A stretch of DNA of 64,000 nucleotides from Streptomyces sp. NBC_00442 (GTDB taxonomy: Bacteria > Actinomycetota > Actinomycetes > Streptomycetales > Streptomycetaceae), in the NCBI RefSeq assembly GCF_036014195.1, contig NZ_CP107918.1, positions 7,440,001-7,504,000 on the forward strand, written 5' to 3'. Made by a program: the position numbers and the translations under genes. The notes below the pieces were generated by a model that saw only the letters and a list, made by a program, of their open reading frames with translations, had not been told where the DNA came from and searched no databases. Shown here one piece after another: positions 1 through 64,000 of this stretch (positions are counted from its first letter, which is position 1; each line of letters begins with the position of its first letter).

Positions 1-136
1 CACTCCGCACATCGCACATCGCTGGTGCGGAACCACCGACGACGCACAGGTACCCATGAACTCAAAGAGGCGGGGGCCCGAACAACCGGGCCGCCGAAGT
101 CGCGGATTCGGTTCGGGAAGCGTGGAGACCGAACGC

Positions 137-1696
137 ATGGTGCGGGCGCTGCTGCGCCGGCGCAAGAAGTCGCTGCATCCCGACGACGTGAAGGTCGCCG
201 ACAAGCCCGCCGTCCGGCGCGCCGTGTCGGCCGCCGCGCTCGGCAACACGATGGAGTGGTTCGACTTCGGTGTCTACGCCTACGTCGCCGCCACGCTCGG
301 CAAGGTCTTCTTCCCGTCGAGCTCACCGGGCGCCCAGGTCATCTCGACGTTCGCGACGTTCGCCGCGGCGTTCCTGGTCCGGCCGATCGGCGGCCTCGTG
401 TTCGGGCCGCTCGGCGACCGGGTCGGACGCCAGAAGGTCCTCGCCGTCACCATGATCATGATGGCGATCAGCACCTTCGCCGTGGGCTTCCTGCCCGGCT
501 ACAAGTCGATCGGCCTCGCCGCGCCCGTCCTGCTGCTCCTGTGCCGGCTGGTCCAGGGCTTCTCCACCGGCGGCGAGTACGCCGGAGCCACCACCTACAT
601 CGCCGAGTACTCACCCGACCGGATCCGGGGCTTCCTCGGCAGCTGGCTCGACTTCGGCACCTTCATCGGATACTCCCTCGGCTCCGGCCTGGTCACGGTC
701 CTGACCGGTGTCCTCTCCGAGGACCAGATGGTCGACTGGGGATGGCGGATCCCGTTCTACGTCGCGGGACCGCTCGGCCTCATCGGGCTCTACATGCGGC
801 TCAGGCTCGACGAGACACCCGCGTTCCAGGAGGCGGAGGAACGGGGACGGCAGGCGGCGGCCCGGAGCGGGCCCACCTCCGAGGAGGACGAGCGGCTGGA
901 ACAGGCCCGCATGTCGGGGAAGGGGCGCCTCAAGGAGGTCTTCACCCACCACTGGCAGGCCATGCTCGTCTGCATCGGGCTCGTCCTGCTCTACAACGTC
1001 ACCAACTACATGGTGACGTCCTATCTGCCGACCTACATGAGCTCGACCCTCGGCGAATCCGAACTCACCGCCCAGCTCCTCGTGCTCGGCACCATGGTGC
1101 TCGTCGTCCTCTCCATCACCGCGGTCGGCCGCTCCTCGGACCGCTTCGGGCGCCGGCCGCTGTTCCTGTGGGGCGGGATCGCGATGGTGGTGTTCTCGAT
1201 CCCGGTCTTCCAGCTCATCCGGCAGGGCGGCATCGTGTTCCCCGCGATCGGCTGCGCCGTGCTCGGGCTGTTCCTGGTGTGCTTCGCGGGGACGAGCGCG
1301 GCGACCCTGCCCGCCCTCTTCCCCACGCATCTGCGCTACGGCGGCCTTTCGCTCGCGTTCAACTTCTCCGTGTCCCTGTTCGGCGGCACCACCCCCCTGG
1401 TGGCGTCCGCCCTGGTGAACGCGACCGGCAACGAACTCGTACCCGCCTACTACCTCATGGCCGCGGGCGTGATCGGCGTGATCTCGGCCCTGTTCCTGCG
1501 CGAGACCGCGGGCCTGCCCCTGCGGGGCTCGTCGGCCATGGTCGAATCGGAGGAGGAGGCGCGCGAGTTGGTCGCGCGCAGCCGTACGCACGCGGGGCGC
1601 CGTGCGCGTGACGTCTGGCTCCAACTGCGCCAGGGGCACCTGCCGCACCTGCCCCACCGCTCCGAGAAGTGGGACGACAAGGACCGGCGCGACTGA
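137..1696 (+). CDS. MFS transporter, metabolite:H+ symporter (MHS/ProP-like) family
   Basis: Twelve-helix major facilitator permease of 519 residues, probably a proton-coupled importer of an organic acid or osmolyte in the cytoplasmic membrane. The first helix carries GNTMEWFDFGVYAY, typical of the MHS subgroup. The loop 2-3 motif GDRVGRQKV and the later GRSSDRFGRRP repeat are the MFS signature. A charged central loop (about residues 245-285) separates the two halves. I chose the ATG at 137 because GGAG lies 9 nt upstream. An in-frame ATG at 56 would add 27 residues without a good ribosome site. Substrate unknown. Confidence 0.85.
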   Translation: MVRALLRRRKKSLHPDDVKVADKPAVRRAVSAAALGNTMEWFDFGVYAYVAATLGKVFFPSSSPGAQVISTFATFAAAFLVRPIGGLVFGPLGDRVGRQKVLAVTMIMMAISTFAVGFLPGYKSIGLAAPVLLLLCRLVQGFSTGGEYAGATTYIAEYSPDRIRGFLGSWLDFGTFIGYSLGSGLVTVLTGVLSEDQMVDWGWRIPFYVAGPLGLIGLYMRLRLDETPAFQEAEERGRQAAARSGPTSEEDERLEQARMSGKGRLKEVFTHHWQAMLVCIGLVLLYNVTNYMVTSYLPTYMSSTLGESELTAQLLVLGTMVLVVLSITAVGRSSDRFGRRPLFLWGGIAMVVFSIPVFQLIRQGGIVFPAIGCAVLGLFLVCFAGTSAATLPALFPTHLRYGGLSLAFNFSVSLFGGTTPLVASALVNATGNELVPAYYLMAAGVIGVISALFLRETAGLPLRGSSAMVESEEEARELVARSRTHAGRRARDVWLQLRQGHLPHLPHRSEKWDDKDRRD

Positions 1697-1804
1697 GCCG
1701 GTGGCCGGCCGGGCGCCACGACCGGGGCCCGGCCGGGAGGCGGTGCGGCGCGCCCGGCGCGCGGGGGCGGTACGGGCGGTGCCCGTGGAGTTACCGTCGA
1801 TGCC

Positions 1805-3001
1805 ATGGATCGTGATCTTCGCGGCTGGTGGCCGTGTCTGCTCAGCGGCGCGGTGTTCGCCGTGTGCATGGCCGGCACCACGCTGCCGACCCCTCTATAC
1901 GGCCTCTACCAGGGGAAGTTCGGATTCTCCGAGCTCACCGTCACCGTGGTGTACGCCGTGTACGCCTTCGGTGTCATCGGTGTGCTGCTGCTCGCGGGCA
2001 ATGTGTCCGATGCCATCGGCCGGCGTCCCGTGCTGCTGTGGGGACTCGGGTTCGCCGCGGCGAGCGCGGTCTGCTTCCTGTCCGCATCGGGCCTCGGCTG
2101 GCTGTACGCGGGCCGGCTGCTGTCCGGGCTGTCCGCCGGACTGTTCACCGGAGCCGCCACGGCGTACGTCATGGACCTCGCACCCCGTGGTGGCGCGTCG
2201 CGGGCCACGCTCGTGGCGACGGCCGCCAACATGGGCGGCCTCGGGTGCGGGCCGCTGCTCGCCGGATTGCTCGCCCAGTACGCGGCCTGGCCGCTGACCC
2301 TCACGTTCATCGTGCACCTGGCACTGGTGGCAGCCTCGGCCGTGGTGCTGCTGCGGCTCCCCGAGACGGTGCGGGACCCGCAGCCGCTGCGCACCGCCAG
2401 GACGCAGCGGCCGAGCCTGCCCGCCCAGGTGCGCCCGGTGTTCGTGCCCGCGGCGATCGCGGCGTTCGTCGGGTTCGCGCTGTTCGGTGTGTTCACGTCG
2501 GTGAGTCCGGCGTTCTTGGCGCAGTCCCTGAACGTGAGCAATCACGCGGCGACCGGACTCGTGGTCGCGCTGGCCTTCTTCGCCTCGACCGCCGGGCAGT
2601 TGGCCGTGGGGCGTGTGGGTCTCACGCGCTCACTGCCCCTGGGCTGCGCCGCCCTCCTGGCCGGCCTCGCGCTGCTCGCGGCGGCGCTGCGCTGGGACCT
2701 GCTGTCGCTGATCGTGCTGAGCGCGCTGGTCGGCGGATGCGGGCAGGGCCTCGCCTTCCGCGGCGCCTTGACCGCGGTCGCCGAGGCGTCCCCCGCCGAC
2801 CGGCGTGCTTCGGTGATCTCCAGCCTCTTCGTGGTGGCGTACGCCGGCATCTCGGTGCCGGTGATCGGGGTCGGCGTGCTGGTGAAGCCGATCGGCCTCG
2901 AAGGGGCCGGCCTGGTGTTCATCGCGTGCATGGCCGTGCTGGCCACCGCCGCCGGCATCTACCTGCTATCGCGGCCGGTGGAGGCGCGGGACGCCGACTG
3001 A
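1805..3001 (+). CDS. MFS transporter (efflux type)
   Basis: 398-residue major facilitator protein with about 12 hydrophobic helices. The N-terminal half has the loop 2-3 signature (GNVSDAIGRRPVL) and a PTPLYGLYQ segment in helix 1, common in actinobacterial drug/metabolite efflux MFS proteins. A TTACCGT hexamer about 10 nt before the ATG and the lack of a close Shine-Dalgarno suggest a leaderless mRNA. The 3' end overlaps the convergent receiver-like gene by 36 bp. Substrate cannot be told from sequence. Confidence 0.8.
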   Translation: MDRDLRGWWPCLLSGAVFAVCMAGTTLPTPLYGLYQGKFGFSELTVTVVYAVYAFGVIGVLLLAGNVSDAIGRRPVLLWGLGFAAASAVCFLSASGLGWLYAGRLLSGLSAGLFTGAATAYVMDLAPRGGASRATLVATAANMGGLGCGPLLAGLLAQYAAWPLTLTFIVHLALVAASAVVLLRLPETVRDPQPLRTARTQRPSLPAQVRPVFVPAAIAAFVGFALFGVFTSVSPAFLAQSLNVSNHAATGLVVALAFFASTAGQLAVGRVGLTRSLPLGCAALLAGLALLAAALRWDLLSLIVLSALVGGCGQGLAFRGALTAVAEASPADRRASVISSLFVVAYAGISVPVIGVGVLVKPIGLEGAGLVFIACMAVLATAAGIYLLSRPVEARDAD

Positions 3002-3376
3002 GCGGCGTTCGCGCACGGGCTGTGCCGCGGCCCGCCGCACCCGGTAGTTCCAGTACGCCAGCGAACGCACGACCGTCTGCGCGCCGATGGGGTTGGCACT
3101 GTGCACGAGGATCGCCCCGATGGCGAAGGGCCGTCCGTGAAAGGCGGCTTCTTCCAGCAGGGTCACCACGGGCATGATGCTGTCGTCACCGCCGAGGTCG
3201 TGATCGAGCCAGAGTTCGTCGATGAACGTGTCGCGGTGCTCGCGCAGCAGCTGAACGCCTTCGTCGCTGGTCCGGGCGATCCGGGTCGCTCGGGGGAGGG
3301 GCCGCAGGTCGTCGATGCCGAGGATGACGGGGGTCGGGGCGGGCGGGTTCTCATGCACCGGGCCATCATCGGTCAT
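2966..3376 (-). CDS. Cyclic-phosphate-processing receiver-like (cREC) domain protein
   Basis: 136-residue stand-alone protein that looks like a response-regulator receiver fold: an early acidic pair (GIDDLRPLP, residues 20-28), then LWLDHDLGGDD (residues 55-65) at the end of a beta strand, and a later VHSANP strand end. This pattern matches the cREC family proposed to act in cyclic-phosphate processing or signalling. No output domain and no adjacent kinase are present. ATG at 3376 was chosen; a GGGG-rich ribosome site lies about 12 nt upstream. It overlaps the convergent MFS gene. Function inferred only from fold resemblance. Confidence 0.6.
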   Translation of the reverse strand: MTDDGPVHENPPAPTPVILGIDDLRPLPRATRIARTSDEGVQLLREHRDTFIDELWLDHDLGGDDSIMPVVTLLEEAAFHGRPFAIGAILVHSANPIGAQTVVRSLAYWNYRVRRAAAQPVRERRSVGVPRLHRPR

Positions 3377-3462
3377 GACGCCGGAGGAGCCCCTTTCTTT
3401 TTCGAGGATGCGCTCACCGGGTCCGGGTCCGGGCGCGGGGCGGACCGGCTTCGACTCGCGGC

Positions 3463-3690
3463 TCAGCTCGGGCGGGGTCTCAGGAGGCTTTCGACGAGGG
3501 TGTCCACCAGGCCGGCGGGGATGCTCGCCCCGGTCAGGGCGCAGTAGACGATCGGGCCGACGAGGGCGTCCATCGTGGCGTCGGGACCGAGCTCGGGCGC
3601 GAACGCCCCGGCCGCGATGCCGCGCGTGAGCAAGTCCCGTTCCCGGTCGCGGCGCGGACCGAGATAACGCTCGCGGAAACTCCACCGGCC
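3463..3690 (-). pseudogene. TetR-family regulator, C-terminal remnant
   Basis: The last about 71 codons of a minus-strand frame read like the ligand-binding C-terminus of a TetR repressor: FRERYLGPRRDRERDLLTRG, then acidic/alanine-rich residues leading to DALVGPIVYCALTG and a final LVDTLVESLL helix. Upstream the frame becomes arginine-rich out-of-frame sequence and no N-terminal helix-turn-helix exists in any frame. I read it as a 5'-deleted relic. Similarity is judged by eye. Confidence 0.5.
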
Positions 3691-3812
3691 GGCGGACGAG
3701 GCTTCGCCGGGCTCTCGCGTACCCCAAGACACCGCCGACGCCCCGCCTCTCGCCCGCTCGGGCGACCGGGAGGGGGGCGTCTCCCGCGGGACCAGCCCCA
3801 CCCGGGCGAATC

Positions 3813-4634
3813 TCAGGACCCGCCCCGCGCAGGGCACACGCTGCCGAGCCGCGACACCCGCCAGCCGTCGCCGAGGACACCGCCCCCGACGGTGAGCAGC
3901 GCTCCCGAGTGGCTGCGTACCGCGTCGGCCAAGGACGCGCCCCGCAGCGCCGGGCCGGCCGCGAGGGACTGGGCCAGGGCCGCCACCGCGGTTCTGGCAC
4001 GGCGCACCGCGCACATCTGCGGGTGCACGGCCCAGACCTGGTGGCCCGTCCGGCCCGTCGAGGCGCCGGCCAACGTCTCGAACGAGGCCAGGCCGCAGTC
4101 CAGCGGAACAAGGACGGGACCCGTGCCCCGGAGAAACTCCGAGAGCCGGTGCTGCGGCGCGAGCACGGCCGGCCCCGCCCCCTGATGCCGTGCGAGCCCC
4201 GCCCGACAGGCGGCCGCCTCGACGCGCAGGGCGAGCGCTGCCCACTCCGGCCCGGCGTCGCGGGCCACCGAGAGTTCGGCCGCGCCCAGTGCCGCGGCGG
4301 CCTCCACGACCGTACGGACCAGCGCGTCCTCGTCGGGCGCCCAGCTCAGCGCCGGCGGGCCGGCCGATACGAACGGCAGCAGACAGGGCAGCCCCGCGGC
4401 GCGGTAGACAGGCAGCGCCCGGCGGATGCCGAGGGGATCGCTGTGTCCCACCACCGCCACGTGGCCGGCAGCGGCGACGTCCTCCGCGACACCCGGGGTC
4501 TCGTCGTGCACGTGCCAGTCGGCAGCGTCCGGACACACGGCCCGCGCCCGGTCCACCTCGCCGAGGAGCACCGCCCCCCAGGCCGTGCGCGGCCCGGTCA
4601 GCGGGGTGACGACGGCGATGCTCGGACGCTCCAC
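3813..4634 (-). CDS. Cytosolic periplasmic-binding-protein-like (type 1 fold) protein
   Basis: 273 residues beginning IAVVTPLTGPRTAWGA, the usual first strand of branched-chain amino-acid/ABC receptor (Peripla_BP_6-like) proteins, followed by VAVVGHSDPLGIRRALPVY and LPFVSAGPPAL, which fit successive Rossmann-like strands. There is no signal peptide or lipobox, so it should stay in the cytosol, unlike transport receptors. GTG start, 4 nt after the stop of the exported-peptide gene, so the two are one operon. A ligand-sensing or peptide-related role is possible but unproven; no catalytic residues recognised. Confidence 0.6.
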   Translation of the reverse strand: MERPSIAVVTPLTGPRTAWGAVLLGEVDRARAVCPDAADWHVHDETPGVAEDVAAAGHVAVVGHSDPLGIRRALPVYRAAGLPCLLPFVSAGPPALSWAPDEDALVRTVVEAAAALGAAELSVARDAGPEWAALALRVEAAACRAGLARHQGAGPAVLAPQHRLSEFLRGTGPVLVPLDCGLASFETLAGASTGRTGHQVWAVHPQMCAVRRARTAVAALAQSLAAGPALRGASLADAVRSHSGALLTVGGGVLGDGWRVSRLGSVCPARGGS

Positions 4635-4638
4635 CGGT

Positions 4639-4830
4639 TCAGCCCCAGATGAAGGAGTCGCTGCTGTTCACGGGCGCGGACGCCCGCGCGGTCGGGCCGG
4701 CGGGCGCGGGCGCGGTCGTTCCGCCCAGGACGAGCGCCGCGGCGCAGGCCGAGGCGGACGTCACGACGGCCGCCCGGACGAGCCGAGTGCGACGCGTGGC
4801 GGCGGATGGTGAAGTGATGGATACGGACAT
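4639..4830 (-). CDS. Short exported peptide, candidate signal or RiPP-like precursor
   Basis: 63-residue peptide. Residues 12-16 are basic (TRRTR), residues 19-36 are a hydrophobic alanine/valine core, and an alanine-rich stretch with APAGPTARASA follows, giving plausible signal-peptidase sites near residues 43-52. The remaining tail is short and ends SSDSFIWG. Apart from the export signal and this aromatic tail it is featureless, as expected of a secreted pheromone-like peptide. It is first in an operon with the binding-protein-like gene (4-nt gap) and diverges from a LuxR-type regulator. No modifying enzyme is adjacent. Role inferred from context. Confidence 0.65.
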   Translation of the reverse strand: MSVSITSPSAATRRTRLVRAAVVTSASACAAALVLGGTTAPAPAGPTARASAPVNSSDSFIWG

Positions 4831-4978
4831 ACGAGTTCCCCCTGGAAGCGATCGTTCGGTGTGTGACCAGCATCTCCCGCGGCCCCATCAGCCGCCATGT
4901 GCAAGGGAGTTCCGGGACCGGACATGGCCAGAGGCGGACGTATCGCCCGCACTTTCCGGTCCGCATTCCGGACGGTGC

Positions 4979-4992
4979 TGTTCCGAGGAACA
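4979..4992. promoter_or_regulatory. Candidate operator palindrome in divergent intergenic region
   Basis: TGTTCC-GA-GGAACA is a perfect 6-bp inverted repeat in the 247-bp gap between the exported peptide gene (minus) and the LuxR-type regulator (plus). It is followed by the only A/T-rich stretch of the gap (about 4993-5008), which could hold a promoter. Several TTCCGG motifs lie nearby. A binding site for the adjacent regulator is a reasonable guess. Confidence 0.35.
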
Positions 4993-5077
4993 GAATCATT
5001 TTTAAGATCACCAAGGGGGAGATCGCCCGGGGAAGTGGCCACGGGGGAGTGGCCACACGAAAGGGGAGCGGACAGGG

Positions 5078-6106
5078 GTGGACGCACGCACGGACGCACG
5101 CGCAAGAGCCCAGGACCTCTATCGGATCGCCCTCGACGACGCCGCCTGGAAACCGGAAGTCCTCACCGAACACCGCGGGTGGAGCGGCACGGAGTTCGCC
5201 GAAGCCCTCCAACTGCTCGGCCGCCTCGGCCTGTTCGTTCCTTCGCCGGACACCCGCAACGGCTGGACGGCACTGGCTCCCGACACCGCGCTGCGCAACC
5301 TCCTCCTCGAAGAGGAGAGGCACACGGGCGCCCTGCTCGGCGCCGTACAGCAGACGCGGTCCGCACTCGCGCAGGTCGTCGCCGACTTCCAGCCCGTGCA
5401 CGCACGCGAGTTGTCCTCCGTGCAGATGGAAGTGGTGACCGGCGCGGCCAACGTGTCGGCCGCCCTTGAGGACGCCTCGCAGCGCGTCGAGGAGGAGGTC
5501 CTGTCCCTCCACCCCGGCCGCGCCCTGCCCGCCGAGATGATCGAGGCGGGCCTCGAACGGGACAGGCTCGCGCTCGACCGTGGCGTACGCATCCGTACGA
5601 TCCATCTCGGCTCGGCCGCCGCGGTTCCGCACATGGCCGCCTATCTTCGCCGGCTGGGCGGGGCGGGCGCCCAGGTCCGCACCGCGCACACGCTTCCGCT
5701 ACGGCTGATCGTGGTGGACCGCTCGCTCGCGATCGTGCCGGCCCCGCAGCCCACGGACGGGGGCATCGCAGCGGTCGTCCTGCGCAGCGAGACGCTGGTC
5801 GACGTGTTCCGCGGCGTCTTCGAGCACTGCTGGGCGGGCGCGAGCGTCCTGGCCGAGACGGCAGGGGGTGGTGACCTCGGAGGCGGCACGGGCGAGGAGG
5901 GCGCCGACTGGCGGCCCACCGGGCGCCACCGTGAACTGGTGCGGATGCTGGCCGGCGGACTGACGGACGAGGCGATGGCCCGCAAGCTCGGGATCTCCGA
6001 GCGTACGGTCCGTCGCCTCGTCTCCGAACTGACCGAACGGCTAGGCGCGGCCAGCCGCTTCCAGGCCGGTGTCAGCGCTGTCCGCCTCGGGTGGCTGGAC
6101 GACTGA
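5078..6106 (+). CDS. LuxR-type helix-turn-helix transcriptional regulator
   Basis: 342 residues. The N-terminal 60 residues resemble a TrmB-like winged helix (WSGTEFAEALQLLGRLGLF). A middle region with a helical hairpin and a PLD-like/sensor segment (about 165-265) follows. The C-terminal LuxR helix-turn-helix (residues 290-340) contains GLTDEAMARKLGISERTVRR. This TrmB-LuxR arrangement is common in Streptomyces pathway regulators. GTG start with AAGGGGAG 9 nt upstream. It diverges from the peptide/binding-protein operon and overlaps the convergent EamA gene by 66 bp. Likely regulator of the divergent cassette. Confidence 0.8.
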   Translation: MDARTDARARAQDLYRIALDDAAWKPEVLTEHRGWSGTEFAEALQLLGRLGLFVPSPDTRNGWTALAPDTALRNLLLEEERHTGALLGAVQQTRSALAQVVADFQPVHARELSSVQMEVVTGAANVSAALEDASQRVEEEVLSLHPGRALPAEMIEAGLERDRLALDRGVRIRTIHLGSAAAVPHMAAYLRRLGGAGAQVRTAHTLPLRLIVVDRSLAIVPAPQPTDGGIAAVVLRSETLVDVFRGVFEHCWAGASVLAETAGGGDLGGGTGEEGADWRPTGRHRELVRMLAGGLTDEAMARKLGISERTVRRLVSELTERLGAASRFQAGVSAVRLGWLDD

Positions 6107-7153
6107 CGCGCCCGCGCGGCTCGCATCCGCCCGGCCCGGGTCGGTACCGTCGTCCGAACCCGCCGGCGGCGTCGGCTCGGCGTCGCCCGTCCCTGCCGAC
6201 CGTGTCGACCAAGTCGGCTCACGGTCTCCCGCACCGGCCGCCTGCGGTCGCGCGGTTTCCTTCGGTGTCGCCGTCCGCCCCCACGCGGTGCCGGCCAGGA
6301 CGAGAAGCGCGCCGAGGAACCCCAGCCATCCCGGCCGGTCGCCCGCGAGGGCGATGCCGACGACCGCGGCCCACACCGGCTCCGTGCCGAGCAGCAGACT
6401 GACCCGCGAGGGCGATGTGCGGCGCACGGCCCACATCTGCACGAAGAACGCGAACAGCGTGCAGAACGCCGACAGGTACAGCAGCCCCATCCACTGTCCC
6501 GCGCCGAAGTCCGCGGCAGTGGCCCACGGGGTGCCCCCGGTCCCCGGCGCCGCCGAGAGCAGTGCGAACACCGCGACCGCGCCGCCCAGTTGGACCGTCG
6601 TCATCGACAGGGCGTCCGCCCCCTGGACCGACCGCAACCGGGACATCGCCAGGACGTGGACGGTCCGGGCGACGGCCGCGCCCAGCATCAGGAGATCGCC
6701 GAGCGAGGGGCTGGTGAAGCCGGCTCCCTGGGTCAGGAGGAGCACGCCGAGCACGGAGAGCCCTGCTGCGGCGAGGAACGACCGGGACAGTGCGGTGCGC
6801 CGCAGCCGGCTCTCGGCGAGGGGGGTGAAGATCATGGTGAGGCTGATGATGAGCCCGGCGTTGGTGGCCGAGGTCTGCACGACCCCGTACGTCTCCAGGA
6901 GGAAGATCCCGGAGAGGACCAGGCCGAGCAGCCCCGCTCCGCGCACCTGGGCGCCGCTCAGGGCCCGCAGCCTGCGCCATCCCGCGACGACCAGCACCGG
7001 TAGGACCACCGCGAAGCGCAGCACCAGGACCGCGAGCACGGTCTGGGTGGTGGTGACCCCCTTGGCGGCGAGATAGCTGGAGCCCCACACCACTGCGACC
7101 AGCAGGACGGGAAGATCGGTCAACCAGGCACGGCGTGCCGTGGTGGTGCTCAT
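6041..7153 (-). CDS. EamA/DMT-family exporter
   Basis: 370-residue drug/metabolite transporter of ten predicted helices in two EamA repeats (about residues 10-140 and 155-290). VVWGSSYLAAKG in helix 1 and a GTEPVWAAVVG segment in helix 9 are typical of RhtA/YdcZ-like amino-acid and metabolite exporters. A hydrophilic, low-complexity tail (about 295-370) is unusual and overlaps the regulator gene on the other strand. ATG with GAGGAG 8 nt upstream. It is the downstream gene of a unit with the 2-oxoglutarate hydroxylase and ArgG-like gene, so it may export their product. Confidence 0.8.
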   Translation of the reverse strand: MSTTTARRAWLTDLPVLLVAVVWGSSYLAAKGVTTTQTVLAVLVLRFAVVLPVLVVAGWRRLRALSGAQVRGAGLLGLVLSGIFLLETYGVVQTSATNAGLIISLTMIFTPLAESRLRRTALSRSFLAAAGLSVLGVLLLTQGAGFTSPSLGDLLMLGAAVARTVHVLAMSRLRSVQGADALSMTTVQLGGAVAVFALLSAAPGTGGTPWATAADFGAGQWMGLLYLSAFCTLFAFFVQMWAVRRTSPSRVSLLLGTEPVWAAVVGIALAGDRPGWLGFLGALLVLAGTAWGRTATPKETARPQAAGAGDREPTWSTRSAGTGDAEPTPPAGSDDGTDPGRADASRAGASVVQPPEADSADTGLEAAGRA

Positions 7154-7170
7154 CGGGGACTCCTCAACAG

Positions 7171-7206
7171 GCGGGCATCGGGGCCGGATCGGGCCCCGAT
7201 GCCCGC
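7171..7206. terminator. Strong hairpin between hydroxylase and EamA genes
   Basis: A perfect 15-bp G/C-rich stem (GCGGGCATCGGGGCC and its complement) with a 6-nt loop lies between the stop of the hydroxylase gene (7242) and the EamA start (7153), both on the minus strand. It can end or attenuate transcription before the exporter. No U-tract follows, as is usual for Streptomyces terminators. Confidence 0.65.
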
Positions 7207-7241
7207 GGGCCAGGGCTCGGTGCGGAGGGGACGGTCGCTGC

Positions 7242-7970
7242 TCAGAGCGCGGTGTAGGCGATCACCAGGACGTCACGGTGGGCGGGGAGACCGGGATCGA
7301 CGGGCTGCACCGGGGTGACCGAGTGCAGGGTGCGCCGGTCGTCGCCGAGCAGCAGGTCGCCCGGCTCGGCGAGCGTAGTGGTGAGCAGGTGCTCGCCGTC
7401 GTCGGTGTAGACGCCGCTCTCACCACCGGTGACGTTGGCCCGGCCGATCATGAGCGAGGTGATGAACGTGACGCCGTCACGGTGTCGCCCCTCGGGGGCC
7501 GGCTGGCCCGTCTGATCGGCGGAGGCGCTGATGCGGTACGGGTGGAGCTTGACGTTCCAGGCGTCCCTGCCGTCCACGGCGCTGAAGACGCGGCCGAGTC
7601 CGATCAGGACGGAACGCAGCAGCGAGTCGTCCGCGAAGGTGTCGGTCAGCGGGTCGAAGACGCGCTCCACGCCGCCGTTGAGCGGGTTGATGTCCGACTC
7701 CTGGCGGTACGGGGCGTGCGGCAGGAGCGTGAGCTCACCGTCCGCGGAGCGGAGTTCGAACTGTCCGTAGCGGCGGAAGCGGTACGTGCCTCCGTCGGCC
7801 ATGTGGGTGTCGAGGGTGAGCTCGTCCCAGTGCGCGGCGAACCGGGCCCAGTCGCCCGCGTCGACTCCGACGAGGGAGGACAGCTCGGCGGCGGGCATCA
7901 GATGACCGCCCGGCCCGGCAAGCGCGTTGACGGCGGCGACGGCCACGGGGTGGGCAACGGCAGTGGTCAT
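7242..7970 (-). CDS. 2-oxoglutarate/Fe(II)-dependent dioxygenase (2OG-Fe_Oxy_2; amino-acid hydroxylase-like)
   Basis: 242 residues matching the PF10014 family, whose characterised members include the L-isoleucine 4-hydroxylase of Bacillus thuringiensis. The iron triad is visible: H-x-D in GRHRDGVTF and the distal His in DRRTLHSVTPV; GGESGVYTDDGE is the conserved core between them. Expected reaction: hydroxylation of a free amino acid with O2 and 2-oxoglutarate. ATG at 7970 has GGAG 7 nt upstream; the reading frame also runs back through a 9-bp repeat that should not be coding. In Bacillus the family also sits beside an RhtA-type exporter, as here. Confidence 0.8.
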   Translation of the reverse strand: MTTAVAHPVAVAAVNALAGPGGHLMPAAELSSLVGVDAGDWARFAAHWDELTLDTHMADGGTYRFRRYGQFELRSADGELTLLPHAPYRQESDINPLNGGVERVFDPLTDTFADDSLLRSVLIGLGRVFSAVDGRDAWNVKLHPYRISASADQTGQPAPEGRHRDGVTFITSLMIGRANVTGGESGVYTDDGEHLLTTTLAEPGDLLLGDDRRTLHSVTPVQPVDPGLPAHRDVLVIAYTAL

Positions 7971-8280
7971 GGAAGTGCTCCGTGGGTGTGGGGCGATGGA
8001 CAGGTGGGTGAGAGGCGGACCGGCCACTGGTGGGCCGGCCCGGCGGGGGCGCCCGGTGGTGGGCAGCCCCGCGATGCGCACGAGCGGGTCCCGGGCGAGG
8101 ACCGGCGAGTGGGCCGGAACGGCAAAGCCGCGGGAATCCGGTCGGCGGGCCGGGCGGCGGAAACCGGTTGGTGGCCCGACGGCGGAACCCGGTCGGCGGG
8201 CCGGGTGGCCGCGTGGCGAACAGCAGGTGCCGGGCCGGGTGGCGGAAAGCGGCTGCCGAGCCGAGCGGGAGGTACCGCTT

Positions 8281-8370
8281 GACGGCACGGACGGCACGGA
8301 CGGCACGGACGGCACGGACGGCACGGACGGCACGGACGGCACGGACGGCACGGACGGCACGGACGGCACG
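8281..8370. repeat. Ten exact copies of a 9-bp tandem repeat
   Basis: GACGGCACG is repeated ten times without a mismatch, with a 9-bp period. It lies in the 444-bp gap between the ArgG-like gene and the hydroxylase start, both on the minus strand. Just before it (about 8130-8220) are imperfect repeats around CGGTCGGCGGGCCGGG. In one minus frame it would encode a Pro-Ser-Val repeat, but no start context supports translation. Perfect identity suggests recent slippage expansion. Confidence 0.95.
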
Positions 8371-8414
8371 GACCGGTCGGAGGGCCGGCGCCGGCGCCGT
8401 CGCGGGCGCGGACG

Positions 8415-9626
8415 TCAGGCCGCGGCGAGGACCGTGTCTGCCACCGTGCGGGCGAATGGCGCCGACTCGGCGGCGATCGCCCGGTCCTCCCAGGCCTCGC
8501 GGTCGCGCAGGTAGAGCGGCCGTCCCGCGGTGATGGCGCGCGTGTCGGCGCCGCCGGTGCGCAACCGCCAGGTGACGGCGCCCGTGGTGCGGGACGCGCA
8601 CGCGTCGATGAACGTCTGGACGGCGAGCCGCAGTTCCCCGAACCAGCGGCCTTCGAGGGCCTCCCGGGTCCACACCTGCTCCAGGCCCCTCTTCTCTCGG
8701 ATGAGTTCGGCTTCGAGGCAGGCGCTCTCGACGTGGCGGTAGCCGCTGAGCAGCAGCCAGGCCGCGGGCATCTCCCGGATCTCCAGGACCTTCTCGCCGT
8801 GGTCGAGGTGTTCGAGCCCGGAGTAGCGGCCGAGGCCGTACGCGCCGACGCGGCGGTTGAGTCGGGCGACGAGTTCGGTCAGGGCAAGCCGCTCGCCGTC
8901 GAGCGCGACGGGCAGCCCGTGCTCGAAGGTGACCGTCAGATCGTCCGTCTCGCCCGGCGCGGCGGTCGGCCGGCTCCAGGCGTACATCTCCTCGGGCACC
9001 TCGTGGTGCTCGGGGTCGTCGAGGATGCCCGACTCGAACTCGCGGCACCACAGGTTGGAGTCGCCACTGACGATCCGCCCGGCGAGCAGGTCGATCCCGG
9101 CGGACCGCAGTTCGACGAGCTTGTCGTCGCGGGTGACGGGGTCCAGGTCGTACGGGCTGCCGAACGCGCCCCGGTAGCCCAGCAGCCGCAGCGCGCCGTT
9201 GAGCCGGCGCAGGGTGTTCTGCGAGCGGTTGGCGGTGTGCAGGACGGCCTGGGCGCCGAGCGAGTGGGCGAGCTCGACCGCGCTGTGAGCGATCAGCGGG
9301 CGGCTCAGCGTGGAGCTCACCGGGTGGATACCGAGGTAGACGGCCTGGGCGGCGATCGCAGGGGCGACGTACCGGTCGGCGAACTCCTCGCGTCGGTCCA
9401 GGATGTGGATCGTGGCGCCGAGCGCCTCGGCGACCTGCCGCTTGTACGTGCTCGACTCGTCCTCACCGATGTCGACGCTCACGGCGTGCACGTCGCGCAC
9501 GCCCATCCGGCGCAGCCGCAGCAGCAGGTACGAGCTGTCCAGACCGCCGCTGAACAGGGTCACGACGGGGCGGGTGGGATCGAGCTCTTCGAGCTGCGAG
9601 AAGGAACGTATGAGCGCGGGCCGCAT
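8415..9626 (-). CDS. Argininosuccinate-synthase-like ATP-dependent ligase (divergent ArgG paralogue)
   Basis: 403 residues with the N-type ATP pyrophosphatase P-loop SGGLDSSYLL (normally SGGLDTS in ArgG). It also has the ArgG-like segments VDIGED, FADRYVAPAIAAQAVYLG and SRPLIAHSAVELAHSLGAQ. The citrulline/aspartate-site block usually reading HGCTGKGNDQ is changed to HTANRSQNTLRR, so the substrate is probably not citrulline. Likely chemistry: adenylation of a carbonyl/ureido group and attack by an amine such as Asp. ATG at 9626 is preceded by GGAGAGG at ideal spacing; a GTG at 9653 is in frame but weaker. Upstream of the hydroxylase and EamA genes. Confidence 0.7.
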   Translation of the reverse strand: MRPALIRSFSQLEELDPTRPVVTLFSGGLDSSYLLLRLRRMGVRDVHAVSVDIGEDESSTYKRQVAEALGATIHILDRREEFADRYVAPAIAAQAVYLGIHPVSSTLSRPLIAHSAVELAHSLGAQAVLHTANRSQNTLRRLNGALRLLGYRGAFGSPYDLDPVTRDDKLVELRSAGIDLLAGRIVSGDSNLWCREFESGILDDPEHHEVPEEMYAWSRPTAAPGETDDLTVTFEHGLPVALDGERLALTELVARLNRRVGAYGLGRYSGLEHLDHGEKVLEIREMPAAWLLLSGYRHVESACLEAELIREKRGLEQVWTREALEGRWFGELRLAVQTFIDACASRTTGAVTWRLRTGGADTRAITAGRPLYLRDREAWEDRAIAAESAPFARTVADTVLAAA

Positions 9627-9764
9627 GGCCTCTCCAACATCTGCACTGTTCACACGTCACAGAATTCCGCCCACCCACCCCCCGGACAACGGTTTCCCTC
9701 CGTCCACGCCCGGCCATGGCCGGACCCGGAAGCGGCCTCGGAAGCGGCCTCGGCCCGCCTCGGC

Positions 9765-11120
9765 TCAGACGAGTTCGGGCTGGGGCTGCGGCTGGGGCTT
9801 GCGGACCGGAACCGCGACGGGTTCCCACTGCTTGACGGTCCGGATGTAGCGGTGCACCACCGAGGCGACGGCCAGCAGCATCAGGGGACCGAAGATCCAC
9901 GGGTGCTGAGCCATCTGGAGCGGCAGGTAGCGGTACGCGACGAGGAGCGCGGTGAAGACACCGGCGCCGTGCACGACGAGCTGGACGGCCGGACGGTCCC
10001 AGCCGAAGGCGAGGGCGCGCAGTCCCGCTTCGACGGTGAGGGTGAAGACGACGCCCGCGATGATGTCGGTGCCGTAGTGGTAGCCGAAGCCGAGGGTGGC
10101 GCCGAGGGTCGCCAGCAGCCACAGTGCGCCTCCGATCCGCAGGGCGCGGGGGCCCTTGCGGGAGTGCAGGAAGATCGCGGTGGCCCAAGCGGTGTGCAGG
10201 CTGGGCATGCAGTTGCGCGGGGTGTGCTCGTCGAACGGCATGTGGTGCGGGGCGGCGATCGTGGGCGCGGTGTGGGGCCACAGGTTGGCCAGCGCCCAGT
10301 GGCCGCCGTCCGTGCCGTAGGCGAAGATCGGTCCGACGACCGGGAAGATCATGTAGATGGCGGGACCGAGCAGCCCGATCACCAGGAAGGTGCGGACCAG
10401 GTGGTGGGCGGGGAACCGGCGGTCCCTGGCCACGTGCCGCAGCTGGTAGAGGGCGACGACCACCGCGGCGACGGCGAGCTGGATGTAGACGTAGTCGAGG
10501 ATGTGGGAGCCCACGGTTCCGGTGGCCTCGACGATGCGGCCGGCCAGCCAGGACGGGTTGCCCAGGGCGTGGTCGGCGGTGGCCACGTACTGGTCGAGGA
10601 CCGTCGGCCGGGTCTTGGAAGTGATCAGCAGCCAGGTGTCACCGGTCTTGCGGCCGGCGACGAGCAGCAGCCCGAGCCCCACCCCCTTGAGCAGCAGGAC
10701 GCGCTCGGCGCCGGTACGGCGGGTGACGGCGATCACCGCACAGGCCAGGATCACCCACAGCGCGCCGTTGCCGAACATCATCTTGGCGTCGACCAGCCAT
10801 CTCACCAGCAGGAACACCAGATCGATGCCGACCGCGGCGCCGATCGCGATGTAGCGCTGCCGCCAGGGGAGGACGACCATCATCAACGCCATGCCGGCAT
10901 AGAGCAGCGGACCCGACTTGGGGGCGAAGATCACCTCCCGGGCCTGGTTGGTGATGGGCCCCGGCATGCCGTAGTGGCGTGCGGCGACCTCCAGCATGAC
11001 GAGAAACGCGAGGGCCACCACAGTTGCCGCGGTCCACAGGACCGCGCGTGGTCGACGCAGAGCGGCGAGCATCTGTGCGCGGTTGGTTCGGGCGGATATC
11101 CGCGAGGCTATAGGTATCAA
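9765..11120 (-). CDS. PAP2-superfamily membrane phosphatase/phosphotransferase
   Basis: About 435-451 residues with ten or more hydrophobic helices. The PAP2_3-type active site is in the C-terminal half: RNCMPSLHTAWA (motif C2, catalytic His) and GYHYGTDIIAG (motif C3, His and Asp), with catalysis expected at the outer face of the membrane. Proteins of this class include inositol-phosphoceramide-synthase-like and lipid phosphatases. The start is uncertain: the TTG at 11120 gives the full frame and an ATG at 11072 starts at MLAALRR; neither has a clear ribosome site. The proline/glutamine tail (PQPQPQP) is low complexity. Confidence 0.75.
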   Translation of the reverse strand: MIPIASRISARTNRAQMLAALRRPRAVLWTAATVVALAFLVMLEVAARHYGMPGPITNQAREVIFAPKSGPLLYAGMALMMVVLPWRQRYIAIGAAVGIDLVFLLVRWLVDAKMMFGNGALWVILACAVIAVTRRTGAERVLLLKGVGLGLLLVAGRKTGDTWLLITSKTRPTVLDQYVATADHALGNPSWLAGRIVEATGTVGSHILDYVYIQLAVAAVVVALYQLRHVARDRRFPAHHLVRTFLVIGLLGPAIYMIFPVVGPIFAYGTDGGHWALANLWPHTAPTIAAPHHMPFDEHTPRNCMPSLHTAWATAIFLHSRKGPRALRIGGALWLLATLGATLGFGYHYGTDIIAGVVFTLTVEAGLRALAFGWDRPAVQLVVHGAGVFTALLVAYRYLPLQMAQHPWIFGPLMLLAVASVVHRYIRTVKQWEPVAVPVRKPQPQPQPELV

Positions 11121-11517
11121 TTGTTTGGCCCATGTGTTTTTGTCGGACGCCGGTGGTGTGGCCGCTCTTCATGCCTGGTGGGACGGGATTTCGGTGGAGC
11201 GTGGGCGATGCGGACGAGCGGTAAGGGTTCGATCATGCTAACGGAGTCGTACAGGAGGGTTACGCCGGTCGTGTGCTCGGGGCACGGCAGGCGCTTCGGT
11301 GACGCGGCGGCACCGGCGTGGTTCTCCTGGGACGAACGGGGAGCGAACCGCAGGTCGTAGAGGGGGGCCACGCCGTACGGGTCGGCGATGGTGAGCGATA
11401 CCACGGCGGGCGGCGCCGCTCGAAAGATGCGGAACGGACGCATGGCCGACCGGCAGGAGCCGACCGGCAGGAGGGCCCATCGCTCATGCGTGCGCCTCGC
11501 ACGCTATTGTGCGGGGT
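11121..11517. other. No gene seen
   Basis: Divergent gap between the PAP2 gene and marR. The relatively A/T-rich stretch around 11098-11145 is a likely promoter for the minus-strand PAP2 gene. ACGCTATTGT at 11501-11510 is a plausible -10 region for a leaderless marR transcript. No open frame here has coding character. Confidence 0.4.
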
Positions 11518-11961
11518 GTGGAAAACGACGTGGGGCGAGAGATCGCCGAGGCCCTCGGGGTGCTGCTCAAGCGCAGCACGCGCATCGAGCTGCACCGGAC
11601 CCTGACCGCCGGCATGGGGGAGGCGGTGGACGAACTGACGTACCCGATCCTCAGCGGCCTGGAGCGAACCGGCCCGCGCAGCGCGGCCGACCTGGCCCCC
11701 GACGTGGGGCTCGACCGGTCCGGCGTGACCCGCCGCGCAACCCGGCTCGAAGCGGCAGGACTCGTCCGGAGGGAACCCGACCCTGCCGACCGGCGCGCCA
11801 CGCTGCTCGCGTTGACCGACGAGGGCGAGCACACGGTGGCGGCCCTGCGCCGACGCCTGTCCGCCCACATCGAGGCCGGCCTCGCCTCCTGGCCGCCGGG
11901 CGAAGCGGCCGCGTTCGCCCGATCCCTCCAGCGCTTCGTCGCCGAGGGGCCGTTCCGCTAG
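11518..11961 (+). CDS. MarR-family transcriptional regulator
   Basis: 147 residues with the winged helix of MarR proteins: GPRSAADLAPDVGLDRSGVTRRATRLEAAG (helix-turn-helix, about residues 53-82; quoted segment split by the recognition helix) followed by the wing REPDPADRRATLLALTDEG, in which DRRA is the family hallmark. Flanking helices give the dimer domain. Expected to repress its own or a nearby gene and respond to a small phenolic-type ligand. GTG at 11518 lies about 8 nt after a CTATTGT -10-like box with no Shine-Dalgarno, so translation is probably leaderless; a GTG at 11509 is in frame. Confidence 0.8.
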   Translation: MENDVGREIAEALGVLLKRSTRIELHRTLTAGMGEAVDELTYPILSGLERTGPRSAADLAPDVGLDRSGVTRRATRLEAAGLVRREPDPADRRATLLALTDEGEHTVAALRRRLSAHIEAGLASWPPGEAAAFARSLQRFVAEGPFR

Positions 11962-12173
11962 AGCCCGGCCGGGCCATCACCCGTAGAGCCGGCGATCATG
12001 CGCGGGAGCGGATCACGGTGATCGCGGGAGCGGATCACGGCGATGGTGACGGTGACGTCGAAGGGCGTGCGACAAGGGGGGCGGGGGGCGGCGAGGGCGG
12101 CGGCAAGGAGGGGTGGCAAGGACGGCGGGGAGGCCGCTGGCGACCCTCCGCGGTCGGGGCGGGGCCCTGTCGA

Positions 12174-13091
12174 TCAGTCGTGCGGGTGCAGGCACTCGGC
12201 CGCGGCGGCGGCGACGGCCTTCGCGACGACGGCCAGCGCCGGCACGTCCAGCTTCCACTGCTGCCAGTACAGCGGCACGGTGAGCCGTCGGCCCGGCGCG
12301 AACTCCATGAGCGTGCCCGAGCGCACCAGCGGTGTCGCCTGCGGCTCCGGCAGCAGGCCCCAGCCGAGACCCGCGGCCACGGCGTCGCAGTAGCCCTCCG
12401 ATGTGGGTACGTAGTGACGCATGCGGCTCGCGCCCGGCCACTCGGGTGCCAGTGACCGCACGAACCGGTCCTGCAGTTCGTCACGCCGGTCGAAGACGAT
12501 GACCGGCGCGTCGGGCAGACACTGTTCCAGTGGACCGGCCGACAGATGGCGTGCCGCGAAGCGCGGACTCGCCACCGGCAGATACCGGAAGAGGCCCAGC
12601 GGCCGCACCAGGCAGCCCGCCACCGGCCGTGCCGACGACGTCACCGCCGCCATCACCTGCCCCTCGCGGAGCAGCGCCGCGGTGTGCGCCTCGTCCTCGC
12701 GGTAGAGCTCGAAACAGACCGGCGGATCCTGCGGGACCCGAGTCAGCGCGGGAAGGAACCACGTGGCCAGGGAGTCCGCGTTGACGGCGATGGGCAGCCG
12801 GGCCGGGCCGGACTCGTCGGCGATGCCCAGCTCCGCGTGCGCGTCCCGCTCCAGCGCCGCCAGCTGGCGCGCGAACCGCACCACCACCTGCCCGGACTCG
12901 GTGGGCCTGACCGGCTTCGTACGCATCAGCAACACCCGGCCGGTGCGCTGCTCCAGGGCCTTGACCCGCTGGCTGACCGCGGAGGGCGTCACGTGCAGCG
13001 CCGCGGCGGCGGCGTCGAAGGTCCCCTCGTCGACTACGGCGAGCAGGGTGCGGACCTGGTCCAGCGGCAGCTCAGTCATCACATCAGTCAT
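12174..13091 (-). CDS. LysR-family regulator, LysG/ArgP (IciA) type
   Basis: 305 residues. N-terminal winged helix with LDQVRTLLAVVDEGTFDAAA and VTPSAVSQRVKALE (residues 10-60) and a LysR substrate domain (about 92-295). The pattern and the divergent LysE-type exporter identify it as the ArgP/LysG activator that senses Lys/Arg/His and switches on amino-acid export. Two in-frame ATGs are close together (13091 and 13079). The 70-bp intergenic region contains an A/T-rich stretch with an inverted repeat that could be its site. Confidence 0.85.
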   Translation of the reverse strand: MTDVMTELPLDQVRTLLAVVDEGTFDAAAAALHVTPSAVSQRVKALEQRTGRVLLMRTKPVRPTESGQVVVRFARQLAALERDAHAELGIADESGPARLPIAVNADSLATWFLPALTRVPQDPPVCFELYREDEAHTAALLREGQVMAAVTSSARPVAGCLVRPLGLFRYLPVASPRFAARHLSAGPLEQCLPDAPVIVFDRRDELQDRFVRSLAPEWPGASRMRHYVPTSEGYCDAVAAGLGWGLLPEPQATPLVRSGTLMEFAPGRRLTVPLYWQQWKLDVPALAVVAKAVAAAAAECLHPHD

Positions 13092-13119
13092 CACTTCGGC
13101 TAATGGTAGGTAAGAAACT

Positions 13120-13132
13120 TTAGCTGTACTAA
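13120..13132. promoter_or_regulatory. Candidate LysG operator / promoter element
   Basis: TTAG-CTGTA-CTAA forms an inverted repeat in the only A/T-rich part of the lysG-lysE gap, about 30 nt before the likely lysE start. The T-Nx-A form and position fit a LysR-type activation site. TGTACTAAT could also serve as a -10 box. Confidence 0.4.
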
Positions 13133-13161
13133 TGCCCGAGGTGATCCATAACGTCGATGAC

Positions 13162-13794
13162 ATGAACAGCGGCACACTCCCGGCGGCGATCGCCGGATTC
13201 ACCACAGGCCTGTCCCTCATCGTCGCCATCGGCGCGCAGAACGCGTTCGTCCTGCGTCAGGGGGTGCGCCGCCAGGCCGTCCTCGCGGTGGTCGGCATCT
13301 GCGCCGCATCGGATGCGGCCCTCGTCGCCCTCGGGGTGGGCGGGCTCGGAGCCGTGGTCACCGCGTGGCCCGCGGCATTGACCACCGTCGGCCTGGCCGG
13401 CGGCGGGTTCCTGATCTGCTACGGCGTCCTGGCCGCCCGCCGCGTCCTGAGGCCCGCCGCCGCCCAGGGGCTGGAGGCGAAGGGCGCGTCGACGGGATCC
13501 GTCCGCACGGCGGTGCTCACCTGCCTGGCCATGACCTGGCTCAACCCGCACGTCTACCTGGACACCGTGCTGCTGCTCGGCTCGACCGCCGCCGACCACG
13601 GCGCACTGCGCTGGACCTTCGGCTTCGGGGCCATGCTCGCCAGCCTGGTGTGGTTCACCGGCCTCGGCTACGGGGCCCGCCTCCTCAGCGGCGTCCTGGC
13701 CCGCCCCACCGCTTGGCGGGTCCTTGACACGCTGGTCGCCGCCACCATGCTGACGATGGGCACCCTGCTGCTGGCCCGCACCTTCTGGGCGTGA
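13162..13794 (+). CDS. LysE/ArgO-family amino-acid exporter
   Basis: 210-residue inner-membrane protein of five to six helices. It has the family signature IVAIGAQNAFVLRQGVRR near the N-terminus and TWLNPHVYLDTVLLLGS in the middle. It exports basic amino acids (Lys, Arg) or analogues. It diverges from the LysG/ArgP regulator, the classic control arrangement. ATG at 13162 gives the usual family length; an ATG at 13132 would add ten residues without a ribosome site. Followed by repeats and a palindrome that probably end transcription. Confidence 0.88.
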   Translation: MNSGTLPAAIAGFTTGLSLIVAIGAQNAFVLRQGVRRQAVLAVVGICAASDAALVALGVGGLGAVVTAWPAALTTVGLAGGGFLICYGVLAARRVLRPAAAQGLEAKGASTGSVRTAVLTCLAMTWLNPHVYLDTVLLLGSTAADHGALRWTFGFGAMLASLVWFTGLGYGARLLSGVLARPTAWRVLDTLVAATMLTMGTLLLARTFWA

Positions 13795-13906
13795 GCGGCC
13801 TTCAGGCGCCCGACGGGATGGGAGAGAACCCGGTCCTGGGCCGGTCAAGGGCCGGTCAAGGGCCGGTGCGGGCTGCTCCTGGGCCGCTCCGGGGCGGTCA
13901 AGGGCC

Positions 13907-13928
13907 GGGCCCTGACCGGTCAGGGCCC
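13907..13928. terminator. Perfect 22-bp palindrome between convergent genes
   Basis: A perfect palindrome whose half is GGGCCCTGACC lies between lysE (plus) and tetR (minus) and overlaps the tetR stop codon. It is preceded by tandem copies of GGGCCGGTCAA (about 13838-13905). A bidirectional terminator is the simplest reading. With no loop it could instead be a protein-binding site or form a cruciform. Confidence 0.5.
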
Positions 13929-14576
13929 AGTCAGGGTCCGGGTCTCGGCTCGGTAGAGCTCTGCCGCGTCGAAGCCCATGCCCGTGAAGTGGCCGGCGAG
14001 TTCGAGGGACAGGGCGCCGTGGAGACGGGTCCAGAACGCCAGCGCACGACTGAGGGCGGCGGGCGGCACCTTCGCCTCGCGGGCCCATACGCGGTGCTCG
14101 GCCAGATGGTCGTCGAGAGGAGTCGTGGTGGCCGGTTGCGGCTCGGCCGCGCACGCCGCGAGAATGACGCTCATGATCTCGGAAGAGGTCTGAACGGTGT
14201 CCTCCGGGGCTTCGTAACCCGGCACCGGCGTGCCGTAGATGAGGAAGTAGCGCTGCGGATCCGCCAAGGCCCAGTGACGCAGGGCGTCCGCGAGACCGGC
14301 GAGATCCGTACCGGCGACGGCGTGGGCCCGGAAAGTGTCGGCCAGGCTTCGGTAGGCGTCTCTGATGAGTTCGGTGATCAGATCGTCGCGGCTGGCGTAG
14401 TACCGGTAGAGCGCGGGCCCGCTCACCCCGATCTGCTTGGCGATCGCGTTGAGGGACAACGCCGAAGCGCCGGCGCTCGCGATCTGTTCCCAGGCGTGCT
14501 TCTTGATTTCCTCGCGCACCTGGGCGCGGTACCGCTCCCGGGGAGTCCTTGCTTCCGACTCTGTCGGCTCGGCCAC
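13920..14576 (-). CDS. TetR/AcrR-family regulator with WHG-type C-terminal domain
   Basis: 218 residues. Helix-turn-helix region ALSLNAIAKQIGVSGPALYRYYASRDDL (about residues 40-68; written here only to show the ALYRYY recognition helix and the following acidic turn). The C-terminal half has WALADPQRYFLIYGTPVPGY, characteristic of the TetR_C_33/WHG group. GTG at 14576 has GGAGG 5 nt upstream, a clear ribosome site; the frame remains open to 14630. No obvious target is adjacent except its own promoter. Confidence 0.8.
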   Translation of the reverse strand: MAEPTESEARTPRERYRAQVREEIKKHAWEQIASAGASALSLNAIAKQIGVSGPALYRYYASRDDLITELIRDAYRSLADTFRAHAVAGTDLAGLADALRHWALADPQRYFLIYGTPVPGYEAPEDTVQTSSEIMSVILAACAAEPQPATTTPLDDHLAEHRVWAREAKVPPAALSRALAFWTRLHGALSLELAGHFTGMGFDAAELYRAETRTLTGP

Positions 14577-14758
14577 GACCGCCTCCACACGTCTTGACTG
14601 GACACCCAGCCTTTCGTTAGAGGCTATCACTCTCCCTTTTGTCTCTCACGGTGTGTCGGTCCGGCAGAAAGGGATGGGTGAGCCCACGCCGCGCCCCCGA
14701 TGCCTGGCGTGGCTCGGCATGGCGTGGCGTGGCCTGCGTGAAGCGACTGGCGGCCGCT
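14577..14758. other. No gene seen upstream of tetR
   Basis: Contains TTAGAGGCTATCACTCTCCC around 14617-14636, relatively A/T-rich and a likely promoter for the minus-strand tetR. Direct repeats of GGCGTGGC/GGCATGGCGTGG occur at about 14705-14732. Nothing coding. Confidence 0.35.
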
Positions 14759-15064
14759 TACGGGCGGAGTCCGGCGTGCAGGACGCCGGCCTTGGCGAAC
14801 CCGCCGGGCCCGGCATTCACGCCGACCTTGCAGGTGCCGTCGCCTGCGTCCGTGAAGTCGGGGACATGAGGCACCTGGGGGGTCCTGGAACGTCAGGGCG
14901 GTTCCCTTGGCGGTTCCCTTCCCTTCCGGGCCGATGACCGGATGGTTGACGTTGAGGCCCACGCCCCGGGCAGCAGGGGCCCCGGCGTCGCGCGGGACCG
15001 GAGGTGGTGAACGAGCCCGGCCACGTCCGGGCCGAGTTGGTGCCGGAGACCACCAGGTCCGGCG
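14759..15064 (-). pseudogene. Frameshifted remnant of an unidentified (probably secreted) protein
   Basis: Three minus-strand frames each show a short protein-like segment in the right order: PDLVVSGTNSARTWPGSF, then GVGLNVNHPVIGPEGKGTA, then VPDFTDAGDGTCKVGVNAG continuing through GGFAKAGVLHAGLRP to a TAA stop. Together they look like the C-terminal part of one protein broken by two frameshifts, with no 5' end. The Gly/Asn/Thr-rich composition suggests an extracellular protein. Family not recognised. Confidence 0.35.
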
Positions 15065-15122
15065 ATGCGGGATGCGCGCATCCGCTGCCCAGGAGGCCGG
15101 ACGACGCGTACCGTTCGGGGGC

Positions 15123-15689
15123 ATGACAATGCTCCCGGACCTGCCCCAGAACAGGGTGCTGCTGGATGTGCTGCGGGAACAGGGCGTTCCGCAGGACAAG
15201 CATGGATTCCCCTACGAGGGATGGGAGTTGCACACGCACCCCGACCTCGTGGAGCGCCTCGGTGACCTCGCCGCCGACTGGCCGGCCGTGGCGGCCTACG
15301 GGATGCCGGTACTCGCGGCGAAAGGCGTCGCCGCGGTCGTGGCGCGCAGCATGGGCATGCTGCTGGTGCGTCTGCCCGAGGCCCCGCCCGGGTCTCTGAA
15401 GCGCCAGGCGGCCTGGCCGCCCCTGACGGATCCCGGGCAGGGCTGGTACTCGCTGTGCGCCTGGCAGTCCGAGATTCCCTCGGCGGAGTCCAAGCGGCAG
15501 CTGTCGTCGCTGGTGCTGCACGCGCTGTCGTATGCCGCGTCTCTCTCGCAGGACGACACGGTCGACTGGCGGGGCCGCCCCGTGCAGGCGCCGGACGCGC
15601 GGCCGGGGAAGGCGGCGAAGGGCCGGCGTCCCAGCAGGGGAGGCTCCGGCAAGGGCGGGCGGCGCGGCGGAGGACGCGGGCGACGCTGA
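15123..15689 (+). CDS. Conserved hypothetical protein with basic Gly/Arg tail
   Basis: 188 residues, not recognised. Residues 1-145 form a plausible globular domain (LPQNRVLLDVLREQGVP, WPAVAAYGMPVLAAKG). The last 40 residues are rich in Lys, Arg and Gly (GGRRGGGRGRR at the end), suggesting nucleic-acid or acidic-surface binding. ATG at 15123 follows GGGGG closely. Codon bias is normal for the window. No helpful neighbours: methyltransferase downstream, decayed gene upstream. Confidence 0.6.
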   Translation: MTMLPDLPQNRVLLDVLREQGVPQDKHGFPYEGWELHTHPDLVERLGDLAADWPAVAAYGMPVLAAKGVAAVVARSMGMLLVRLPEAPPGSLKRQAAWPPLTDPGQGWYSLCAWQSEIPSAESKRQLSSLVLHALSYAASLSQDDTVDWRGRPVQAPDARPGKAAKGRRPSRGGSGKGGRRGGGRGRR

Positions 15690-15783
15690 CGCAGCCAACA
15701 GAACCCGCACCGCTCGCCGCGCGCGCCATCGAGCGCGCCGGTCAAGGGAGTTGGCGTCCGGTGGGCCGGGCTACCGTCGCCGG

Positions 15784-16434
15784 GTGACTTCCGATCGCTG
15801 GCTCGCCGACACCCGCGCCTCCTATGACACCGTGGCCGCCGACTACGCCGACCACGTGCGTGACCTCCTCGACCGGACTCCCTACGAGCGCGCCGTGCTC
15901 GCGCTCTTCGCCGGCCTGGTGACGTCCGCGGGCGGAGGCCCGGTCGCGGACGTGGGCTGCGGGTCCGGGCGCATCACGGCCCATCTGCGTGATCTGGGCG
16001 TGGACGCGTTCGGCATCGACCTGTCGCCGACGATGATCGACGTGGCCCGGCGCGAACACCCCGGCCTGCACTTCGAGGTCGGCTCCATGACGCACCTCGA
16101 CATCGATGATGCGTCGGTGGCCGGTCTGATCGCCTGGTACTCGCTGATCCACGTCCCCGACGACGAGGTCGACCGGGTCCTCGAGCACTTCCGGCGTGTC
16201 CTACGCCCCGGCGGCACTCTGCTGCTGGGCTTCCACGTCGGCGACGAGACGCGGTTGAAGACGTGCGGCTACGGCGGCCACCCCATGAAGGTGTACGTGC
16301 ACCTCCGCCGGGCCGGCCACCTGACGGAACGGCTCGACGCGGCCGGCTTCACCGTCCAGGCCCGGATGAGCCTCAGCTCGGCGGAGAGTTCCCGCGGGGC
16401 GGTGCTCCTGGCGCGTCGGCGACCGGCGAGGTAG
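15784..16434 (+). CDS. Class I SAM-dependent methyltransferase
   Basis: 216 residues of the UbiE/Methyltransf_11-25 type. Motif I is VADVGCGSGRIT (about residues 56-67), the acidic end of strand 2 is GIDLSPTMI, and the post-motif strand LIAWYSLIHVPDDEVDRVL follows. Substrate unknown, probably a small molecule. GTG at 15784 is preceded by GCTACCGTCGCCGG, a TACCGT-like -10 and no ribosome site, so the mRNA is probably leaderless. Confidence 0.8.
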   Translation: MTSDRWLADTRASYDTVAADYADHVRDLLDRTPYERAVLALFAGLVTSAGGGPVADVGCGSGRITAHLRDLGVDAFGIDLSPTMIDVARREHPGLHFEVGSMTHLDIDDASVAGLIAWYSLIHVPDDEVDRVLEHFRRVLRPGGTLLLGFHVGDETRLKTCGYGGHPMKVYVHLRRAGHLTERLDAAGFTVQARMSLSSAESSRGAVLLARRRPAR

Positions 16435-16440
16435 GCCCGC

Positions 16441-16785
16441 TCAGCGCGGTTGGAGCCATGGCGGAGTGCCCACCCGCAGTCGGTTGCCGTCGGGGTCGCG
16501 CAGCTCGATCTCGCGCCCCCAGGGGACATCGTTGACTGCGACGCCGAACTCCGACGCGATGGCGTCGACGTCCGTCACGCGCAGATAGAGCAACGTGTCG
16601 GGCCGGGCGTCGCCCCGGTGCTCCGAAAGGAACAGTCGTACGCGGCCGCGTACGACTCCGACGAACGCGGGCAGACCCGGCTCGAATCGGTGCTCGGACT
16701 CCTTGGCGAAGCCGAGGCGCGCGTACCAGGCCACGGCTGTGGCGGCGTGCTCGACGTGCAGGATCGGGATGACTTCTTCGTCCAT
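16441..16785 (-). CDS. Glyoxalase/bleomycin-resistance (VOC) fold protein
   Basis: 114 residues with the two beta-alpha-beta-beta-beta units of VOC proteins: IPILHVEHAATAVAWYARLG at the N-terminus and EIELRDPDGNRLRVG at the C-terminus, the latter carrying the typical final Glu and DPDGN turn. The group includes bleomycin-binding resistance proteins and small metal enzymes; which it is cannot be told. ATG at 16785 has GGAG 9 nt upstream; an ATG at 16800 is in frame. Convergent with the methyltransferase gene (6-bp gap). Confidence 0.78.
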   Translation of the reverse strand: MDEEVIPILHVEHAATAVAWYARLGFAKESEHRFEPGLPAFVGVVRGRVRLFLSEHRGDARPDTLLYLRVTDVDAIASEFGVAVNDVPWGREIELRDPDGNRLRVGTPPWLQPR

Positions 16786-16801
16786 GGGGCCATACTCCAT
16801 C

Positions 16802-17767
16802 TCAGCGCTCGGCCAGGGAGTCGGTGGGCGTCATTCGATCCCGGCGGGGCCCGCGCCACCAGTACCGCCCCACGACGAGTTCCTCAAGCGAACGGATCCG
16901 GTCGGTCAGCAACTTCGCCTGTTCGTCCGGGTGTTGCAGTGCCGCGCGGAGGTCCGATGCGAGATGGGCCGCCTCGCGAACCTCGCAGTCGGACCTGAGG
17001 GATTCGACCGGGGTCCGCGTCGCCCGTGCGACGACGTCGAGCACCGTCTCCATGTGAGGGCCGCTGAAGCGGACCAGGAACAGCCAGTCGTCGGCCGGTG
17101 TGCCGAAGCGGGCCCATTCGAAGTCCAGCAGGGCCGTCACGGCGCGGTCGTGTGCGAGCCAGTTGTCCCAGTGGCAGTCGGCGTGGACCGGCACGTTAGT
17201 GAGGGCGTGGTGCGGGGCGCTCTCCGCGATCGCCGCGAGCCCGTCGAGGAGGGAACGGGGAACGGCTCCTCGGCCGTCCAGGGCGGCGAGGGCGTCCACC
17301 TCGGTGACGAGTGCCTCGCGGCTGGTGAACCCGCCGTGGTCGAGAGGCTCCTTGAGCAGTTGCGCGACATGACCGGTGGGCTTCCAGGCGTGCAGGGAGA
17401 GGAGCCGCTGCACCGCTTGCTCAGCCAGGACGCGGGCGGTCGTGCTGTCGGCGCCGGGCAGGCCCATGCCCGGCGCCGTTCCGGGCACACGGGCGTAACA
17501 GGCGTAACGGACGTTGCGCGTCCCGAGCCGGTGGACGCCGCTGTCGAGCAGAGGAGCGGCGAGGCCGGGCGGCAGGTGCGGCGTGAGGGCGATCTCACGG
17601 TTCAGCCGCGTGTGGCCGTCGGTGTCGATGAGCTTCAGGACGACGTCCGAACCGGCGAATACGTGGTGGGAGCTGCTCGGCGCCGTCGTCATCGGGCCCG
17701 GGTCGCGCCCCAGGGCGGCCGCGGCGATGGTGCGAGCGGCCATGTGCGTGTGTCGCGGGTCGGTCAT
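16802..17767 (-). CDS. APH-family phosphotransferase
   Basis: 321 residues with the aminoglycoside-phosphotransferase/choline-kinase fold. Catalytic loop VHADCHWDNWL (Brenner His-Asp-Asn) and metal motif ALLDFEWARFG are intact; the N-lobe has VVLKLI for the ATP lysine. It should phosphorylate a hydroxyl on a small molecule; resistance and metabolic roles are both possible. ATG with GAGAGGA 5-8 nt upstream. The 17 bp to the VOC gene downstream suggests a two-gene unit. Confidence 0.8.
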   Translation of the reverse strand: MTDPRHTHMAARTIAAAALGRDPGPMTTAPSSSHHVFAGSDVVLKLIDTDGHTRLNREIALTPHLPPGLAAPLLDSGVHRLGTRNVRYACYARVPGTAPGMGLPGADSTTARVLAEQAVQRLLSLHAWKPTGHVAQLLKEPLDHGGFTSREALVTEVDALAALDGRGAVPRSLLDGLAAIAESAPHHALTNVPVHADCHWDNWLAHDRAVTALLDFEWARFGTPADDWLFLVRFSGPHMETVLDVVARATRTPVESLRSDCEVREAAHLASDLRAALQHPDEQAKLLTDRIRSLEELVVGRYWWRGPRRDRMTPTDSLAER

Positions 17768-18233
17768 GGGGTCCTCTCGGTCCTCAACGTGTGGACGTTC
17801 GCGTTCCGTTGGAGTCGTCCCGGACCCCGGTGGCTGCGCGCGCCGTCGCGCGTCACTCGCTCGAAAAGGGGTGGGGAGAGATCATGTGTGAGCTTCACGT
17901 TACAGCGTGGACAGAGTGTGCGGGGGCTGGGGTGCGGGAGGGGCGGGGGCCGGATGTGTGGGTGGTCTCGGCGTGAGAACGCGCTTGTTTCGGAGGGGAG
18001 TTGGCGTGTCATCGCGCGTCGCGAGTCTCCGGCCGAGCGGCCGTTCTGCCGGGTGGCGGCCCATCCGTCCCGTCTCGCGGGGCCTGGCCGCGCGCCGGGG
18101 AAGCGGGTCGCGACATGGCGGCACCACGACATGTCCACGCGTCACGGCATTCCGGTGCGCCGGAACGCACCGCATGATCGGGTACCAGGGGCGCCGCCAA
18201 GTGTCAGCGGTGCCCGAAACGGAGGGAAAGCCC
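17768..18233. other. No gene seen
   Basis: 466-bp divergent gap between the APH gene and the chloramphenicol-phosphotransferase-like gene. It must hold both promoters. GTTACAGCGTGGACAGAGTG around 17900-17920 is the least G/C-rich part. Open frames here have no start sites or coding bias. Confidence 0.4.
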
Positions 18234-18899
18234 ATGGCGACAGAGCCCGTTGCGGCCCCGTTCACCCCGGCCGCGAGCCCGGCCGGCGAGTCGCGGACGC
18301 GCGGCGGATTGATCATCTTCCTCAACGGCACGTCGAGTTCCGGCAAGACGAGCATCGCGAGGGAACTCCTCCCGATCCTGGGCGACACGTACTTCTCCAT
18401 GCCGGTGGACGCCTTCCACGCCATGCGGACGACTCCGCCGGGCCTCGCCCCCGACCTGCTCGCCGATGTACTCAGGCGCACCTGGATGGGCTTCCATCGG
18501 GCGGTCGCGGGAATGGCGGCCGGCGGCAACAACATCGTCGTCGACCACGTCCTCAGTGAGCGGTGGCGGTTGCTCGACTGTCTGGCGCTGTTCGCCCCCG
18601 CGGACGTCGTCCTGGTCGGCGTGCACTGCCCGCTGCCCGAGCTGGAACGGCGTGAGCGGGAGCGCGGTGACCGCCCGCCGGGTCTGGCCGCGCGACAGCT
18701 GGACCGGGTCCACGCCCACGGTCTGTACGACATCGAATGCGACACCGGCACCACGAGTCCGATCGCCTGCGCGCGGAAGATCAGGGACTTCCTGCCGCGT
18801 CGTCCGGCCCCCACCGCGTTCGAGCGCCTGAACTCGCTCGTGTGTGAAGGGGGCGGAGAAGGTGCCGCGCCGGCTGGACCATCAGGGTGGTATTTGTAA
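18234..18899 (+). CDS. Chloramphenicol-phosphotransferase-like (CPT) kinase
   Basis: 221 residues. The N-terminal P-loop is FLNGTSSSGKTSIARELLP, matching the CPT family that phosphorylates chloramphenicol in its S. venezuelae producer. FSMPVDAFHAM and the NNIVVDHVL strand give the acceptor Asp region, and HCPLPELERRERERGDR is the lid with conserved arginines. ATG has GGAGGG 7 nt upstream. No chloramphenicol biosynthetic genes are in the window, so either a resistance determinant or another small-molecule kinase. Confidence 0.78.
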   Translation: MATEPVAAPFTPAASPAGESRTRGGLIIFLNGTSSSGKTSIARELLPILGDTYFSMPVDAFHAMRTTPPGLAPDLLADVLRRTWMGFHRAVAGMAAGGNNIVVDHVLSERWRLLDCLALFAPADVVLVGVHCPLPELERRERERGDRPPGLAARQLDRVHAHGLYDIECDTGTTSPIACARKIRDFLPRRPAPTAFERLNSLVCEGGGEGAAPAGPSGWYL

Positions 18900-18994
18900 T
18901 ATTAACCAACGAATTCGGCATGCCGTAAGGTCGCGCAACTCCCCGTCGGTGACCATCTGTCCGCACAGCGCATTCCTGCGGAAGGGGTATCGGG

Positions 18995-20470
18995 ATGGGA
19001 ATCCCGCGCGGTGGTCCAGCCGCTCGGCGGACGGTGCTCGTGGTGGCGTTCACGGCTGTCGCGACCCTGCCCGGGTCCTTGGCGGGACTTCCCTCGGCAC
19101 GCGCAGGCGGAGTGGGGGAGCACAGCCTGGGGTTGACGGTCACCGTGAACACGCGCCCCGGGATCGGCGCCCTGCGGCCGGGTATCCGCGTGGGCGCGCC
19201 GGTGATCAAGGTGTACCGGGTGGCCAACCGGGGGGAGGCCGACCTGTCCACGGTCCGCCTGACCGACCCGGCCGTACCGGGTTCGCTCATCCGCTGCGCC
19301 AACGGCTCCGGCCACCCCGGATATCTGCGTGCGCTGTCGAGCACCCTGTGCACCGCGGAGTTGCCCGCCGCGCCCGGCACGCACACCGCACGGGTCGTGG
19401 CGACGGGCGTGGTCCCCTCGCTCGCGATGCGGATGCGGGCCACCGCACCGAGCGGCTACGGCGGAGTGGCCGGCGCCCTCACCCTCACCGAGAGCGCGAG
19501 ACTGCTCAGTTTCACCGAGGCCGAGATCCACTATGTGGTGGCCAACCCCGGGAACAGGACGGTGTACGCCATCGCGCTGGCGGACCCGGTGCTCGCACCC
19601 GGCCGTCTCGACTGCGCCGGCCAAGAGGACATCCCGGAGCTGCGGCCCGGTGCGTCCCTCACGTGCACGGCGCGGGTGCGGCGCGGCCCCGGCTCCTACC
19701 GCAGCGCGGGGACCGCCACCGGAAGCGACCGTACGGACACTCTGGACCCCGAGGGGCGCAGCATCGCGCCGCCGGTCCTCAGCGCGCGCGCCGACGCGGA
19801 CTTCGTCCTCCCGGCGCCGCCGAGCGCTCCGGCCGTGCCCGACGTCCTGCCGCGCGCCGTGCCGCCCCGGCGGGCGGCGGCAGCCCCGCCACCTGCCGGG
19901 GCGGGCCGTCGGGGAGTGCGTGGGCCGGGCGCGGCTGTCGGGCCCGGCACACCCGGCGGCCTCCGTGCACCTGGCGGCCCCGGCCGACCCGGCGGCCCCG
20001 GTGCCGGGGCCGGCGCCGGTCCGGGTACGCGCGCGGGTCCCGCGGGACCCGCCGCGCCCGGCGGACCCGGGGCTCCCGGCATGCCCGGGGGGGCCGGTGA
20101 CCCCGCCGGTACGGCCGCTGCCGGACCTGGTGCACCCGCCCCGCCCGCCGCACCCGCGCCCGCCGCACCTGCCGTACCGGCGCAGCCACCCGCCCCGCCC
20201 GGCGCGGCCCTTCCGCCGGGCGGCGATGCCGCGGCCCAACCGCCCGGGACCGGCATCGTCGGGGCGGTACCGGTGGGGCCGGCCGAGCCGCCCGGGACGG
20301 TGCGCCCGCCCCGGCCGACGCTGGCCCGGCCCCCGGCGCCGCCTTCGTTCCTCGGCGCCCTGCAACACCACGCGCAGGCGCATCCCGGCCTGTCCGTGGC
20401 GGCGCTGCTGCTTCTGTTCCTCCTGCCCGCCGCCCTGGCCGCGGTACTGCTGGGCTCACGCCGCCCGTAA
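18995..20470 (+). CDS. Exported cell-surface protein with collagen-like Gly-X-Y region and C-terminal membrane anchor
   Basis: 491 residues. Signal peptide at residues 1-36 ending PSARA. Two beta-sandwich-like units follow (about 40-150 and 150-245), each with a Cys pair and LTVTVNTRPG- or IHYVVANPGNRTVYA-type strands, resembling DUF11-like surface domains. Then comes a proline/alanine-rich stalk (about 260-460) including Gly-X-Y runs such as GPGTPGGLRAPGGPGRPGG. A final hydrophobic helix with a basic tail (LLGSRRP) probably anchors it. No LPXTG sortase motif. The MGIPRGG start has an acceptable GGGG upstream. Confidence 0.7.
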   Translation: MGIPRGGPAARRTVLVVAFTAVATLPGSLAGLPSARAGGVGEHSLGLTVTVNTRPGIGALRPGIRVGAPVIKVYRVANRGEADLSTVRLTDPAVPGSLIRCANGSGHPGYLRALSSTLCTAELPAAPGTHTARVVATGVVPSLAMRMRATAPSGYGGVAGALTLTESARLLSFTEAEIHYVVANPGNRTVYAIALADPVLAPGRLDCAGQEDIPELRPGASLTCTARVRRGPGSYRSAGTATGSDRTDTLDPEGRSIAPPVLSARADADFVLPAPPSAPAVPDVLPRAVPPRRAAAAPPPAGAGRRGVRGPGAAVGPGTPGGLRAPGGPGRPGGPGAGAGAGPGTRAGPAGPAAPGGPGAPGMPGGAGDPAGTAAAGPGAPAPPAAPAPAAPAVPAQPPAPPGAALPPGGDAAAQPPGTGIVGAVPVGPAEPPGTVRPPRPTLARPPAPPSFLGALQHHAQAHPGLSVAALLLLFLLPAALAAVLLGSRRP

Positions 20471-20485
20471 TCCCAAGGAGCCCAG

Positions 20486-21241
20486 GTGTCCCCAGCCGTG
20501 CAGGCCCTCGCCATCACCCTCGCGGTGGCCCTGTTCGCCGCGGCGACGGTGGTGGCGAAGCACCGCTTCTTCCCCCCGGATCCCGCCGACGAGCCGCGCG
20601 AGGACGTCGCCGAGTACATCTCGATGATGGTCGGTGTGCTGTACGCGCTCGTCCTCGGCCTCGCCCTGGTGTCCGTGTGGGAGACCAGCGACAACGCCTC
20701 TTCCCATGTACAGGCGGAAGCCGGCGCCCTGCACCAGACGTACCTGGTGGCCGATGCCCTGCCGTCCGCGGAGCAGAGCCGCGTGCGGGCGATCGCCCAG
20801 CAGTACGCCCAGCACGTCGTCGTCGCGGAATGGCCGAGAATGGCGGCCCGCGAGAGCCTCGGCGCGGGCGGGTGGACGCTCCTTTCGGAGTTGCGCGGCG
20901 CGACCCGCGTACCGGCCAACGCGACCCCGGCCCAGCAGATCGCGGCCCAGGAACTCCTCGCCCAGCTCGGCACGCTCGACGAGGCGAGGCGGGGGCGCGA
21001 GCAGGACGCGCAGAGCAGTCTCTCGCCCGTCCTGTGGGTCGGCCTGATCCTGGGCGGGGTGCTGACCGTGGCCTTCATGTTCCTCTTCGGCATCCAGCGC
21101 AACGCCACTCACATCGTGATGGTCATGGGGCTCGCCGCGCTCATCACCTTCCTGGTGCTCCTCATCCACGAACTGGACGCGCCGTTCGGGGGCTACCTCG
21201 GCACGGACACCTCGGCGTTCACCCGTCACTTCCCGGCATGA
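20486..21241 (+). CDS. DUF4239-family membrane protein
   Basis: 251 residues: an N-terminal helix, EYISMMVGVLYALVLGLALVSVWE (helix 2, residues 43-66), a long soluble loop (about 70-175) and two C-terminal helices. DUF4239 is a widespread bestrophin-like membrane family of unclear function. GTG start 16 nt after the collagen-like gene stop, with AAGGAG upstream, so the two genes are one operon. The 3' end overlaps convergent ltrA by 23 bp. Confidence 0.7.
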   Translation: MSPAVQALAITLAVALFAAATVVAKHRFFPPDPADEPREDVAEYISMMVGVLYALVLGLALVSVWETSDNASSHVQAEAGALHQTYLVADALPSAEQSRVRAIAQQYAQHVVVAEWPRMAARESLGAGGWTLLSELRGATRVPANATPAQQIAAQELLAQLGTLDEARRGREQDAQSSLSPVLWVGLILGGVLTVAFMFLFGIQRNATHIVMVMGLAALITFLVLLIHELDAPFGGYLGTDTSAFTRHFPA

Positions 21242-22427
21242 GCCGCGCGCGCCGGCGTTCGAAGAGGATCGGCCACAGCGCGACGAGGACGAGGAGCCAC
21301 ACCACCGTCAGCGTGGAAAGGCGCGCTCCGAACCCCGCGAGGAGCAGCGGCAGGGCGCAGCACGGCACGGGTACGCACAGGAGCCAGCGGCGTTCGCGGT
21401 TCGCACGCCCGAGCCAGGCGAGGCCACTGAGCAGGAAGTATCCGGCCAGGGCCGAACAGAGCAGCCATCGCGTGGCGTTGGGCAGGGTCTCCAGGTGCTC
21501 GACGGCCGCCCCGAGCGCGGCGGCCAACGCCGCGAGGCAGCCGGCCAGGAAGCAGTGCAGGGGCAACGCGGCGCGTGCGGGAAGGACCCCCGCGGCCAGG
21601 TGGGGCACTCCCGCGTAGCCGTGCCGGAACGACAGGGCCCACACCGCGGTGAGCAGGGCGAAGGCGGCGACGGAGAAGCCGTACAGCTTCCTCTCCCACG
21701 GAACGTCGGCGGCGGCCTCGATCACCTGGGCCACCCCCTCGCCCAACACGATGATCACGAACAGGCCGAGCCGCTCGCTGAGATGGTCCGCCTGCGACCG
21801 CGCCAATGACAGGCCCCCGGCGCGGACCCGGCCGGGTCGTCGACTCTCGCGCCGCTCCCGGGCCGCCCGGTGCCGGACGACGTCGCGCGCGGAGACCGCG
21901 AACGTGACGTACAGGTCGAGGACGATGCCGAGGGCCCAGAGCCATTGGCGGGCCGGTTCGTGCACCCAGAGGGACACGATCCACGGGGTCACGCCGAACG
22001 ACATCTGCGCGGCGGGCCAGTCGACGAGCACCTGACGCCGGTGCTGCCAGGCGCGGTTGGCGAGCACCCGGGTCAGGACGTAGGCGAGCGCGAACACCCG
22101 GGCATGCTGGTCGTCGCCCTCGTGCACACCGGGCACCGCGGCCGCCATGACGGCCATGCCGAACATCGCGAACAGCACCGTGCGGGTGTGGGTGCCCGCG
22201 TCGGCCACGTTGGCGTACAGGGTGAAGCAGATCCAGGCGGTCCAGAACGCCAGGAAGAGCAGCACGTAGAACCCGACGTCGGCCGGACCGGGCGTGCCGT
22301 GCAGCAGGCGGGCGATCTGTGCCACGCCCGCGACGGCCACGAGGTCGAAGAAGAGCTCCAGCCAGCTCGCGTGCCGGTCCTCCTCCGACGGCGCCCGCAC
22401 AGCCGCCCCGGCCGAATCGTCGCTCAC
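21219..22427 (-). CDS. LtrA-family (low temperature requirement A) membrane protein
   Basis: About 402 residues and at least ten hydrophobic helices. The family hallmark WLELFFDLVAVAGVAQIAR follows a short hydrophilic N-terminus, and LGLFVIIVLGEGVAQV matches the second conserved block. Named for a Listeria cold-growth locus; its molecular role is unknown. GTG at 22427 has GGGAG upstream; a GTG at 22448 is in frame and equally possible. Confidence 0.75.
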   Translation of the reverse strand: MSDDSAGAAVRAPSEEDRHASWLELFFDLVAVAGVAQIARLLHGTPGPADVGFYVLLFLAFWTAWICFTLYANVADAGTHTRTVLFAMFGMAVMAAAVPGVHEGDDQHARVFALAYVLTRVLANRAWQHRRQVLVDWPAAQMSFGVTPWIVSLWVHEPARQWLWALGIVLDLYVTFAVSARDVVRHRAARERRESRRPGRVRAGGLSLARSQADHLSERLGLFVIIVLGEGVAQVIEAAADVPWERKLYGFSVAAFALLTAVWALSFRHGYAGVPHLAAGVLPARAALPLHCFLAGCLAALAAALGAAVEHLETLPNATRWLLCSALAGYFLLSGLAWLGRANRERRWLLCVPVPCCALPLLLAGFGARLSTLTVVWLLVLVALWPILFERRRARLMPGSDG

Positions 22428-22550
22428 ACCACTCCCATCGCCGCTCACCGGCCATGCCCGTCGCCAGGACCGCCCGAACCACGCGGCGTACGGCGCCGGC
22501 GCCCGGCGTGCCGGAGCGGGATCAGACGTGCAGGCGTGTTCAGTCGTGCG

Positions 22551-22826
22551 TCACGTGTGGAGGCGGCTGTTGGCGCCGTCGTGGCCGTCGGCGCTCTCGT
22601 CGTCGAACCAGTAGTCCCCGGCCGCCAGGTAACGGAAGGCGTGCGTGGTCCGGTCGGGCAGCTCCACCGTCACCGCACGCTTGCCGTCCTTGCGGGCCAG
22701 CAGCTCATGGGTGCCGGGCCGCCAGTCGTTGAAGTCACCGACGACGCTGACCGGGCCGGGCGGGGCATCGACAGGCAGCACGAACGTGATCTCGATGCTG
22801 TCCTTGCTCCGCTTGCGTTCCAGCAC
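22551..22826 (-). CDS. Small isoamylase N-terminal/CBM48 domain protein
   Basis: 91 residues consisting almost only of an early-set CBM48 domain: ITFVLPVDAPPGPVSVVGDF, NDWRPGTHEL and YRYL-like strand TTHAFRYLAAGDYWFDDESA. Such stand-alone proteins resemble the glycogen-binding module of branching enzymes and AMPK-beta. GTG at 22826 is preceded by AGGAGGT at good spacing. It diverges from the sigma-factor gene. Possible glycogen or alpha-glucan binding. Confidence 0.78.
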   Translation of the reverse strand: MLERKRSKDSIEITFVLPVDAPPGPVSVVGDFNDWRPGTHELLARKDGKRAVTVELPDRTTHAFRYLAAGDYWFDDESADGHDGANSRLHT

Positions 22827-23109
22827 GGAAACCTCCTGTGGGTGGATGGGGTTGGGCCCATCCTGGGGCCAGGACCACGGACCCGCACCCCGGCGCCGCC
22901 GCCGACGCGCGGACCGAGCGCCCCCAACGGCCGAACGCGAGCGCCGGTCAGGGGTGCGCCCCGGCGTCGTCACGATGCGTGAGGGTTCGGGATGCGTGCG
23001 CGGGGCGGCCCTGGTTCGCTGGAAGGGCTTGCGTCGTCTCCGGCCGCGGTCAGGGCGTAGCGGCTCGGCGGCGGCGGCCCGAGCCAGGCCCAGGTTCAAG
23101 GAGCCCGCC
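22827..23109. other. Divergent promoter region
   Basis: 283 bp between the CBM48 gene and the sigma-factor gene; no coding segment. It must contain the promoters for both. I could not identify a convincing GNNT-N14-GGGTA sigma-B-type site. Confidence 0.35.
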
Positions 23110-23925
23110 ATGTCGGACACCATCCACAGCCGCGGACAGCACGGCCATGGCGACGCCCCCGACACCTCGGCGGCCTTCGTCCGTCTCGGGACGCTCGTGC
23201 GGGGGCCCGAGTACGAGACCCTGCGGGCCGACCTCGTGGCGCAGTGGCTGCCGATGGCGCAGCGCCTGGCGCTCAGGTACCGCAACCGCGGCGCGGAGAC
23301 GGACGATCTTTACCAGGTCGCCGCGATAGGACTGCTCAAGGCCGTCGACCGGTACGAGGCCGCGCGGGGCCCCTTCGAGGCGTACGCGATTCCGACCATC
23401 AACGGCGAACTCAAGCGGCACTTCCGTGACGTCCTGTGGGCGGTCCACGTGCCGCGCCGGGTCCAGGACCTCCGCAACAAGGTCCGTATCGCCCGGCAGG
23501 AGCTGAAGGCGATGCGGCCGGGCGAGCCCACCGTCGCCGAACTGGCCGCCCGGTCAGGGCTCGACGAGCAGGATGTACGGGCCGGCCTCGCGGCCCTCGG
23601 CTCCTTCAAGAGCCTCTCGCTCGAAGCCGAGACGCGAACGGAAGGCGGCGAGGGCGGGGAGAGCGTCTGCCTGACGGACACGCTCGGCGCCCCCGATCCC
23701 GGATTCGACGCCGTCATCGATCGCGAAGCGGTCAGGCCCGCCCTCCGGGCGCTGCCGGAGCGGGAATCGCGGATCCTCTACATGCGGTTCTTCGAGGGCA
23801 TGACCCAGAACCAGATCGCCGCGGAGCTCGGCATCTCCCAGATGCACGTCTCACGTCTCCTGAACAGCACGTGCGCCCGCCTGCGCGACCAGGCGCTGGA
23901 CGATGACCGCGTCGGCGCCGCCTGA
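23110..23925 (+). CDS. RNA polymerase sigma factor, SigB/SigF/SigG subfamily
   Basis: 271 residues with the domains of the stress/sporulation sigma group. Region 2 holds DDLYQVAAIGLLKAVDRYEA and FEAYAIPTINGELKRHFRD; region 3 holds VPRRVQDLRNK and PTVAELAARSGLDEQDV; region 4 holds GMTQNQIAAELGISQMHVSR (residues about 230-249). These factors are normally held by RsbW-type anti-sigma kinases and released by STAS antagonists. None is adjacent, but a STAS protein with its phosphatase lies at 37-39 kb. ATG has AAGGAG 7 nt upstream. Confidence 0.88.
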   Translation: MSDTIHSRGQHGHGDAPDTSAAFVRLGTLVRGPEYETLRADLVAQWLPMAQRLALRYRNRGAETDDLYQVAAIGLLKAVDRYEAARGPFEAYAIPTINGELKRHFRDVLWAVHVPRRVQDLRNKVRIARQELKAMRPGEPTVAELAARSGLDEQDVRAGLAALGSFKSLSLEAETRTEGGEGGESVCLTDTLGAPDPGFDAVIDREAVRPALRALPERESRILYMRFFEGMTQNQIAAELGISQMHVSRLLNSTCARLRDQALDDDRVGAA

Positions 23926-24040
23926 CGCCGTCGCCCCGCGGCGCACCGGCTTCCTCGGCGGTAGGGGCCGACGCGCGGACCGGCGTGGTTCGCCCTAGTT
24001 TGGCCCTGTCGGCAACGAGAACATGACGCTGGGAGTCCGG

Positions 24041-24265
24041 ATGGCGGGCAAGCACAGGAAGGTCCGAGCCAAGAGCGCGGGCGGGGAAGGCGCGTCCGTG
24101 GACGGCGGGGGGCAGCGAGGTGCGGCCAAGGCGTCGGACGGCCGATCCGGAGGTGCTGCGCGTCAGGCCGATCAGGTCAGGGCCAACGTGAAACAGGCCA
24201 GGGCCGACATCGAGGGCCGACCCCGCACGGACGACGAGGGAGCACCGGGCGCGAACAGCGAGTAG
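24041..24265 (+). CDS. Small basic hydrophilic protein, unknown
   Basis: 74 residues, highly charged and Gly/Ala/Arg-rich (MAGKHRKVRAKSAGG; RQADQVRANVKQARADIEG), likely a short helix with disordered ends. ATG at 24041 has GGGAG 6 nt upstream; an ATG six codons earlier lacks one. It sits just after the sigma-factor gene. No family recognised. Confidence 0.5.
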   Translation: MAGKHRKVRAKSAGGEGASVDGGGQRGAAKASDGRSGGAARQADQVRANVKQARADIEGRPRTDDEGAPGANSE

Positions 24266-24481
24266 CCGCTCCTCCCCGCGGGCCGGGGCGGCGTCTTCCG
24301 GTCGCCACGACCCGGGTGCCCGACCTCGGCCACGGGCGAGGCACATGGCGCGATAACGCCCCTGCCGAACCGCGGGGCTACCGCACCACGGCGCGCGGAC
24401 GTAATGTGTCCTGGTCCGTTTCGGCTATTACCTGTCCTGCCTGGTCGTGGTGACGGCCACTTACCCCGGGGGGTTTCGATG
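24266..24481. other. No gene seen
   Basis: Intergenic, with a relatively A/T-rich TTTCGGCTATTACCTG at about 24419-24434 that could be the promoter of the following acetyltransferase locus. No coding character. Confidence 0.35.
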
Positions 24482-25117
24482 GTGGAGGACATGGTGCGGA
24501 CATGGGCGGCGGGCTGGGCCGTTTCGCGGGGGACGCCTCCGGCCGTCGAGAAGCCCTGAGGTACCTACATCCGCGTCGAGGGAGACCCGCACGAGGCCGC
24601 GCGCCACGTGCTGCCGCGGGCCGGTGAGACGCTGGTACGCGCTGCCGCGGCGTCCGTCACGACGCCGCGCACCTGGATGAAGATGCCGATCGAGCCCGCG
24701 GAGACGGAGCCGTGGCTGCCCGCGGGTTGGGTGGTGGCCTGGGACGACACCGGGCACCTGATGGCCGTCGACCTGATGCCCGCCCAGCCCGCGGTCCCCG
24801 ACGGCTACACCGTGACCGTGGAGGACGCCGGGGCGGTCAGTCACGTCACCGTGCTGGACGCCGTGACGGGCAAGCGCGCGGCCAAGGGGCAGATGGCACG
24901 TCTGGGAGAGAGCGTGGTCGTCGACCGGGTGCTCACCGAGGAGTCGTACCGCCGCCGCGGGCTGGGGCACGTGGTGATGCGTACGCTCGTCAACCACGCC
25001 CTCGACGCGGGTGCCACCCTCGGCGTGCTCGGCGCGACCGACAGTGGGCGTGCCCTGTACGAGACCCTGGGCTGGAAGAAGCACGCCACGCTCGCGGAGT
25101 GCGTCTACCGTCCCTGA
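24482..25117 (+). pseudogene. GNAT-family acetyltransferase interrupted by an in-frame TGA
   Basis: One frame from GTG 24482 (or ATG 24491) reads MVRTWAAGWAVSRGTPPAVE, then KP, TGA (24557-24559), GTYIRVEGDPHEAARHVLP and on to a full GNAT domain (SVVVDRVLTEESYRRRGLGH is the acetyl-CoA loop, R-R-x-x-G-L/G). Protein-like sequence lies on both sides of the stop without a frame change. A Trp codon (TGG) at this place would restore one 211-residue protein. The stretch after the stop could start at GTG 24608 (169 residues) but would lose the first part of the domain. Either a nonsense mutation or a base error. Confidence 0.65.
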
Positions 25118-25240
25118 AGGGCCGGCCGCGGGCGGTGACCGCCCGGCCCGTACCACCGACGGCCCCGCCCGGCGTCAACTCCCGGGCGCCGTCGGGGGAG
25201 TGGCGGGCCGAACGCCCCGGCCGTGCCGTCCTTCCCTGGC

Positions 25241-25432
25241 CTACGGGCCGTGCTTCCCCTCTCGCTGCGCCCGAGCCATCAGGGCGTCCCTGAGTGCGAA
25301 GACGGCGGTCCGGTCGGCGTCGCGCGCGAACCGTTCGAGCAGTTCGGCCGCGCCGGGGTCCGGCCCGCCCTCCATCGCTTCGACGAGTGCGGCGATACTC
25401 GGCCACTGGTCGCTGGAATGGCTATCGTCCAC
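25241..25432 (-). CDS. Small acidic helical protein, unknown
   Basis: 63 residues: an acidic start (MDDSHSSDQWPSIAALVEAM), then helical segments with LLERFARDADRTAVFALRDA and a basic end. Composition and third-position GC fit a real gene. The GTG start lies just after a TAATAGAA-type -10 on the minus strand (about 25445-25453), suggesting a leaderless mRNA. Not recognised. Confidence 0.5.
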   Translation of the reverse strand: MDDSHSSDQWPSIAALVEAMEGGPDPGAAELLERFARDADRTAVFALRDALMARAQREGKHGP

Positions 25433-25835
25433 GGGATGTCCGGTTCTATTAGCAGCTTCGAGGTCGGCATCCGCCCCAACGGACTACTCATACCAGGACC
25501 GGACCGCTCATGGTGGCCGACTGCTGCCCGAACCACCATATAGACCAGGGTGTTCCGCCCCCCCGCCGCGCATCACGGGCGCTGGCGCGATGGAGAGGGC
25601 CGTGGAGTCCACGCGGTCCCGGCGCGGCGCGGGCGGCGTTCGCACCCGGGCGTCCCACGGGTCCTGGCACGCGCTCGGACCATGGTGCGCCTTCGGAACG
25701 CCCCCGCATCCCGCCCGTGGCCCGCGTGCGGTGTCCGGTGACCTTCCACAGACTGGGATCGGCAGGCCGTGCCGCGCGGCACGGCACGCCGCTGTGGGCC
25801 GCGGCCCGAGGGCGGTACACCAGCGAGGAGGAACC
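25433..25835. other. No gene seen
   Basis: 403 bp before the alcohol dehydrogenase. It includes lower-GC stretches (25441-25460 and about 25540-25552, CACCATATAGACC) that may hold promoters for the small minus-strand gene and the dehydrogenase. Long open frames here are shadows without coding bias. Confidence 0.35.
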
Positions 25836-27020
25836 ATGAGGGCACTCACCTGGCACGGCAAGCGGGACGTACGCGTCGACACCGTGCCCGACCCCACCAT
25901 CCAGGATGACGACGACATCGTCATCAAGGTGACGACGACCGGCCTGTGCGGCTCGGACCTGCATCTGTACGAGGTTCTCGGCCCCTTCCTCGACCCGGGC
26001 GACATCCTCGGACACGAACCCATGGGCATCGTCGAGGAGGTCGGCCCGAAGGTCACCGCACTGAAACCGGGCGACCGCGTCGTCGTCCCGTTCAACATCT
26101 CGTGCGGATCCTGCTTCATGTGCACCCAGGGCCTGCACTCCCAGTGCGAGACCACCCAGGTGCACGAACACGGCTCGGGCGCCTCGCTGTTCGGCTACAC
26201 CAAGCTCTATGGGCAGGTGCCGGGCGGCCAGGCACAGTATCTGCGCGTCCCGTTCGGCAACGCGCTGCCCATCCGGGTCCCGGACGGCCCCTCCGACGAG
26301 CGCTTCGTCTACCTGTCCGACGTCCTGCCCACGGCATGGCAGGCGGTCGAGTACGCCGCCGTCCCACCCGGCGGCAGCGTCGCCGTTCTCGGCCTAGGGC
26401 CCATCGGAGACATGAGCGCCCGCATCGCCGCCCACCGCGGGGCCGGAACCGTCATCGGCATCGACCTCGTACCGGAGCGCCTGGAGCGAGCGCGCCGGCG
26501 CGGCGTCCACACCCTCGACCTCCAGGAGTGCGGCGACAACCTCACGGACGCGGTACGCGAACTCACCGGAGGCAGGGGACCGGACGCCGTCATCGACGCC
26601 GTCGGCATGGAGGCCCACGGCAGCCGCGTGGCGGCCGCGGCCCAGGGCATGGCGGCCGTCCTGCCCGACGCACTCGCCTCGGCCATGATCAAACGGGCCG
26701 GAATCGACCGGCTCTCCGCGCTCCACACGGCGATCGACCTCGTGCGCAGGGGCGGCACGATCTCCATCTCCGGCGTCTACGGCGGCGCGGCCGACCCGAT
26801 GCCGATGCTGACCATGTTCGACAAGCAGCTGCAACTGCGCATGGGCCAGGCCAATGTCAGGCGCTGGGTCGACGACATCCTGCCGCTGCTCACCGACGGC
26901 GACCCCCTGGGAGTGGACGACTTCGCCACGCACCGCCTCACGCTTGAGCAGGCACCCGACGCGTACGAGATGTTCCAGAAGAAGCGGGACGGCGCCGTCA
27001 AGATCCTCTTCACCCCGTGA
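25836..27020 (+). CDS. Zinc-dependent alcohol dehydrogenase (formaldehyde-dehydrogenase-like MDR)
   Basis: 394 residues, medium-chain dehydrogenase. Catalytic Zn ligands lie in TTGLCGSDLHLYE (Cys) and GDILGHEPMGIVEEVG (His/Glu). The structural Zn site has four Cys in SCGSCFMCTQGLHSQC. The NAD fold is AVLGLGPIGDMSARIAA followed by VIGIDLVPERL. The long lobe and GYTKLYGQVPGGQAQY are typical of glutathione-independent formaldehyde-dehydrogenase-like enzymes. ATG follows GAGGAGGAACC. It sits before katE in a stress-rich stretch; it may oxidise aldehydes or alcohols with NAD. Confidence 0.85.
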   Translation: MRALTWHGKRDVRVDTVPDPTIQDDDDIVIKVTTTGLCGSDLHLYEVLGPFLDPGDILGHEPMGIVEEVGPKVTALKPGDRVVVPFNISCGSCFMCTQGLHSQCETTQVHEHGSGASLFGYTKLYGQVPGGQAQYLRVPFGNALPIRVPDGPSDERFVYLSDVLPTAWQAVEYAAVPPGGSVAVLGLGPIGDMSARIAAHRGAGTVIGIDLVPERLERARRRGVHTLDLQECGDNLTDAVRELTGGRGPDAVIDAVGMEAHGSRVAAAAQGMAAVLPDALASAMIKRAGIDRLSALHTAIDLVRRGGTISISGVYGGAADPMPMLTMFDKQLQLRMGQANVRRWVDDILPLLTDGDPLGVDDFATHRLTLEQAPDAYEMFQKKRDGAVKILFTP

Positions 27021-27257
27021 ACGCGACCGCTTTGCCCTGAACGAGGACGTGCCACGCGTCCGGGGGCTTCCTCGCCACAGGGCGCGTTCATCCACGGACA
27101 GCGGGTACGCGGCGTGGACGGCCCCGGCCCCGCGCAAGGACCGGGCAGATGCCATGGCCCCCTGCGGATGCGGGTGACAACCGCCCGCGGTCCGTTTGAG
27201 GTTCGAGACCGAGCGGTCATGGCTGAGGTGTCCTGACGACCGCCACTGGGAGAGAAC
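27021..27257. other. Catalase upstream region
   Basis: 237 bp with no gene. CCGTTTGAGGTTCGAG at about 27192-27207 could contribute to a stress-sigma promoter (GTTT element), but the matching -10 is not clear. Confidence 0.3.
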
Positions 27258-29495
<2,238 letters not shown>

Positions 29496-29506
29496 CGCTC
29501 TCGATC

Positions 29507-29541
29507 ATGTGTGCCCGCACCATGCCGGTGCGGGCACACAT
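29507..29541. terminator. katE terminator hairpin
   Basis: A perfect 15-bp stem (arm ATGTGTGCCCGCACC) with a 5-nt ATGCC loop starts 12 nt after the katE stop. It could also stop the decayed minus-strand gene reading from the right. Confidence 0.8.
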
Positions 29542-29634
29542 ATGTGTGGCGTCTGGTGTGTGGTGTGAGGGGCCGTGTGTGGGGCGCCGGGGCGGGCGTG
29601 AGGTGGGTGGGTGTGGGGCGCAGGCCCGGCCCGT

Positions 29635-30525
29635 TCAGTCCGCGAGGACGGTGATGCGTGCGCCTTCCCGCACGACGGCCTCGGGGCTGCGATGCCGGCG
29701 AAAGAGCTCGCGCTGACGCTCGGCGCCCGCCCCTGAGCCGTCAGCTGCGCCAGCGTGCGCCGTACCCGCTCCAGGTCACCACTGTCGGACAGGCGTCCTC
29801 CACCTGGTCGAGGAGCGCGGCGACCACCGCGGCCGCGGGCTCCTCGCGCATCGTGCGAGGGTCTACGAGGGTGCCGTTCAGGCCCGAACGGGCGGCCCGC
29901 CAGGACGCGAGACGCAGCAGGCCCGAGCTGATCCCGGCCGCAGGACGGCCCGCACGCCAAGCCGCGGCGGCACTCTCCACCAGGGCACGGACCAGCGCCG
30001 CGATCAACACGGCGGTGCTCGGCTGCAGACACACGTCGGCCACGCGGACCTCCACCGTCGGACAGCGCGCGGAGAGGCGGGCGTCGAAGTGGACCGTCAC
30101 GGGCGACGCCCTCGACGTCGGAGTCGACCGCCACATGGACATGGCAACCACAGGTGAGCTGCTCGCGGGCGGTCAGGCCGAAGGTCTCCGCCATCCAGAG
30201 GTGCCGCTCCCCGAGATCGAGCGAGGGCCGTACCGGCACGGGCGACGTGGCAAGGGCCGCCACCGTGGCCCCGGCCTCCTCGGCGCGGGCGGCCGCCTCC
30301 CGGCGACGGCGAAGGATCTCGTGCTCCATCTCGCCCATCGACGTCAGCGGGTCGGTGGCGAACTCCACCTGCTCCCTCTGGAGTTCCTTCTCGCACTGCT
30401 GCCGCTCGGCGTCCGCCGGCCTTCCGGAACGCGGAGGGGGAGACGACGACCGCGGAGAGGGCCAGTACCTCCCCGGCGCGCGCGCCGACCATGAGCAGTT
30501 CTTCTTCAACGCCGACGGTGCGCAT
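29635..30525 (-). pseudogene. Carboxylate-amine ligase (YbdK/GCS2 family), frameshifted and internally deleted
   Basis: The start MRTVGVEEELLMVGARAGEV is the N-terminus of YbdK-type glutamate-cysteine-ligase-like enzymes. Later blocks are in other frames: QVEFATDPLTSMGEMEHEIL and ERHLWMAETFGLTAREQLTC, then SARCPTVEVRVADVCLQPST with GLNGTLVDPRTM, and last the original end SPEAVVREGARITVLAD followed by TGA at 29635. About 200-300 bp seem missing between CGCHVHVAVDSDVEG and the ARLSARCPTVEVR block, because the locus is shorter than the usual about 370 codons. At least three frame changes make it non-functional. Confidence 0.75.
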
Positions 30526-30688
30526 GCGCAGCCTCCGCTCCATCCCGGTGCCCCATGGGGGAGGGTGGCCCGGCGGCGCGGAGTCATACGGAACGGCCGG
30601 GCGGGGCCGAAGGCCTCGTCCCCGCCGGCAGCGGACCGGTGCCCGCGGCCGGGCGGAGTCACGGCCGTCGGCCGCCGTCTGCCCGCGG

Positions 30689-30877
30689 CTATGCGGGGTC
30701 GAGGCCCGGAACGGCCATGCGGCTGGCCTGCTCGCTCTGTTCCTGGGCCCGGCGGGCCTTGTCCGTCAGACGCTTGCGCTGCTCCGGGTCGCCGGCGCGC
30801 TCGGCGGCCTCCCGCCACTCCAGGGCCCGCGCCTCCAACTCGCGGGCGCGGCTGCGGTATTCGTCTCCCACACTCAT
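30689..30877 (-). CDS. Small coiled-coil protein, unknown
   Basis: 62 residues, mainly one amphipathic helix: YRSRARELEARALEWREAAE then KRLTDKARRAQEQSEQASRM. ATG at 30877 has AGGAG 6 nt upstream, good support for translation. Similar short helical proteins occur beside stress genes in Streptomyces, but no function is known to me. Confidence 0.6.
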   Translation of the reverse strand: MSVGDEYRSRARELEARALEWREAAERAGDPEQRKRLTDKARRAQEQSEQASRMAVPGLDPA

Positions 30878-31329
30878 GATCACTCCTGGGTAGCGCGGTG
30901 GAAGGCGGGGAACCGGCTGCCTGCGAGGCCGCGGCCGTGCCTTCGCGCCGCTCGACGGCACGGCGGACGCCGCGCCTTGGCTGCCAGCTTGGGTGATGCG
31001 GTACGAAGCGGCATCCGGGGTTCGGCCATGCGCGGAGGCACGGCCGGGCCCCCGGCCGGCGCGATGCCGGGGGACGACGGGGTGGATGAGGGGCGGAGCC
31101 GGATCGGGGTCCGTCACCACCAAGCGGTCCCGGGCCGCGATCGTCCCATTGGAGCAGACACCCGGGCGGGCATCCGAGATGTCTGGGCATATTCGGGTAG
31201 CAGAGGTATGTCATCCGCACACACAGGTCGTGCGATCCCGTAGCGCCGGGGTCACCCCGGTGTGTGGGGCATCCCGCCGGCCAGGGGTCACCACGACCCT
31301 CGGCAGCAACACAGAGGAGTCGGAGCAAC
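30878..31329. other. No gene seen
   Basis: 452 bp between a minus-strand small gene and DUF6479. A GGGT-N14-GGGCAT pair at 31249-31272 is a weak match to a sigma-B-type promoter for the DUF6479 gene. Nothing else stands out. Confidence 0.3.
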
Positions 31330-31569
31330 ATGGTTATCGCTCACTCGACATCGCAGGTCGTCGCCGCCGGCCCCGCCACGGCGCTGCTCCTGGTCATCGT
31401 GGGACTGGTAGTGGTGGCGGGACTCCTCGCGATGTTCATGGCAGGACGCCGCCGAGCGGCACGCAAGCCCCCGCCCCCGTCGGCGCCGCAGCCCGGGGCG
31501 GACTCCTGGGACACCCCGCCGTCGTCCCCCGACGCGACCGACCGGAACGACCGGAACGACGGCAGGTGA
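31330..31569 (+). CDS. DUF6479-type small membrane protein
   Basis: 79 residues: one transmembrane helix (about residues 15-40, TALLLVIVGLVVVAGLLAMF), then MAGRRRAARKPPPP and a hydrophilic Pro/Asp-rich tail ending DRNDRNDGR. This matches the small actinobacterial DUF6479 family, of unknown role. ATG with GAGGAG upstream. Confidence 0.65.
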   Translation: MVIAHSTSQVVAAGPATALLLVIVGLVVVAGLLAMFMAGRRRAARKPPPPSAPQPGADSWDTPPSSPDATDRNDRNDGR

Positions 31570-31732
31570 CGTTCCGGGCCGGGCCGCCCGAACGCTGACC
31601 GGGTGCCCGCCGCGTGGCGGGCGCGCCAAATGCCCCAACTCCCTTACGGGGGTGGGGAAAGCGATGGGTCGGCAGCGGGCGGCCGATCGCGTCCCCCGCG
31701 CGCACGGGATCGGCACGTCGTGGCCGGCCGGG

Positions 31733-31808
31733 GGGAGCGGGACGTACGAGCACGGGATGGAACGGCGTAGGCCGCGGGGAGCGGCCAGTACGAGCACAGG
31801 ATGGAACG
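31733..31808. repeat. Pair of 32-bp direct repeats in front of the FUSC gene
   Basis: Copies at 31733-31764 and 31777-31808 share 28 of 32 positions, including GGGAGCGG and TACGAGCAC followed by GGATGGAACG. The repeat period is 44 bp and the second copy ends at the proposed TTG start at 31809. They may be duplicated promoter or regulator sites. Confidence 0.8.
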
Positions 31809-33110
31809 TTGAGGGATCTGGGCCAGGCCTTCGTTCAGTGGAGGCAGTGGGCGGGTTGGGAATGTGCCGCGGTGTCCCGGTCGGCACGGCGGGCGCTGAG
31901 CGGCCCCGGGCCCGAGCGGGACACCGCGGTCCAAGCCCTCAAGGCCGCCGCGGCCGCGCTGATCGCATGGGCCCTGGCGGGCTGGTGGTGGGAGGCGCCG
32001 ATGGCGATGCTGGCACCCTGGACGGCGCTCTTCCTGGTGCAGAGCACCGTGTACCGGTCGCTCAAGACAGCACTGCAGCAGTTCGTGGTCGTCGTGGTCG
32101 GCACCCTCCTGGCGACCGGCGCGGGTGCGCTCACCGGCAACACCATGTTCGCCATGCTCATCGCGCTGCCGGTAACGACGCTCTTCGGCTCGTACGCCCG
32201 ATTCGGGACCCAGGGCCTCAACGCACCGACCGCCGCGCTCTTCGTACTGGTCTACGGCACGTACTCGGGCTTCGACATCCTCCACCGGTTCCTGGAGACG
32301 CTGCTCGGAGCGGCCATCGGGCTCACGGTCAACGCCCTCGTGCTTCCCCCCGTGCACTCCCGCAGCGTGCGCCATCTGCGTGGACGTCTGCCGGACGAGA
32401 GCGCGGCGCTGCTCCACACGGTCGCGGACGGACTCGACGACGGTGACATGGCGCAGGACGACGCGGAAGCCTGGCACGACCGCGCGAGGCGTCTCACCGA
32501 CCGCGTGACCGACCTGCGCACCGCCCGCCGCTGGTCGGAGGAGAGCTACCGCTTCAACCCGGGCCATCGGCTGCGCCGTTCGGCCCCATTGCCACCGGCC
32601 GCCGACTGGGACTACACCTGGGACCGGATCACGAACCACCTCGAAGCCATCACCAGGACCCTGGCCGAGACGGCCGCGAAGCAGCCCGACGGCGAGGTTC
32701 TGCCGGGTCCCGCACCCGGCATCGTGGCCGCACTGCTGCGGGCGGCCGGCGACGTGTGCGGCCTCGACGACACCCTGGAGTGTTCGGACTCCTCCGGTCA
32801 GGACGGCGACGAACAGGCCCTGCGACGGACCCGCGACCGCCGCGAGGCGCTCCGGCGGGCGTACGCCGCCGAGAACGAGCTGACCTCCGTCTTCCGCGAG
32901 GGCGGTGACGCCTTGCGGGACGCGCTCGCGGCCGTCACCGCGGACACGATCCGGCTGCTGGGTGACCTCTCGGCGGTCGCGGGACGCGACCCGGACGAGG
33001 GGACGGACGAGGGGGCGGGTGCGGCAATGGAGGACGAGGAGGGTGTCGGTGGTGCGGGGCCCGAGGAGGGACGGGCACGCGGCGGAGCCGGGCCCGGAGT
33101 CGGGGGATAG
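31809..33110 (+). CDS. FUSC-family membrane protein (aromatic-acid exporter-like)
   Basis: About 433 residues. GPGPERDTAVQALKAAAAAL, then AMLAPWTALFLVQSTVYRSL and LKTALQQFVVVVVGTLLATG form the conserved FUSC core of six helices (about residues 35-195). A long cytosolic helical part with DYTWDRITNHLEAITRTLAE follows. The C-terminus is Glu/Gly-rich and low complexity. Related proteins export aromatic acids. The start is uncertain: TTG at 31809 includes upstream residues that look conserved; GTG at 31872 is the next option. Confidence 0.7.
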   Translation: MRDLGQAFVQWRQWAGWECAAVSRSARRALSGPGPERDTAVQALKAAAAALIAWALAGWWWEAPMAMLAPWTALFLVQSTVYRSLKTALQQFVVVVVGTLLATGAGALTGNTMFAMLIALPVTTLFGSYARFGTQGLNAPTAALFVLVYGTYSGFDILHRFLETLLGAAIGLTVNALVLPPVHSRSVRHLRGRLPDESAALLHTVADGLDDGDMAQDDAEAWHDRARRLTDRVTDLRTARRWSEESYRFNPGHRLRRSAPLPPAADWDYTWDRITNHLEAITRTLAETAAKQPDGEVLPGPAPGIVAALLRAAGDVCGLDDTLECSDSSGQDGDEQALRRTRDRREALRRAYAAENELTSVFREGGDALRDALAAVTADTIRLLGDLSAVAGRDPDEGTDEGAGAAMEDEEGVGGAGPEEGRARGGAGPGVGG

Positions 33111-33224
33111 GCACCGCCGCACCGCCGGGAACGTGCCCTCCCGGACGCCTTATGCCACCCCGGAGGTGTGGCCGCGGGCACCGCAGGTGTCGGCACCCCC
33201 GGGCCCGCGCTCGAGCGGCAGTCG

Positions 33225-34244
33225 TCACGCCGCCTGCCGCTGCCTGTCGAGGGCCTCGATGAGCTGCTCACGGGTCATCGTGGAACGGCCTTCGATTCCC
33301 TCGGCCGTCGCCTTCTTGTACAGCTCGGCCTTGTTCATGGCGTGCGGATCCTGCCCCTTGTGCGAGGCCTGAGCACGCTTCTTGCCCGCCGGCTTCTTCG
33401 CCGTCCGCCGGGCGGACCGCTTCGCGGCGCCGCCGCCCGCCGAGGCCTTCGCGCCGGAGTCCTTGGGACCGCGGGCCCCCTCCACGCTCGCGCGCAACGC
33501 CTCCATGAGGTCGACGGCGGGCGACGGCTCGGGCGCGGGCTCGGCCTTCTCCACGCTCTCGCCCGCCCTCTTGGCCTCGATCAGAGCGGCGACCTTCTCC
33601 TGGAACGTGTCGTGGAACTGCCCCGGGTCCCAGCTCATGCTGAGCGTGTCGATGAGCTGCTGCGCCATCTTCAGTTCCTTGTCCGAGGCGGCCGACGTGC
33701 CCGGAAGGGTGTCGATCTCTCGCTCGGGGTCCCGGATTTCGTCGGCCCAGTGCAGCGTGTGCAGCGTCAGGAGACCGTCCTCGGCCTTCACCGCGACCAG
33801 ATATTCGTGCTGGCGCATCACGAAGGTGGCGACACCGGTCTTCTCCGCACGGCCAAGAGCCTGGGTGAGAAGGCTGTAGACCTTGGCGTACCCCTTGCCA
33901 CGCGGAGCCAGGTAGTACGTCTTGTCGAAGTAGATCGGCTCGATCTCGTCCAGATCCACGAAACCGGTGATCTCCAGGGTCTGGGAGCGCCCGGGAGCGA
34001 TGTCGTCCAGCTCCTCGGGTTCGACGATGACGTACTCCTCGCCCGTGTCGTAGCCCTTGACGATGTCCTTGGCATCCACTTCCTCACCGGTGCGCTCGTT
34101 CACCCGCCGATTGCGGATCCGGTCGGACGTGCCGCGCTGGAGCCGATGGAAGTGGACGGTGTGGGTGTCGGTCGCGGTGTAGAGACCGACGGGCAGGCTG
34201 ACCAGGCCGAAACTGAGGACTCCGGCCCACACGGGTCTGGCCAC
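33225..34244 (-). CDS. ku: DNA end-binding protein Ku
   Basis: 339 residues. It starts MARPVWAGVLSFGLVSLPVGLY and HFHRLQRG, and has the bridge region FDKTYYLAPRGKG and MSWDPGQFHDTFQEK, all typical of bacterial Ku homodimers that bind double-strand ends in non-homologous end joining with LigD. The tail is Lys/Ala-rich (KRSARRTAKKPAGKKR) and ends in a SAP/Rho_N-like helix pair (MNKAELYKKATAEGIEGRST), seen in some Streptomyces Ku proteins. GTG start. No ligD in the window. Confidence 0.93.
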   Translation of the reverse strand: MARPVWAGVLSFGLVSLPVGLYTATDTHTVHFHRLQRGTSDRIRNRRVNERTGEEVDAKDIVKGYDTGEEYVIVEPEELDDIAPGRSQTLEITGFVDLDEIEPIYFDKTYYLAPRGKGYAKVYSLLTQALGRAEKTGVATFVMRQHEYLVAVKAEDGLLTLHTLHWADEIRDPEREIDTLPGTSAASDKELKMAQQLIDTLSMSWDPGQFHDTFQEKVAALIEAKRAGESVEKAEPAPEPSPAVDLMEALRASVEGARGPKDSGAKASAGGGAAKRSARRTAKKPAGKKRAQASHKGQDPHAMNKAELYKKATAEGIEGRSTMTREQLIEALDRQRQAA

Positions 34245-34354
34245 GACGCCACCGCCTTCGCTGTCGTCCCCCTTGTCCGTAGGTTCTCAAGCCGGGAGGG
34301 CCATGTCGCGTCGGCGTGGTCCCGTCGCCCGTACGGCCCAGTCCCGCACAAGCG

Positions 34355-34393
34355 CTCGGCGCCTCCCCGGACGACCACCGGGGAAGCGCCGAG
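34355..34393. terminator. Hairpin downstream of GlsB-like gene
   Basis: 16-bp stem with one mismatch (CTCGGCGCCTCCCCGG and partner) and a 7-nt loop between the GlsB-like gene (minus, stop 34426) and the Ku gene start (34244). It probably ends the GlsB transcript. Confidence 0.65.
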
Positions 34394-34425
34394 TCCGTCA
34401 GGAAGACGGCGTCGCGCGGGCCGGG

Positions 34426-34689
34426 TCAGCCCCGCCGGCCGGCGACCAGGCGGTAGAGGAAGAGGACGATCACCGAGCCGACGACCGCGGTGATCCAGGT
34501 CGACAGATGGAAGAACCCCTTCATCCCGTCCACTCCGAAGACGAGCTGACCGAGCCATCCGCCGAGCAGTCCGCCCACGATGCCGATCACGATGGTGACC
34601 AGACATCCGCCCGGGTCCTTGCCCGGAGTCAGGGCCTTGGCGATGGCTCCCGCGATGAGTCCGATGATGATCCAGGCGATGATGCCCAT
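34426..34689 (-). CDS. GlsB/YeaQ/YmgE-family stress membrane protein
   Basis: 87 residues with three hydrophobic helices and the family pattern IIAWIIIGLIAGAIAKALTP then GIVGGLLGGWLG (transglycosylase-associated protein family). Often under general-stress control. ATG at 34689 with GGAAG upstream. The neighbours (Ku, CsbD, catalase, sigma factor) fit a stress region. Confidence 0.85.
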   Translation of the reverse strand: MGIIAWIIIGLIAGAIAKALTPGKDPGGCLVTIVIGIVGGLLGGWLGQLVFGVDGMKGFFHLSTWITAVVGSVIVLFLYRLVAGRRG

Positions 34690-34907
34690 GACGAAGACCT
34701 GCTTCCTTTCGTTCCGTGACCCGGAGGCGACGCCGTCCGGGCAGTGACAGCGGGGAGCCGGCCCCCCGTTCGCTTCTACGCCGTACCCCCGGCGGAGGTC
34801 CGCTCACGGGACCTACGGTCCCCGGGCCGGGACCGAAGGTCCTGGTCGGGGCCGCACGGACGGGGTAGGCGGCGCGGAAAGCGTTCCCGGTCCCGGAGTG
34901 GTCGCAC

Positions 34908-36044
34908 ATGCCGACGGAAGAAGATGGCGCCAACCGCATGGAAGAAGACGAGATCAACCGTTCGGCCTCGGAGCACACCGCCCACGGTGGGCACGGCGCG
35001 CACGCGAGGAAACGGGGGCCACGCGAGGCGTGGGGCGACTTCAGGCGCTCCCCGTTCTTCCCGGCGGTCGTGCTCGTGTTCATCCTGTCCGCCGCCGCGG
35101 GCCTGTTCGCCGGCTCGTACACGTACTCCATGGCCAATCCGACGCCGCACCACATCCCCACCGCGCTGGTCGCACCATCCGGCTCCGCGGAGGCCGAGAA
35201 GTTCGTGGCCGGGCTCGACAAGGCACTCAACACCTCACTGGCGGTGCATCCGTACGAGGACGTATCCGCGGCCCGTCAGGCCATGGAGGAGCAGACCGTC
35301 TTCGCCATCCTCGACGTACGACCGGACAGGGTGCGCATGGATGTGGCGGGCGCCGCCGGTGCTTCCGTGGCCCAGGTGCTCACCCAGGCCGCGCCCCCGG
35401 TCGCGAAGGCCATCGGCGTGCCGGTGACGATCACCGATGTGAAGCCCCTCCAACCGGGCGACCCTCGTGGCCTCGCGCTGTTCTACATCTCTCTGGCCGC
35501 GGTGGTGCTGGGATTCGTCGGCTCCATCCAGCTGAGCGTGCACGCACGCACCCTCAACCCGCTGGAGCGGATCGCCTTCACGGTGGCGTACTCCCTGCTC
35601 GGCGGGTTCACCATCGCCGCGGTCGTCGACTGGGGGCTCGGCGCGGTACGGCTGCCGTTCTTCGAGTCCTGGATGATCCTCGCGCTGACGATGTTCACCT
35701 CGGGGATGGTCTTCACCATGTTCAACACCCTGATCGGGCGCTGGGCCATGCTGCCGACCTGGGGACTCATGGTGCTGCTCGGCAACCCGTCCTCGGGCGG
35801 TGCGGTGTCCTGGCCCCTGCTGCCGTCGCTCCTCGGCCATGTCGGGCGCTGGCTGCCGCCCGGGGCCTCGGTCAACGCACAGCACACGGCCGTCTACTTC
35901 GCCGACGCCCAGCACGCCTTTCCGTTCCTGGTCCTGGCGGGATGGTCCCTGCTGTCCTGTGCGGTCTTCTGGTTCTGGCGCCACCGCCACCCCGGGGGAC
36001 GCGACCGCGGCGAGCCGGCCCACGGGGTGGCCGTCGGGGCGTGA
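34908..36044 (+). CDS. Membrane protein, DUF3533/ABC-2-like
   Basis: 378 residues. A hydrophilic His-rich N-terminus (HTAHGGHGAHARKRGPREAW) precedes a first helix and an extracytoplasmic domain (about 75-180; LVAPSGSAEAEKFVAGLDKA). Five C-terminal helices follow, with TMFTSGMVFTMFNTLIGRW and LLGNPSSGGAVSW. This topology matches YhgE/Pip and DUF3533 proteins. ATG with GGAG 9 nt upstream. Function unknown; possibly envelope stress or export. Confidence 0.65.
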   Translation: MPTEEDGANRMEEDEINRSASEHTAHGGHGAHARKRGPREAWGDFRRSPFFPAVVLVFILSAAAGLFAGSYTYSMANPTPHHIPTALVAPSGSAEAEKFVAGLDKALNTSLAVHPYEDVSAARQAMEEQTVFAILDVRPDRVRMDVAGAAGASVAQVLTQAAPPVAKAIGVPVTITDVKPLQPGDPRGLALFYISLAAVVLGFVGSIQLSVHARTLNPLERIAFTVAYSLLGGFTIAAVVDWGLGAVRLPFFESWMILALTMFTSGMVFTMFNTLIGRWAMLPTWGLMVLLGNPSSGGAVSWPLLPSLLGHVGRWLPPGASVNAQHTAVYFADAQHAFPFLVLAGWSLLSCAVFWFWRHRHPGGRDRGEPAHGVAVGA

Positions 36045-36122
36045 CCCGAATGCGGCGACAACGGAACGCCGCCATGCGTCCGGGCGGGTGGTCCCCTTCG
36101 GTCGGCCACCGGTGCGAACGCA

Positions 36123-36155
36123 CTTCGCCCCGCCGGAGGAACCGGCGGGGCGAAG
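36123..36155. terminator. Bidirectional terminator
   Basis: A perfect 14-bp stem (CTTCGCCCCGCCGG and its complement) with an AGGAA loop lies between the convergent DUF3533-like gene and the small hydrophobic protein gene. Confidence 0.8.
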
Positions 36156-36192
36156 CGTTCGGCTGGTGTGGACGCGTCACCGCATGTGTGCG

Positions 36193-36354
36193 TTACCAGC
36201 GGTACCAGCGGCCGCTTCCGCCGCGGGGTCGTGCGACGAACCCGATGAGCCACACGACGAGGACCACGATGGCGATCCACCACAGGGCCTTGAGCGCGAA
36301 ACCGGCACCGAACAGGATCAGGGCGAGCAGAAGAACGAGAAGCAGGGGAACCAT
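36193..36354 (-). CDS. Small hydrophobic membrane protein (lmo0937/DUF5670-like)
   Basis: 53 residues: two transmembrane helices (MVPLLLVLLLALILFGAGF and LWWIAIVVLVVWLIGFVAR) and a short GGSGRWYRW tail. Such proteins are often stress induced. GGAGG precedes two in-frame ATGs by 3 nt (36360) and 9 nt (36354); the second spacing is better. Confidence 0.6.
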   Translation of the reverse strand: MVPLLLVLLLALILFGAGFALKALWWIAIVVLVVWLIGFVARPRGGSGRWYRW

Positions 36355-36472
36355 GGTCATCAACCTCCGGTCCACCGTGTGCCCGGGGAAACGCGGCCCA
36401 CGCATTGTGATCGACGAGATTCATATTCACCCCCGCGGGCGTTACCGGCCAGTTTTGGGGCCGGGTCAGGGG

Positions 36473-36496
36473 GTTTGGATGTGCCGCATCGGGCCA
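36473..36496 (+). promoter_or_regulatory. Possible sigma-B-type promoter of csbD
   Basis: GTTT (36473-36476), a 14-nt spacer, then GGGCCA (36491-36496) fits the GNNT-N14-16-GGG part of the Streptomyces sigma-B consensus but not its final TA. About 50 nt upstream of the csbD start, whose family is a classic general-stress target. A weak match in GC-rich DNA. Confidence 0.35.
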
Positions 36497-36545
36497 GGCG
36501 TATGACTGTCAGGCCAAGAGAGATCGATGTGCGGGAGTGATTGTT

Positions 36546-36719
36546 GTGTCGGGTGACGAGAAGGCGCAGTCCAAGGTCGAGCAGGCCAAGGGCAAGGTCA
36601 AGGAAACGACCGGCCGGGCCGTGGGCAACGAGCGGCTCGAAGCCGAGGGTGGCGCCGAGAAGGCCAAGGGCGACGCTCGTGAGGCCAAGGAGAAGGTCAA
36701 GGACGTCTTCAAGGACTGA
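36546..36719 (+). CDS. CsbD-family stress protein
   Basis: 57 residues of charged helix: KAQSKVEQAKGKVKETTGRA then AEKAKGDAREAKEKVKDVFK. This is the CsbD pattern, a SigB-dependent general stress protein in Bacillus with no defined biochemical role. GTG at 36546 has GGGAG 8 nt upstream; a GTG at 36537 is in frame. A strong terminator follows. Confidence 0.88.
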   Translation: MSGDEKAQSKVEQAKGKVKETTGRAVGNERLEAEGGAEKAKGDAREAKEKVKDVFKD

Positions 36720-36752
36720 TCGGCCGGTGCTGATCCGTTCGACGGCACACGG

Positions 36753-36785
36753 TAGGGCCCAGCCGGAATTCCCGGCTGGGCCCTA
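36753..36785. terminator. csbD terminator
   Basis: A perfect 14-bp stem (TAGGGCCCAGCCGG and partner) with a 5-nt loop, 33 nt after the csbD stop. Confidence 0.85.
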
Positions 36786-36925
36786 TCGGTGCTCGGGCCG
36801 CGGGCCGGGCCCGGCATGCGGCCCTGCTCGCTTTCGGGACGTCGTCCGTGATCAACTCGGCGTGTCGACCGAACGGGATGTCTGTGGGGCTTGGGGCACG
36901 AGACGGACTTGAGAGAATGGTGTTC

Positions 36926-37729
36926 ATGGATATCGCGCGCAGGAACAACGTCACCATCACCGGCAACCCGCAGGGACGGCCGGTGGTGCTGGCGCACGGG
37001 TTCGGCTGCGACCAGAACATGTGGCGCCTGACGGTTCCCGCCCTGGCCGACGACTACCGGGTGGTGCTGTTCGACTACGTGGGTTCGGGCCGCTCGGACG
37101 CGTCCGCGTTCTCCGAGGAGCGCTATGGATCGCTGAGCGGTTACGCCCAGGACGTGGTCGAGGTGTGCGAGGAACTCGACCTGCGCGACGCGGTCTTCGT
37201 GGGTCACTCCGTGAGCGCGATGATCGGGGTCCTCGCCGCCGAGCGGGCTCCCGAACGGATCGGCGCGCTGGTGATGGTCGCCCCGTCGCCCCGCTACATC
37301 GACGAGGACGGATACCGCGGCGGGTTCAGCGCCGAGGACATCGACGAGCTCCTCATGTCCCTGGAGTCGAACTATCTCGGATGGTCGGCGGCGATGGCGC
37401 CGGTGATCATGGGGCACGACGACCGGCCCGAGCTCGGTGAGGAACTGAAGAACAGCTTCTGCGCCACCGACCCGGAGATGGCACGCGTCTTCGCCCGGAC
37501 CACCTTCCTGTCCGACTCGCGGGACGACCTGAAGTCCGTGACGGTGCCGACGCTCGTCCTGGAATGCCTCCAGGACGCCATCGCGCCCCGGGAAGTGGGC
37601 GCCTTCGTCCACGCGGCGATTCCCGGCTCGACCCTCGTCACCCTCGACGCGACCGGACATTGCCCCCATCTGTCCGCTCCCGAAGCCACCAACGAAGCGA
37701 TCCGGACCTTCCTGGTCAGCCTGCGATGA
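36926..37729 (+). CDS. RsbQ-like alpha/beta hydrolase
   Basis: 267 residues. It opens MDIARRNNVTITGNPQGRPV and AHGFGCDQNMWR, as in Bacillus RsbQ. The catalytic triad is visible: Ser in VGHSVSAMIG, Asp in CLQDAIAP and His in TGHCPHLSAP. In Bacillus RsbQ hydrolyses or supplies a small ligand that activates the PAS phosphatase RsbP under energy stress. Its stop overlaps the next start by 4 nt (ATGA), so the two are translated together. ATG at 36926 chosen with GAGAGA upstream; an ATG at 36917 is in frame. Confidence 0.85.
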   Translation: MDIARRNNVTITGNPQGRPVVLAHGFGCDQNMWRLTVPALADDYRVVLFDYVGSGRSDASAFSEERYGSLSGYAQDVVEVCEELDLRDAVFVGHSVSAMIGVLAAERAPERIGALVMVAPSPRYIDEDGYRGGFSAEDIDELLMSLESNYLGWSAAMAPVIMGHDDRPELGEELKNSFCATDPEMARVFARTTFLSDSRDDLKSVTVPTLVLECLQDAIAPREVGAFVHAAIPGSTLVTLDATGHCPHLSAPEATNEAIRTFLVSLR

Positions 37730-39039
37730 TGTGCCGCAACGGGGAGTACCCCGACCCACACGGGGCCGACAAGGAGAGAACCGCCGACGCGGCGTTCGCG
37801 GCGCTCCTCGAGGACAGCGCCGACGAACTGTACGAGTGCGCGCCGTGCGGCTATCTCTCGACGCTGATGGACGGCACCATCGCCAAGATCAACACCACGC
37901 TGCTGGAGTGGCTCGGTCTGGAACGCGAGGCGGTGGTGGGCCGGATGCGTTTCACCGACCTGCTGACCGTGGGCGGCAAGCTGTACCACGAGACGCACCT
38001 CGCGCCGCTGCTGCGGATGCAGGGCGAACTCGGCGGCATCGCCCTGGAGATGAAACAGGTCGGCGGCCGCCGCATGCCGGTCCTCGTATCCTCCGCGCTC
38101 AAGCGCGCCGAGGGCGGTGAGCCACTGCTGATCCGTACGACCGTCTTCGACGCCCGGGACCGCCGAGCCTACGAAGAGGAGCTCCTGCGCGGCCGCAAGG
38201 CGGCGGAAGTCGCACGCAAGCAGGCCGAAGAGGCTCGCAACCAGGCGGAGGCCCACCGTGCCCGCCTTCAGGACGCCCTCGCCGTGCTCCAGCAGTCCCT
38301 GCTTCCCGACACCCTGCCGAAGGTCGCCGGGATGGAGACGGCCGCCTACTACCACACCGCACACCCGGAGCGGCTCGGCGGCGACTTCTACGACGTCTTC
38401 CCCATCGGCGGAAACCGGTTCGGCTTCTTCCTCGGAGACGTGTGCGGCAAGGGCCCCCAGGCCGCGGCCGTCACCTCCCTGACCCGCTACACGCTGCGTG
38501 CCGCCGCCCTCCACGACCCGGACCCGGTCTCCGCGCTGTCCACGCTCAACACCGTGCTCCACGCCCGCTACACCGGAGGGGGCGATCCGCGGTACTGCAC
38601 CGCCGTCGTCGGCACCCTGGAGCCCGACCCCGAGACGGGCAACGTCGCCGTCCACCTGGCCTCCGGCGGCCACCCTCCGGTCATCATCGCGAGGGCCGAC
38701 GGCACGGCGGACTTCCTGCCCACGCCGGGCGGTCTCCTGGTGGGCATCCTGCCCGAGGCCCGCTTCACGGCCGCCAGGAGCGTACTCACCCCCGGCGACA
38801 CGCTCCTGCTCTACACCGACGGCATCACGGAGGCCCGCACCAGCGCGGACCGCAGCAGCCTGTACGGGGACGAGGCCCTGCTCGCCTTCGCGGCCGGCCA
38901 CGCGGGCAAGCCGCCCGACGCCGTCATCCAGGCCCTGACCGGCCTCCTGAACAGTTTCGGCGAAGGCCTCGACGACGACACCGCCCTGCTCGCCCTCGGA
39001 GTCCCCGCCGCCGACCCGCAGACGAGAAGCCCAGAATGA
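37726..39039 (+). CDS. RsbP-like PAS-PP2C (SpoIIE) serine phosphatase
   Basis: 437 residues. N-terminal PAS domain (about 30-140; APCGYLSTLMDGTIAKINTT, LLEWLGLEREAVVG), a coiled-coil linker (about 148-190; KAAEVARKQAEEARNQAEAH) and a SpoIIE-type PP2C domain (about 195-425). Metal Asp motifs are present: LGGDFYDVFPI, FFLGDVCGKGP and LDDDTALLAL. It should dephosphorylate a STAS anti-anti-sigma factor, very likely the next gene. ATGA overlaps link it with the genes on both sides. Confidence 0.88.
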   Translation: MMCRNGEYPDPHGADKERTADAAFAALLEDSADELYECAPCGYLSTLMDGTIAKINTTLLEWLGLEREAVVGRMRFTDLLTVGGKLYHETHLAPLLRMQGELGGIALEMKQVGGRRMPVLVSSALKRAEGGEPLLIRTTVFDARDRRAYEEELLRGRKAAEVARKQAEEARNQAEAHRARLQDALAVLQQSLLPDTLPKVAGMETAAYYHTAHPERLGGDFYDVFPIGGNRFGFFLGDVCGKGPQAAAVTSLTRYTLRAAALHDPDPVSALSTLNTVLHARYTGGGDPRYCTAVVGTLEPDPETGNVAVHLASGGHPPVIIARADGTADFLPTPGGLLVGILPEARFTAARSVLTPGDTLLLYTDGITEARTSADRSSLYGDEALLAFAAGHAGKPPDAVIQALTGLLNSFGEGLDDDTALLALGVPAADPQTRSPE

Positions 39040-39374
39040 GCCCACTGACGATCACCTCCCGAGACTCCGCGACCGGTCCCGTCCTGTCGGTCTCCGGCGA
39101 CCTCGACTACGCCAGCGCCGCCGGACTCCGTGACCTGCTCCCCACGATCGCCCTCAAGCCCGGCCAGCGCCTCGTCCTCGACCTGGGGGGCATGGACTTC
39201 TGCGATTCCAGCGGAGTCAGCGCCCTGATCGCCTCCCACAACCACGCCCAGGCGGCCCAAGCCCATCTGGCGCTCGCGGCCGTGCCCGCCAACACCCTGC
39301 GTGTGCTGCGCATCGTCGGCCTTGACCAGATCTTCCCGCTCTACCCCGACAGTGCCACGGCCACCTGCGCCTGA
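39036..39374 (+). CDS. STAS-domain anti-sigma-factor antagonist (RsbV-like)
   Basis: 112 residues forming one STAS domain. LVLDLGGMDFCDSSGVSALI includes the phosphorylatable serine (DSSG). In its unphosphorylated form it should bind an RsbW-type kinase and free a sigma factor. The start overlaps the phosphatase stop (ATGA), making a three-gene coupled operon. No RsbW-like anti-sigma kinase is in the window; the SigB-type factor at 23.1 kb is a possible end target. Confidence 0.88.
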   Translation: MSPLTITSRDSATGPVLSVSGDLDYASAAGLRDLLPTIALKPGQRLVLDLGGMDFCDSSGVSALIASHNHAQAAQAHLALAAVPANTLRVLRIVGLDQIFPLYPDSATATCA

Positions 39375-39576
39375 CGGCAACAAGGCCTGCGGACAGGGGA
39401 GTTGGCCTTGCGAAGCCGATGCGCCGACGGCGCGGACGCCGCTGGTGCCCCGACCGGAAACGATCACCGGCTTGGCCGAGTGGACTTGCCCCGGTTGGAT
39501 GTGACGAGACGTCCGGAGCGAGAAGGGCATCCGCCGGAGTGGGCGACCACTCAAGGCCGCGGCCTGACGCCCCGCC

Positions 39577-39867
39577 TCAGCTGAGGATCTCGGCCGCCTT
39601 GGTCATCGGTCCTCCTTCGTCACCAGTGTTCAACGTTCCCGTCGGCTCGAGCAACAGGATCGCGGTCTCCTCGTCGGCCAGGGTGCGGTGTTCGAGTCCA
39701 CGGGGAACTACGAACAGCTCGCCGGGGTCCAACACGACATCGCCATCCCGGAGCTGGATGGTGAGCCGCCCACTGATGACCAGGATCAATTCATCGGGTG
39801 CCTCATGGGTGTGCCAGACGAACCCGCCTTTCAGTTTGGCCAGCTTGACCTCGTAGTCGTTGAGCAC
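39577..39867 (-). CDS. Cupin protein, probably 5'-truncated
   Basis: 96 residues: a single cupin barrel with metal-type motif FVWHTHEAPDELILVISG and second motif VVLDPGELFVVPRGLEHRTL. Related proteins usually begin about 20 residues earlier, but here homology stops at KVAVLNDYEV and turns into AraC-gene sequence of the opposite strand. GTG at 39867 has AGGAAGG 5 nt upstream, so a shortened product is possible. Metal ligands (His, His, Glu, His) are kept. Confidence 0.65.
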   Translation of the reverse strand: MLNDYEVKLAKLKGGFVWHTHEAPDELILVISGRLTIQLRDGDVVLDPGELFVVPRGLEHRTLADEETAILLLEPTGTLNTGDEGGPMTKAAEILS

Positions 39868-40516
39868 CGCCACCTTCCTCTGCGTCCACAGCCTGCTGCC
39901 TCCCGGCGTCCCCCACGACGGTCGGACCGTCACCGCGTCCGGGTTCCGCAAGCGCAACCTCTCCCTTGGCGGCTCCGTACTCCCGCAGGGTTTGGCCGGC
40001 CGTGCGGTGGATGCTCCCGTCTTCGACGACGGGATGCTGCGCTGTCGGATCGACCAGCTGCACACGGCTCTCATCCATGCCGGAGACGGGTTCGAAGCTG
40101 AGTCCCGCCTGTCGTTCATCCGAGAACGACTCCGCTTCCACCTCGCGGGGCTCCAGCCCCGCGCACCCGGGCGTGAGGCAAACCGGCTCGCCGTTGAGCT
40201 GCGGGAACTACTGGACTCGCGGACCCACTCCGGCCTTTCCCTGCACGAGGCCGCGGCCACCCTGCATGCCCATCCCACCCACCTGATCCGCTGCTTGAAG
40301 CAGACATACGGCCTTCCGCCACACGCCTACCTCACCGGCGAGCGGATCGAACACGCACGCCGCCTTCTCCTCGACGGCCACCGGCCCGTCGAGGTCGCCG
40401 CACCCGTGGGAATGCACGACCAAGCCCACTTGAACCGACACTTCACACGCCACGTTGGCACCACGCCGGCGCGTTACCAGCGCACTCGCACCCGTTCTTA
40501 CGCGACTACCGCCTGA
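39860..40516 (+). pseudogene. AraC-family regulator lacking most of its N-terminal cupin domain
   Basis: The C-terminal AraC DNA-binding domain is complete: GLSLHEAAATLHAHPTHLIRC and PHAYLTGERIEHARRLLLDG with the second helix-turn-helix DQAHLNRHFTRHVGTTPARY. Before it only the end of the AraC-binding cupin domain remains (SLLPPGVPHDGRTVTASGFR, about codon 10 on). The usual 60 or so preceding residues and the gene's promoter are gone; sequence upstream of 39889 belongs to the divergent cupin gene. Probably non-functional, although a GTG at 39860 could start a short protein. Confidence 0.65.
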
Positions 40517-40597
40517 GCCTGCATCGGATGCTCGTATCCGAACGCCCCGACAGCCCCAACTCGGAGATCAACCCGGCGAACCCATGCGGTCGGAGCG

Positions 40598-41824
40598 CTA
40601 GTGCGACACGACGTCCTTGCCGCCCGCCACGATGTCCTTGACGAACACGATCCCGTCCGTCGTCGCCAAGTGGGCCGGATCGAACGGCGCGTAGCCGAAC
40701 CAGGGGGACACCCGGGGCGTCGGCGGTGTGGTGGCGAGGGCGGCGGCGAGTCGCCGGGCGTCCACGACGCAACGGTCCTCGGGCAGGCCGTACAGCAGCC
40801 CTTCGAGAGTGGCCGGCGGCGGGACGTCCACGCCTTGGTGCCGGATCGTGCCGAGCGCCGTGGCGAGGAAGGCGTAGTCCGTGCCCATCCGGGCGCTCAC
40901 CAGAGCGCCCGCGCTCCACCACTCCAGCGGCGCCCCACCCATCCGCATCGTGCTCAAGTCCCGCTGGAGATGGGCGTTGTGGGCATGGACCAGGGCCGGT
41001 CCGCGTTCGGCCACGGCGGTGAGGTTGTCCGCCATCATCCGGCCGCGCAGGGCGACGAGACGGGTCATACGGCTCGGTGCCGGGTCGGCCATCCAGTAGT
41101 GGTAGCGCAACAGGCCGGTGGCGGTGCGCCCGAACAGGCGGGCCCTGTCCCAGGCATCCCGAGACGTCGCAGTCATCAGGTGCGGCGTCTGTTCGTCGAA
41201 GAGCGCCACCAGGTCATCGGCGAGCAGCCGCAACTCCTTGGCCCGGACCGACCGTCCGACGGACCGGGCCGGGTCCCTCATCGCGGCAGGTTCGCTCCAC
41301 GGGTCGTCGGCGCCGAGCAGCCGGTCGAGCGTTTCCTCCGTGCAGGGGAGCAGATCCGCGTTCACATGGGCGAGCAGATAACCGTGGAGCGCGGTGAGGG
41401 CCTGGCGAGGGCTCGCGGCCCCGGTCATTTCCAGGGGGCCGTCCATGCCCGCGAAGCGCAGCCGTTCGGACCGGGGGCGGCCGTCGTTGAACGCGCGCAT
41501 CCACCGCACCAGTTCGCGGTTGGCGTCGGAGCCGTTGAACCACTCGTGGCTGAACCCGCGCGCCATGACGTCGTCGAGCGTGCCTGTGCCGGAGGTGACG
41601 TAGTCGTCCACCAGCAGGCCCCGCACGCAGTCGCTCTCGATCGCGATCGTTCGGTAGCCCTCCTGCTCGACGAGGTGCCGGAAGAGCTCGTTGCGCAGGC
41701 CGAGCAGGGTGGCCTCCCCGTGTGTGGGTTCGCCCAGGGCGAGCAGCCGGGGCCGGCCCGGGAGCAGCCCCATGACGGCGGCCGCATCCACGGCCTGGAC
41801 GGTGTCCTTGATGTCGATTGCCAT
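40598..41824 (-). CDS. Erythromycin-esterase family protein
   Basis: 408 residues. The family motifs are RLLALGEPTHGEATLLGLRN near the N-terminus, then RTIAIESDCVRGLLVDDYV, and VHAHNAHLQRD in the C-terminal half. Members include EreA/EreB macrolide esterases and succinoglycan-related enzymes; many Streptomyces paralogues do not act on macrolides. ATG at 41824 sits directly beside a perfect palindrome shared with the divergent MerR gene and has no ribosome site, so the mRNA may be leaderless. An in-frame GTG at 41848 would lie beyond that operator and is less likely. Confidence 0.8.
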   Translation of the reverse strand: MAIDIKDTVQAVDAAAVMGLLPGRPRLLALGEPTHGEATLLGLRNELFRHLVEQEGYRTIAIESDCVRGLLVDDYVTSGTGTLDDVMARGFSHEWFNGSDANRELVRWMRAFNDGRPRSERLRFAGMDGPLEMTGAASPRQALTALHGYLLAHVNADLLPCTEETLDRLLGADDPWSEPAAMRDPARSVGRSVRAKELRLLADDLVALFDEQTPHLMTATSRDAWDRARLFGRTATGLLRYHYWMADPAPSRMTRLVALRGRMMADNLTAVAERGPALVHAHNAHLQRDLSTMRMGGAPLEWWSAGALVSARMGTDYAFLATALGTIRHQGVDVPPPATLEGLLYGLPEDRCVVDARRLAAALATTPPTPRVSPWFGYAPFDPAHLATTDGIVFVKDIVAGGKDVVSH

Positions 41825-41826
41825 GC

Positions 41827-41846
41827 GTTCAACGGTATCGTTGAAC
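41827..41846. promoter_or_regulatory. Perfect MerR-type operator between divergent genes
   Basis: GTTCAACG-GTAT-CGTTGAAC: perfect 8-bp arms around a 4-nt spacer, 2 nt from the esterase ATG and 36 nt from the merR ATG. On the minus strand GATACCGT lies within it as a possible -10. It probably controls both genes through the adjacent MerR protein. Confidence 0.65.
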
Positions 41847-41882
41847 ACTCGGTGGAAACTTTTGCGCTATATCGTCGGTGGT

Positions 41883-42629
41883 ATGGGGAAGAACCTTAAA
41901 AGTGGTGGTCGGCTGAGGCCGGTGGATCTGGCGCGCGGTCACGGTCTCTCCACGCAAGCGGTCAGGAACTACGAGGAGGCCGGGATCCTGCCGGCCGCCG
42001 AGCGCACGCCCCACGGCTACCGCGTCTACGCGCCCGTGCACGCGGCGGCTCTGCGTGCGTTCCTCGCGCTGGTGCCCGGCCATGGCCACGGCAGGGCCAC
42101 GTCGATCATGCGGGCGGTGAACGAGGGATCGTGCGAGGCGGCGTACCGGCTCATCGACGAAAGCCACGCACAGCTCCTCGACGACCGTCGGACCCTCCGG
42201 GCCGTGGAGAGCGCTCTGCGCGATCTGGGGCCGGTCGTGTCCGAACCCCTCCCCGCGGCCGGGCGGGCCGCGGTGTCGGGGCCCGGCGGCCTGTTCATCG
42301 GGCCGCTGGCGGAGCAGCTCGGAATCGGCCCGGCGACGCTGCGCAAGTGGGAGGACGCCGGGCTGGTCCGCCCGCACCGCGATCCGCTGACCGGGTACCG
42401 CGTCTATGACGAGGCCGCCGTTCGGGACGCCCGCATGACCCATCAACTCCGGCACGGCGGCTACCTGTTGGAGCAGATCGCCCCGTTGATCACCCAAGTG
42501 CGCTCGGTCGGCGGCACGGAACCGCTGGAGGCCGCGCTGACCGGGTGGCACGACCGGCTGTCCGCACGAGGGCGGGCGATGCTGGCCGGCGCCGCACAGT
42601 TGGACGCCTACCTTCGCAGCCGCGGCTGA
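41883..42629 (+). CDS. MerR-family regulator with two helix-turn-helix domains (TioE-like)
   Basis: 248 residues. The first winged helix has VDLARGHGLSTQAVRNYEEA, then GILPAAERTPHGYRVY (residues 14-50). A second one has LAEQLGIGPATLRKWEDAGL and RDPLTGYRVYDEAAVRDAR (about 142-182). Two MerR-like units in one chain mark the TioE subgroup, first noted in an antibiotic cluster. It diverges from the erythromycin-esterase gene and a perfect palindrome lies between them. The start GGTATGGGGAAG lacks a clear ribosome site. Confidence 0.85.
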   Translation: MGKNLKSGGRLRPVDLARGHGLSTQAVRNYEEAGILPAAERTPHGYRVYAPVHAAALRAFLALVPGHGHGRATSIMRAVNEGSCEAAYRLIDESHAQLLDDRRTLRAVESALRDLGPVVSEPLPAAGRAAVSGPGGLFIGPLAEQLGIGPATLRKWEDAGLVRPHRDPLTGYRVYDEAAVRDARMTHQLRHGGYLLEQIAPLITQVRSVGGTEPLEAALTGWHDRLSARGRAMLAGAAQLDAYLRSRG

Positions 42630-42659
42630 CGGCGCGGCGGGTCCGCCCGAGGGATCCCG

Positions 42660-43706
42660 TCAGTTGTCCTTCACCAGCCGTATCACGGGAGTGAAGATCA
42701 GCCCTGCCATGAGGAGCCAGCCGCCCAGCTGCCAGAAGGACTGCAGACCGTTGGGCGGGAGGCCCGACAGGGCGGCCGAGTAGCCGTAGGCCGAGCCCAG
42801 GACGACGCAGGCGCTGACGGTCTGTGTGACGGGTGACCACGCGAGTTCGCGCAGCATGTCGTCGTCGTCGATGCACAGCGCGAAGATGAAGACCCAGGGC
42901 AGCATGCACACCCCGAAGATCATGGCGGTCAGCCCCCGTATGTCGCCGTCGATGCCACCCTGGAACAGGTCTACCTCCCACTTTCCCTGCGCGAGCCGCT
43001 TCAGCTCGGCCGGGGGACCCGCATAGGCGCCGAGGGCGGGCTTGGACGGCGCCCACATCACGGCCATCCGCGCGCCGGCCTTGAGCGGCTCCGAGGTGCG
43101 GACGGGGCCGGCGGGCAGCGGGTCGGCGCTGCCGGGCACCGAGACACGCAGCTTGCTGTAGTAGCCCACCACGAGGTCGGCCCTGTCGTCGTCGTACTCC
43201 TTCCTGACCACCTCGGGCTGTCCCGTCACCGTCGCGATCGTCACTTCGGCGCCGGCCCTCTGAAGGGCCGCGGGCAGGCTGTTCTGTCCGGGCAGGCCGG
43301 GCAGGGTGATGGCGGTCAGTGACGCCGCCAGGAGTGCGAAGTTGGCGAGCAGTTGGCGGATCTTGTTCCACCCCTCCGACCCGTCGGGCACGCCTTGCAG
43401 GATCTCCCGCACGAGCCGGATGTCCTGGCCCTGCTTCCAGAGTCTGTCCTCGGGCATGGCGGCGAGCCGAGCCGTGCGGCTCCCGTACGCCCGCCGGATC
43501 CACAGCAGTGCCGCCCGCGCGACGGCCGAACCGGCCGCCGTCCACATGCAGATGAGGACACCGGTGTGCGGCGCGGGCTCGGAGTCGATGCCCAGGGCCC
43601 AGACGATGCCCACGGCGAGTGCGACATACGTGAGAACAGTGGCCGCGCGCACGGCGTGAGTGAGGGCGGCCGCCGTACGCAGCGTGTGTACCCGGATTTT
43701 GTACAT
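42660..43706 (-). CDS. Membrane protein with extracytoplasmic domain, unknown
   Basis: 348 residues: three N-terminal helices (one ends ATVLTYVALAVGIVWALGI; another is LLANFALLAASLTAITLPGL), a soluble middle domain (about 145-250; VTIATVTGQPEVVRKEYDDD) that would face outside, and three C-terminal helices. The middle domain resembles the short luminal domains of actinobacterial transport-associated proteins but is not recognised. ATG at 43706 with GAGGGAAAG upstream. Convergent with merR (30-bp gap). Confidence 0.6.
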   Translation of the reverse strand: MYKIRVHTLRTAAALTHAVRAATVLTYVALAVGIVWALGIDSEPAPHTGVLICMWTAAGSAVARAALLWIRRAYGSRTARLAAMPEDRLWKQGQDIRLVREILQGVPDGSEGWNKIRQLLANFALLAASLTAITLPGLPGQNSLPAALQRAGAEVTIATVTGQPEVVRKEYDDDRADLVVGYYSKLRVSVPGSADPLPAGPVRTSEPLKAGARMAVMWAPSKPALGAYAGPPAELKRLAQGKWEVDLFQGGIDGDIRGLTAMIFGVCMLPWVFIFALCIDDDDMLRELAWSPVTQTVSACVVLGSAYGYSAALSGLPPNGLQSFWQLGGWLLMAGLIFTPVIRLVKDN

Positions 43707-44009
43707 GAACTTTCCCTCGGCATCGGACAACGCCCGAGTGGGCACGATGCGGGTAAGTGGATCATGAAATAGGCGGAACTGTCGCTTCAGTCGCGGTCCG
43801 GCCGCAGCGGACGGGTGCGGCTGCGGATGCGGTTCCGGGGTGCGCGTTCCACCCCGCGATCGCCTGAGGGCGGTGGCCGTACGGTCGTTGCGACGCGGCC
43901 ATCGGTACTTTGACGAAATTAAGTACGCATCAAGACGTCTTCCCCGCAAGGAAGTTGATGCATACGGTCGCCCTTGTCAGTCGACAGAACAATGTCAAGG
44001 AGGGACAGC
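43707..44009. other. Divergent promoter region, no gene
   Basis: 303 bp. TACTTTGACGAAATTAAG at 43907-43924 is the A/T-richest part and likely holds a promoter for the secreted peptide gene at 44010. Otherwise featureless. Confidence 0.4.
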
Positions 44010-44234
44010 ATGAACCCCAACCTTCGGGCCGCGGCCGCCACGGCCGCGCTCGTCACCGGGCTTCTCGCCGCCGGTGGCGTGGCCAACGCGGCGGAGAGAA
44101 CCGACGCGCAGAACCTTTCCGCGCACATCCAGAAAGCCGTCGTCGCCGAGCAGCAGCTCGGCCCGACGACCGGCGGCCCCATACTCGGCCTCTTCCTGAC
44201 CACCCCCGACGGCGCCGACACCGCGTCCTCCTGA
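44010..44234 (+). CDS. Small secreted protein, unknown
   Basis: 74 residues. The signal peptide is clear: AAAATAALVTGLLAAGGVAN, then AA with cleavage after ANA (about residue 27). The mature part is about 47 residues (ERTDAQNLSAHIQKAVVAEQ and a Gly/Pro segment GPTTGGPILGLFLTTPDG). No cysteines. ATG with AAGGAGGG 6 nt upstream. 19 nt before a cysteine-rich cytosolic protein gene; the two appear to be one operon. Confidence 0.7.
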   Translation: MNPNLRAAAATAALVTGLLAAGGVANAAERTDAQNLSAHIQKAVVAEQQLGPTTGGPILGLFLTTPDGADTASS

Positions 44235-44253
44235 CGCCGCGGAGGCGCGCACC

Positions 44254-44721
44254 GTGGACCGTCAAGGCGAAGACCACATCACCTGGTGCCCGAGCGGTGA
44301 CGCCCACCGCCCGGAATCCGTAGTCCTCGGCGTCAGGTCGGGAGGAAGCGGCCAGGTCGTCTATCTGGACGAGCCCGTGCCGGCGGCGGACGTGCTGCCC
44401 GGCATCCCCGAGGGCATCGCGCCCCACCGGGTGCTCCGGTTCGCCTCGCACTGCACGTCCGCCTGTGCGAACCGGGTGGGTGACGACTGCGGTCTGATCC
44501 AGCGCATCCAGACCCTGCCGTCACCGCGCGAGACGGGCGCCGTGCCGCGGTGCCACCTCCGTCCGCACTGCAAGTGGTGGCATCAGACGGGAGTCGACGC
44601 CTGCCACCGCTGCCCCGCTCTCGCCACGCTCAACTCCGCCGACGACCCACTCGCCGCGCTGGTGGCCGATCCGGCCACGACCGTCGAGCAGTTGGAGGGC
44701 TGGATCGCCGCGGCCGAGTGA
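44254..44721 (+). CDS. Cysteine-rich protein, possible Fe-S or Zn binding, unknown
   Basis: 155 residues with eight cysteines, seven clustered in the second half: SHCTSACANRVGDDCGL (C-x3-C-x7-C), then RCHLRPHCKWWHQTGVDACH and RCP (C-x5-C-x9-C-x2-C). No signal peptide. The spacing suggests two metal sites, for example an Fe-S cluster and a Zn site. N-terminal part is beta-rich (VVLGVRSGGSGQVVYLDEPV). GTG with GGAGG upstream, 19 nt behind the small secreted protein gene. No known family recognised. Confidence 0.55.
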   Translation: MDRQGEDHITWCPSGDAHRPESVVLGVRSGGSGQVVYLDEPVPAADVLPGIPEGIAPHRVLRFASHCTSACANRVGDDCGLIQRIQTLPSPRETGAVPRCHLRPHCKWWHQTGVDACHRCPALATLNSADDPLAALVADPATTVEQLEGWIAAAE

Positions 44722-44772
44722 GACCTCGGCATCGAGCGGGGCTCCGCCGCGCGTGGGCCATCCGTTTCGAGC

Positions 44773-44802
44773 GGACCCCGGCCGTGGGGGCGGCCGGGGC
44801 CC
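44773..44802. terminator. Hairpin between convergent genes
   Basis: 12-bp stem with one mismatch (GGACCCCGGCCG and partner) around a TGGGGG loop, between the cysteine-rich gene (plus) and the DUF2207 gene (minus). Confidence 0.65.
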
Positions 44803-44821
44803 AAGTGGCGTGCAGCGCCGG

Positions 44822-46333
44822 TCAGTTGAGGATCGGCGTTGCCGACCGCACCACGCGCGTCGCAGGTGACACCGAGAGCCGTACGATGCTGCCCGGCGCG
44901 ACCGCGGGTGCGCCGCGCGGCAGCGCCCAGGCGATCGTACGGTCCCCCTCGCCCGTGTCCAGCGCGAGGAAGCGCGGCGCCCCCTTGCGCCTGCGGGGCT
45001 CCATGCGCAGCACCTCACCGGTGACGATGTGCGCGGCGCGGCGTTCCAGAACGGCCAGCACCAGGTAGTAGACGGTGAGCGCGGCAAAGCCGGCGACCAG
45101 TACCAGCTCCACCGGCAGCGGCCCGTCCATCGTGTTGAAGGGCCAGGTGTCGCGGCCGGCGAAGTTGCCCGGCATCATCGCCACGAACCCCACCAGGATC
45201 ATCCAGCGGTTGAAGCGTCCGGCGACGAGCACCCCGAGCAGCGCGACACCCACCCAGCCCGCGCTCAGCACGAGGCCGGGGCGGCGCGCCGAGTGCTCCG
45301 CGCCCGGACCGCTCAGGACCGCCCAGTCGGGCTGGCGCAGGGTCGCGAAGAGGTACAGGCCGACGGCCACCACGGCCGCCGCGCAGGCCAGTTGCACCAG
45401 ATCGGCCGTCTTGGCACCGAACCCCGGACGCACCCGCGGGTAGCGGATCCGCACCGGCCGCCACGTGCCGCCGTAGGACGACCAGACGCTGCGCTTGTCA
45501 CCCGCGTCGAAGCCGAGCAGACGTCCGGCGCGGCTGGTGACGCCGAGCGCGGCGCCATAGCCGAGGTAGCGGTCCCACACGGTGACGGCCGCCGGCGGCA
45601 GTTGCGCGAACTCCTCGTGCGCGTGCAGCCAGGACTCGACGCCCGCCCAGTGGCCCGCCCGGTCGAGCCCCCGAGGGGTGGCACGCTCACCGAGCGCCCG
45701 CTTCAGCAGCCACATCAGGACGACCGCCGGGATGCAGCCGACGAAGATGGCCGCCCGCAGGCCGTGCCCGCCCGCGACGGCGGCCACGGTGAACGGCACA
45801 CCCGGGACGAAGAGGGTCACTGAGAGGGCCCCGCCGAGGAACCGCCCGAACCGCGGGCGTGACAACCCCCGCACCCGCGCCTCGGCGACGATCTCCTGGC
45901 GCAGCTCGCTGTTCCAGGACTTGGCGCGCTCCTCGGCGCGGAAGGCGATGGCCCCGATCGGGGCGCCCGTCTCGCCGGCCTGTTCGACGACTCGGCGCAG
46001 GACCCGGTGCTCGTACGGCGTGAGGTCGCCCGCCTCCTTTCCGGTGAGATGCACCGTGCTGCGGGCCGGGTCGTCGTCGGGCTGGCGCACCTCGATGACA
46101 CCGCGTGCCGCGAGGTCGAGAAGGGTGGCCGCGGCGGCGCGGTCCACGGACCGCCATCGGTTGGCCAGCAGCGCGACGACGGCAGGAGATTCGGGATCCT
46201 GCCCGAACTCCTGGGTGGCGGCGCCGGCCACGACGGTGCCGTTGCGCGTGGCCGCGAGCGCGAGGCCGAACAGCACGAGCCACAGGGCGATGAGCCCGGC
46301 GCCACTCCAGTACATCTCCGCTTCGAACGTCAC
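44822..46333 (-). CDS. DUF2207-family membrane protein
   Basis: 503 residues. One helix after a short start (AGLIALWLVLFGLALAATRN), a cytosolic winged-helix-like region (about 48-160; ATLLDLAARGVIEVRQPDDD), then paired helices and a Gly-rich loop. DUF2207 proteins regularly accompany LemA, as here. The long extracellular DUF2207 ectodomain of other members is not evident. GTG start overlaps the LemA stop by 4 nt (GTGA), so they are coupled. Confidence 0.75.
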   Translation of the reverse strand: MTFEAEMYWSGAGLIALWLVLFGLALAATRNGTVVAGAATQEFGQDPESPAVVALLANRWRSVDRAAAATLLDLAARGVIEVRQPDDDPARSTVHLTGKEAGDLTPYEHRVLRRVVEQAGETGAPIGAIAFRAEERAKSWNSELRQEIVAEARVRGLSRPRFGRFLGGALSVTLFVPGVPFTVAAVAGGHGLRAAIFVGCIPAVVLMWLLKRALGERATPRGLDRAGHWAGVESWLHAHEEFAQLPPAAVTVWDRYLGYGAALGVTSRAGRLLGFDAGDKRSVWSSYGGTWRPVRIRYPRVRPGFGAKTADLVQLACAAAVVAVGLYLFATLRQPDWAVLSGPGAEHSARRPGLVLSAGWVGVALLGVLVAGRFNRWMILVGFVAMMPGNFAGRDTWPFNTMDGPLPVELVLVAGFAALTVYYLVLAVLERRAAHIVTGEVLRMEPRRRKGAPRFLALDTGEGDRTIAWALPRGAPAVAPGSIVRLSVSPATRVVRSATPILN

Positions 46334-46896
46334 GCGAACTTCACCTGCACCGAGGACTGCGCGGCGGTCCCGGCCTCGAAGTACTCCCTGCGCGCATGGG
46401 CGCCGCCCATGCCGGACACCACGTTGCCCGGGAAGCTCTCCAGGGCGCTGTGGTAGCTCTGTACGGCGCTGTTGTAGAACTGCCGCGCGTAAGCGATCTT
46501 GTCTTCCGCGGTGGTCAGTTCGTCCTGGAGCTTCGCGAACTGCCGGTCCGCCTTCAGCTGCGGGTAGCTCTCGCCCAGCGCGATCAGCTTGCCCAGGGAC
46601 GCCGTCAGGGCGTTCTCCGCGGCCGCCTTGTCCACGACCCCGAGGTCATCGCCGACCGCGGCGCCGCGCGCGGTGACCACGGCTTCGAGCGTGGCCCGCT
46701 CGTGCGAGGCGTACCCGCGTGCGCTTTCGACGAGGTTCGGTATCAGTTCATGACGCCGCTTCAACTGGACGTCGATCTGCGCCCAGGACGCCTGTGTCTG
46801 GTTCCGCAGCCGGACCAGCCTGTTGTACGTCCGGACCAGCCACCACAGCAGTGCAACGACCAGCACGGCGATGATTGCGCCCACGATGACACCCAT
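46330..46896 (-). CDS. lemA: LemA family protein
   Basis: 188 residues: one N-terminal helix (VIVGAIIAVLVVALLWWLVR) then the LemA helical domain: TYNRLVRLRNQTQASWAQID, VQLKRRHELIPNLVESARGY and REYFEAG at the end. Anchored with the helical bundle outside or inside is debated; function unknown. ATG at 46896 preceded by GGGGGG; a TTG at 46911 is in frame. Confidence 0.9.
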   Translation of the reverse strand: MGVIVGAIIAVLVVALLWWLVRTYNRLVRLRNQTQASWAQIDVQLKRRHELIPNLVESARGYASHERATLEAVVTARGAAVGDDLGVVDKAAAENALTASLGKLIALGESYPQLKADRQFAKLQDELTTAEDKIAYARQFYNSAVQSYHSALESFPGNVVSGMGGAHARREYFEAGTAAQSSVQVKFA

Positions 46897-47089
46897 AGTG
46901 TCGCCCCCCAAGAAAAAAGACCGATGACTCGACCCCCCGGTCGAACCTGGAGATCTTAAGCCGACCGGGGCCGGGCCGTCGCCACGAATAGCGCGAGGTC
47001 ACGTGGGAGCGGGGCGGTCGGGAGGTGCCGGTGCCGGTGAGGGCGGGCGAAGAGGGGCGAAGCAGCGCGCACGGCGGAACATGACGGAA
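46897..47089. other. Promoter region of the lemA operon
   Basis: The minus strand upstream of lemA has a fairly A/T-rich GATCTTAAG at 46950-46960 and AAGAAAAAAGACC near 46911-46922. No coding sequence. Confidence 0.3.
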
Positions 47090-47121
47090 GCCGGTCACGC
47101 CTCGCGGGAGGTGTGACCGGC
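47090..47121. terminator. Possible hairpin
   Basis: GCCGGTCAC and GTGACCGGC, a perfect 9-bp stem with an inner CTC/GAG pair in a 14-nt loop. It lies about 137 nt beyond the crystallin gene stop on the minus strand. Confidence 0.4.
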
Positions 47122-47258
47122 GTCCATCATTCGCCCCGTCCGATCCAAGTCCAGGTAAATCAGATGGGAACATGAAAAGCCCAGTAATTCCGAGACCATT
47201 TACGAGTGGAGCGTGTCCGATCGGGGTCGACTCCGGCCCGGAACTCCGTGGCTCGGTG

Positions 47259-47612
47259 TCACAGAATTTCGATGGAGTTCACCTTCGGGGGGCGGTTGGG
47301 GAAGGTGATGTCGTGCCACCGGTCGATCCTCACCGAGTCGCCGTTGGCGTCGTAGTAGATCAGGTCGTTGTTGCCCGTGGAGATCTTGTCGACCCACCAC
47401 CCGCCGAAGTCGGTCCGGCCGCGGTTGGCGTAGCAGTCGACGCTCTGACGTCCACCGCTGTGCGACCAGATCTTCAGGAAGTTCTCGCCGCCCCGGCACT
47501 CCACGTGGTCGATGGCGAAGGCGTTGCCGGTGGGCATGACCACGGTGAACGCGGCGGCCGCGGCGACCGCCACGGTCGCGGAACGCACGATCCTCTTCGT
47601 TTTCGAGATCAC
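47259..47612 (-). CDS. Secreted beta/gamma-crystallin protein, Streptomyces killer-toxin-like (SKLP)
   Basis: 117 residues. Signal peptide RIVRSATVAVAAAAAFTVVM with cleavage after NAFA (about residue 33). The mature 84 residues are one beta/gamma-crystallin unit: DCYANRGRTDFGGWWVDKIS then TGNNDLIYYDANGDSVRIDR and TFPNRPPKVNSIEIL. This matches the SKLP group, whose founder is reported to kill yeasts. Two Cys could form a disulfide. GTG at 47612 has AAGGAGAA at good spacing. Confidence 0.75.
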   Translation of the reverse strand: MISKTKRIVRSATVAVAAAAAFTVVMPTGNAFAIDHVECRGGENFLKIWSHSGGRQSVDCYANRGRTDFGGWWVDKISTGNNDLIYYDANGDSVRIDRWHDITFPNRPPKVNSIEIL

Positions 47613-48125
47613 CAGGTTCTCCTTAATTCGAATGACGAACCGGGAGCCGGCAACGCCCATGGCAATGAACAAGGGCGTGCCGGGCGGGCGGCACGATGAC
47701 CCCCATGAAGCGGCCTCGGTGCTGCCCTGTCCTGCGCTTGCACGGCAACGATGCTGTAAAGCAGGTGTACATGGCAATCTCCTCAGAAGTACCCGGCCGG
47801 AATATGCCTCCCGATGTCCGGATCGGGATCGCTGGATCGTGTTGTTCGGACGACTCTCGAATATCCCGGGGTCGTGCTTGTTTTCGGACGCCGCCGATAC
47901 CACCCCACGCCTCGGAGGTCACCGCGTCCTCGAACCGGACCCCCACCGGCCACGGACCGGGCGCGTAGGATGCGCGCGGCTCGGGACCGGAGCGGCTGGG
48001 CCGCCCCTGATCGTGCGCACATCGGAGCAGGGGCCGAGGCCGGGTGGCTCACATGGGCGATGTGGTGGACGCGGAGCGGGCGGACGGCACAAGGGACGGC
48101 GACGGACGGCTCGCACGACGTGGTC
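47613..48125. other. No intact gene
   Basis: Upstream region of the crystallin gene on the left (low-GC TCCTTAATTCGAATGACG at about 47620-47637) and the missing 5' part of the glycosyltransferase on the right. Open frames here lack coding bias. Confidence 0.4.
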
Positions 48126-49386
48126 CGCGCCCGCCGCGGCGGGCACCCTCGTCGTGGGGGCCCTGACCGCGCGGGAGTTGGGCGGCGCACGCCGGGCCCA
48201 CCTGCTCGCGGCGATCGCGACCGCCACCATGCCGGTGCTCCTCGGCGGGGCGCATGTCGCCAACACCACGTCGTACGAGGTGCTGGCCTGGGCGTCGATC
48301 GCCCTCGTGGTCGTGCGGATCGGCCGCACCGGCGACACGCGGTGGTGGCTCGCGGCCGGCGTGCTGGTGGGTGTCGGCGCGGAGTTCAACCACCCAGCGG
48401 CCGGTTTCGGAGTCGTCCTGCTCGCGGCTGTACTGCTCGGCCCGGCCCGCCGCAGCGTGGCCGACCGCCGCCTGCTCGCGGGCATCGGCATCGCGATACT
48501 GCTGGTCCTGCCCGACCTGTGGTGGCAGGCTCGGCACGGCTGGGCCATGTTCGAGATGACGCGGGCCCTGAATGCGCAGAACGGCGGCCCGCAGTACATC
48601 TTCCCCTGGATCGTGGGACAGCTCGGCATGGCCTGCCTGGCGATGGCGGTGCTGTGGACGGCGAGCCTGCGCTTCCCGTGGCGGTCCGGCCGGCCCCTGT
48701 GGCGGTGCATCGTGATCACGTATGCCGTGCTGTACATGCTGTTCGCGGTGACGACCGGAGCGCAGGTGTACTACCTGGGCGGGCTGTACGTATGTCTGCT
48801 CGCGGCCGGGGCGGTGGGCCTCGACGGATGGCTGCGCTCGCGCCCCGGCCGCCTGCGGAGGCCGGCGGTCGCAACCATCGCATCGGCCGCGCTGCTCGCC
48901 GTGATCGTGCTACCGGTCCTGCCGTCCTCCGACGTGGCCTGGACGTACGGCATCAGCACCAACTCGGGGGAGTCCCTGGGCTGGCCCCAACTGGTCGGCA
49001 CCGTACGGCAGGTGTGGACCGGGCTGCCGGCCCGGCAGCGCACCGACGCGGTGATCTTCGCGGTGGACTACGGCGAAGCCGGCGCCGTCAACGAACTCGG
49101 CCGCGGCACCGGACTGCCCACCGCCGTGAGCGCCCACAACAGCGACTGGTGGCGGGGGCCCGGCGATCCGCGCGCGACGACGGTGGTGGCCATCGCCCCC
49201 GGACCCGACCACGTTCCGGGATACGTCGCGCGGCTGCGCCAGAACTTCACCACCGTGCGCGAGGCGGCCACCCTGTCCAACCCCGAGGGCGTGCACACCA
49301 TCGAACGGGTCGGCCACGTCTACGTCTGCACCGGTCCCCGTCGCCCCTGGGGCGCGATCTGGCCGGAGCTGCGCACGTACCAATGA
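48126..49386 (+). pseudogene. Glycosyltransferase family 39/ArnT-like, N-terminally truncated
   Basis: Reads from AGTLVVGALTARELGGARRA (helix 3-4 region of GT39 proteins) through eight or so helices (QARHGWAMFEMTRALNAQNG is a conserved outer loop) to a C-terminal globular part ending WGAIWPELRTYQ. The first about 80-100 codons with the catalytic acidic residues of the first periplasmic loop are missing, and no matching sequence lies upstream in other frames. The rest of the frame is undamaged, so the deletion may be recent. Without the acidic motif it cannot be an active transferase. Confidence 0.65.
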
Positions 49387-49497
49387 CGTGCTTCCCGAGC
49401 CCGCGGCCGGCACGCGGCTGCCGACAGCCGGCACCCCCGGGTGTCCAAGGGGGGAAACACGGGTGCGTCGGGGGCGCGTGGGTGCGACACTCCGCGC

Positions 49498-49995
49498 ATG
49501 TTTGACGATCTTCCTGCGGGGCTGACGGCCCGGCACCCCTCCGACGCCGACCACCCGCGGATACTCGCGGTACTCGATGCCTGGTGGGGCGGCTTCAAAG
49601 GCGAGGCGGGGTCGGTGGAACGAGCGCTCCTCCTGCCCCGCCTGTACTTCCAGCACTTCACCACGACCAGCTTCCTCGTGGAGCGCGACAGCGCAGAGAT
49701 CGCGGCCTTCCTGGTGGGTTTCCTGTCCCAGACGGATCCCGATGCCGCGTACGTGCACTTCGTCGGCGTGGATCCCGCGCTGCACGGGCACGGCGTGGCC
49801 CGCACCCTGTACAACGCCTTCTTCGCGCTGGCGCGAACCCACGGCCGACGGTACGTGCACTGCATCACCAGCCCGGAGAACACCGGCTCGCGGGCCTTCC
49901 ACACGCGGCTGGGCTTCCGGGCCTCGGGGGTACGGCCGGACTACGACGGTCCGGGCCTCGACCGAGTGGCGTTCACGATCGACCTCTCCGGCTGA
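49498..49995 (+). CDS. GNAT-family N-acetyltransferase
   Basis: 165 residues. The acetyl-CoA loop is VHFVGVDPALHGHGVARTLY and the C-terminal motif is SPENTGSRAFHTRLGFRASG. Complete GNAT domain. ATG at 49498 after CGACACTCCGCGC, leaderless or weak ribosome site. The stop is 50 nt from the decayed ahcY on the other strand. Confidence 0.82.
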   Translation: MFDDLPAGLTARHPSDADHPRILAVLDAWWGGFKGEAGSVERALLLPRLYFQHFTTTSFLVERDSAEIAAFLVGFLSQTDPDAAYVHFVGVDPALHGHGVARTLYNAFFALARTHGRRYVHCITSPENTGSRAFHTRLGFRASGVRPDYDGPGLDRVAFTIDLSG

Positions 49996-50044
49996 GCCCG
50001 CCCCCGGGGGCCGCCCGCACCAGCCGGTGCAGCCCGGCCGCACA

Positions 50045-50262
50045 TCTCGCGTTGCGGAGGCTCAAGCAGACGGCCCTCGGACAGCACGATCAGGACCTCG
50101 CCGTCCGCGTGGGTCCAGGTGTCAGCGTGCCGGCAGCCGTAGGTGTTGTCGGCATCGTTCACATTGATCGCCGGAAACAGGAGCGACCCGTCCCGGCGGG
50201 TGTGCTGCTCCACGCCCAGGTGGACCAGGATTCCGGGGCCGCCTTCCCGGAAGACCTCGCGG
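50045..50262 (-). pseudogene. ahcY: S-adenosylhomocysteine hydrolase remnant
   Basis: A short frame reads GDGSLLFPAINVNDADNTYG-like sequence: SLLFPAINVNDADNTYGCRH is the strongly conserved SAH-hydrolase active-site block (normally [21 protein letters not shown]). DTWTHADGEVLIVLSEGRLL follows, resembling a segment some 200 residues further on in intact enzymes (before GHP). So the NAD domain is deleted and the ends are missing. About 70 of the usual 470-480 codons remain. Confidence 0.65.
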
Positions 50263-50704
50263 TTCCGCGAACCGGCGGATCTCGCGCACATCGGTGGGGG
50301 GCATGATCTCGGGGATGATCGGCACGTCGCAGCCCGCGGCGGCCGCACGGTCGGGCAACCGCAGAAAGTCCTCGACGTGGAAGAACATCTGCGCGATCGC
50401 GCAGTCGGCCCTCGCCCGGCACATCGCGACGGCGTGCCGGATGTCCTGTGCCCAGTCCGGCGAGCACCGATGGTGGTCTCCGCCGCGGTCCGTCGGGTGA
50501 CGGCGATCGTGCGGTCGCGGGAGGAGCCGCCGGCGCCACAGGTCACCGACACGAAGTCGGGAGCCAGAGGGGCTCGATGCGGCGGACGGCCTGCCACAGA
50601 GTCTCCTCGCCCCGCGCCGTCCTGGGCGGGAAGAACGCGAACGAGAACGTCGGCGACGTGCCCGTCGACCGCGCCGCGTCGGGCCGGTACCGCGCCCCCG
50701 TCAC
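50263..50704 (-). pseudogene. metF: Methylenetetrahydrofolate reductase remnant
   Basis: Starts with a GTG overlapping the PfkB stop (GTGA), as in an intact operon: FSFAFFPPRTARGEETLWQA is the MetF N-terminus. It shifts frame at 50580-50590 into PDFVSVTCGAGGSSRDRTIA, then after a further shift and deletion continues as CAIAQMFFHVEDFLRLPDRA, AAAGCDVPIIPEIMPPTDVR and EIRRFAEPR. About 130 of the usual 290-300 codons remain in three frames. It then merges into the ahcY relic. Confidence 0.75.
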
Positions 50705-51684
50705 GACACGCGGGCGAGCCCCGGTTCGAGGGCGCGGGCCGCGTCGCGACCGTACGTCTGGTCGATGCGGGCGAGCAGGTCGGAGGGCGCCAGCTTGTAC
50801 TCCTGGGTGCCGACCGACTCCAGCACCGTCGTGGCCAGGGCGCAGCCGAGTCGCGCGGACTGCTCCTGGGTGCACCCCCAGGCCGTGCCGGCCAGGAAGC
50901 CGGAACGGAAACCGTCGCCCGCGCCCGTGGGGTCGGCGATCCTGCCCGCGGGCACCGCCGGTATGCGCAACGCGTCGGCGCCCTGCCTGGCCAGGGACAC
51001 CCCGGCCTCGCCGAGCGTGGTGATCCACGTGCCGACCCGGCCGAGCAGATCCCGCTCGGTCCACCCGGTGCGTTCGAGCAGCAGCGCGGCCTCGTACTCG
51101 TTGGTGAACAACCACCGTGCGCGGTCGACGAGTTGACGCGCCTCGTCGCGGTCGAGACGCGCGAGCTGCTGCGACGGGTCGGCGGCGACGGGGATGCCGA
51201 GGCGGTGGGCGGTGGCGGTGTGCCGCAGCATGGCGCCCGGGTCGTCGGCCCCGACCAGGACGAACCGGGGGGTCCCGGTCCGTTCCGCGACCGAGGCCAG
51301 GTCGATCCGGGAGGCCTCGGCCATCGCGCCCGCGTAGAAGGTGGCGATCTGGTTCTGGTCGTCGTCGGTGGTGCACACGAACCGTGCGGTGTGCAGACGC
51401 TCACTGACCCGGACCTCGGCGGTGTCGACGCCGTTCGTGCGCAGCCAGGTGCCGTACTCGGCGAAGTCGACGCCCGCCGCGCCGACCAGAACCGGGTCGA
51501 GGCCGAGGAGGCCGAGCCCGAAGGCGATGTTGGCGCCGACGCCGCCGCGGCGCACTTCGAGCCGGTCGGCGAGGAACGACAGGGATACCCGTTCCAATTG
51601 CTCCTTGAGCAGTTGTTCGGCGAAGCGTCCGGAAAAGACCATCAGATGGTCGGTCGCTATGGAGCCGGTCACGGCGATACGCAT
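50701..51684 (-). CDS. PfkB-family carbohydrate kinase, adenosine-kinase-like
   Basis: 327 residues, ribokinase fold. N-terminal VTGSIATDHLMVFSGRFAEQ and RRGGVGANIAFGLGLLG; the catalytic DPTGAGDGFRSGFLAGTA near the C-terminus holds the anion-hole and base Asp. The N-terminal pattern matches bacterial adenosine kinases, which convert adenosine (from SAH cleavage) to AMP. Between metK and metF/ahcY relics this supports a SAM-recycling role. ATG with AAGGAGTG upstream. Confidence 0.82.
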   Translation of the reverse strand: MRIAVTGSIATDHLMVFSGRFAEQLLKEQLERVSLSFLADRLEVRRGGVGANIAFGLGLLGLDPVLVGAAGVDFAEYGTWLRTNGVDTAEVRVSERLHTARFVCTTDDDQNQIATFYAGAMAEASRIDLASVAERTGTPRFVLVGADDPGAMLRHTATAHRLGIPVAADPSQQLARLDRDEARQLVDRARWLFTNEYEAALLLERTGWTERDLLGRVGTWITTLGEAGVSLARQGADALRIPAVPAGRIADPTGAGDGFRSGFLAGTAWGCTQEQSARLGCALATTVLESVGTQEYKLAPSDLLARIDQTYGRDAARALEPGLARVS

Positions 51685-51826
51685 GGAGGGCACTCCTTGG
51701 ATCTGGGGCCGGGGTGGGGGAGGGGCGGGGCCGGGGGCGGCCGGCCCGCGGGAGGGCGGTACGCGGTCCGGGGGAAACCGCGCACCGCCGGCTCGTGCGC
51801 CGGGGCTGTCCCCGACGTGGGTCCCC

Positions 51827-53053
51827 TCAGGCCGCTGCCACGGCCTTGCGCAGGGCGTCGGCGCGGTCGGTGCGCTCCCAGGTGAAGTCGGGGAGTTCGC
51901 GGCCGAAGTGGCCGTAGGCGGCGGTCCGGGCGTAGATCGGCCGCAGCAGATCGAGGTCGCGGATGATCGCGGCCGGGCGCAGGTCGAAGACCGAGGTGAT
52001 GGCGGTCTCGATCTTCTCGACGGCGACCGTGTGGGTGCCGAAGGTCTCCACAAACAGGCCCACCGGCTCGGCCTTGCCGATCGCGTACGCCACTTGGACC
52101 TCGCAGCGCGTGGCCAGGCCCGCGGCCACCACGTTCTTGGCGACCCAGCGCATCGCGTAGGCGGCCGAGCGGTCCACCTTGGAGGGGTCCTTGCCGGAGA
52201 AGGCGCCGCCGCCGTGACGGGCGTAGCCGCCGTACGTGTCGATGATGATCTTGCGACCGGTGAGGCCGGCGTCGCCCATCGGGCCGCCGATCTCGAAACG
52301 GCCCGTGGGATTGACCAGGAGCCGGTAGTCGTCCGTGTCCAACTTGATCCCGTCGACGGCTAGTTGGGCCAGGACGTGCTCGACGACGTGGACGCGGATG
52401 TCGGGAGCGAGCAGGCCCGCCAGGTCGATGTCGCCGGCGTGCTGGGAGGAGACGACGACCGTGTCGAGCCGGACCGGCCGGCTGCCCAAGTACTCGATGG
52501 TGACCTGGGTCTTGCCGTCGGGTCGTAGGTAGGGCACGGTGCCGTCCTTGCGTACCTGCGTCAGCCGGCGGGAGAGACGGTGCGCCAGCTCGATGGGCAG
52601 CGGCATCAAGGTGGGAGTCTCGGTCGTCGCGTATCCGAACATCAGCCCCTGGTCGCCCGCGCCCTGGCGGCCCAGTTCGTCGGCCTCGTGCGCGGGCGCC
52701 GTGCCCTCGCTCCGGGACTCCGCCGCCGCGTCGACACCCCGCGCGATGTCCGAGGACTGTGCGCCGATGGACACCGACACTCCGCAGGAGGCGCCGTCGA
52801 ACCCCTTGGCCGAGGAGTCGTAACCGATGTCGAGTATCTTCTCGCGCACCAGAGCGGCGATGTCGACGTAGGCGGAGGTCGTCACCTCGCCGGCTATGTG
52901 CACCTGACCCGTGGTGATCAGGGTCTCGACCGCGACGCGAGAGGCGGGGTCGCGGCGGATGAGTGCGTCGAGGATGGTGTCGCTGATCTGGTCGGCGATC
53001 TTGTCGGGATGCCCCTCGGTGACGGACTCCGAGGTGAACAGGCTGCGGGACAT
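51827..53053 (-). CDS. metK: S-adenosylmethionine synthetase
   Basis: 408 residues. All MetK signatures are present: [20 protein letters not shown] at the start, the [20 protein letters not shown] loop, [20 protein letters not shown] and [20 protein letters not shown]. It makes S-adenosylmethionine from methionine and ATP. ATG with CTGGAG about 5-9 nt upstream. Likely a second, pathway-specific copy since it is embedded among SAM-using enzymes; the housekeeping gene is not visible here. No missing active-site blocks. Confidence 0.95.
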
Positions 53054-53235
53054 GACACTCCAGGACAGTGGTGGGTGGGCACGGGGCAGCTCGTGGTGCT
53101 CTGGCCACCCATCGCGTTGACGTCTGCCGGGCCGCCGGGCACGGCGGCACGCGTCGTACCGGTCCCCGCCCCCGGCGGGTGGGAACGGGTGGATCCCACC
53201 CCTCCCGCCGGGGGACTTCGTGGGGTCGCGGACGC

Positions 53236-53880
53236 CTACTTCGACCCGGCCGTGCGGAACACCCAGTAGTCGGCGCCCTCTTCGGCGATGTAGTTGGCGT
53301 CCTCCAACGTGAACTGCAGCGCAGCGCGCTCCGCGACCTCGGACGACCGGGCGAACTCCTCGAAGCCGGTCTCCGTGGCATAGCTGCCGCGCGTGGACAC
53401 CAGGATCAACCCACCGGGCCTGGCGTACTCGATCAGGGTGAGCAGCGCCGTCGGCCGCACATGGCCGAGGGTGAACACACCGCTGCTGACCACGATGTCG
53501 TACTGGTCCAGGCGGTCGTCCCGGACGGGAACCGACAGGTCCACGCCGCCGAAGACCTTCCGGTACGCCTTGGTCCTCGCGGCCTCGGCCGCCATGTTCT
53601 CCGACAGGTCGACGCCGTCGATCACGTAGGTGCCCAGCGTGCTCAGGACGCTGCCGACGAGACCGGTGCCGCAGCCGGCGTCGAATATGGTCGATTCCGG
53701 TGATCCGTAGGCGGAGGCGAGCAGGTGCACGAAGTTGGCCGCGACCCGCGGTGCCACCCACTTCTGGTCCGCGAGATCCCCGTTGTAGCGCGTCGCCCAG
53801 TCCTCGTAATAGGTCTTGAGCCCGGGGGAATCGTCGAAGAAGACGTGGGACTGCTTGATGTTCGCGAAGGAGTTGCTCAT
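53236..53880 (-). CDS. Class I SAM-dependent methyltransferase
   Basis: 214 residues. Motif [19 protein letters not shown], the acidic strand [13 protein letters not shown] and motif post-[21 protein letters not shown]. The short N-terminal helix [16 protein letters not shown] is typical of small-molecule methyltransferases of the Methyltransf_25/WBSCR27-like group. It should give SAH as by-product, which the (now decayed) ahcY and adenosine-kinase genes would recycle. ATG at 53880 with GGGAGG 8 nt upstream. Confidence 0.82.
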
Positions 53881-53980
53881 GGAATTTTCCTCCCTGTCGA
53901 CCCGTGGACCGTCGGACTCAGCCAACGGACATTGCCGTGCTTTTCCGTGCTTGCCGTCCGTGCCGTGCTTTCTCGTCCCG

Positions 53981-54973
53981 TCACATCACGACGGGCACAT
54001 CTGAGGCGTCCGCTTTCTCCGTGGCCCCCTCGCTCGTGGCCCTCGCCCGTGCGTTCTTCACGTCGAACACCATGTAGACGCCGATCCCGGAGAGCACGAA
54101 CAGGGCGCCGCCGACCTCCGTCCATGTGGGCATGCGGTGCTCGACCGGCAGGCTCAGGATGGCGCCGAATATCGTCTCCGTGGCGAGCAGCGGACCGACC
54201 AGTGGAACGGGAATTCCCTGGGCGGCCTTGACCCAGATGTAGGTGCCCCACCACGAGGCGATGACGCCGAGGAACACGCACCACGCGATGATTTTGAAGA
54301 GCGGATACGGATCGAACGTCTCCTGCGGTGTGGAGGCGATCGCGAAAGGCAGCAGGACCATGGAGGCGCCGCCCGCCCCCATCGCCACCAGCGCCGCCCA
54401 GATCGTGGGGTCCGGCTTCCGCTCCCAGGTGCGCTGCGACTGGGCGTTGCGGACCACGAAATAGGACCAGGTACCCATGGCGCCGAGAGCGAGCAGGATC
54501 GCGAAGAGCGAGGCGTGCGCACCGCCCTTTCCCTTTCCCTCGATGAACTCCGTGGCGCTGAGCAGCGTGAGGCCGGAAAGAATCAGAATGACCGGACCGA
54601 GAAGCTCCCGCCACGACAAGCGCTTTTCCGCGAAGTTTCCGGCCACGGCGATCGTGATCGGTGAGGATCCCACGATGACGGCGGTGATGAACCCGCTGTC
54701 CATGGTCGCGGAGTACGAGACGCAGATGTAGAAGAGGAAGTACCCCACGAATCCGATGTACAGACCGAAGAGGACCCTGCGGATCGGCATCAGCTTCAAC
54801 TGGCGCCAGTTCCGGATGAGGACGTAGAGACCGCACAGGCCGAACAAGGTGTACCGGCCGGTGACCAGAAGGAGCTCGCTCGCGGGCTTGACGGCGGCCG
54901 GGGCGACGAAAGCGAACGCCCAGAGCAGCGCGGCCGTCAGCGCGGCGATCACATTGTTCCGTGTGCTGCCCAT
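53981..54973 (-). CDS. EamA/DMT-family exporter
   Basis: 330 residues, ten helices in two EamA repeats. The first helix is IAALTAALLWAFAFVAPAAV; VIVGSSPITIAVAGNFAEKR closes the first repeat; VGPLLATETIFGAILSLPVE lies in the second. DMT exporters remove amino-acid-like metabolites. The start overlaps the stop of the upstream PLP-enzyme gene (TGATG), so they are translated together. It probably exports the product of this cluster. Confidence 0.82.
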   Translation of the reverse strand: MGSTRNNVIAALTAALLWAFAFVAPAAVKPASELLLVTGRYTLFGLCGLYVLIRNWRQLKLMPIRRVLFGLYIGFVGYFLFYICVSYSATMDSGFITAVIVGSSPITIAVAGNFAEKRLSWRELLGPVILILSGLTLLSATEFIEGKGKGGAHASLFAILLALGAMGTWSYFVVRNAQSQRTWERKPDPTIWAALVAMGAGGASMVLLPFAIASTPQETFDPYPLFKIIAWCVFLGVIASWWGTYIWVKAAQGIPVPLVGPLLATETIFGAILSLPVEHRMPTWTEVGGALFVLSGIGVYMVFDVKNARARATSEGATEKADASDVPVVM

Positions 54974-55971
54974 CAGAGAGTCGGCTCCAGCGTGCGGATC
55001 CCACCGGACTCGAAGCCGTGCCGCCGCAGCCAGTCCGGGTTGTAGATCTTCGACATGTACTTGTTTCCGCTGTCCGGCAGCACGGTGACCACCGTCGCCG
55101 GCCGTGTCATCGACCGCGCCACCTGGACCGCGCCCCACACATTGGCTCCCGCGGTACCGCCGCAGACCAGGCCCTCCCGCCGTGCCAAGTGCCGGCATGT
55201 CGCGAAGGCGTCGGCGTCGGTGAAGCGGATGACGTCGTCGACGACCGAGAAGTCCATGCACGAGGCCAGATGGTCCTCGCCCGCGCCCTCGACGAAGTAC
55301 GGCGCGATCTGCGCGGGGTCGACGACACCCTCATGGAAATAGCGGTGATAGATGGACCCGGCCGGATCGAGCAGGACGGACCGCACGGACGGGTTGTGCT
55401 GTTTCAGGAAGCGGGACGTACCGGAGATCGTTCCCCCGGTGCTTCCCGACGCGACGAACGCCGTCACCGACGGCCCGAGTGCCGCCCAGATCTCCGGTCC
55501 CGTCGAGCGGAAGTGCGCCTCGGCGTTGAGGGGGTTGTCGTACTGGTCGAGCATGAACGAGCCCGGTGTTCCGGCGTGGATCCGCCGTGCGCACGTGACG
55601 TAGTGCTCGGCCGAGCCCGGTGGCGCGGAGGTCGGGCAGACGATCACCTCGGCGCCCATCGCGCGCAGCGCGTTGCGCTTCTCCCCGCTGACCTTGTCGG
55701 GCATCGTCAGGACCACGCGGTAGCCACGGATCGCCGCGATCATCGCGATCGCCGCCCCGGTGTTGCCCGAGGTGTTCTCCACGATGGTCGCACCGGGCCG
55801 GAGCAGACCTCGGCGCTCGGCATCGTCGATGATGTAGCTGACCATGCGGTCCTTGATGCTGCCCCCGGGATTCATGAATTCGACCTTGGCGAATATCCGA
55901 ACGTCGGCCGGAACATCAAAGGTCTGCAGTTCAACGAGGGGTGTCTTGCCGATGGTCGACTGGATATTCAT
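54973..55971 (-). CDS. PLP-dependent beta-replacement enzyme (cysteine synthase/CBS-like)
   Basis: 332 residues, fold-type II PLP enzyme. The cofactor lysine is K40 in FMNPGGSIKDRM. The phosphate-binding substrate loop is ENTSGNTGAAIAM and the glycine-rich phosphate cup is ASGSTGGTISGTSRF; the late block VTVLPDSGNKYMSKIYNPDW is shared with CBS and O-phosphoserine/SbnA-type enzymes. It would replace the beta-substituent of a serine derivative with a thiol or amine (cystathionine, cysteine, or a diaminopropionate-type product). No CBS tandem domain. ATG at 55971 with AGAGGAG upstream. Confidence 0.85.
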   Translation of the reverse strand: MNIQSTIGKTPLVELQTFDVPADVRIFAKVEFMNPGGSIKDRMVSYIIDDAERRGLLRPGATIVENTSGNTGAAIAMIAAIRGYRVVLTMPDKVSGEKRNALRAMGAEVIVCPTSAPPGSAEHYVTCARRIHAGTPGSFMLDQYDNPLNAEAHFRSTGPEIWAALGPSVTAFVASGSTGGTISGTSRFLKQHNPSVRSVLLDPAGSIYHRYFHEGVVDPAQIAPYFVEGAGEDHLASCMDFSVVDDVIRFTDADAFATCRHLARREGLVCGGTAGANVWGAVQVARSMTRPATVVTVLPDSGNKYMSKIYNPDWLRRHGFESGGIRTLEPTL

Positions 55972-56147
55972 CCCGACTCCTCTTACTGAGTGGGTACCGC
56001 GGTAGATGGGGACAGGCATGGCGGGTGACGCGGAGGGCGCGGGACGCCGCAGGGAACGGCGAGACTTCACGACGCAGGGTGCGAGAAGGTGCCGGAAGAC
56101 TCGCCGTGCCCCGAGCAGTCACGTACCGGGAATGCGGTGGAGCAGGA

Positions 56148-57134
56148 TCAGAGGGCGGAATCGGGAATCCTGACCGAGTCGAGTACCGCGACGGTGTGAC
56201 CGACCCTTTCGCCCTTCTGGACCCGGGCGAGCGCGTCCACCGCCGATATCTCGTATGCGGAGAGGTCCCGCTCCAGCTGCACGGCCTGCGCGCCGGCCGC
56301 CGCGGGGGTGACATCGCTGAAGGCGCTCTCCAGAACGTCCACCGGGTAGAAGTGGAACGGCCCCAGCCCTTCGCGCTCCCATTGGGCATAGCCGCCGACG
56401 ACGTCGTGCGGCTCGGACTGAACCTTCCATGTGTAGGTCAGGATGCTGCCGTTGTATCCGGCGGCTCCGGACAGCGCCAGAATCTCGGACAGCGGCACGC
56501 GCGCACCGATCGACGACAGCACGCGGCCGCCCACCCGGAGCAGAGGGTGCGCCTGCTGAAGGGCGAGGTAGTGCAGCGTGACGAGGTTCTTCTCGGCGAA
56601 CCCCGGAATCTCCTCATTGCGCTGGGCGATGAACGTGGAACTGGTCTGCCCCTCCGCGAGGTCGCCGTTCCCCGCCATCGGGATGTTGGGGAGGTTCTCG
56701 TAGATGACATCGACCTCGGACACCTTGCCGACCAGCGGCGCCAGGAGGTCCCCGGAGCCGCCGACGAGTTGGACGTCCCGGTCCAGCAGGTTGCTCTGAA
56801 TGTTTTCCCGCGCATGGGCGAGAACGTCGTCGTGAAGGTCGGTGAAACCGACGGTACGTGCGTGCAAAATCTCGACGGCTGCCAGGACGTCGAGGCCCGC
56901 ACCCGTTCCGATGGTGCAGAACCTCGGCGCCAGGACACCCATGTGCGCGAGGGTCTTGAACGCCGGCACGGCCACGCTCGCGACCCAGTCGGCGCGCGGC
57001 TCGTCGGCCTTCGGAAGGTAGGACCGGTCCGAGAGCTTGAGCCCGATGGACGACCTGATCCGTTCGGTGTCCGCGATCCCGAAGAATTCGCCGGGTGACA
57101 CCACCAGTTCCGCACGGTCGATTTCCGTACCCAT
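56148..57134 (-). CDS. Methyltransferase-fold SAM enzyme with ENLPN motif
   Basis: 328 residues. Residues 70-100 are a class I SAM site (RFCTIGTGAGLDVLAAVEIL, then TVGFTDLHDD). Where amino-methyltransferases of the PrmC type have NPPY, this protein has YENLPNIPMAG (residues 145-155). The remaining C-terminal 120 residues are a cap-like region. It may be a methyltransferase, but the same fold also includes cyclases that turn SAM into azetidine-2-carboxylate plus methylthioadenosine (VioH/AzeJ). First gene of the minus-strand unit; ATG with AAGGAGG. Substrate not known. Confidence 0.6.
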   Translation of the reverse strand: MGTEIDRAELVVSPGEFFGIADTERIRSSIGLKLSDRSYLPKADEPRADWVASVAVPAFKTLAHMGVLAPRFCTIGTGAGLDVLAAVEILHARTVGFTDLHDDVLAHARENIQSNLLDRDVQLVGGSGDLLAPLVGKVSEVDVIYENLPNIPMAGNGDLAEGQTSSTFIAQRNEEIPGFAEKNLVTLHYLALQQAHPLLRVGGRVLSSIGARVPLSEILALSGAAGYNGSILTYTWKVQSEPHDVVGGYAQWEREGLGPFHFYPVDVLESAFSDVTPAAAGAQAVQLERDLSAYEISAVDALARVQKGERVGHTVAVLDSVRIPDSAL

Positions 57135-57442
57135 TTCGGCCTCCTTCGACGTGACGACAGCGCTGCTTCCACGAGGGCGTCCGACGGACAGCGGACCCGG
57201 GCCGGTGAAAGAGCCGACGGGGACATCGAGCGGATGGCCTCGCAGGAATGGGCAGCAGCTGGATGACTTCCGTACGCGCCGTTCAGCCGTTCACGTAGTA
57301 CGGCCCCTGCGGTGGAAGTGACTTCACTATCGTGCAGCTCGCGGAATCCTGTACAGGGCCGCCCTGTTGTCTCTCGACAGGCAACGCCACCGGGGCGCGG
57401 GCGCGGCGGGGGGAACATTCCGGCCAGAGGGGCCGTGCGCCG
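57135..57442. other. Divergent promoter region of the SAM cluster
   Basis: No gene. The minus-strand operon promoter should be here; CCTGTACAGG (57348-57357) is a perfect 10-bp palindrome close to a plausible position. I did not find the TATACC-type operator on this side. Confidence 0.35.
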
Positions 57443-57472
57443 TTGACACCAAAATGATCAGCTCTCTAGCAT
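57443..57472 (+). promoter_or_regulatory. Consensus promoter of the acireductone-dioxygenase-like gene
   Basis: TTGACA (57443-57448), an 18-nt spacer and TAGCAT (57467-57472): one of the best sigma-70-like promoters in the window. The TetR-type palindrome begins 6 nt downstream of the -10, covering the start of transcription. Confidence 0.6.
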
Positions 57473-57477
57473 GTAGC

Positions 57478-57493
57478 TATACCGGTTGGTATA
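57478..57493. promoter_or_regulatory. TetR-type operator (copy 1)
   Basis: TATACC-GGTT-GGTATA, perfect 6-bp arms around a 4-nt spacer, just after the -10 box of the dioxygenase-like gene. The same architecture is found upstream of the TetR gene at 60630-60647. Confidence 0.65.
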
Positions 57494-57694
57494 CCTCACC
57501 GTCTCCCTCCGAAGGAGATGCACGCGTGACGCCCCACCTGCCCGGCGCGCCGCCTCATGGCGCCTCAACTCCCCCTGAAACACGGCCTGTTGACTCACCG
57601 CGCGATCACCGCAGCGGCCATCTGTCCACCGCCTCGGCCGCCCGCTCGCGCCGTGCGGCTTCGACGGCCCCACGGAGGTCGGAGTGACTGCCCC
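57494..57694. other. 5' untranslated region
   Basis: About 200 nt between the promoter/operator and the GTG start. GAAGGAGATGCACGCGTG at 57510-57527 is a strong ribosome site followed by a GTG at 57525, but that frame is arginine/proline-rich and ends as a shadow before the dioxygenase. It may be a short leader peptide. Confidence 0.3.
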
Positions 57695-58273
57695 GTGACG
57701 CTGCTTCAGGTCATGCCGGAGGGCGCGCCGGAAACGGTGAGCGTGCGGACCGACGACTTCGACGTCATCCGGGAAGAGCTGCTGAGGATCGGTGTGCGCT
57801 TCGTGCGCTGGCATGCCGCCCGTCGCGTCCCGTCCTGCGCCGACGACGCCACCATCATCAACGCCTACCGGAGTCACATCGACCACGTCGGTGCCGAAGG
57901 CGGGTACCGCACGGTCGACGTCGCGCGCGTGGCTCCGGGCCCGGCCGGCCCGGACCCGTTCCGGCGCAGGTGTCCGGCCCGCGAGAAGTTCCTCAAGGAA
58001 CACTTCCACGACGAGGACCTGGTGCGCTTCGTCGTCTCCGGGGCCGGCTGCTTCTACCTCCACGCGGCCGGCCGGGTCCACGCGGTGCTCTGCACGGCGG
58101 GCGACATGCTGTCCGTCCCGAGCCGGACCGTGCACTGGTTCGACGCCGGTGCGCGTCCCAGCTACACCGCCATCCGCTTCTTCCGGGAGGGTGACGACCG
58201 CTCCGCGCGCTTCGTTCCGGACGGCATCGCCTCCCGCTTCCCGACCCTCGACGACCTCGTGCCCGTGACGTGA
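57695..58273 (+). CDS. mtnD: Acireductone-dioxygenase homologue lacking the Glu metal ligand
   Basis: 192 residues with the ARD cupin. GYRTVDVARVAPGPAGPDPF and REKFLKEHFHDEDLVRFVVS, then GDMLSVPSRTVHWFDAG align by eye with methionine-salvage acireductone dioxygenase. The metal His residues H103, H105 and H147 are present. The fourth ligand (Glu102 in the Klebsiella enzyme, motif H-x-H-x3-E) is L109 here. ARD normally oxidises the acireductone derived from methylthioadenosine. It may have altered chemistry or no activity. GTG start with GGAG 10 nt upstream. Confidence 0.75.
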   Translation: MTLLQVMPEGAPETVSVRTDDFDVIREELLRIGVRFVRWHAARRVPSCADDATIINAYRSHIDHVGAEGGYRTVDVARVAPGPAGPDPFRRRCPAREKFLKEHFHDEDLVRFVVSGAGCFYLHAAGRVHAVLCTAGDMLSVPSRTVHWFDAGARPSYTAIRFFREGDDRSARFVPDGIASRFPTLDDLVPVT

Positions 58274-58449
58274 ACGACACCGTGTGCCGACCGCACCCCT
58301 CGGGTACTCAACGACGCACCCAAGGCCGGCGGATCCGCGTGTGTCCGCGCACCGTTTCCCGTACGTCATGACGTACGTACTGCCGGCGTGGCGGGCGGGC
58401 TCCAGGGCCGGCTGCCACCGACGAACTCAACGATTCTGGGGGATTGACC

Positions 58450-59868
58450 ATGGTACGGGAATCAGCGCAGAGCCGGGCGGCAACCACCGTGCACAGTAGG
58501 GAAGTTGAGTCCGCCGCAGTGGGTTCCGGCGCTCCGGTGACGTTCGGGCAGCTGCTCCGGGCCCACCGGAAACAGCGAGGCCTCTCGCTCGCCCAGTTGG
58601 CCACGCGGGTGCACTTCAACCGAGGGCACGTCAGCAAGATCGAGACCGACAAGCGGCCGCCCTCGGTGAGCTTCGCGGAGGCCTGCGACCGGGCGCTGAA
58701 CGCCGGCCACACCTTCGCCACCATCGCCGCGGCCCTGGAAGCGGCCGCACGCCATCAGCAGGGCTGGGTCCAGCCGGCCCAACTGCCGGCCACCAAACGC
58801 CACTTCGTGGGGCGGCAGGACGGTCTGTACCGGCTCGACCGGCTCTTAGAAAGCCACGAGCCCTCCCTCGCGGTACCGGTCGCGGTCGTCAACGGACCGC
58901 CGGGCGTCGGAAAGACGGCGCTCGCCGTGCAGTGGGCCCACCGGGCCGTCAATGACGGTCACTTCGCCGACGGGCAGCTCTTCGTCAACCTGGAGGGTCC
59001 CGAGCCCGGCACCGCGGCCTCGCCGTTCGACGTACTGGGAGACCTGCTCCGCGCCGTGGGCGTGCCCGCCGACCGCGTCCCGGCGGACCTGGACCAGCGC
59101 GCCGCCACGTTCCGATCGTATCTGCACGGACGGGAGATCCTGCTCGTCCTCGACAACGCCACGGACGCCCAGCAGATCTACCGGCTGTTGCCCGGCTCGC
59201 CGGGATGTGCCGTCGTGGTGACCAGCCGTTCGCGGCTGCCCGGACTGTTGTCCCTGGTGGACGCCGTGATGCTGCCGCTGACCGAGCTGCGACGATCGGA
59301 CGCCGTGCAACTGATCCGGGCGAACATCGGTGAGGTGCGCGCCAACGCCGACCCCGAGGCGGTGTCCGTGCTGGCGGAGCGCTGTGGACGCCTGCCGCTC
59401 GCGCTGGTCCTCGCCGCCGAACACATCGTGAGCCACCAGCATCGCAGCGCCGAGGCCCTAGCCGCCCAACTGGAGCCCGAGGGAGCCCGGTTGAACCTCG
59501 CCGAGGGCGATGTGGTGCTGCGCGACGCGTTCGACACCTCGTACAAGGCACTGGACGAGCAGAGCGCTCGCATGTTCCGGGTGCTTGGCCGGCTTTCCGG
59601 CCAGGTGATCGACGCCGCTGTCACCGCGGCGTCCGCCGGGGTCAGTCAGGACGAGGCGTCACGCCTGTTGCGCGAGCTCGCCGGCGCGCACCTCATTCAG
59701 CGCCAGGACGAACGCCATTACCTCATGCACGATCTGCTCCGGGCGTACGCGGCCGACCTGGCGCGGCAGTTGGACGGCGAGGCCGAACGCGCGAAGGCGA
59801 TGCGCCGGGCGACGCCGCCGGTACCGGCGATGAACTCGACCGCTCTTCCCTCCCTGCTCGTCGCCTAG
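58450..59868 (+). CDS. XRE/NB-ARC transcriptional regulator (SARP-type AfsR-like without SARP domain)
   Basis: 472 residues. N-terminal XRE helix-turn-helix (about 32-88): FGQLLRAHRKQRGLSLAQLA, then HFNRGHVSKIETDKRPP. NB-ARC ATPase (about 115-440): P-loop VNGPPGVGKTALAVQWAHRA, Walker B EILLVLDNA, sensor VVVTSRSRLPGL, GLPL-like CGRLPLALVLAAEHI and MHD-like YLMHDLLRAYA. The usual TPR tail is absent. Such proteins control secondary metabolism. ATG with TGGGGA upstream. It probably regulates this cluster together with the TetR gene. Confidence 0.85.
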   Translation: MVRESAQSRAATTVHSREVESAAVGSGAPVTFGQLLRAHRKQRGLSLAQLATRVHFNRGHVSKIETDKRPPSVSFAEACDRALNAGHTFATIAAALEAAARHQQGWVQPAQLPATKRHFVGRQDGLYRLDRLLESHEPSLAVPVAVVNGPPGVGKTALAVQWAHRAVNDGHFADGQLFVNLEGPEPGTAASPFDVLGDLLRAVGVPADRVPADLDQRAATFRSYLHGREILLVLDNATDAQQIYRLLPGSPGCAVVVTSRSRLPGLLSLVDAVMLPLTELRRSDAVQLIRANIGEVRANADPEAVSVLAERCGRLPLALVLAAEHIVSHQHRSAEALAAQLEPEGARLNLAEGDVVLRDAFDTSYKALDEQSARMFRVLGRLSGQVIDAAVTAASAGVSQDEASRLLRELAGAHLIQRQDERHYLMHDLLRAYAADLARQLDGEAERAKAMRRATPPVPAMNSTALPSLLVA

Positions 59869-59912
59869 TCGTCACGGGACCGATGTCACCACGGGTCCGG
59901 CACGGTCACGCG

Positions 59913-59969
59913 TCCGCTGTCACACCACGGATCCGCTGTCACACCGCGAGTCCGCTGTCACGCCGCGAG
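59913..59969. repeat. Three copies of a 19-bp tandem repeat
   Basis: TCCGCTGTCACACCGCGAG-type units at 59913, 59932 and 59951, differing at few positions, with decayed copies on both sides. They fill the gap between the convergent XRE/NB-ARC and TetR genes. Confidence 0.85.
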
Positions 59970-59987
59970 TCCGCTACGAGGCCGCTG

Positions 59988-60620
59988 TCATGTGGTGGCG
60001 AACCGTTGCGCGAGCGACCTCTCCAGGAGCACCGCGGCCATCTGCTCGGCGCGGTCCACGGCCCGGTCCACCGACTGCATCGAGTGCGTGATGGTCGCGC
60101 CCTCGTGCAGGATCAGCACTTGGGCGGCCAGCGCCGCGGGATCCTGGACGCGGGCCTCCTTCGCGAGGTCTTCGAGGAAGGCGAGGAACCAGGTCTTCTG
60201 ATCGCTGGCGACCTCCCGGCCCGGATGGTTCGCCGGCAGCTCCACGGAAGCGTTGATGAACGCGCAGCCGCGCACGTTGCGCTCGTGCATCCAGTCGCGC
60301 AGGGCCGAGAAGGTGGAAAGGATCTTCTGTGTGGGCGGCCCGTCGTGACTGTTGACGTGCTTCACCAGGGTGGACCGCCACAGTCCGTCCCGAGCGCGCA
60401 GGTAAGCGACAATAAGGTCGTCCTTGGACCCGAAACGGTCGTACAGGGTCTTTTTCGTAACCCCCGCTTCTTCCGCGATCGTCTCGACGCCGACAGCGCG
60501 GATGCCCTGCTCGTAGAAGAGGCGGGACGCGGTCTCCAGGACCTTTACGCCGGCCGGCGTCAGATGCTGTACCCCGCGTCGCTTGCCGCTTCGGCCGCTG
60601 CTTTCGCTGCTCGTGGTCAC
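59988..60620 (-). CDS. TetR-family repressor
   Basis: 210 residues. The helix-turn-helix is IAEEAGVTKKTLYDRFGSKD (about residues 45-64), after LETASRLFYEQGIRAVGVET. The C-terminal half has GCAFINASVELPANHPGREV, characteristic of the YcdC/NemR-like group. GTG at 60620 lies next to a palindrome, consistent with self-repression; the frame stays open to 60635. The same palindrome is in the promoter of the dioxygenase-like gene. Confidence 0.85.
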   Translation of the reverse strand: MTTSSESSGRSGKRRGVQHLTPAGVKVLETASRLFYEQGIRAVGVETIAEEAGVTKKTLYDRFGSKDDLIVAYLRARDGLWRSTLVKHVNSHDGPPTQKILSTFSALRDWMHERNVRGCAFINASVELPANHPGREVASDQKTWFLAFLEDLAKEARVQDPAALAAQVLILHEGATITHSMQSVDRAVDRAEQMAAVLLERSLAQRFATT

Positions 60621-60629
60621 GAGCCGACG

Positions 60630-60647
60630 GTACACCCATCGGTATAC
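60630..60647. promoter_or_regulatory. TetR-type operator (copy 2)
   Basis: GTACACC-CATC-GGTATAC, arms matching in 6 of 7 positions, 10 nt upstream of the tetR start. It shares the ACC-N4-GGTATA core and spacing with the perfect palindrome at 57478-57493. Confidence 0.65.
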
Positions 60648-61085
60648 ATATGACAGTTGTCGTGCTGCCTGGAATCGGCCGTGGGTTGCTGATGGTTACT
60701 GGGCGTTTCTGTTCGTATGGCATCACGAACTGACCTTCTGTGGGCTGGAATTGACGAATCCCCTCGCGCAATTCGACGCAACACGGCGTGAGTTGAATCG
60801 CGAACTGGCGGCTTGCTCCTTCGCGTGGCGCCGTTACCGCGCTTCGCGAGGCGGTAGTTCGTGACATGCCACGGATGGCGTAATTGGGGTGAGAGGTCGC
60901 CCGGTGGGCCACGCTGGGCCGGGTGACGGGATGCGTGTCAGGAATTCGGATGCCCAGGCCTCGTGGTGAGGGCGTCATGGCCGGGCTTTCGCATCGCGCG
61001 AAATCGCCATCGCCGTCGGCACGGTCGAATCGTCCGGGCGTATCCCGGCCGGACACAGCAATGAACACAGCAAGGGGGAGAGCGG
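60648..61085. other. No gene seen
   Basis: 438 bp with lower GC than its neighbours, especially 60640-60850 (ACATATGACAGTTGTCGTG; GAACTGACCTTCTGTGGG). This could be transferred or decayed DNA. A 93-codon plus-strand frame at 60583-60864 ends FAWRRYRASRGGSS and has no ribosome site; I do not support it. Confidence 0.4.
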
Positions 61086-61853
61086 ATGGCTGAGGCCTGC
61101 GCCATCGACGTGGTCGTCTTCGATGTGCTCGGCACGATGGTGAACGAGCCGGGTGGGCTACGGGCGGCCGTGTGTGAAGCGGTCCGTGCGGGGACGTCCA
61201 CGGCAGCCGAGGTCGAAGGTCCTGGCGGGGGAGTCGGCTCAGGGGTGAACGGGATGAACGGGGAGCCGGGCGAGGCGTTCGTGGACCAGCTGGTGGCCGT
61301 GTGGCAGGACCACGTCGCACAGGAACAGCGACGCATCGACGCGGGCGAGCGGGCCTACGCCAACTCGGAGGTACTCGACCGTGAGGCCGCCGGACTCGTG
61401 GCCGAGCGCGCGGCGCTCACGGACCCGCTGGCCCTCGCGCGCCTGGCCACCGCCGCTCAGCGGCTCGACGCGTGGGCCGACTCCTCCGCGGGCCTCGCCC
61501 GGTTCGCCCGGCGCTTTCCCGTCCTCGGACTCACGCACGCCAGCCGCGCGACCCTGCTCCGGCTCAACGCGCATGCGGATCTGCGTTGGCACCAAGCCCT
61601 GTCCGCCGAGGACGCCGCGGCGCACAAACCCGCACCGGCGGTGTACCGCCTCGCTCTCGACGCGGCAGGGTGCCCGCCGGAGCGCGTACTGATGGTCGCC
61701 GCCCACGCCTGGGACCTCCGCGGCGCCCAATCCGTGGGCATGCGAACCGCCCATGTGTGCCGGCCGGTCGGCGACCCTCCCCGGGAATCCGACACCTTCA
61801 CCTGGCGGGCGAACAGCCTGACGGAACTGGCCGACGTCCTGATGCCGTCCTAG
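61086..61853 (+). CDS. HAD-superfamily hydrolase, haloacid-dehalogenase type II-like
   Basis: 255 residues. Nucleophile motif VVVFDVLGTMVNE (Asp at motif I), motif II LGLTHASRATLL (Thr/Ser), the motif III lysine in EDAAAHKPAPAVYRLALDAA, and motif IV VLMVAAHAWDLRGA. The sequence between motifs I and II matches the helical cap of 2-haloacid dehalogenases. A Gly-rich insertion (about 45-60) is unusual. ATG with GGGGGAG upstream. Confidence 0.82.
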   Translation: MAEACAIDVVVFDVLGTMVNEPGGLRAAVCEAVRAGTSTAAEVEGPGGGVGSGVNGMNGEPGEAFVDQLVAVWQDHVAQEQRRIDAGERAYANSEVLDREAAGLVAERAALTDPLALARLATAAQRLDAWADSSAGLARFARRFPVLGLTHASRATLLRLNAHADLRWHQALSAEDAAAHKPAPAVYRLALDAAGCPPERVLMVAAHAWDLRGAQSVGMRTAHVCRPVGDPPRESDTFTWRANSLTELADVLMPS

Positions 61854-61895
61854 GGCCGCCCCGGTCGCCCCGGTCGCCTCCGTCACCGTTTACAC

Positions 61896-61960
61896 ATCAC
61901 CACCGGTCACTGGTCACCCATCACCGGTCACCCATCACCCACCCATCACCGGTCGCCCAT
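61896..61960. repeat. Short imperfect tandem repeats
   Basis: CATCACCGGTCACCC-type units of about 14-15 bp, some shortened to CACCCAT, repeated four to five times between the HAD gene and the following terminator. Confidence 0.7.
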
Positions 61961-61968
61961 CAACGGGC

Positions 61969-61997
61969 GCACTCCGCCGATCTCGCCGGCGGAGTGC
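61969..61997. terminator. Bidirectional terminator
   Basis: A perfect 10-bp stem (GCACTCCGCC and its complement) with a 9-nt loop between the convergent HAD and VWA genes. Confidence 0.7.
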
Positions 61998-62012
61998 ACC
62001 GGCGGTCGTTCG

Positions 62013-63053
62013 TCAGATCATCAGCAGCAGCCGCGTGTGCGGCACGAGCTTGCGGTTCACGCTGGTGCTCTGCACGAAGATCGTGAAGTCGTCGTTGTGG
62101 TCGGCCTTGACGCGGACCTCCGTGTCGGGCAGGCCGAGCAGGGCGCGGGCCTGCGGCCCCGTGAACACCCGGTCCGTCTTCTTCTCCAGCACCGCGATCT
62201 GCTTCTTCGCCTGGATCTTCTCCGACTTGCTCAACTGGTAGAAAGCACATCCGGTGCGGTAGGTGTGCCCGCATTCGACGACCCACTCCCGTATCGCCGC
62301 ATCCCGGGCGACCGGAATCAGCTGGTACTGCGACGGGTTCACCGGGGTGAGACCGGCTGCCTCGATGGTGTCCTTGTTGACGGCGTCGGCTCCCGTCGAG
62401 AACACGGCCCGCGAACCCCGGATGCCCTGGGTGCGGCCCACCATGAACTTCTCCGTCGCCTGCTGGATGACCTGCCCGGCCTCCTCCAGACCCTGAGTGC
62501 TCGTGGCATCCCAGATGGCGATGTTGTCCTTCGGGAAACCGCACTGCATGGCTTCTCGCTTGCCCATCTGGTCCGGCACGAGAACGGCGAGCGTCCAGTT
62601 GTCCTGCTGCCTCGCGACCAACTGCCCCACGGCCTGCACCAGTTCGCGCGGCTTGGTGCTCGGGGCGTCCGGGCAGCGGTGACTGGCGTTCTCCTGTCCG
62701 TCGGTGAGGACGAACGTCAGGAAGCTGTGGTCGCCGTAGAGTTGCGCCGTCTGCGCGAGCTCCCCCTGTGACTTCAGTGTGGCCGCCAGGAGCGCCGTCA
62801 TCCCGCCGACCCGGTACAGCTCCTTCAAGGACGGCATCCGCAGCACGTCCTTGTCGTAGATGACGCACTCCGCCTTGTCGGCGAACACGTACACCGTCAC
62901 GCGGGTCTCCTGGTCCAACTCCTGTGATCGGCGGGCCAGATAGGCGATCTGCTGGTCGGCCACTTCGACGACCTTGCGACTCAGATGCGACATGGACGAA
63001 CTCGCGTCCAGCACGAGAGCAACGTGATTGATGTAGTTCTGGACCCCGGACAT
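62013..63053 (-). CDS. VWA-domain protein (TerF/CoxE-like)
   Basis: 346 residues. The N-terminal von Willebrand A domain has the MIDAS motif LVLDASSSMSHL (DxSxS), the conserved Thr in GGMTALLAATL and the Asp in FVLTDGQENA. The rest (about 200-346) has VVECGHTYRTGCAFYQLSKS, KKQIAVLEKKTDRVFTGPQA and a beta-rich end. Similar proteins occur near tellurite-resistance-type stress systems. ATG at 63053 with GAGGGGG 7 nt upstream; an ATG at 63059 is possible. Confidence 0.8.
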   Translation of the reverse strand: MSGVQNYINHVALVLDASSSMSHLSRKVVEVADQQIAYLARRSQELDQETRVTVYVFADKAECVIYDKDVLRMPSLKELYRVGGMTALLAATLKSQGELAQTAQLYGDHSFLTFVLTDGQENASHRCPDAPSTKPRELVQAVGQLVARQQDNWTLAVLVPDQMGKREAMQCGFPKDNIAIWDATSTQGLEEAGQVIQQATEKFMVGRTQGIRGSRAVFSTGADAVNKDTIEAAGLTPVNPSQYQLIPVARDAAIREWVVECGHTYRTGCAFYQLSKSEKIQAKKQIAVLEKKTDRVFTGPQARALLGLPDTEVRVKADHNDDFTIFVQSTSVNRKLVPHTRLLLMI

Positions 63054-63206
63054 GAGCATCCCCCTCGATCGGCACTTCGGCTCTTCGACCCGATGCATCG
63101 ATCGTCGCACCCACCACTGACAATCGATCTTGGACCGAGAGCTGTCGGGCCGGGGGAGGAACGCGGAGCAGAAGGACTCAGAACGAGCGAAGCTCCACCA
63201 CGCCGG

Positions 63207-64000
63207 TCACCACGGACGTTCCTCCGGTTCCGGAAGCCGCATCATCTGCCGGACCCGGCTCCGCGCGCGGCGAACGCGCGGGAAACGCTGCCCCTGTCGG
63301 CGCGAGCGCTGGTCGAGCTCCTCGACCAGGCGCTGGGAGCGCTTCTCCACGTCGAGTTCGTTGAGGATCCGGTCCACCTCGGCCAGGAGCGCCCCGTGCA
63401 GCTGCCACTGCCGGGGGTGCCGCTGCACCTGTGCGAGCAGCAGGTCGGCCACCCTGTCGCGGCTGAGCCGGCCGGCCGTCAACTCGTCCGCCAGCCGCTC
63501 CTCCGCCATCTCGGCGTTGCGGCTCACCTGAGTGGTGATCAGCACGGCAAAGCTTTCGATGGCGCGGGCGAGATGCTCGAACACGTCCTTGAGGGCGACT
63601 CCGACGTCGGGCTCGAAGAGGTGCTCCTGCGTACGTTCCTTCGCGAGGTCGGTGAGCGACCGGCACACGACGCGCAGCACCACGGCGGAGATCTCCAGGG
63701 TGTCGAGCCCGGTGCGCAGCACCACACGCGAGAGCAGTCCTTCCTTGACGCGGGGATTGAGGCGCAGGCTGTCCTCCGCCTGCCGCAGGGAGGCGTCCAC
63801 TTGGGCGATGTCGTGATCGAGGCGGCGCGCCTCGTGCAGCCGGGCCGCCGCCTGGGCCACCGGCGTGTGGCCGCCGACCTCGTCACCCAGGTCGAGGAGC
63901 AGGCGCCGCATCCGCGCGGCCAGCTCCTCGATGGCCCCGCCCGCGGACTCCACCCACACGGGCGGGGCCAGCAGCATGTTGAACAGCATCCCGACCCCCG
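63207..64000 (-). CDS. Aromatic-acid-exporter/FUSC-like protein, C-terminal part (cut by window end)
   Basis: The visible part reads MLFNMLLAPPVWVESAGGAI, then EELAARMRRLLLDLGDEVGG, typical of what follows the last transmembrane helix in the ArAE_1/FUSC family, and continues as a long helical cytosolic domain to a basic tail (RRARSRVRQMMRLP). The N-terminal membrane domain should lie beyond 64000, so the Met near 63989 is not the true start. Confidence 0.6.
   Translation of the reverse strand, partial: GVGMLFNMLLAPPVWVESAGGAIEELAARMRRLLLDLGDEVGGHTPVAQAAARLHEARRLDHDIAQVDASLRQAEDSLRLNPRVKEGLLSRVVLRTGLDTLEISAVVLRVVCRSLTDLAKERTQEHLFEPDVGVALKDVFEHLARAIESFAVLITTQVSRNAEMAEERLADELTAGRLSRDRVADLLLAQVQRHPRQWQLHGALLAEVDRILNELDVEKRSQRLVEELDQRSRRQGQRFPRVRRARSRVRQMMRLPEPEERPW

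Follow-up and report, generated by a model that had tools for sequence, protein, structure and literature searches.

What is made by a Streptomyces locus that carries its own SAM synthetase, an adenosine kinase, a transporter gene and a methyltransferase-fold protein with an ENLPN motif (below, the ENLPN protein)? The locus lies in a 64,000-nt stretch of Streptomyces sp. NBC_00442 (contig NZ_CP107918.1, positions 7,440,001–7,504,000; below, the window), and an earlier note had suggested that it makes and exports a small amino-acid-like compound from SAM, possibly azetidine-2-carboxylate. Our tentative answer, to which we give somewhat less than an even chance, is a methylated sulfur amino acid, which would then be exported. 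Behind this reading stand the genes present and their synteny, the selection on them, the likeness of the ENLPN protein's predicted fold to MmtN, and a split of the family of this protein into two clades.

All genes named in that note have been located in the order it gave, as a minus-strand run from 57134 to 50701 and a divergent gene for an acireductone dioxygenase (ARD) homologue. The run starts with the ENLPN protein (328 aa; 56148..57134, minus strand), SAM-dependent and MmtN/MMT-like, followed by a fold-type-II PLP enzyme of the CysK/CBS-like, beta-replacement type (54973..55971, minus strand; PF00291, E 5.6e-74), and an EamA-family transporter, a presumed exporter (53981..54973, minus strand; PF00892, E 1.5e-17), whose gene begins inside the 3' end of the PLP gene, at position 54973. 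Next are a second class I methyltransferase (53236..53880, minus strand; PF08242/PF13489), best related among solved structures to METTL27 (7qcb, E 8.3e-18), and MetK, the SAM synthetase (51827..53053, minus strand; TIGR01034, 536.6 bits vs. a cut-off of 309.4), one of four metK matches in the genome. The adenosine-kinase-like PfkB protein (AdoK; 50701..51684, minus strand) deserves its name, as its residues 1–319 match solved adenosine kinases (4o1g, 2pkf, and others) with E about 1e-99. The decay of metF and ahcY is also seen: tblastn with the copies from loci L031 and L034 finds metF in pieces in three frames, the middle part gone (50254..50704, minus strand), and ahcY is left as two short tblastn pieces (50061..50294, minus strand). 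The divergent ARD-like cupin, an MtnD homologue (57695..58273, plus strand; PF03079, E 3.2e-20), has its longest open reading frame from 57557, and its start was placed near 57695 based on a gene predictor and relatives. Farther along are an XRE–NB-ARC regulator (58537..59868, plus strand; PF13560, PF00931), a TetR-like regulator (59988..60620, minus strand), the family name coming from a reading of its sequence rather than a Pfam match, and a HAD type II hydrolase (61086..61853, plus strand; TIGR01428 in the L032 copy).

The cluster is also present in other Streptomyces and one Nocardiopsis. Neighbors were counted by tblastn on all 67 loci, replacing a count of predicted genes that had dropped 15 of the 67, where no ENLPN gene was predicted. 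The Streptomyces/Nocardiopsis set comprises 14 loci, the window included, and in it we observe the synteny that the earlier note had proposed to look for, so that a lack of synteny in relatives, which would have spoken against its reading, is not what we see. EamA and the second methyltransferase are each kept in 13 of the 14 loci, the PLP gene in 12 (in L031 as a fragment only), MetK in 11 and AdoK in 10; the XRE–NB-ARC regulator is present in 12 and the HAD hydrolase, the likely cluster edge, in 11. The TetR-like regulator has the same position in 11 loci, a further match in L042 lying elsewhere. As L032, L033, L035, L036, L037, L039, L040, and L043 run into contig ends, some gene absences there mean little. 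L041 has neither metF nor ahcY in a locus not ended by a contig end, and L038 has ENLPN, EamA, the methyltransferase and upstream genes, and no others. Measured against the sister locus L031, dN/dS is 0.09–0.18 for ENLPN, EamA (0.09), the second methyltransferase, MetK, AdoK, ARD and the XRE regulator, and 0.24 for the HAD gene; for the PLP gene, with L032 as the reference, it is 0.10. The core genes (dN/dS 0.09–0.20) are under purifying selection, and the locus is a real unit.

A Pfam search gave no family for the ENLPN protein. Its predicted structure matches best, over almost the whole chain, the methionine S-methyltransferase MmtN, which ranked over HemK in both structural comparisons of the model, and its profile aligns with that of plant MMT. 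A single-sequence search of the PDB gave nothing below E 0.37, and BLASTP against plant MMT no match (best E 0.30), while profile searches of PDB sequences retrieved HemK and L11 methyltransferases via the SAM site (E 0.001) and MmtN weakly (E 1.3 and 0.59). The link with MmtN is clear from the predicted model and the MMT profiles. The ENLPN protein is predicted to be an S-methyltransferase.

Conservation was counted in 95 sequences, the window and 94 relatives, with MmtN equivalences taken from profile alignments. In MmtN, according to PMC9135737, Asp69 and Cys121 bind SAM, Glu127 and Arg132 contact methionine, and Glu127 is replaced by Asp in some proteins. The class I methyltransferase fold and Asp69 (aligned Asp99 in 95 of 95 sequences) are shared, and the motif IV region GCxPQ aligns with ENLPN. 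Cys121 and Glu127 are not kept: the former aligns with position 147, Asn in all 95 sequences, the latter with position 153, mostly Leu, Met or Ile, where the MMT profile has Asn. In the comparison with the MMT profile, the Arg132 position lies in an insertion and has no assigned counterpart; position 158, reached by counting without gaps, varies among the sequences, and Arg172 nearby is found in 94 of 95. Arg172, Glu174, His188, Arg212, Lys237, Gln239, and His313 are invariant or nearly so. With Cys121 and Glu127 gone, the methyl acceptor may differ and is not readable from homology.

The closest structural relative being a methionine S-methyltransferase, the comparison points to methyl transfer, yielding SAH, and not to cyclisation of SAM, yielding MTA. 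The latter would be the route to azetidine-2-carboxylate, with EamA exporting the product. It would account jointly for the exporter, MetK, and the homologues of MTA-salvage enzymes, and PMC11794875 describes the azetidine synthase AzeJ as having the same class I methyltransferase fold, with FY, PFNxxGN, and RxxYYxxC motifs in all homologues. Sharing this fold on SAM, the ENLPN proteins have PFNxxGN and RxxYYxxC in 0 of 95 sequences, and FY within the first 40 residues in 1 of 95. Searching PDB sequences with profiles up to E 10 brought up neither AzeJ nor VioH; the 50 matches listed in the structural comparisons also lack both, to which we give no weight as evidence. We have rejected the assignment to the AzeJ/VioH/Cac6 family, the defining motifs being absent, and consider azetidine chemistry very improbable; it also leaves AhcY, AdoK, MetF, MetY, and a DMSP-lyase-like cupin found beside ENLPN in relatives unaccounted for. 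This part of the earlier proposal is not supported, while synteny, the use of SAM, the recycling genes, and the regular presence of an exporter-family gene speak for its wider claim of an exported, SAM-derived, amino-acid-like compound.

The ENLPN family occurs in Fibrobacter, Zoogloeaceae, Rhodopseudomonas, Streptomyces, and mushrooms, and its tree has two clades. Every one of the 24 loci in the window's clade has ENLPN and an exporter-family gene no more than 1.4 kb apart; 18 of them also have a CysK/CBS-like PLP gene, and none the cupin. In the other clade, the DMSP-lyase-like cupin is directly 3' of ENLPN in 54 of 57 cases, often with MetY 5', and such pairs are found in six phyla (Pseudomonadota, Fibrobacterota, Verrucomicrobiota, Acidobacteriota, Myxococcota, and Bacillota). 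The ENLPN protein thereby differs from MmtN and MMT, its partners being PLP enzymes, exporter-family genes or the lyase-like cupin. The two cupins scanned match PF16867 with 87.3 and 88.2 bits (cut-off 27), a family not detected in any of 8 Streptomyces genomes searched. The predicted fold is DddQ-like (Foldseek E 6.1e-16), with DMSP lyases taking the first six places among PDB matches; the cupins are 21–27% identical to the best solved of these lyases, and His140, His142, Glu146, and His180 are invariant across ten aligned cupins. Like DddQ and DddL in family and predicted fold, these cupins differ from them in adjoining a methyltransferase and, often, MetY; their release of dimethyl sulfide is putative, and cleavage of a sulfonium in this clade would probably yield dimethyl sulfide.

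If the locus makes a sulfonium amino acid, the PLP enzyme would use serine or O-acetylserine in a beta-replacement that provides a thioether, and the ENLPN protein would methylate its sulfur with SAM, giving the sulfonium amino acid and SAH. We favor 2-amino-DMSP, cysteine S,S-dimethylsulfonium, as this product and rank S-methylmethionine second. The second methyltransferase could further modify the product and EamA would export it; as the EamA, LysE, and MFS families include importers and other carriers, export is presumed. MetK, AdoK, MetF, and AhcY would return SAH to SAM. Relatives carry intact metF and ahcY; in this strain, which lost both, housekeeping copies could serve (one intact ahcY and two intact metF matches elsewhere in the genome). 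In the sister clade, the DddQ-like cupin would stand in the exporter's place, eliminating dimethyl sulfide from a similar sulfonium.

The PLP enzyme (332 aa) has PF00291 as the sole domain found. Its best NCBIfam match is cysta_beta, and an assignment as cystathionine beta-synthase was rejected at 356.5 bits vs. a cut-off of 510 and with the C-terminal CBS regulatory domains absent. The nearest solved enzyme is 9k2p, for which a literature search by PDB code turned up papers with unrelated titles. The gene is missing in L038 and L047 and has an internal deletion in L031, hence it is not always needed; L042, also from Streptomyces, carries ENLPN alone of the cluster genes, among unrelated neighbors. 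Both observations speak against the sulfonium reading, as do the lack of counterparts to Cys121 and Glu127 and the fact that function does not follow from fold, SAM cyclisation being catalysed by class I methyltransferase folds too.

Two further points against it are a possible MTA link and an operon in Pelagibius. In acireductone dioxygenase, the metal ligands are three His and Glu102. The ARD-like cupins keep the His positions, and all 12 copies have Leu, Val or Met where Glu102 would be (numbered after 1zrr, to which the L032 copy was aligned; two of the 12 are identical, from one genome), with Leu in the window, whose copy is the only PF03079 match in the genome at an E threshold of 0.001. 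An MtnB-like gene accompanies the MtnD homologue in 9 of the 14 loci and is absent in the window. HxH is the metal motif of MtnB; of the 9 MtnB-like sequences aligned, two from a single genome retain it. The L032 protein scores 118.6 bits, below the NCBIfam cut-off of 137. The cluster has homologues of salvage enzymes, the ARD homologue as in the earlier note, but their ligand positions are lost, and the case for MTA salvage is weakened; still, even a degenerate MtnB/ARD pair hints at MTA. In two Pelagibius genomes, a nicotianamine-synthase-like gene (PF03059, E 5.9e-11 and 1.3e-13), a LysE gene, and ENLPN follow each other in one apparent operon, which suggests aminocarboxypropyl chemistry there.

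These two points would be explained if the ENLPN protein moved the 3-amino-3-carboxypropyl group of SAM and freed MTA, in a nicotianamine-like manner, the product with the PLP enzyme being an exported aminopolycarboxylate, perhaps a metal chelator. The PLP enzyme, weakly similar to SbnA (227 bits, cut-off 350), would then act like it in attaching an aminocarboxyethyl group, and EamA exporters serve opine metallophores. We consider this improbable: the best fold match methylates the sulfur of methionine, AhcY, AdoK, and MetF recycle SAH rather than MTA, the salvage homologues are degenerate, and a DMSP-lyase-like partner has no reason in such chemistry. Another unlikely, though not negligible, explanation is that the sulfur context is incidental and the methyl group goes to N, O or C, either in an amino acid without sulfur or in what the PLP enzyme makes. 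The ENLPN motif occupies the site where N-methyltransferases carry NPPY or NLPY, profile matches to PrmC/HemK are seen, if weak, the cluster has a second methyltransferase, and the conserved residues from Arg172 to His313 listed above fit any polar amino acid. MetY and the DddQ-like cupin adjoining ENLPN in relatives point to sulfur instead, as does the ranking of MmtN over HemK.

Methionine-cycle cassettes for SAM recycling occur in Streptomyces biosynthetic clusters, where they serve supply; they likewise bring MetK, AdoK, MetF, and AhcY together, whereas the set in the window is tied to a small amino-acid-type pathway. If the product were a methionine or SAM antimetabolite, the extra MetK, AdoK, MetF, and AhcY might be tolerant copies for self-protection and not suppliers. 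A near-complete second methyl cycle next to a small-molecule transporter and regulators fits this idea, as do the four MetK matches, and it is compatible with the sulfonium explanation. Its probability is low, given the supply role of such cassettes elsewhere and the loss of metF and ahcY with ENLPN, EamA, and MetK intact, which suggests that metF and ahcY are dispensable.

Returning to the sulfonium reading, the ENLPN proteins could form a new S-methyltransferase branch with two uses, cupin-paired release of dimethyl sulfide and PLP/exporter-paired secretion of a sulfonium, although we regard this broader picture as rather doubtful. The first use, if true, would be a methylate-then-eliminate route from sulfur amino acids to dimethyl sulfide without marine DMSP, often behind MetY, and thus a non-marine source with identifiable genes. 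By the second, a sulfonium amino acid, perhaps 2-amino-DMSP, would be made and secreted by Streptomyces and some Pseudomonadota, giving the Streptomyces cluster a new small metabolite as its exported product. What is observed is that a family without a Pfam entry is tied by neighborhood to DMSP-lyase-like cupins and methionine enzymes. In the open-access literature we found no description of the cluster or the ENLPN–cupin pair among the matches listed, and no joint mention of methylthio-alkane reductase and DMSP lyase. One text there, a review of methyltransferases, shares four of five terms with the cluster.

The ENLPN protein lies at the centre of a conserved cluster built round a branch of the MmtN/MMT methyltransferase superfamily, no description of which was found, as far as our searches show, in the literature. 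In the window (G000:C1:7440001–7504000, genome of a single 7.73-Mb contig), the minus strand carries genes for ENLPN (57134–56148), a CysK/CBS-like PLP enzyme (55971–54973), an EamA transporter (54973–53981, overlapping the end of the PLP gene), a METTL27-like methyltransferase (53880–53236), MetK (53053–51827) and adenosine kinase (51684–50701), followed by wrecks of metF and ahcY. The plus strand encodes, divergently from ENLPN, an ARD-like cupin (57695–58273) and then an XRE-NB-ARC regulator; the last members of the unit are a TetR-like gene and a HAD hydrolase. This gene content confirms the minus-strand run, the decayed metF and ahcY and the divergent ARD homologue reported in the earlier note. 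The genome has four metK matches, one intact ahcY and two intact metF genes outside the cluster, and one MtnA; no further ARD match was found in it besides the cluster copy. A second metF and a metK are near each other at G000:C1:1018332–1021425, where another SAM-recycling cassette may exist.

ENLPN was matched in 24 out of 392 genomes of the genus searched, eight matches being full-length with 77–100% identity (own genome counted), and the other 16 weak and partial, with approximately 30% identity. A scan of GTDB genomes yielded 112 relatives, 80 of them retained as loci. The Streptomyces/Nocardiopsis set comprises 14 loci, the window and L031–L043 (L032 and L034 are two copies in one genome), eight of which are cut by contig ends. 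The EamA and second methyltransferase genes are each present in 13 of these loci; the PLP (a fragment in L031), ARD-like, XRE and TetR (placed elsewhere in L042) genes, in 12; MetK and HAD, in 11; adenosine kinase, in ten; MtnB-like, in nine; metF, in seven, counting the wreck in the window; and ahcY, in four. Several genomes have different cluster flanks. Comparison of the window with its sister L031 gave dN/dS of 0.144 for ENLPN, 0.090 for EamA, 0.128 for the second methyltransferase, 0.092 for MetK, 0.150 for adenosine kinase, 0.178 for ARD, 0.098 for XRE and 0.236 for HAD; against L032 the values are 0.100 (PLP enzyme) and 0.306 (ARD), and against L040, 0.362 (ARD). Therefore the cluster is maintained, with weaker constraint on the ARD-like and HAD genes. 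Decay is strain-specific: metF and ahcY are lost in the window and kept in L031, where about 0.8 kb is missing from within the PLP gene. The two copies in Streptomyces sp. NBC_01306 (L032, L034) lie on separate contigs and encode the same ENLPN protein sequence; they may represent a terminal repeat. In Nocardiopsis, a PF02965 gene (B12-dependent methionine synthase activation domain; L043:8541–9128) between adoK and metF is an additional methionine-cycle piece.

The remaining 67 loci comprise Actinopolyspora L080 and 66 non-actinomycete loci. A PF16867-type cupin lies downstream of ENLPN in 54 of them, on the same strand and within 520 bp; MetY is found upstream in 26 (within 150 bp), a CBS-like gene downstream in six (within 100 bp), EamA in seven (within 700 bp), MetI in eight (within 150 bp) and divergent MetK in eight, all Fibrobacterota (within 500 bp). 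No locus out of 67 combines the cupin with an adjacent CBS gene, and in five the cupin, CBS, MetY and EamA are all non-adjacent to ENLPN. Four (L057, L059, L098, L102) have homologues matching models of nitrogenase families, which may be methylthio-alkane reductase. The tree of 90 rows, rooted at midpoint only and with long branches for L080, L093 and L047, splits with support 100/96 into 57 rows, 54 of them with the cupin, and 33 rows holding every CBS locus (18), together with the fungal and other database proteins. In this second clade, each of the 24 loci has a gene of an exporter family no more than 1.4 kb from ENLPN: LysE in two (L081, L105), MFS in two (L080, L042) and EamA in 20, the latter Pfam-checked in five (window, L032, L044, L047, L048), read from the ORF in L093 and otherwise identified by tblastn. 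No EamA match occurs within 3 kb in cupin-clade loci, and neither MetI within 3 kb nor a cupin match in exporter-clade loci. This two-clade pattern of partners makes ENLPN function directly testable.

The divergent metK gene about 255 bp upstream of ENLPN in eight Fibrobacterota genomes (L072, L073, L075, L078, L086–L089) is a separate, independent association of SAM synthetase with the family. Mushroom proteins (Mycena, Infundibulicybe; P0084, P0107, P0110, P0115) are family members forming one clade on the exporter side, possibly through bacterium-to-fungus transfer. In Photorhabdus (L093:4680–13376) ENLPN directly follows a polyketide synthase module (KS-AT-DH-KR-ACP) and precedes a 124-aa PLP fragment and EamA-like and LysE-like ORFs. 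In Streptomyces canus (L042:2–10987) it adjoins the MFS gene outside the usual cluster, in surroundings that resemble a polyketide cluster, as judged mainly by eye, with two Pfam checks.

The cupin of the sister clade resembles DMSP lyases, enzymes that abstract the alpha proton and eliminate dimethyl sulfide at the beta carbon. Against a PF16867 cut-off of 27 bits, the two scanned copies reach 87.3 and 88.2 bits, and the six best PDB matches of the cupin model (pLDDT 94.9) are DMSP lyases, five titled DddQ, then DddK (E from 6.1e-16 to 4.7e-14). Ten aligned copies share Tyr137, His140, His142, Glu146, Tyr148 and His180 without exception. In each of nine lyase-clade genomes, picked from the 54 loci, a single PF16867 match exceeds the cut-off and lies at the ENLPN locus, and one genome has a second match below the cut-off; searches of three Pseudomonadota of the exporter clade and of eight Streptomyces gave no match, and none of 14 control genomes has one over the cut-off. 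As the cupin is mostly single-copy and adjoins ENLPN in 54 of 67 loci, their adjacency is not due to chance.

Given these neighbours, predicted folds and clades, we infer the following reactions and products. A methyltransferase of the MmtN kind directly before a lyase-like cupin suggests that ENLPN would methylate a thioether to a sulfonium, which the cupin would then cleave. The thioether, methionine or S-methylcysteine, could come from MetY or the CBS-like enzyme, since each joins a thiol to an amino-acid backbone; the sulfonium of S-methylcysteine fits better than S-methylmethionine, because the lyase reaction requires a sulfonium at the beta position and the products of the CBS-like enzyme are beta-substituted alanines. 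Loci of the exporter clade would send the product out of the cell rather than cleave it. SAH would be handled by AhcY, adenosine kinase and MetF. The absence of the PLP gene from six of 24 exporter-clade loci counts against this reading. The earlier proposal of a SAM-centred locus exporting its product is upheld, and that of azetidine-2-carboxylate is not.

We retain as a rival an aminocarboxypropyl chemistry with MTA output, because in two Pelagibius loci ENLPN and a nicotianamine-synthase-like gene apparently share an operon, and because homologues of MtnB and ARD occur in the Streptomyces cluster. The latter, however, appear from their residues to be diverged or failing salvage enzymes, giving no evidence for active salvage, as all 12 ARD-like copies have Leu, Val or Met in place of Glu102 of the ARD structure 1zrr (the three His are retained) and HxH is kept in only two of nine MtnB-like rows, both from one genome. 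In the two Pelagibius MAGs, the nicotianamine-synthase-like gene (PF03059; L081:8264–9151, L105:8319–9206) is followed by the LysE gene and then ENLPN, a set that is possibly a metallophore or opine operon; both loci also have a divergently oriented LysR gene and, in convergent orientation, a Dpp-like ABC transporter.
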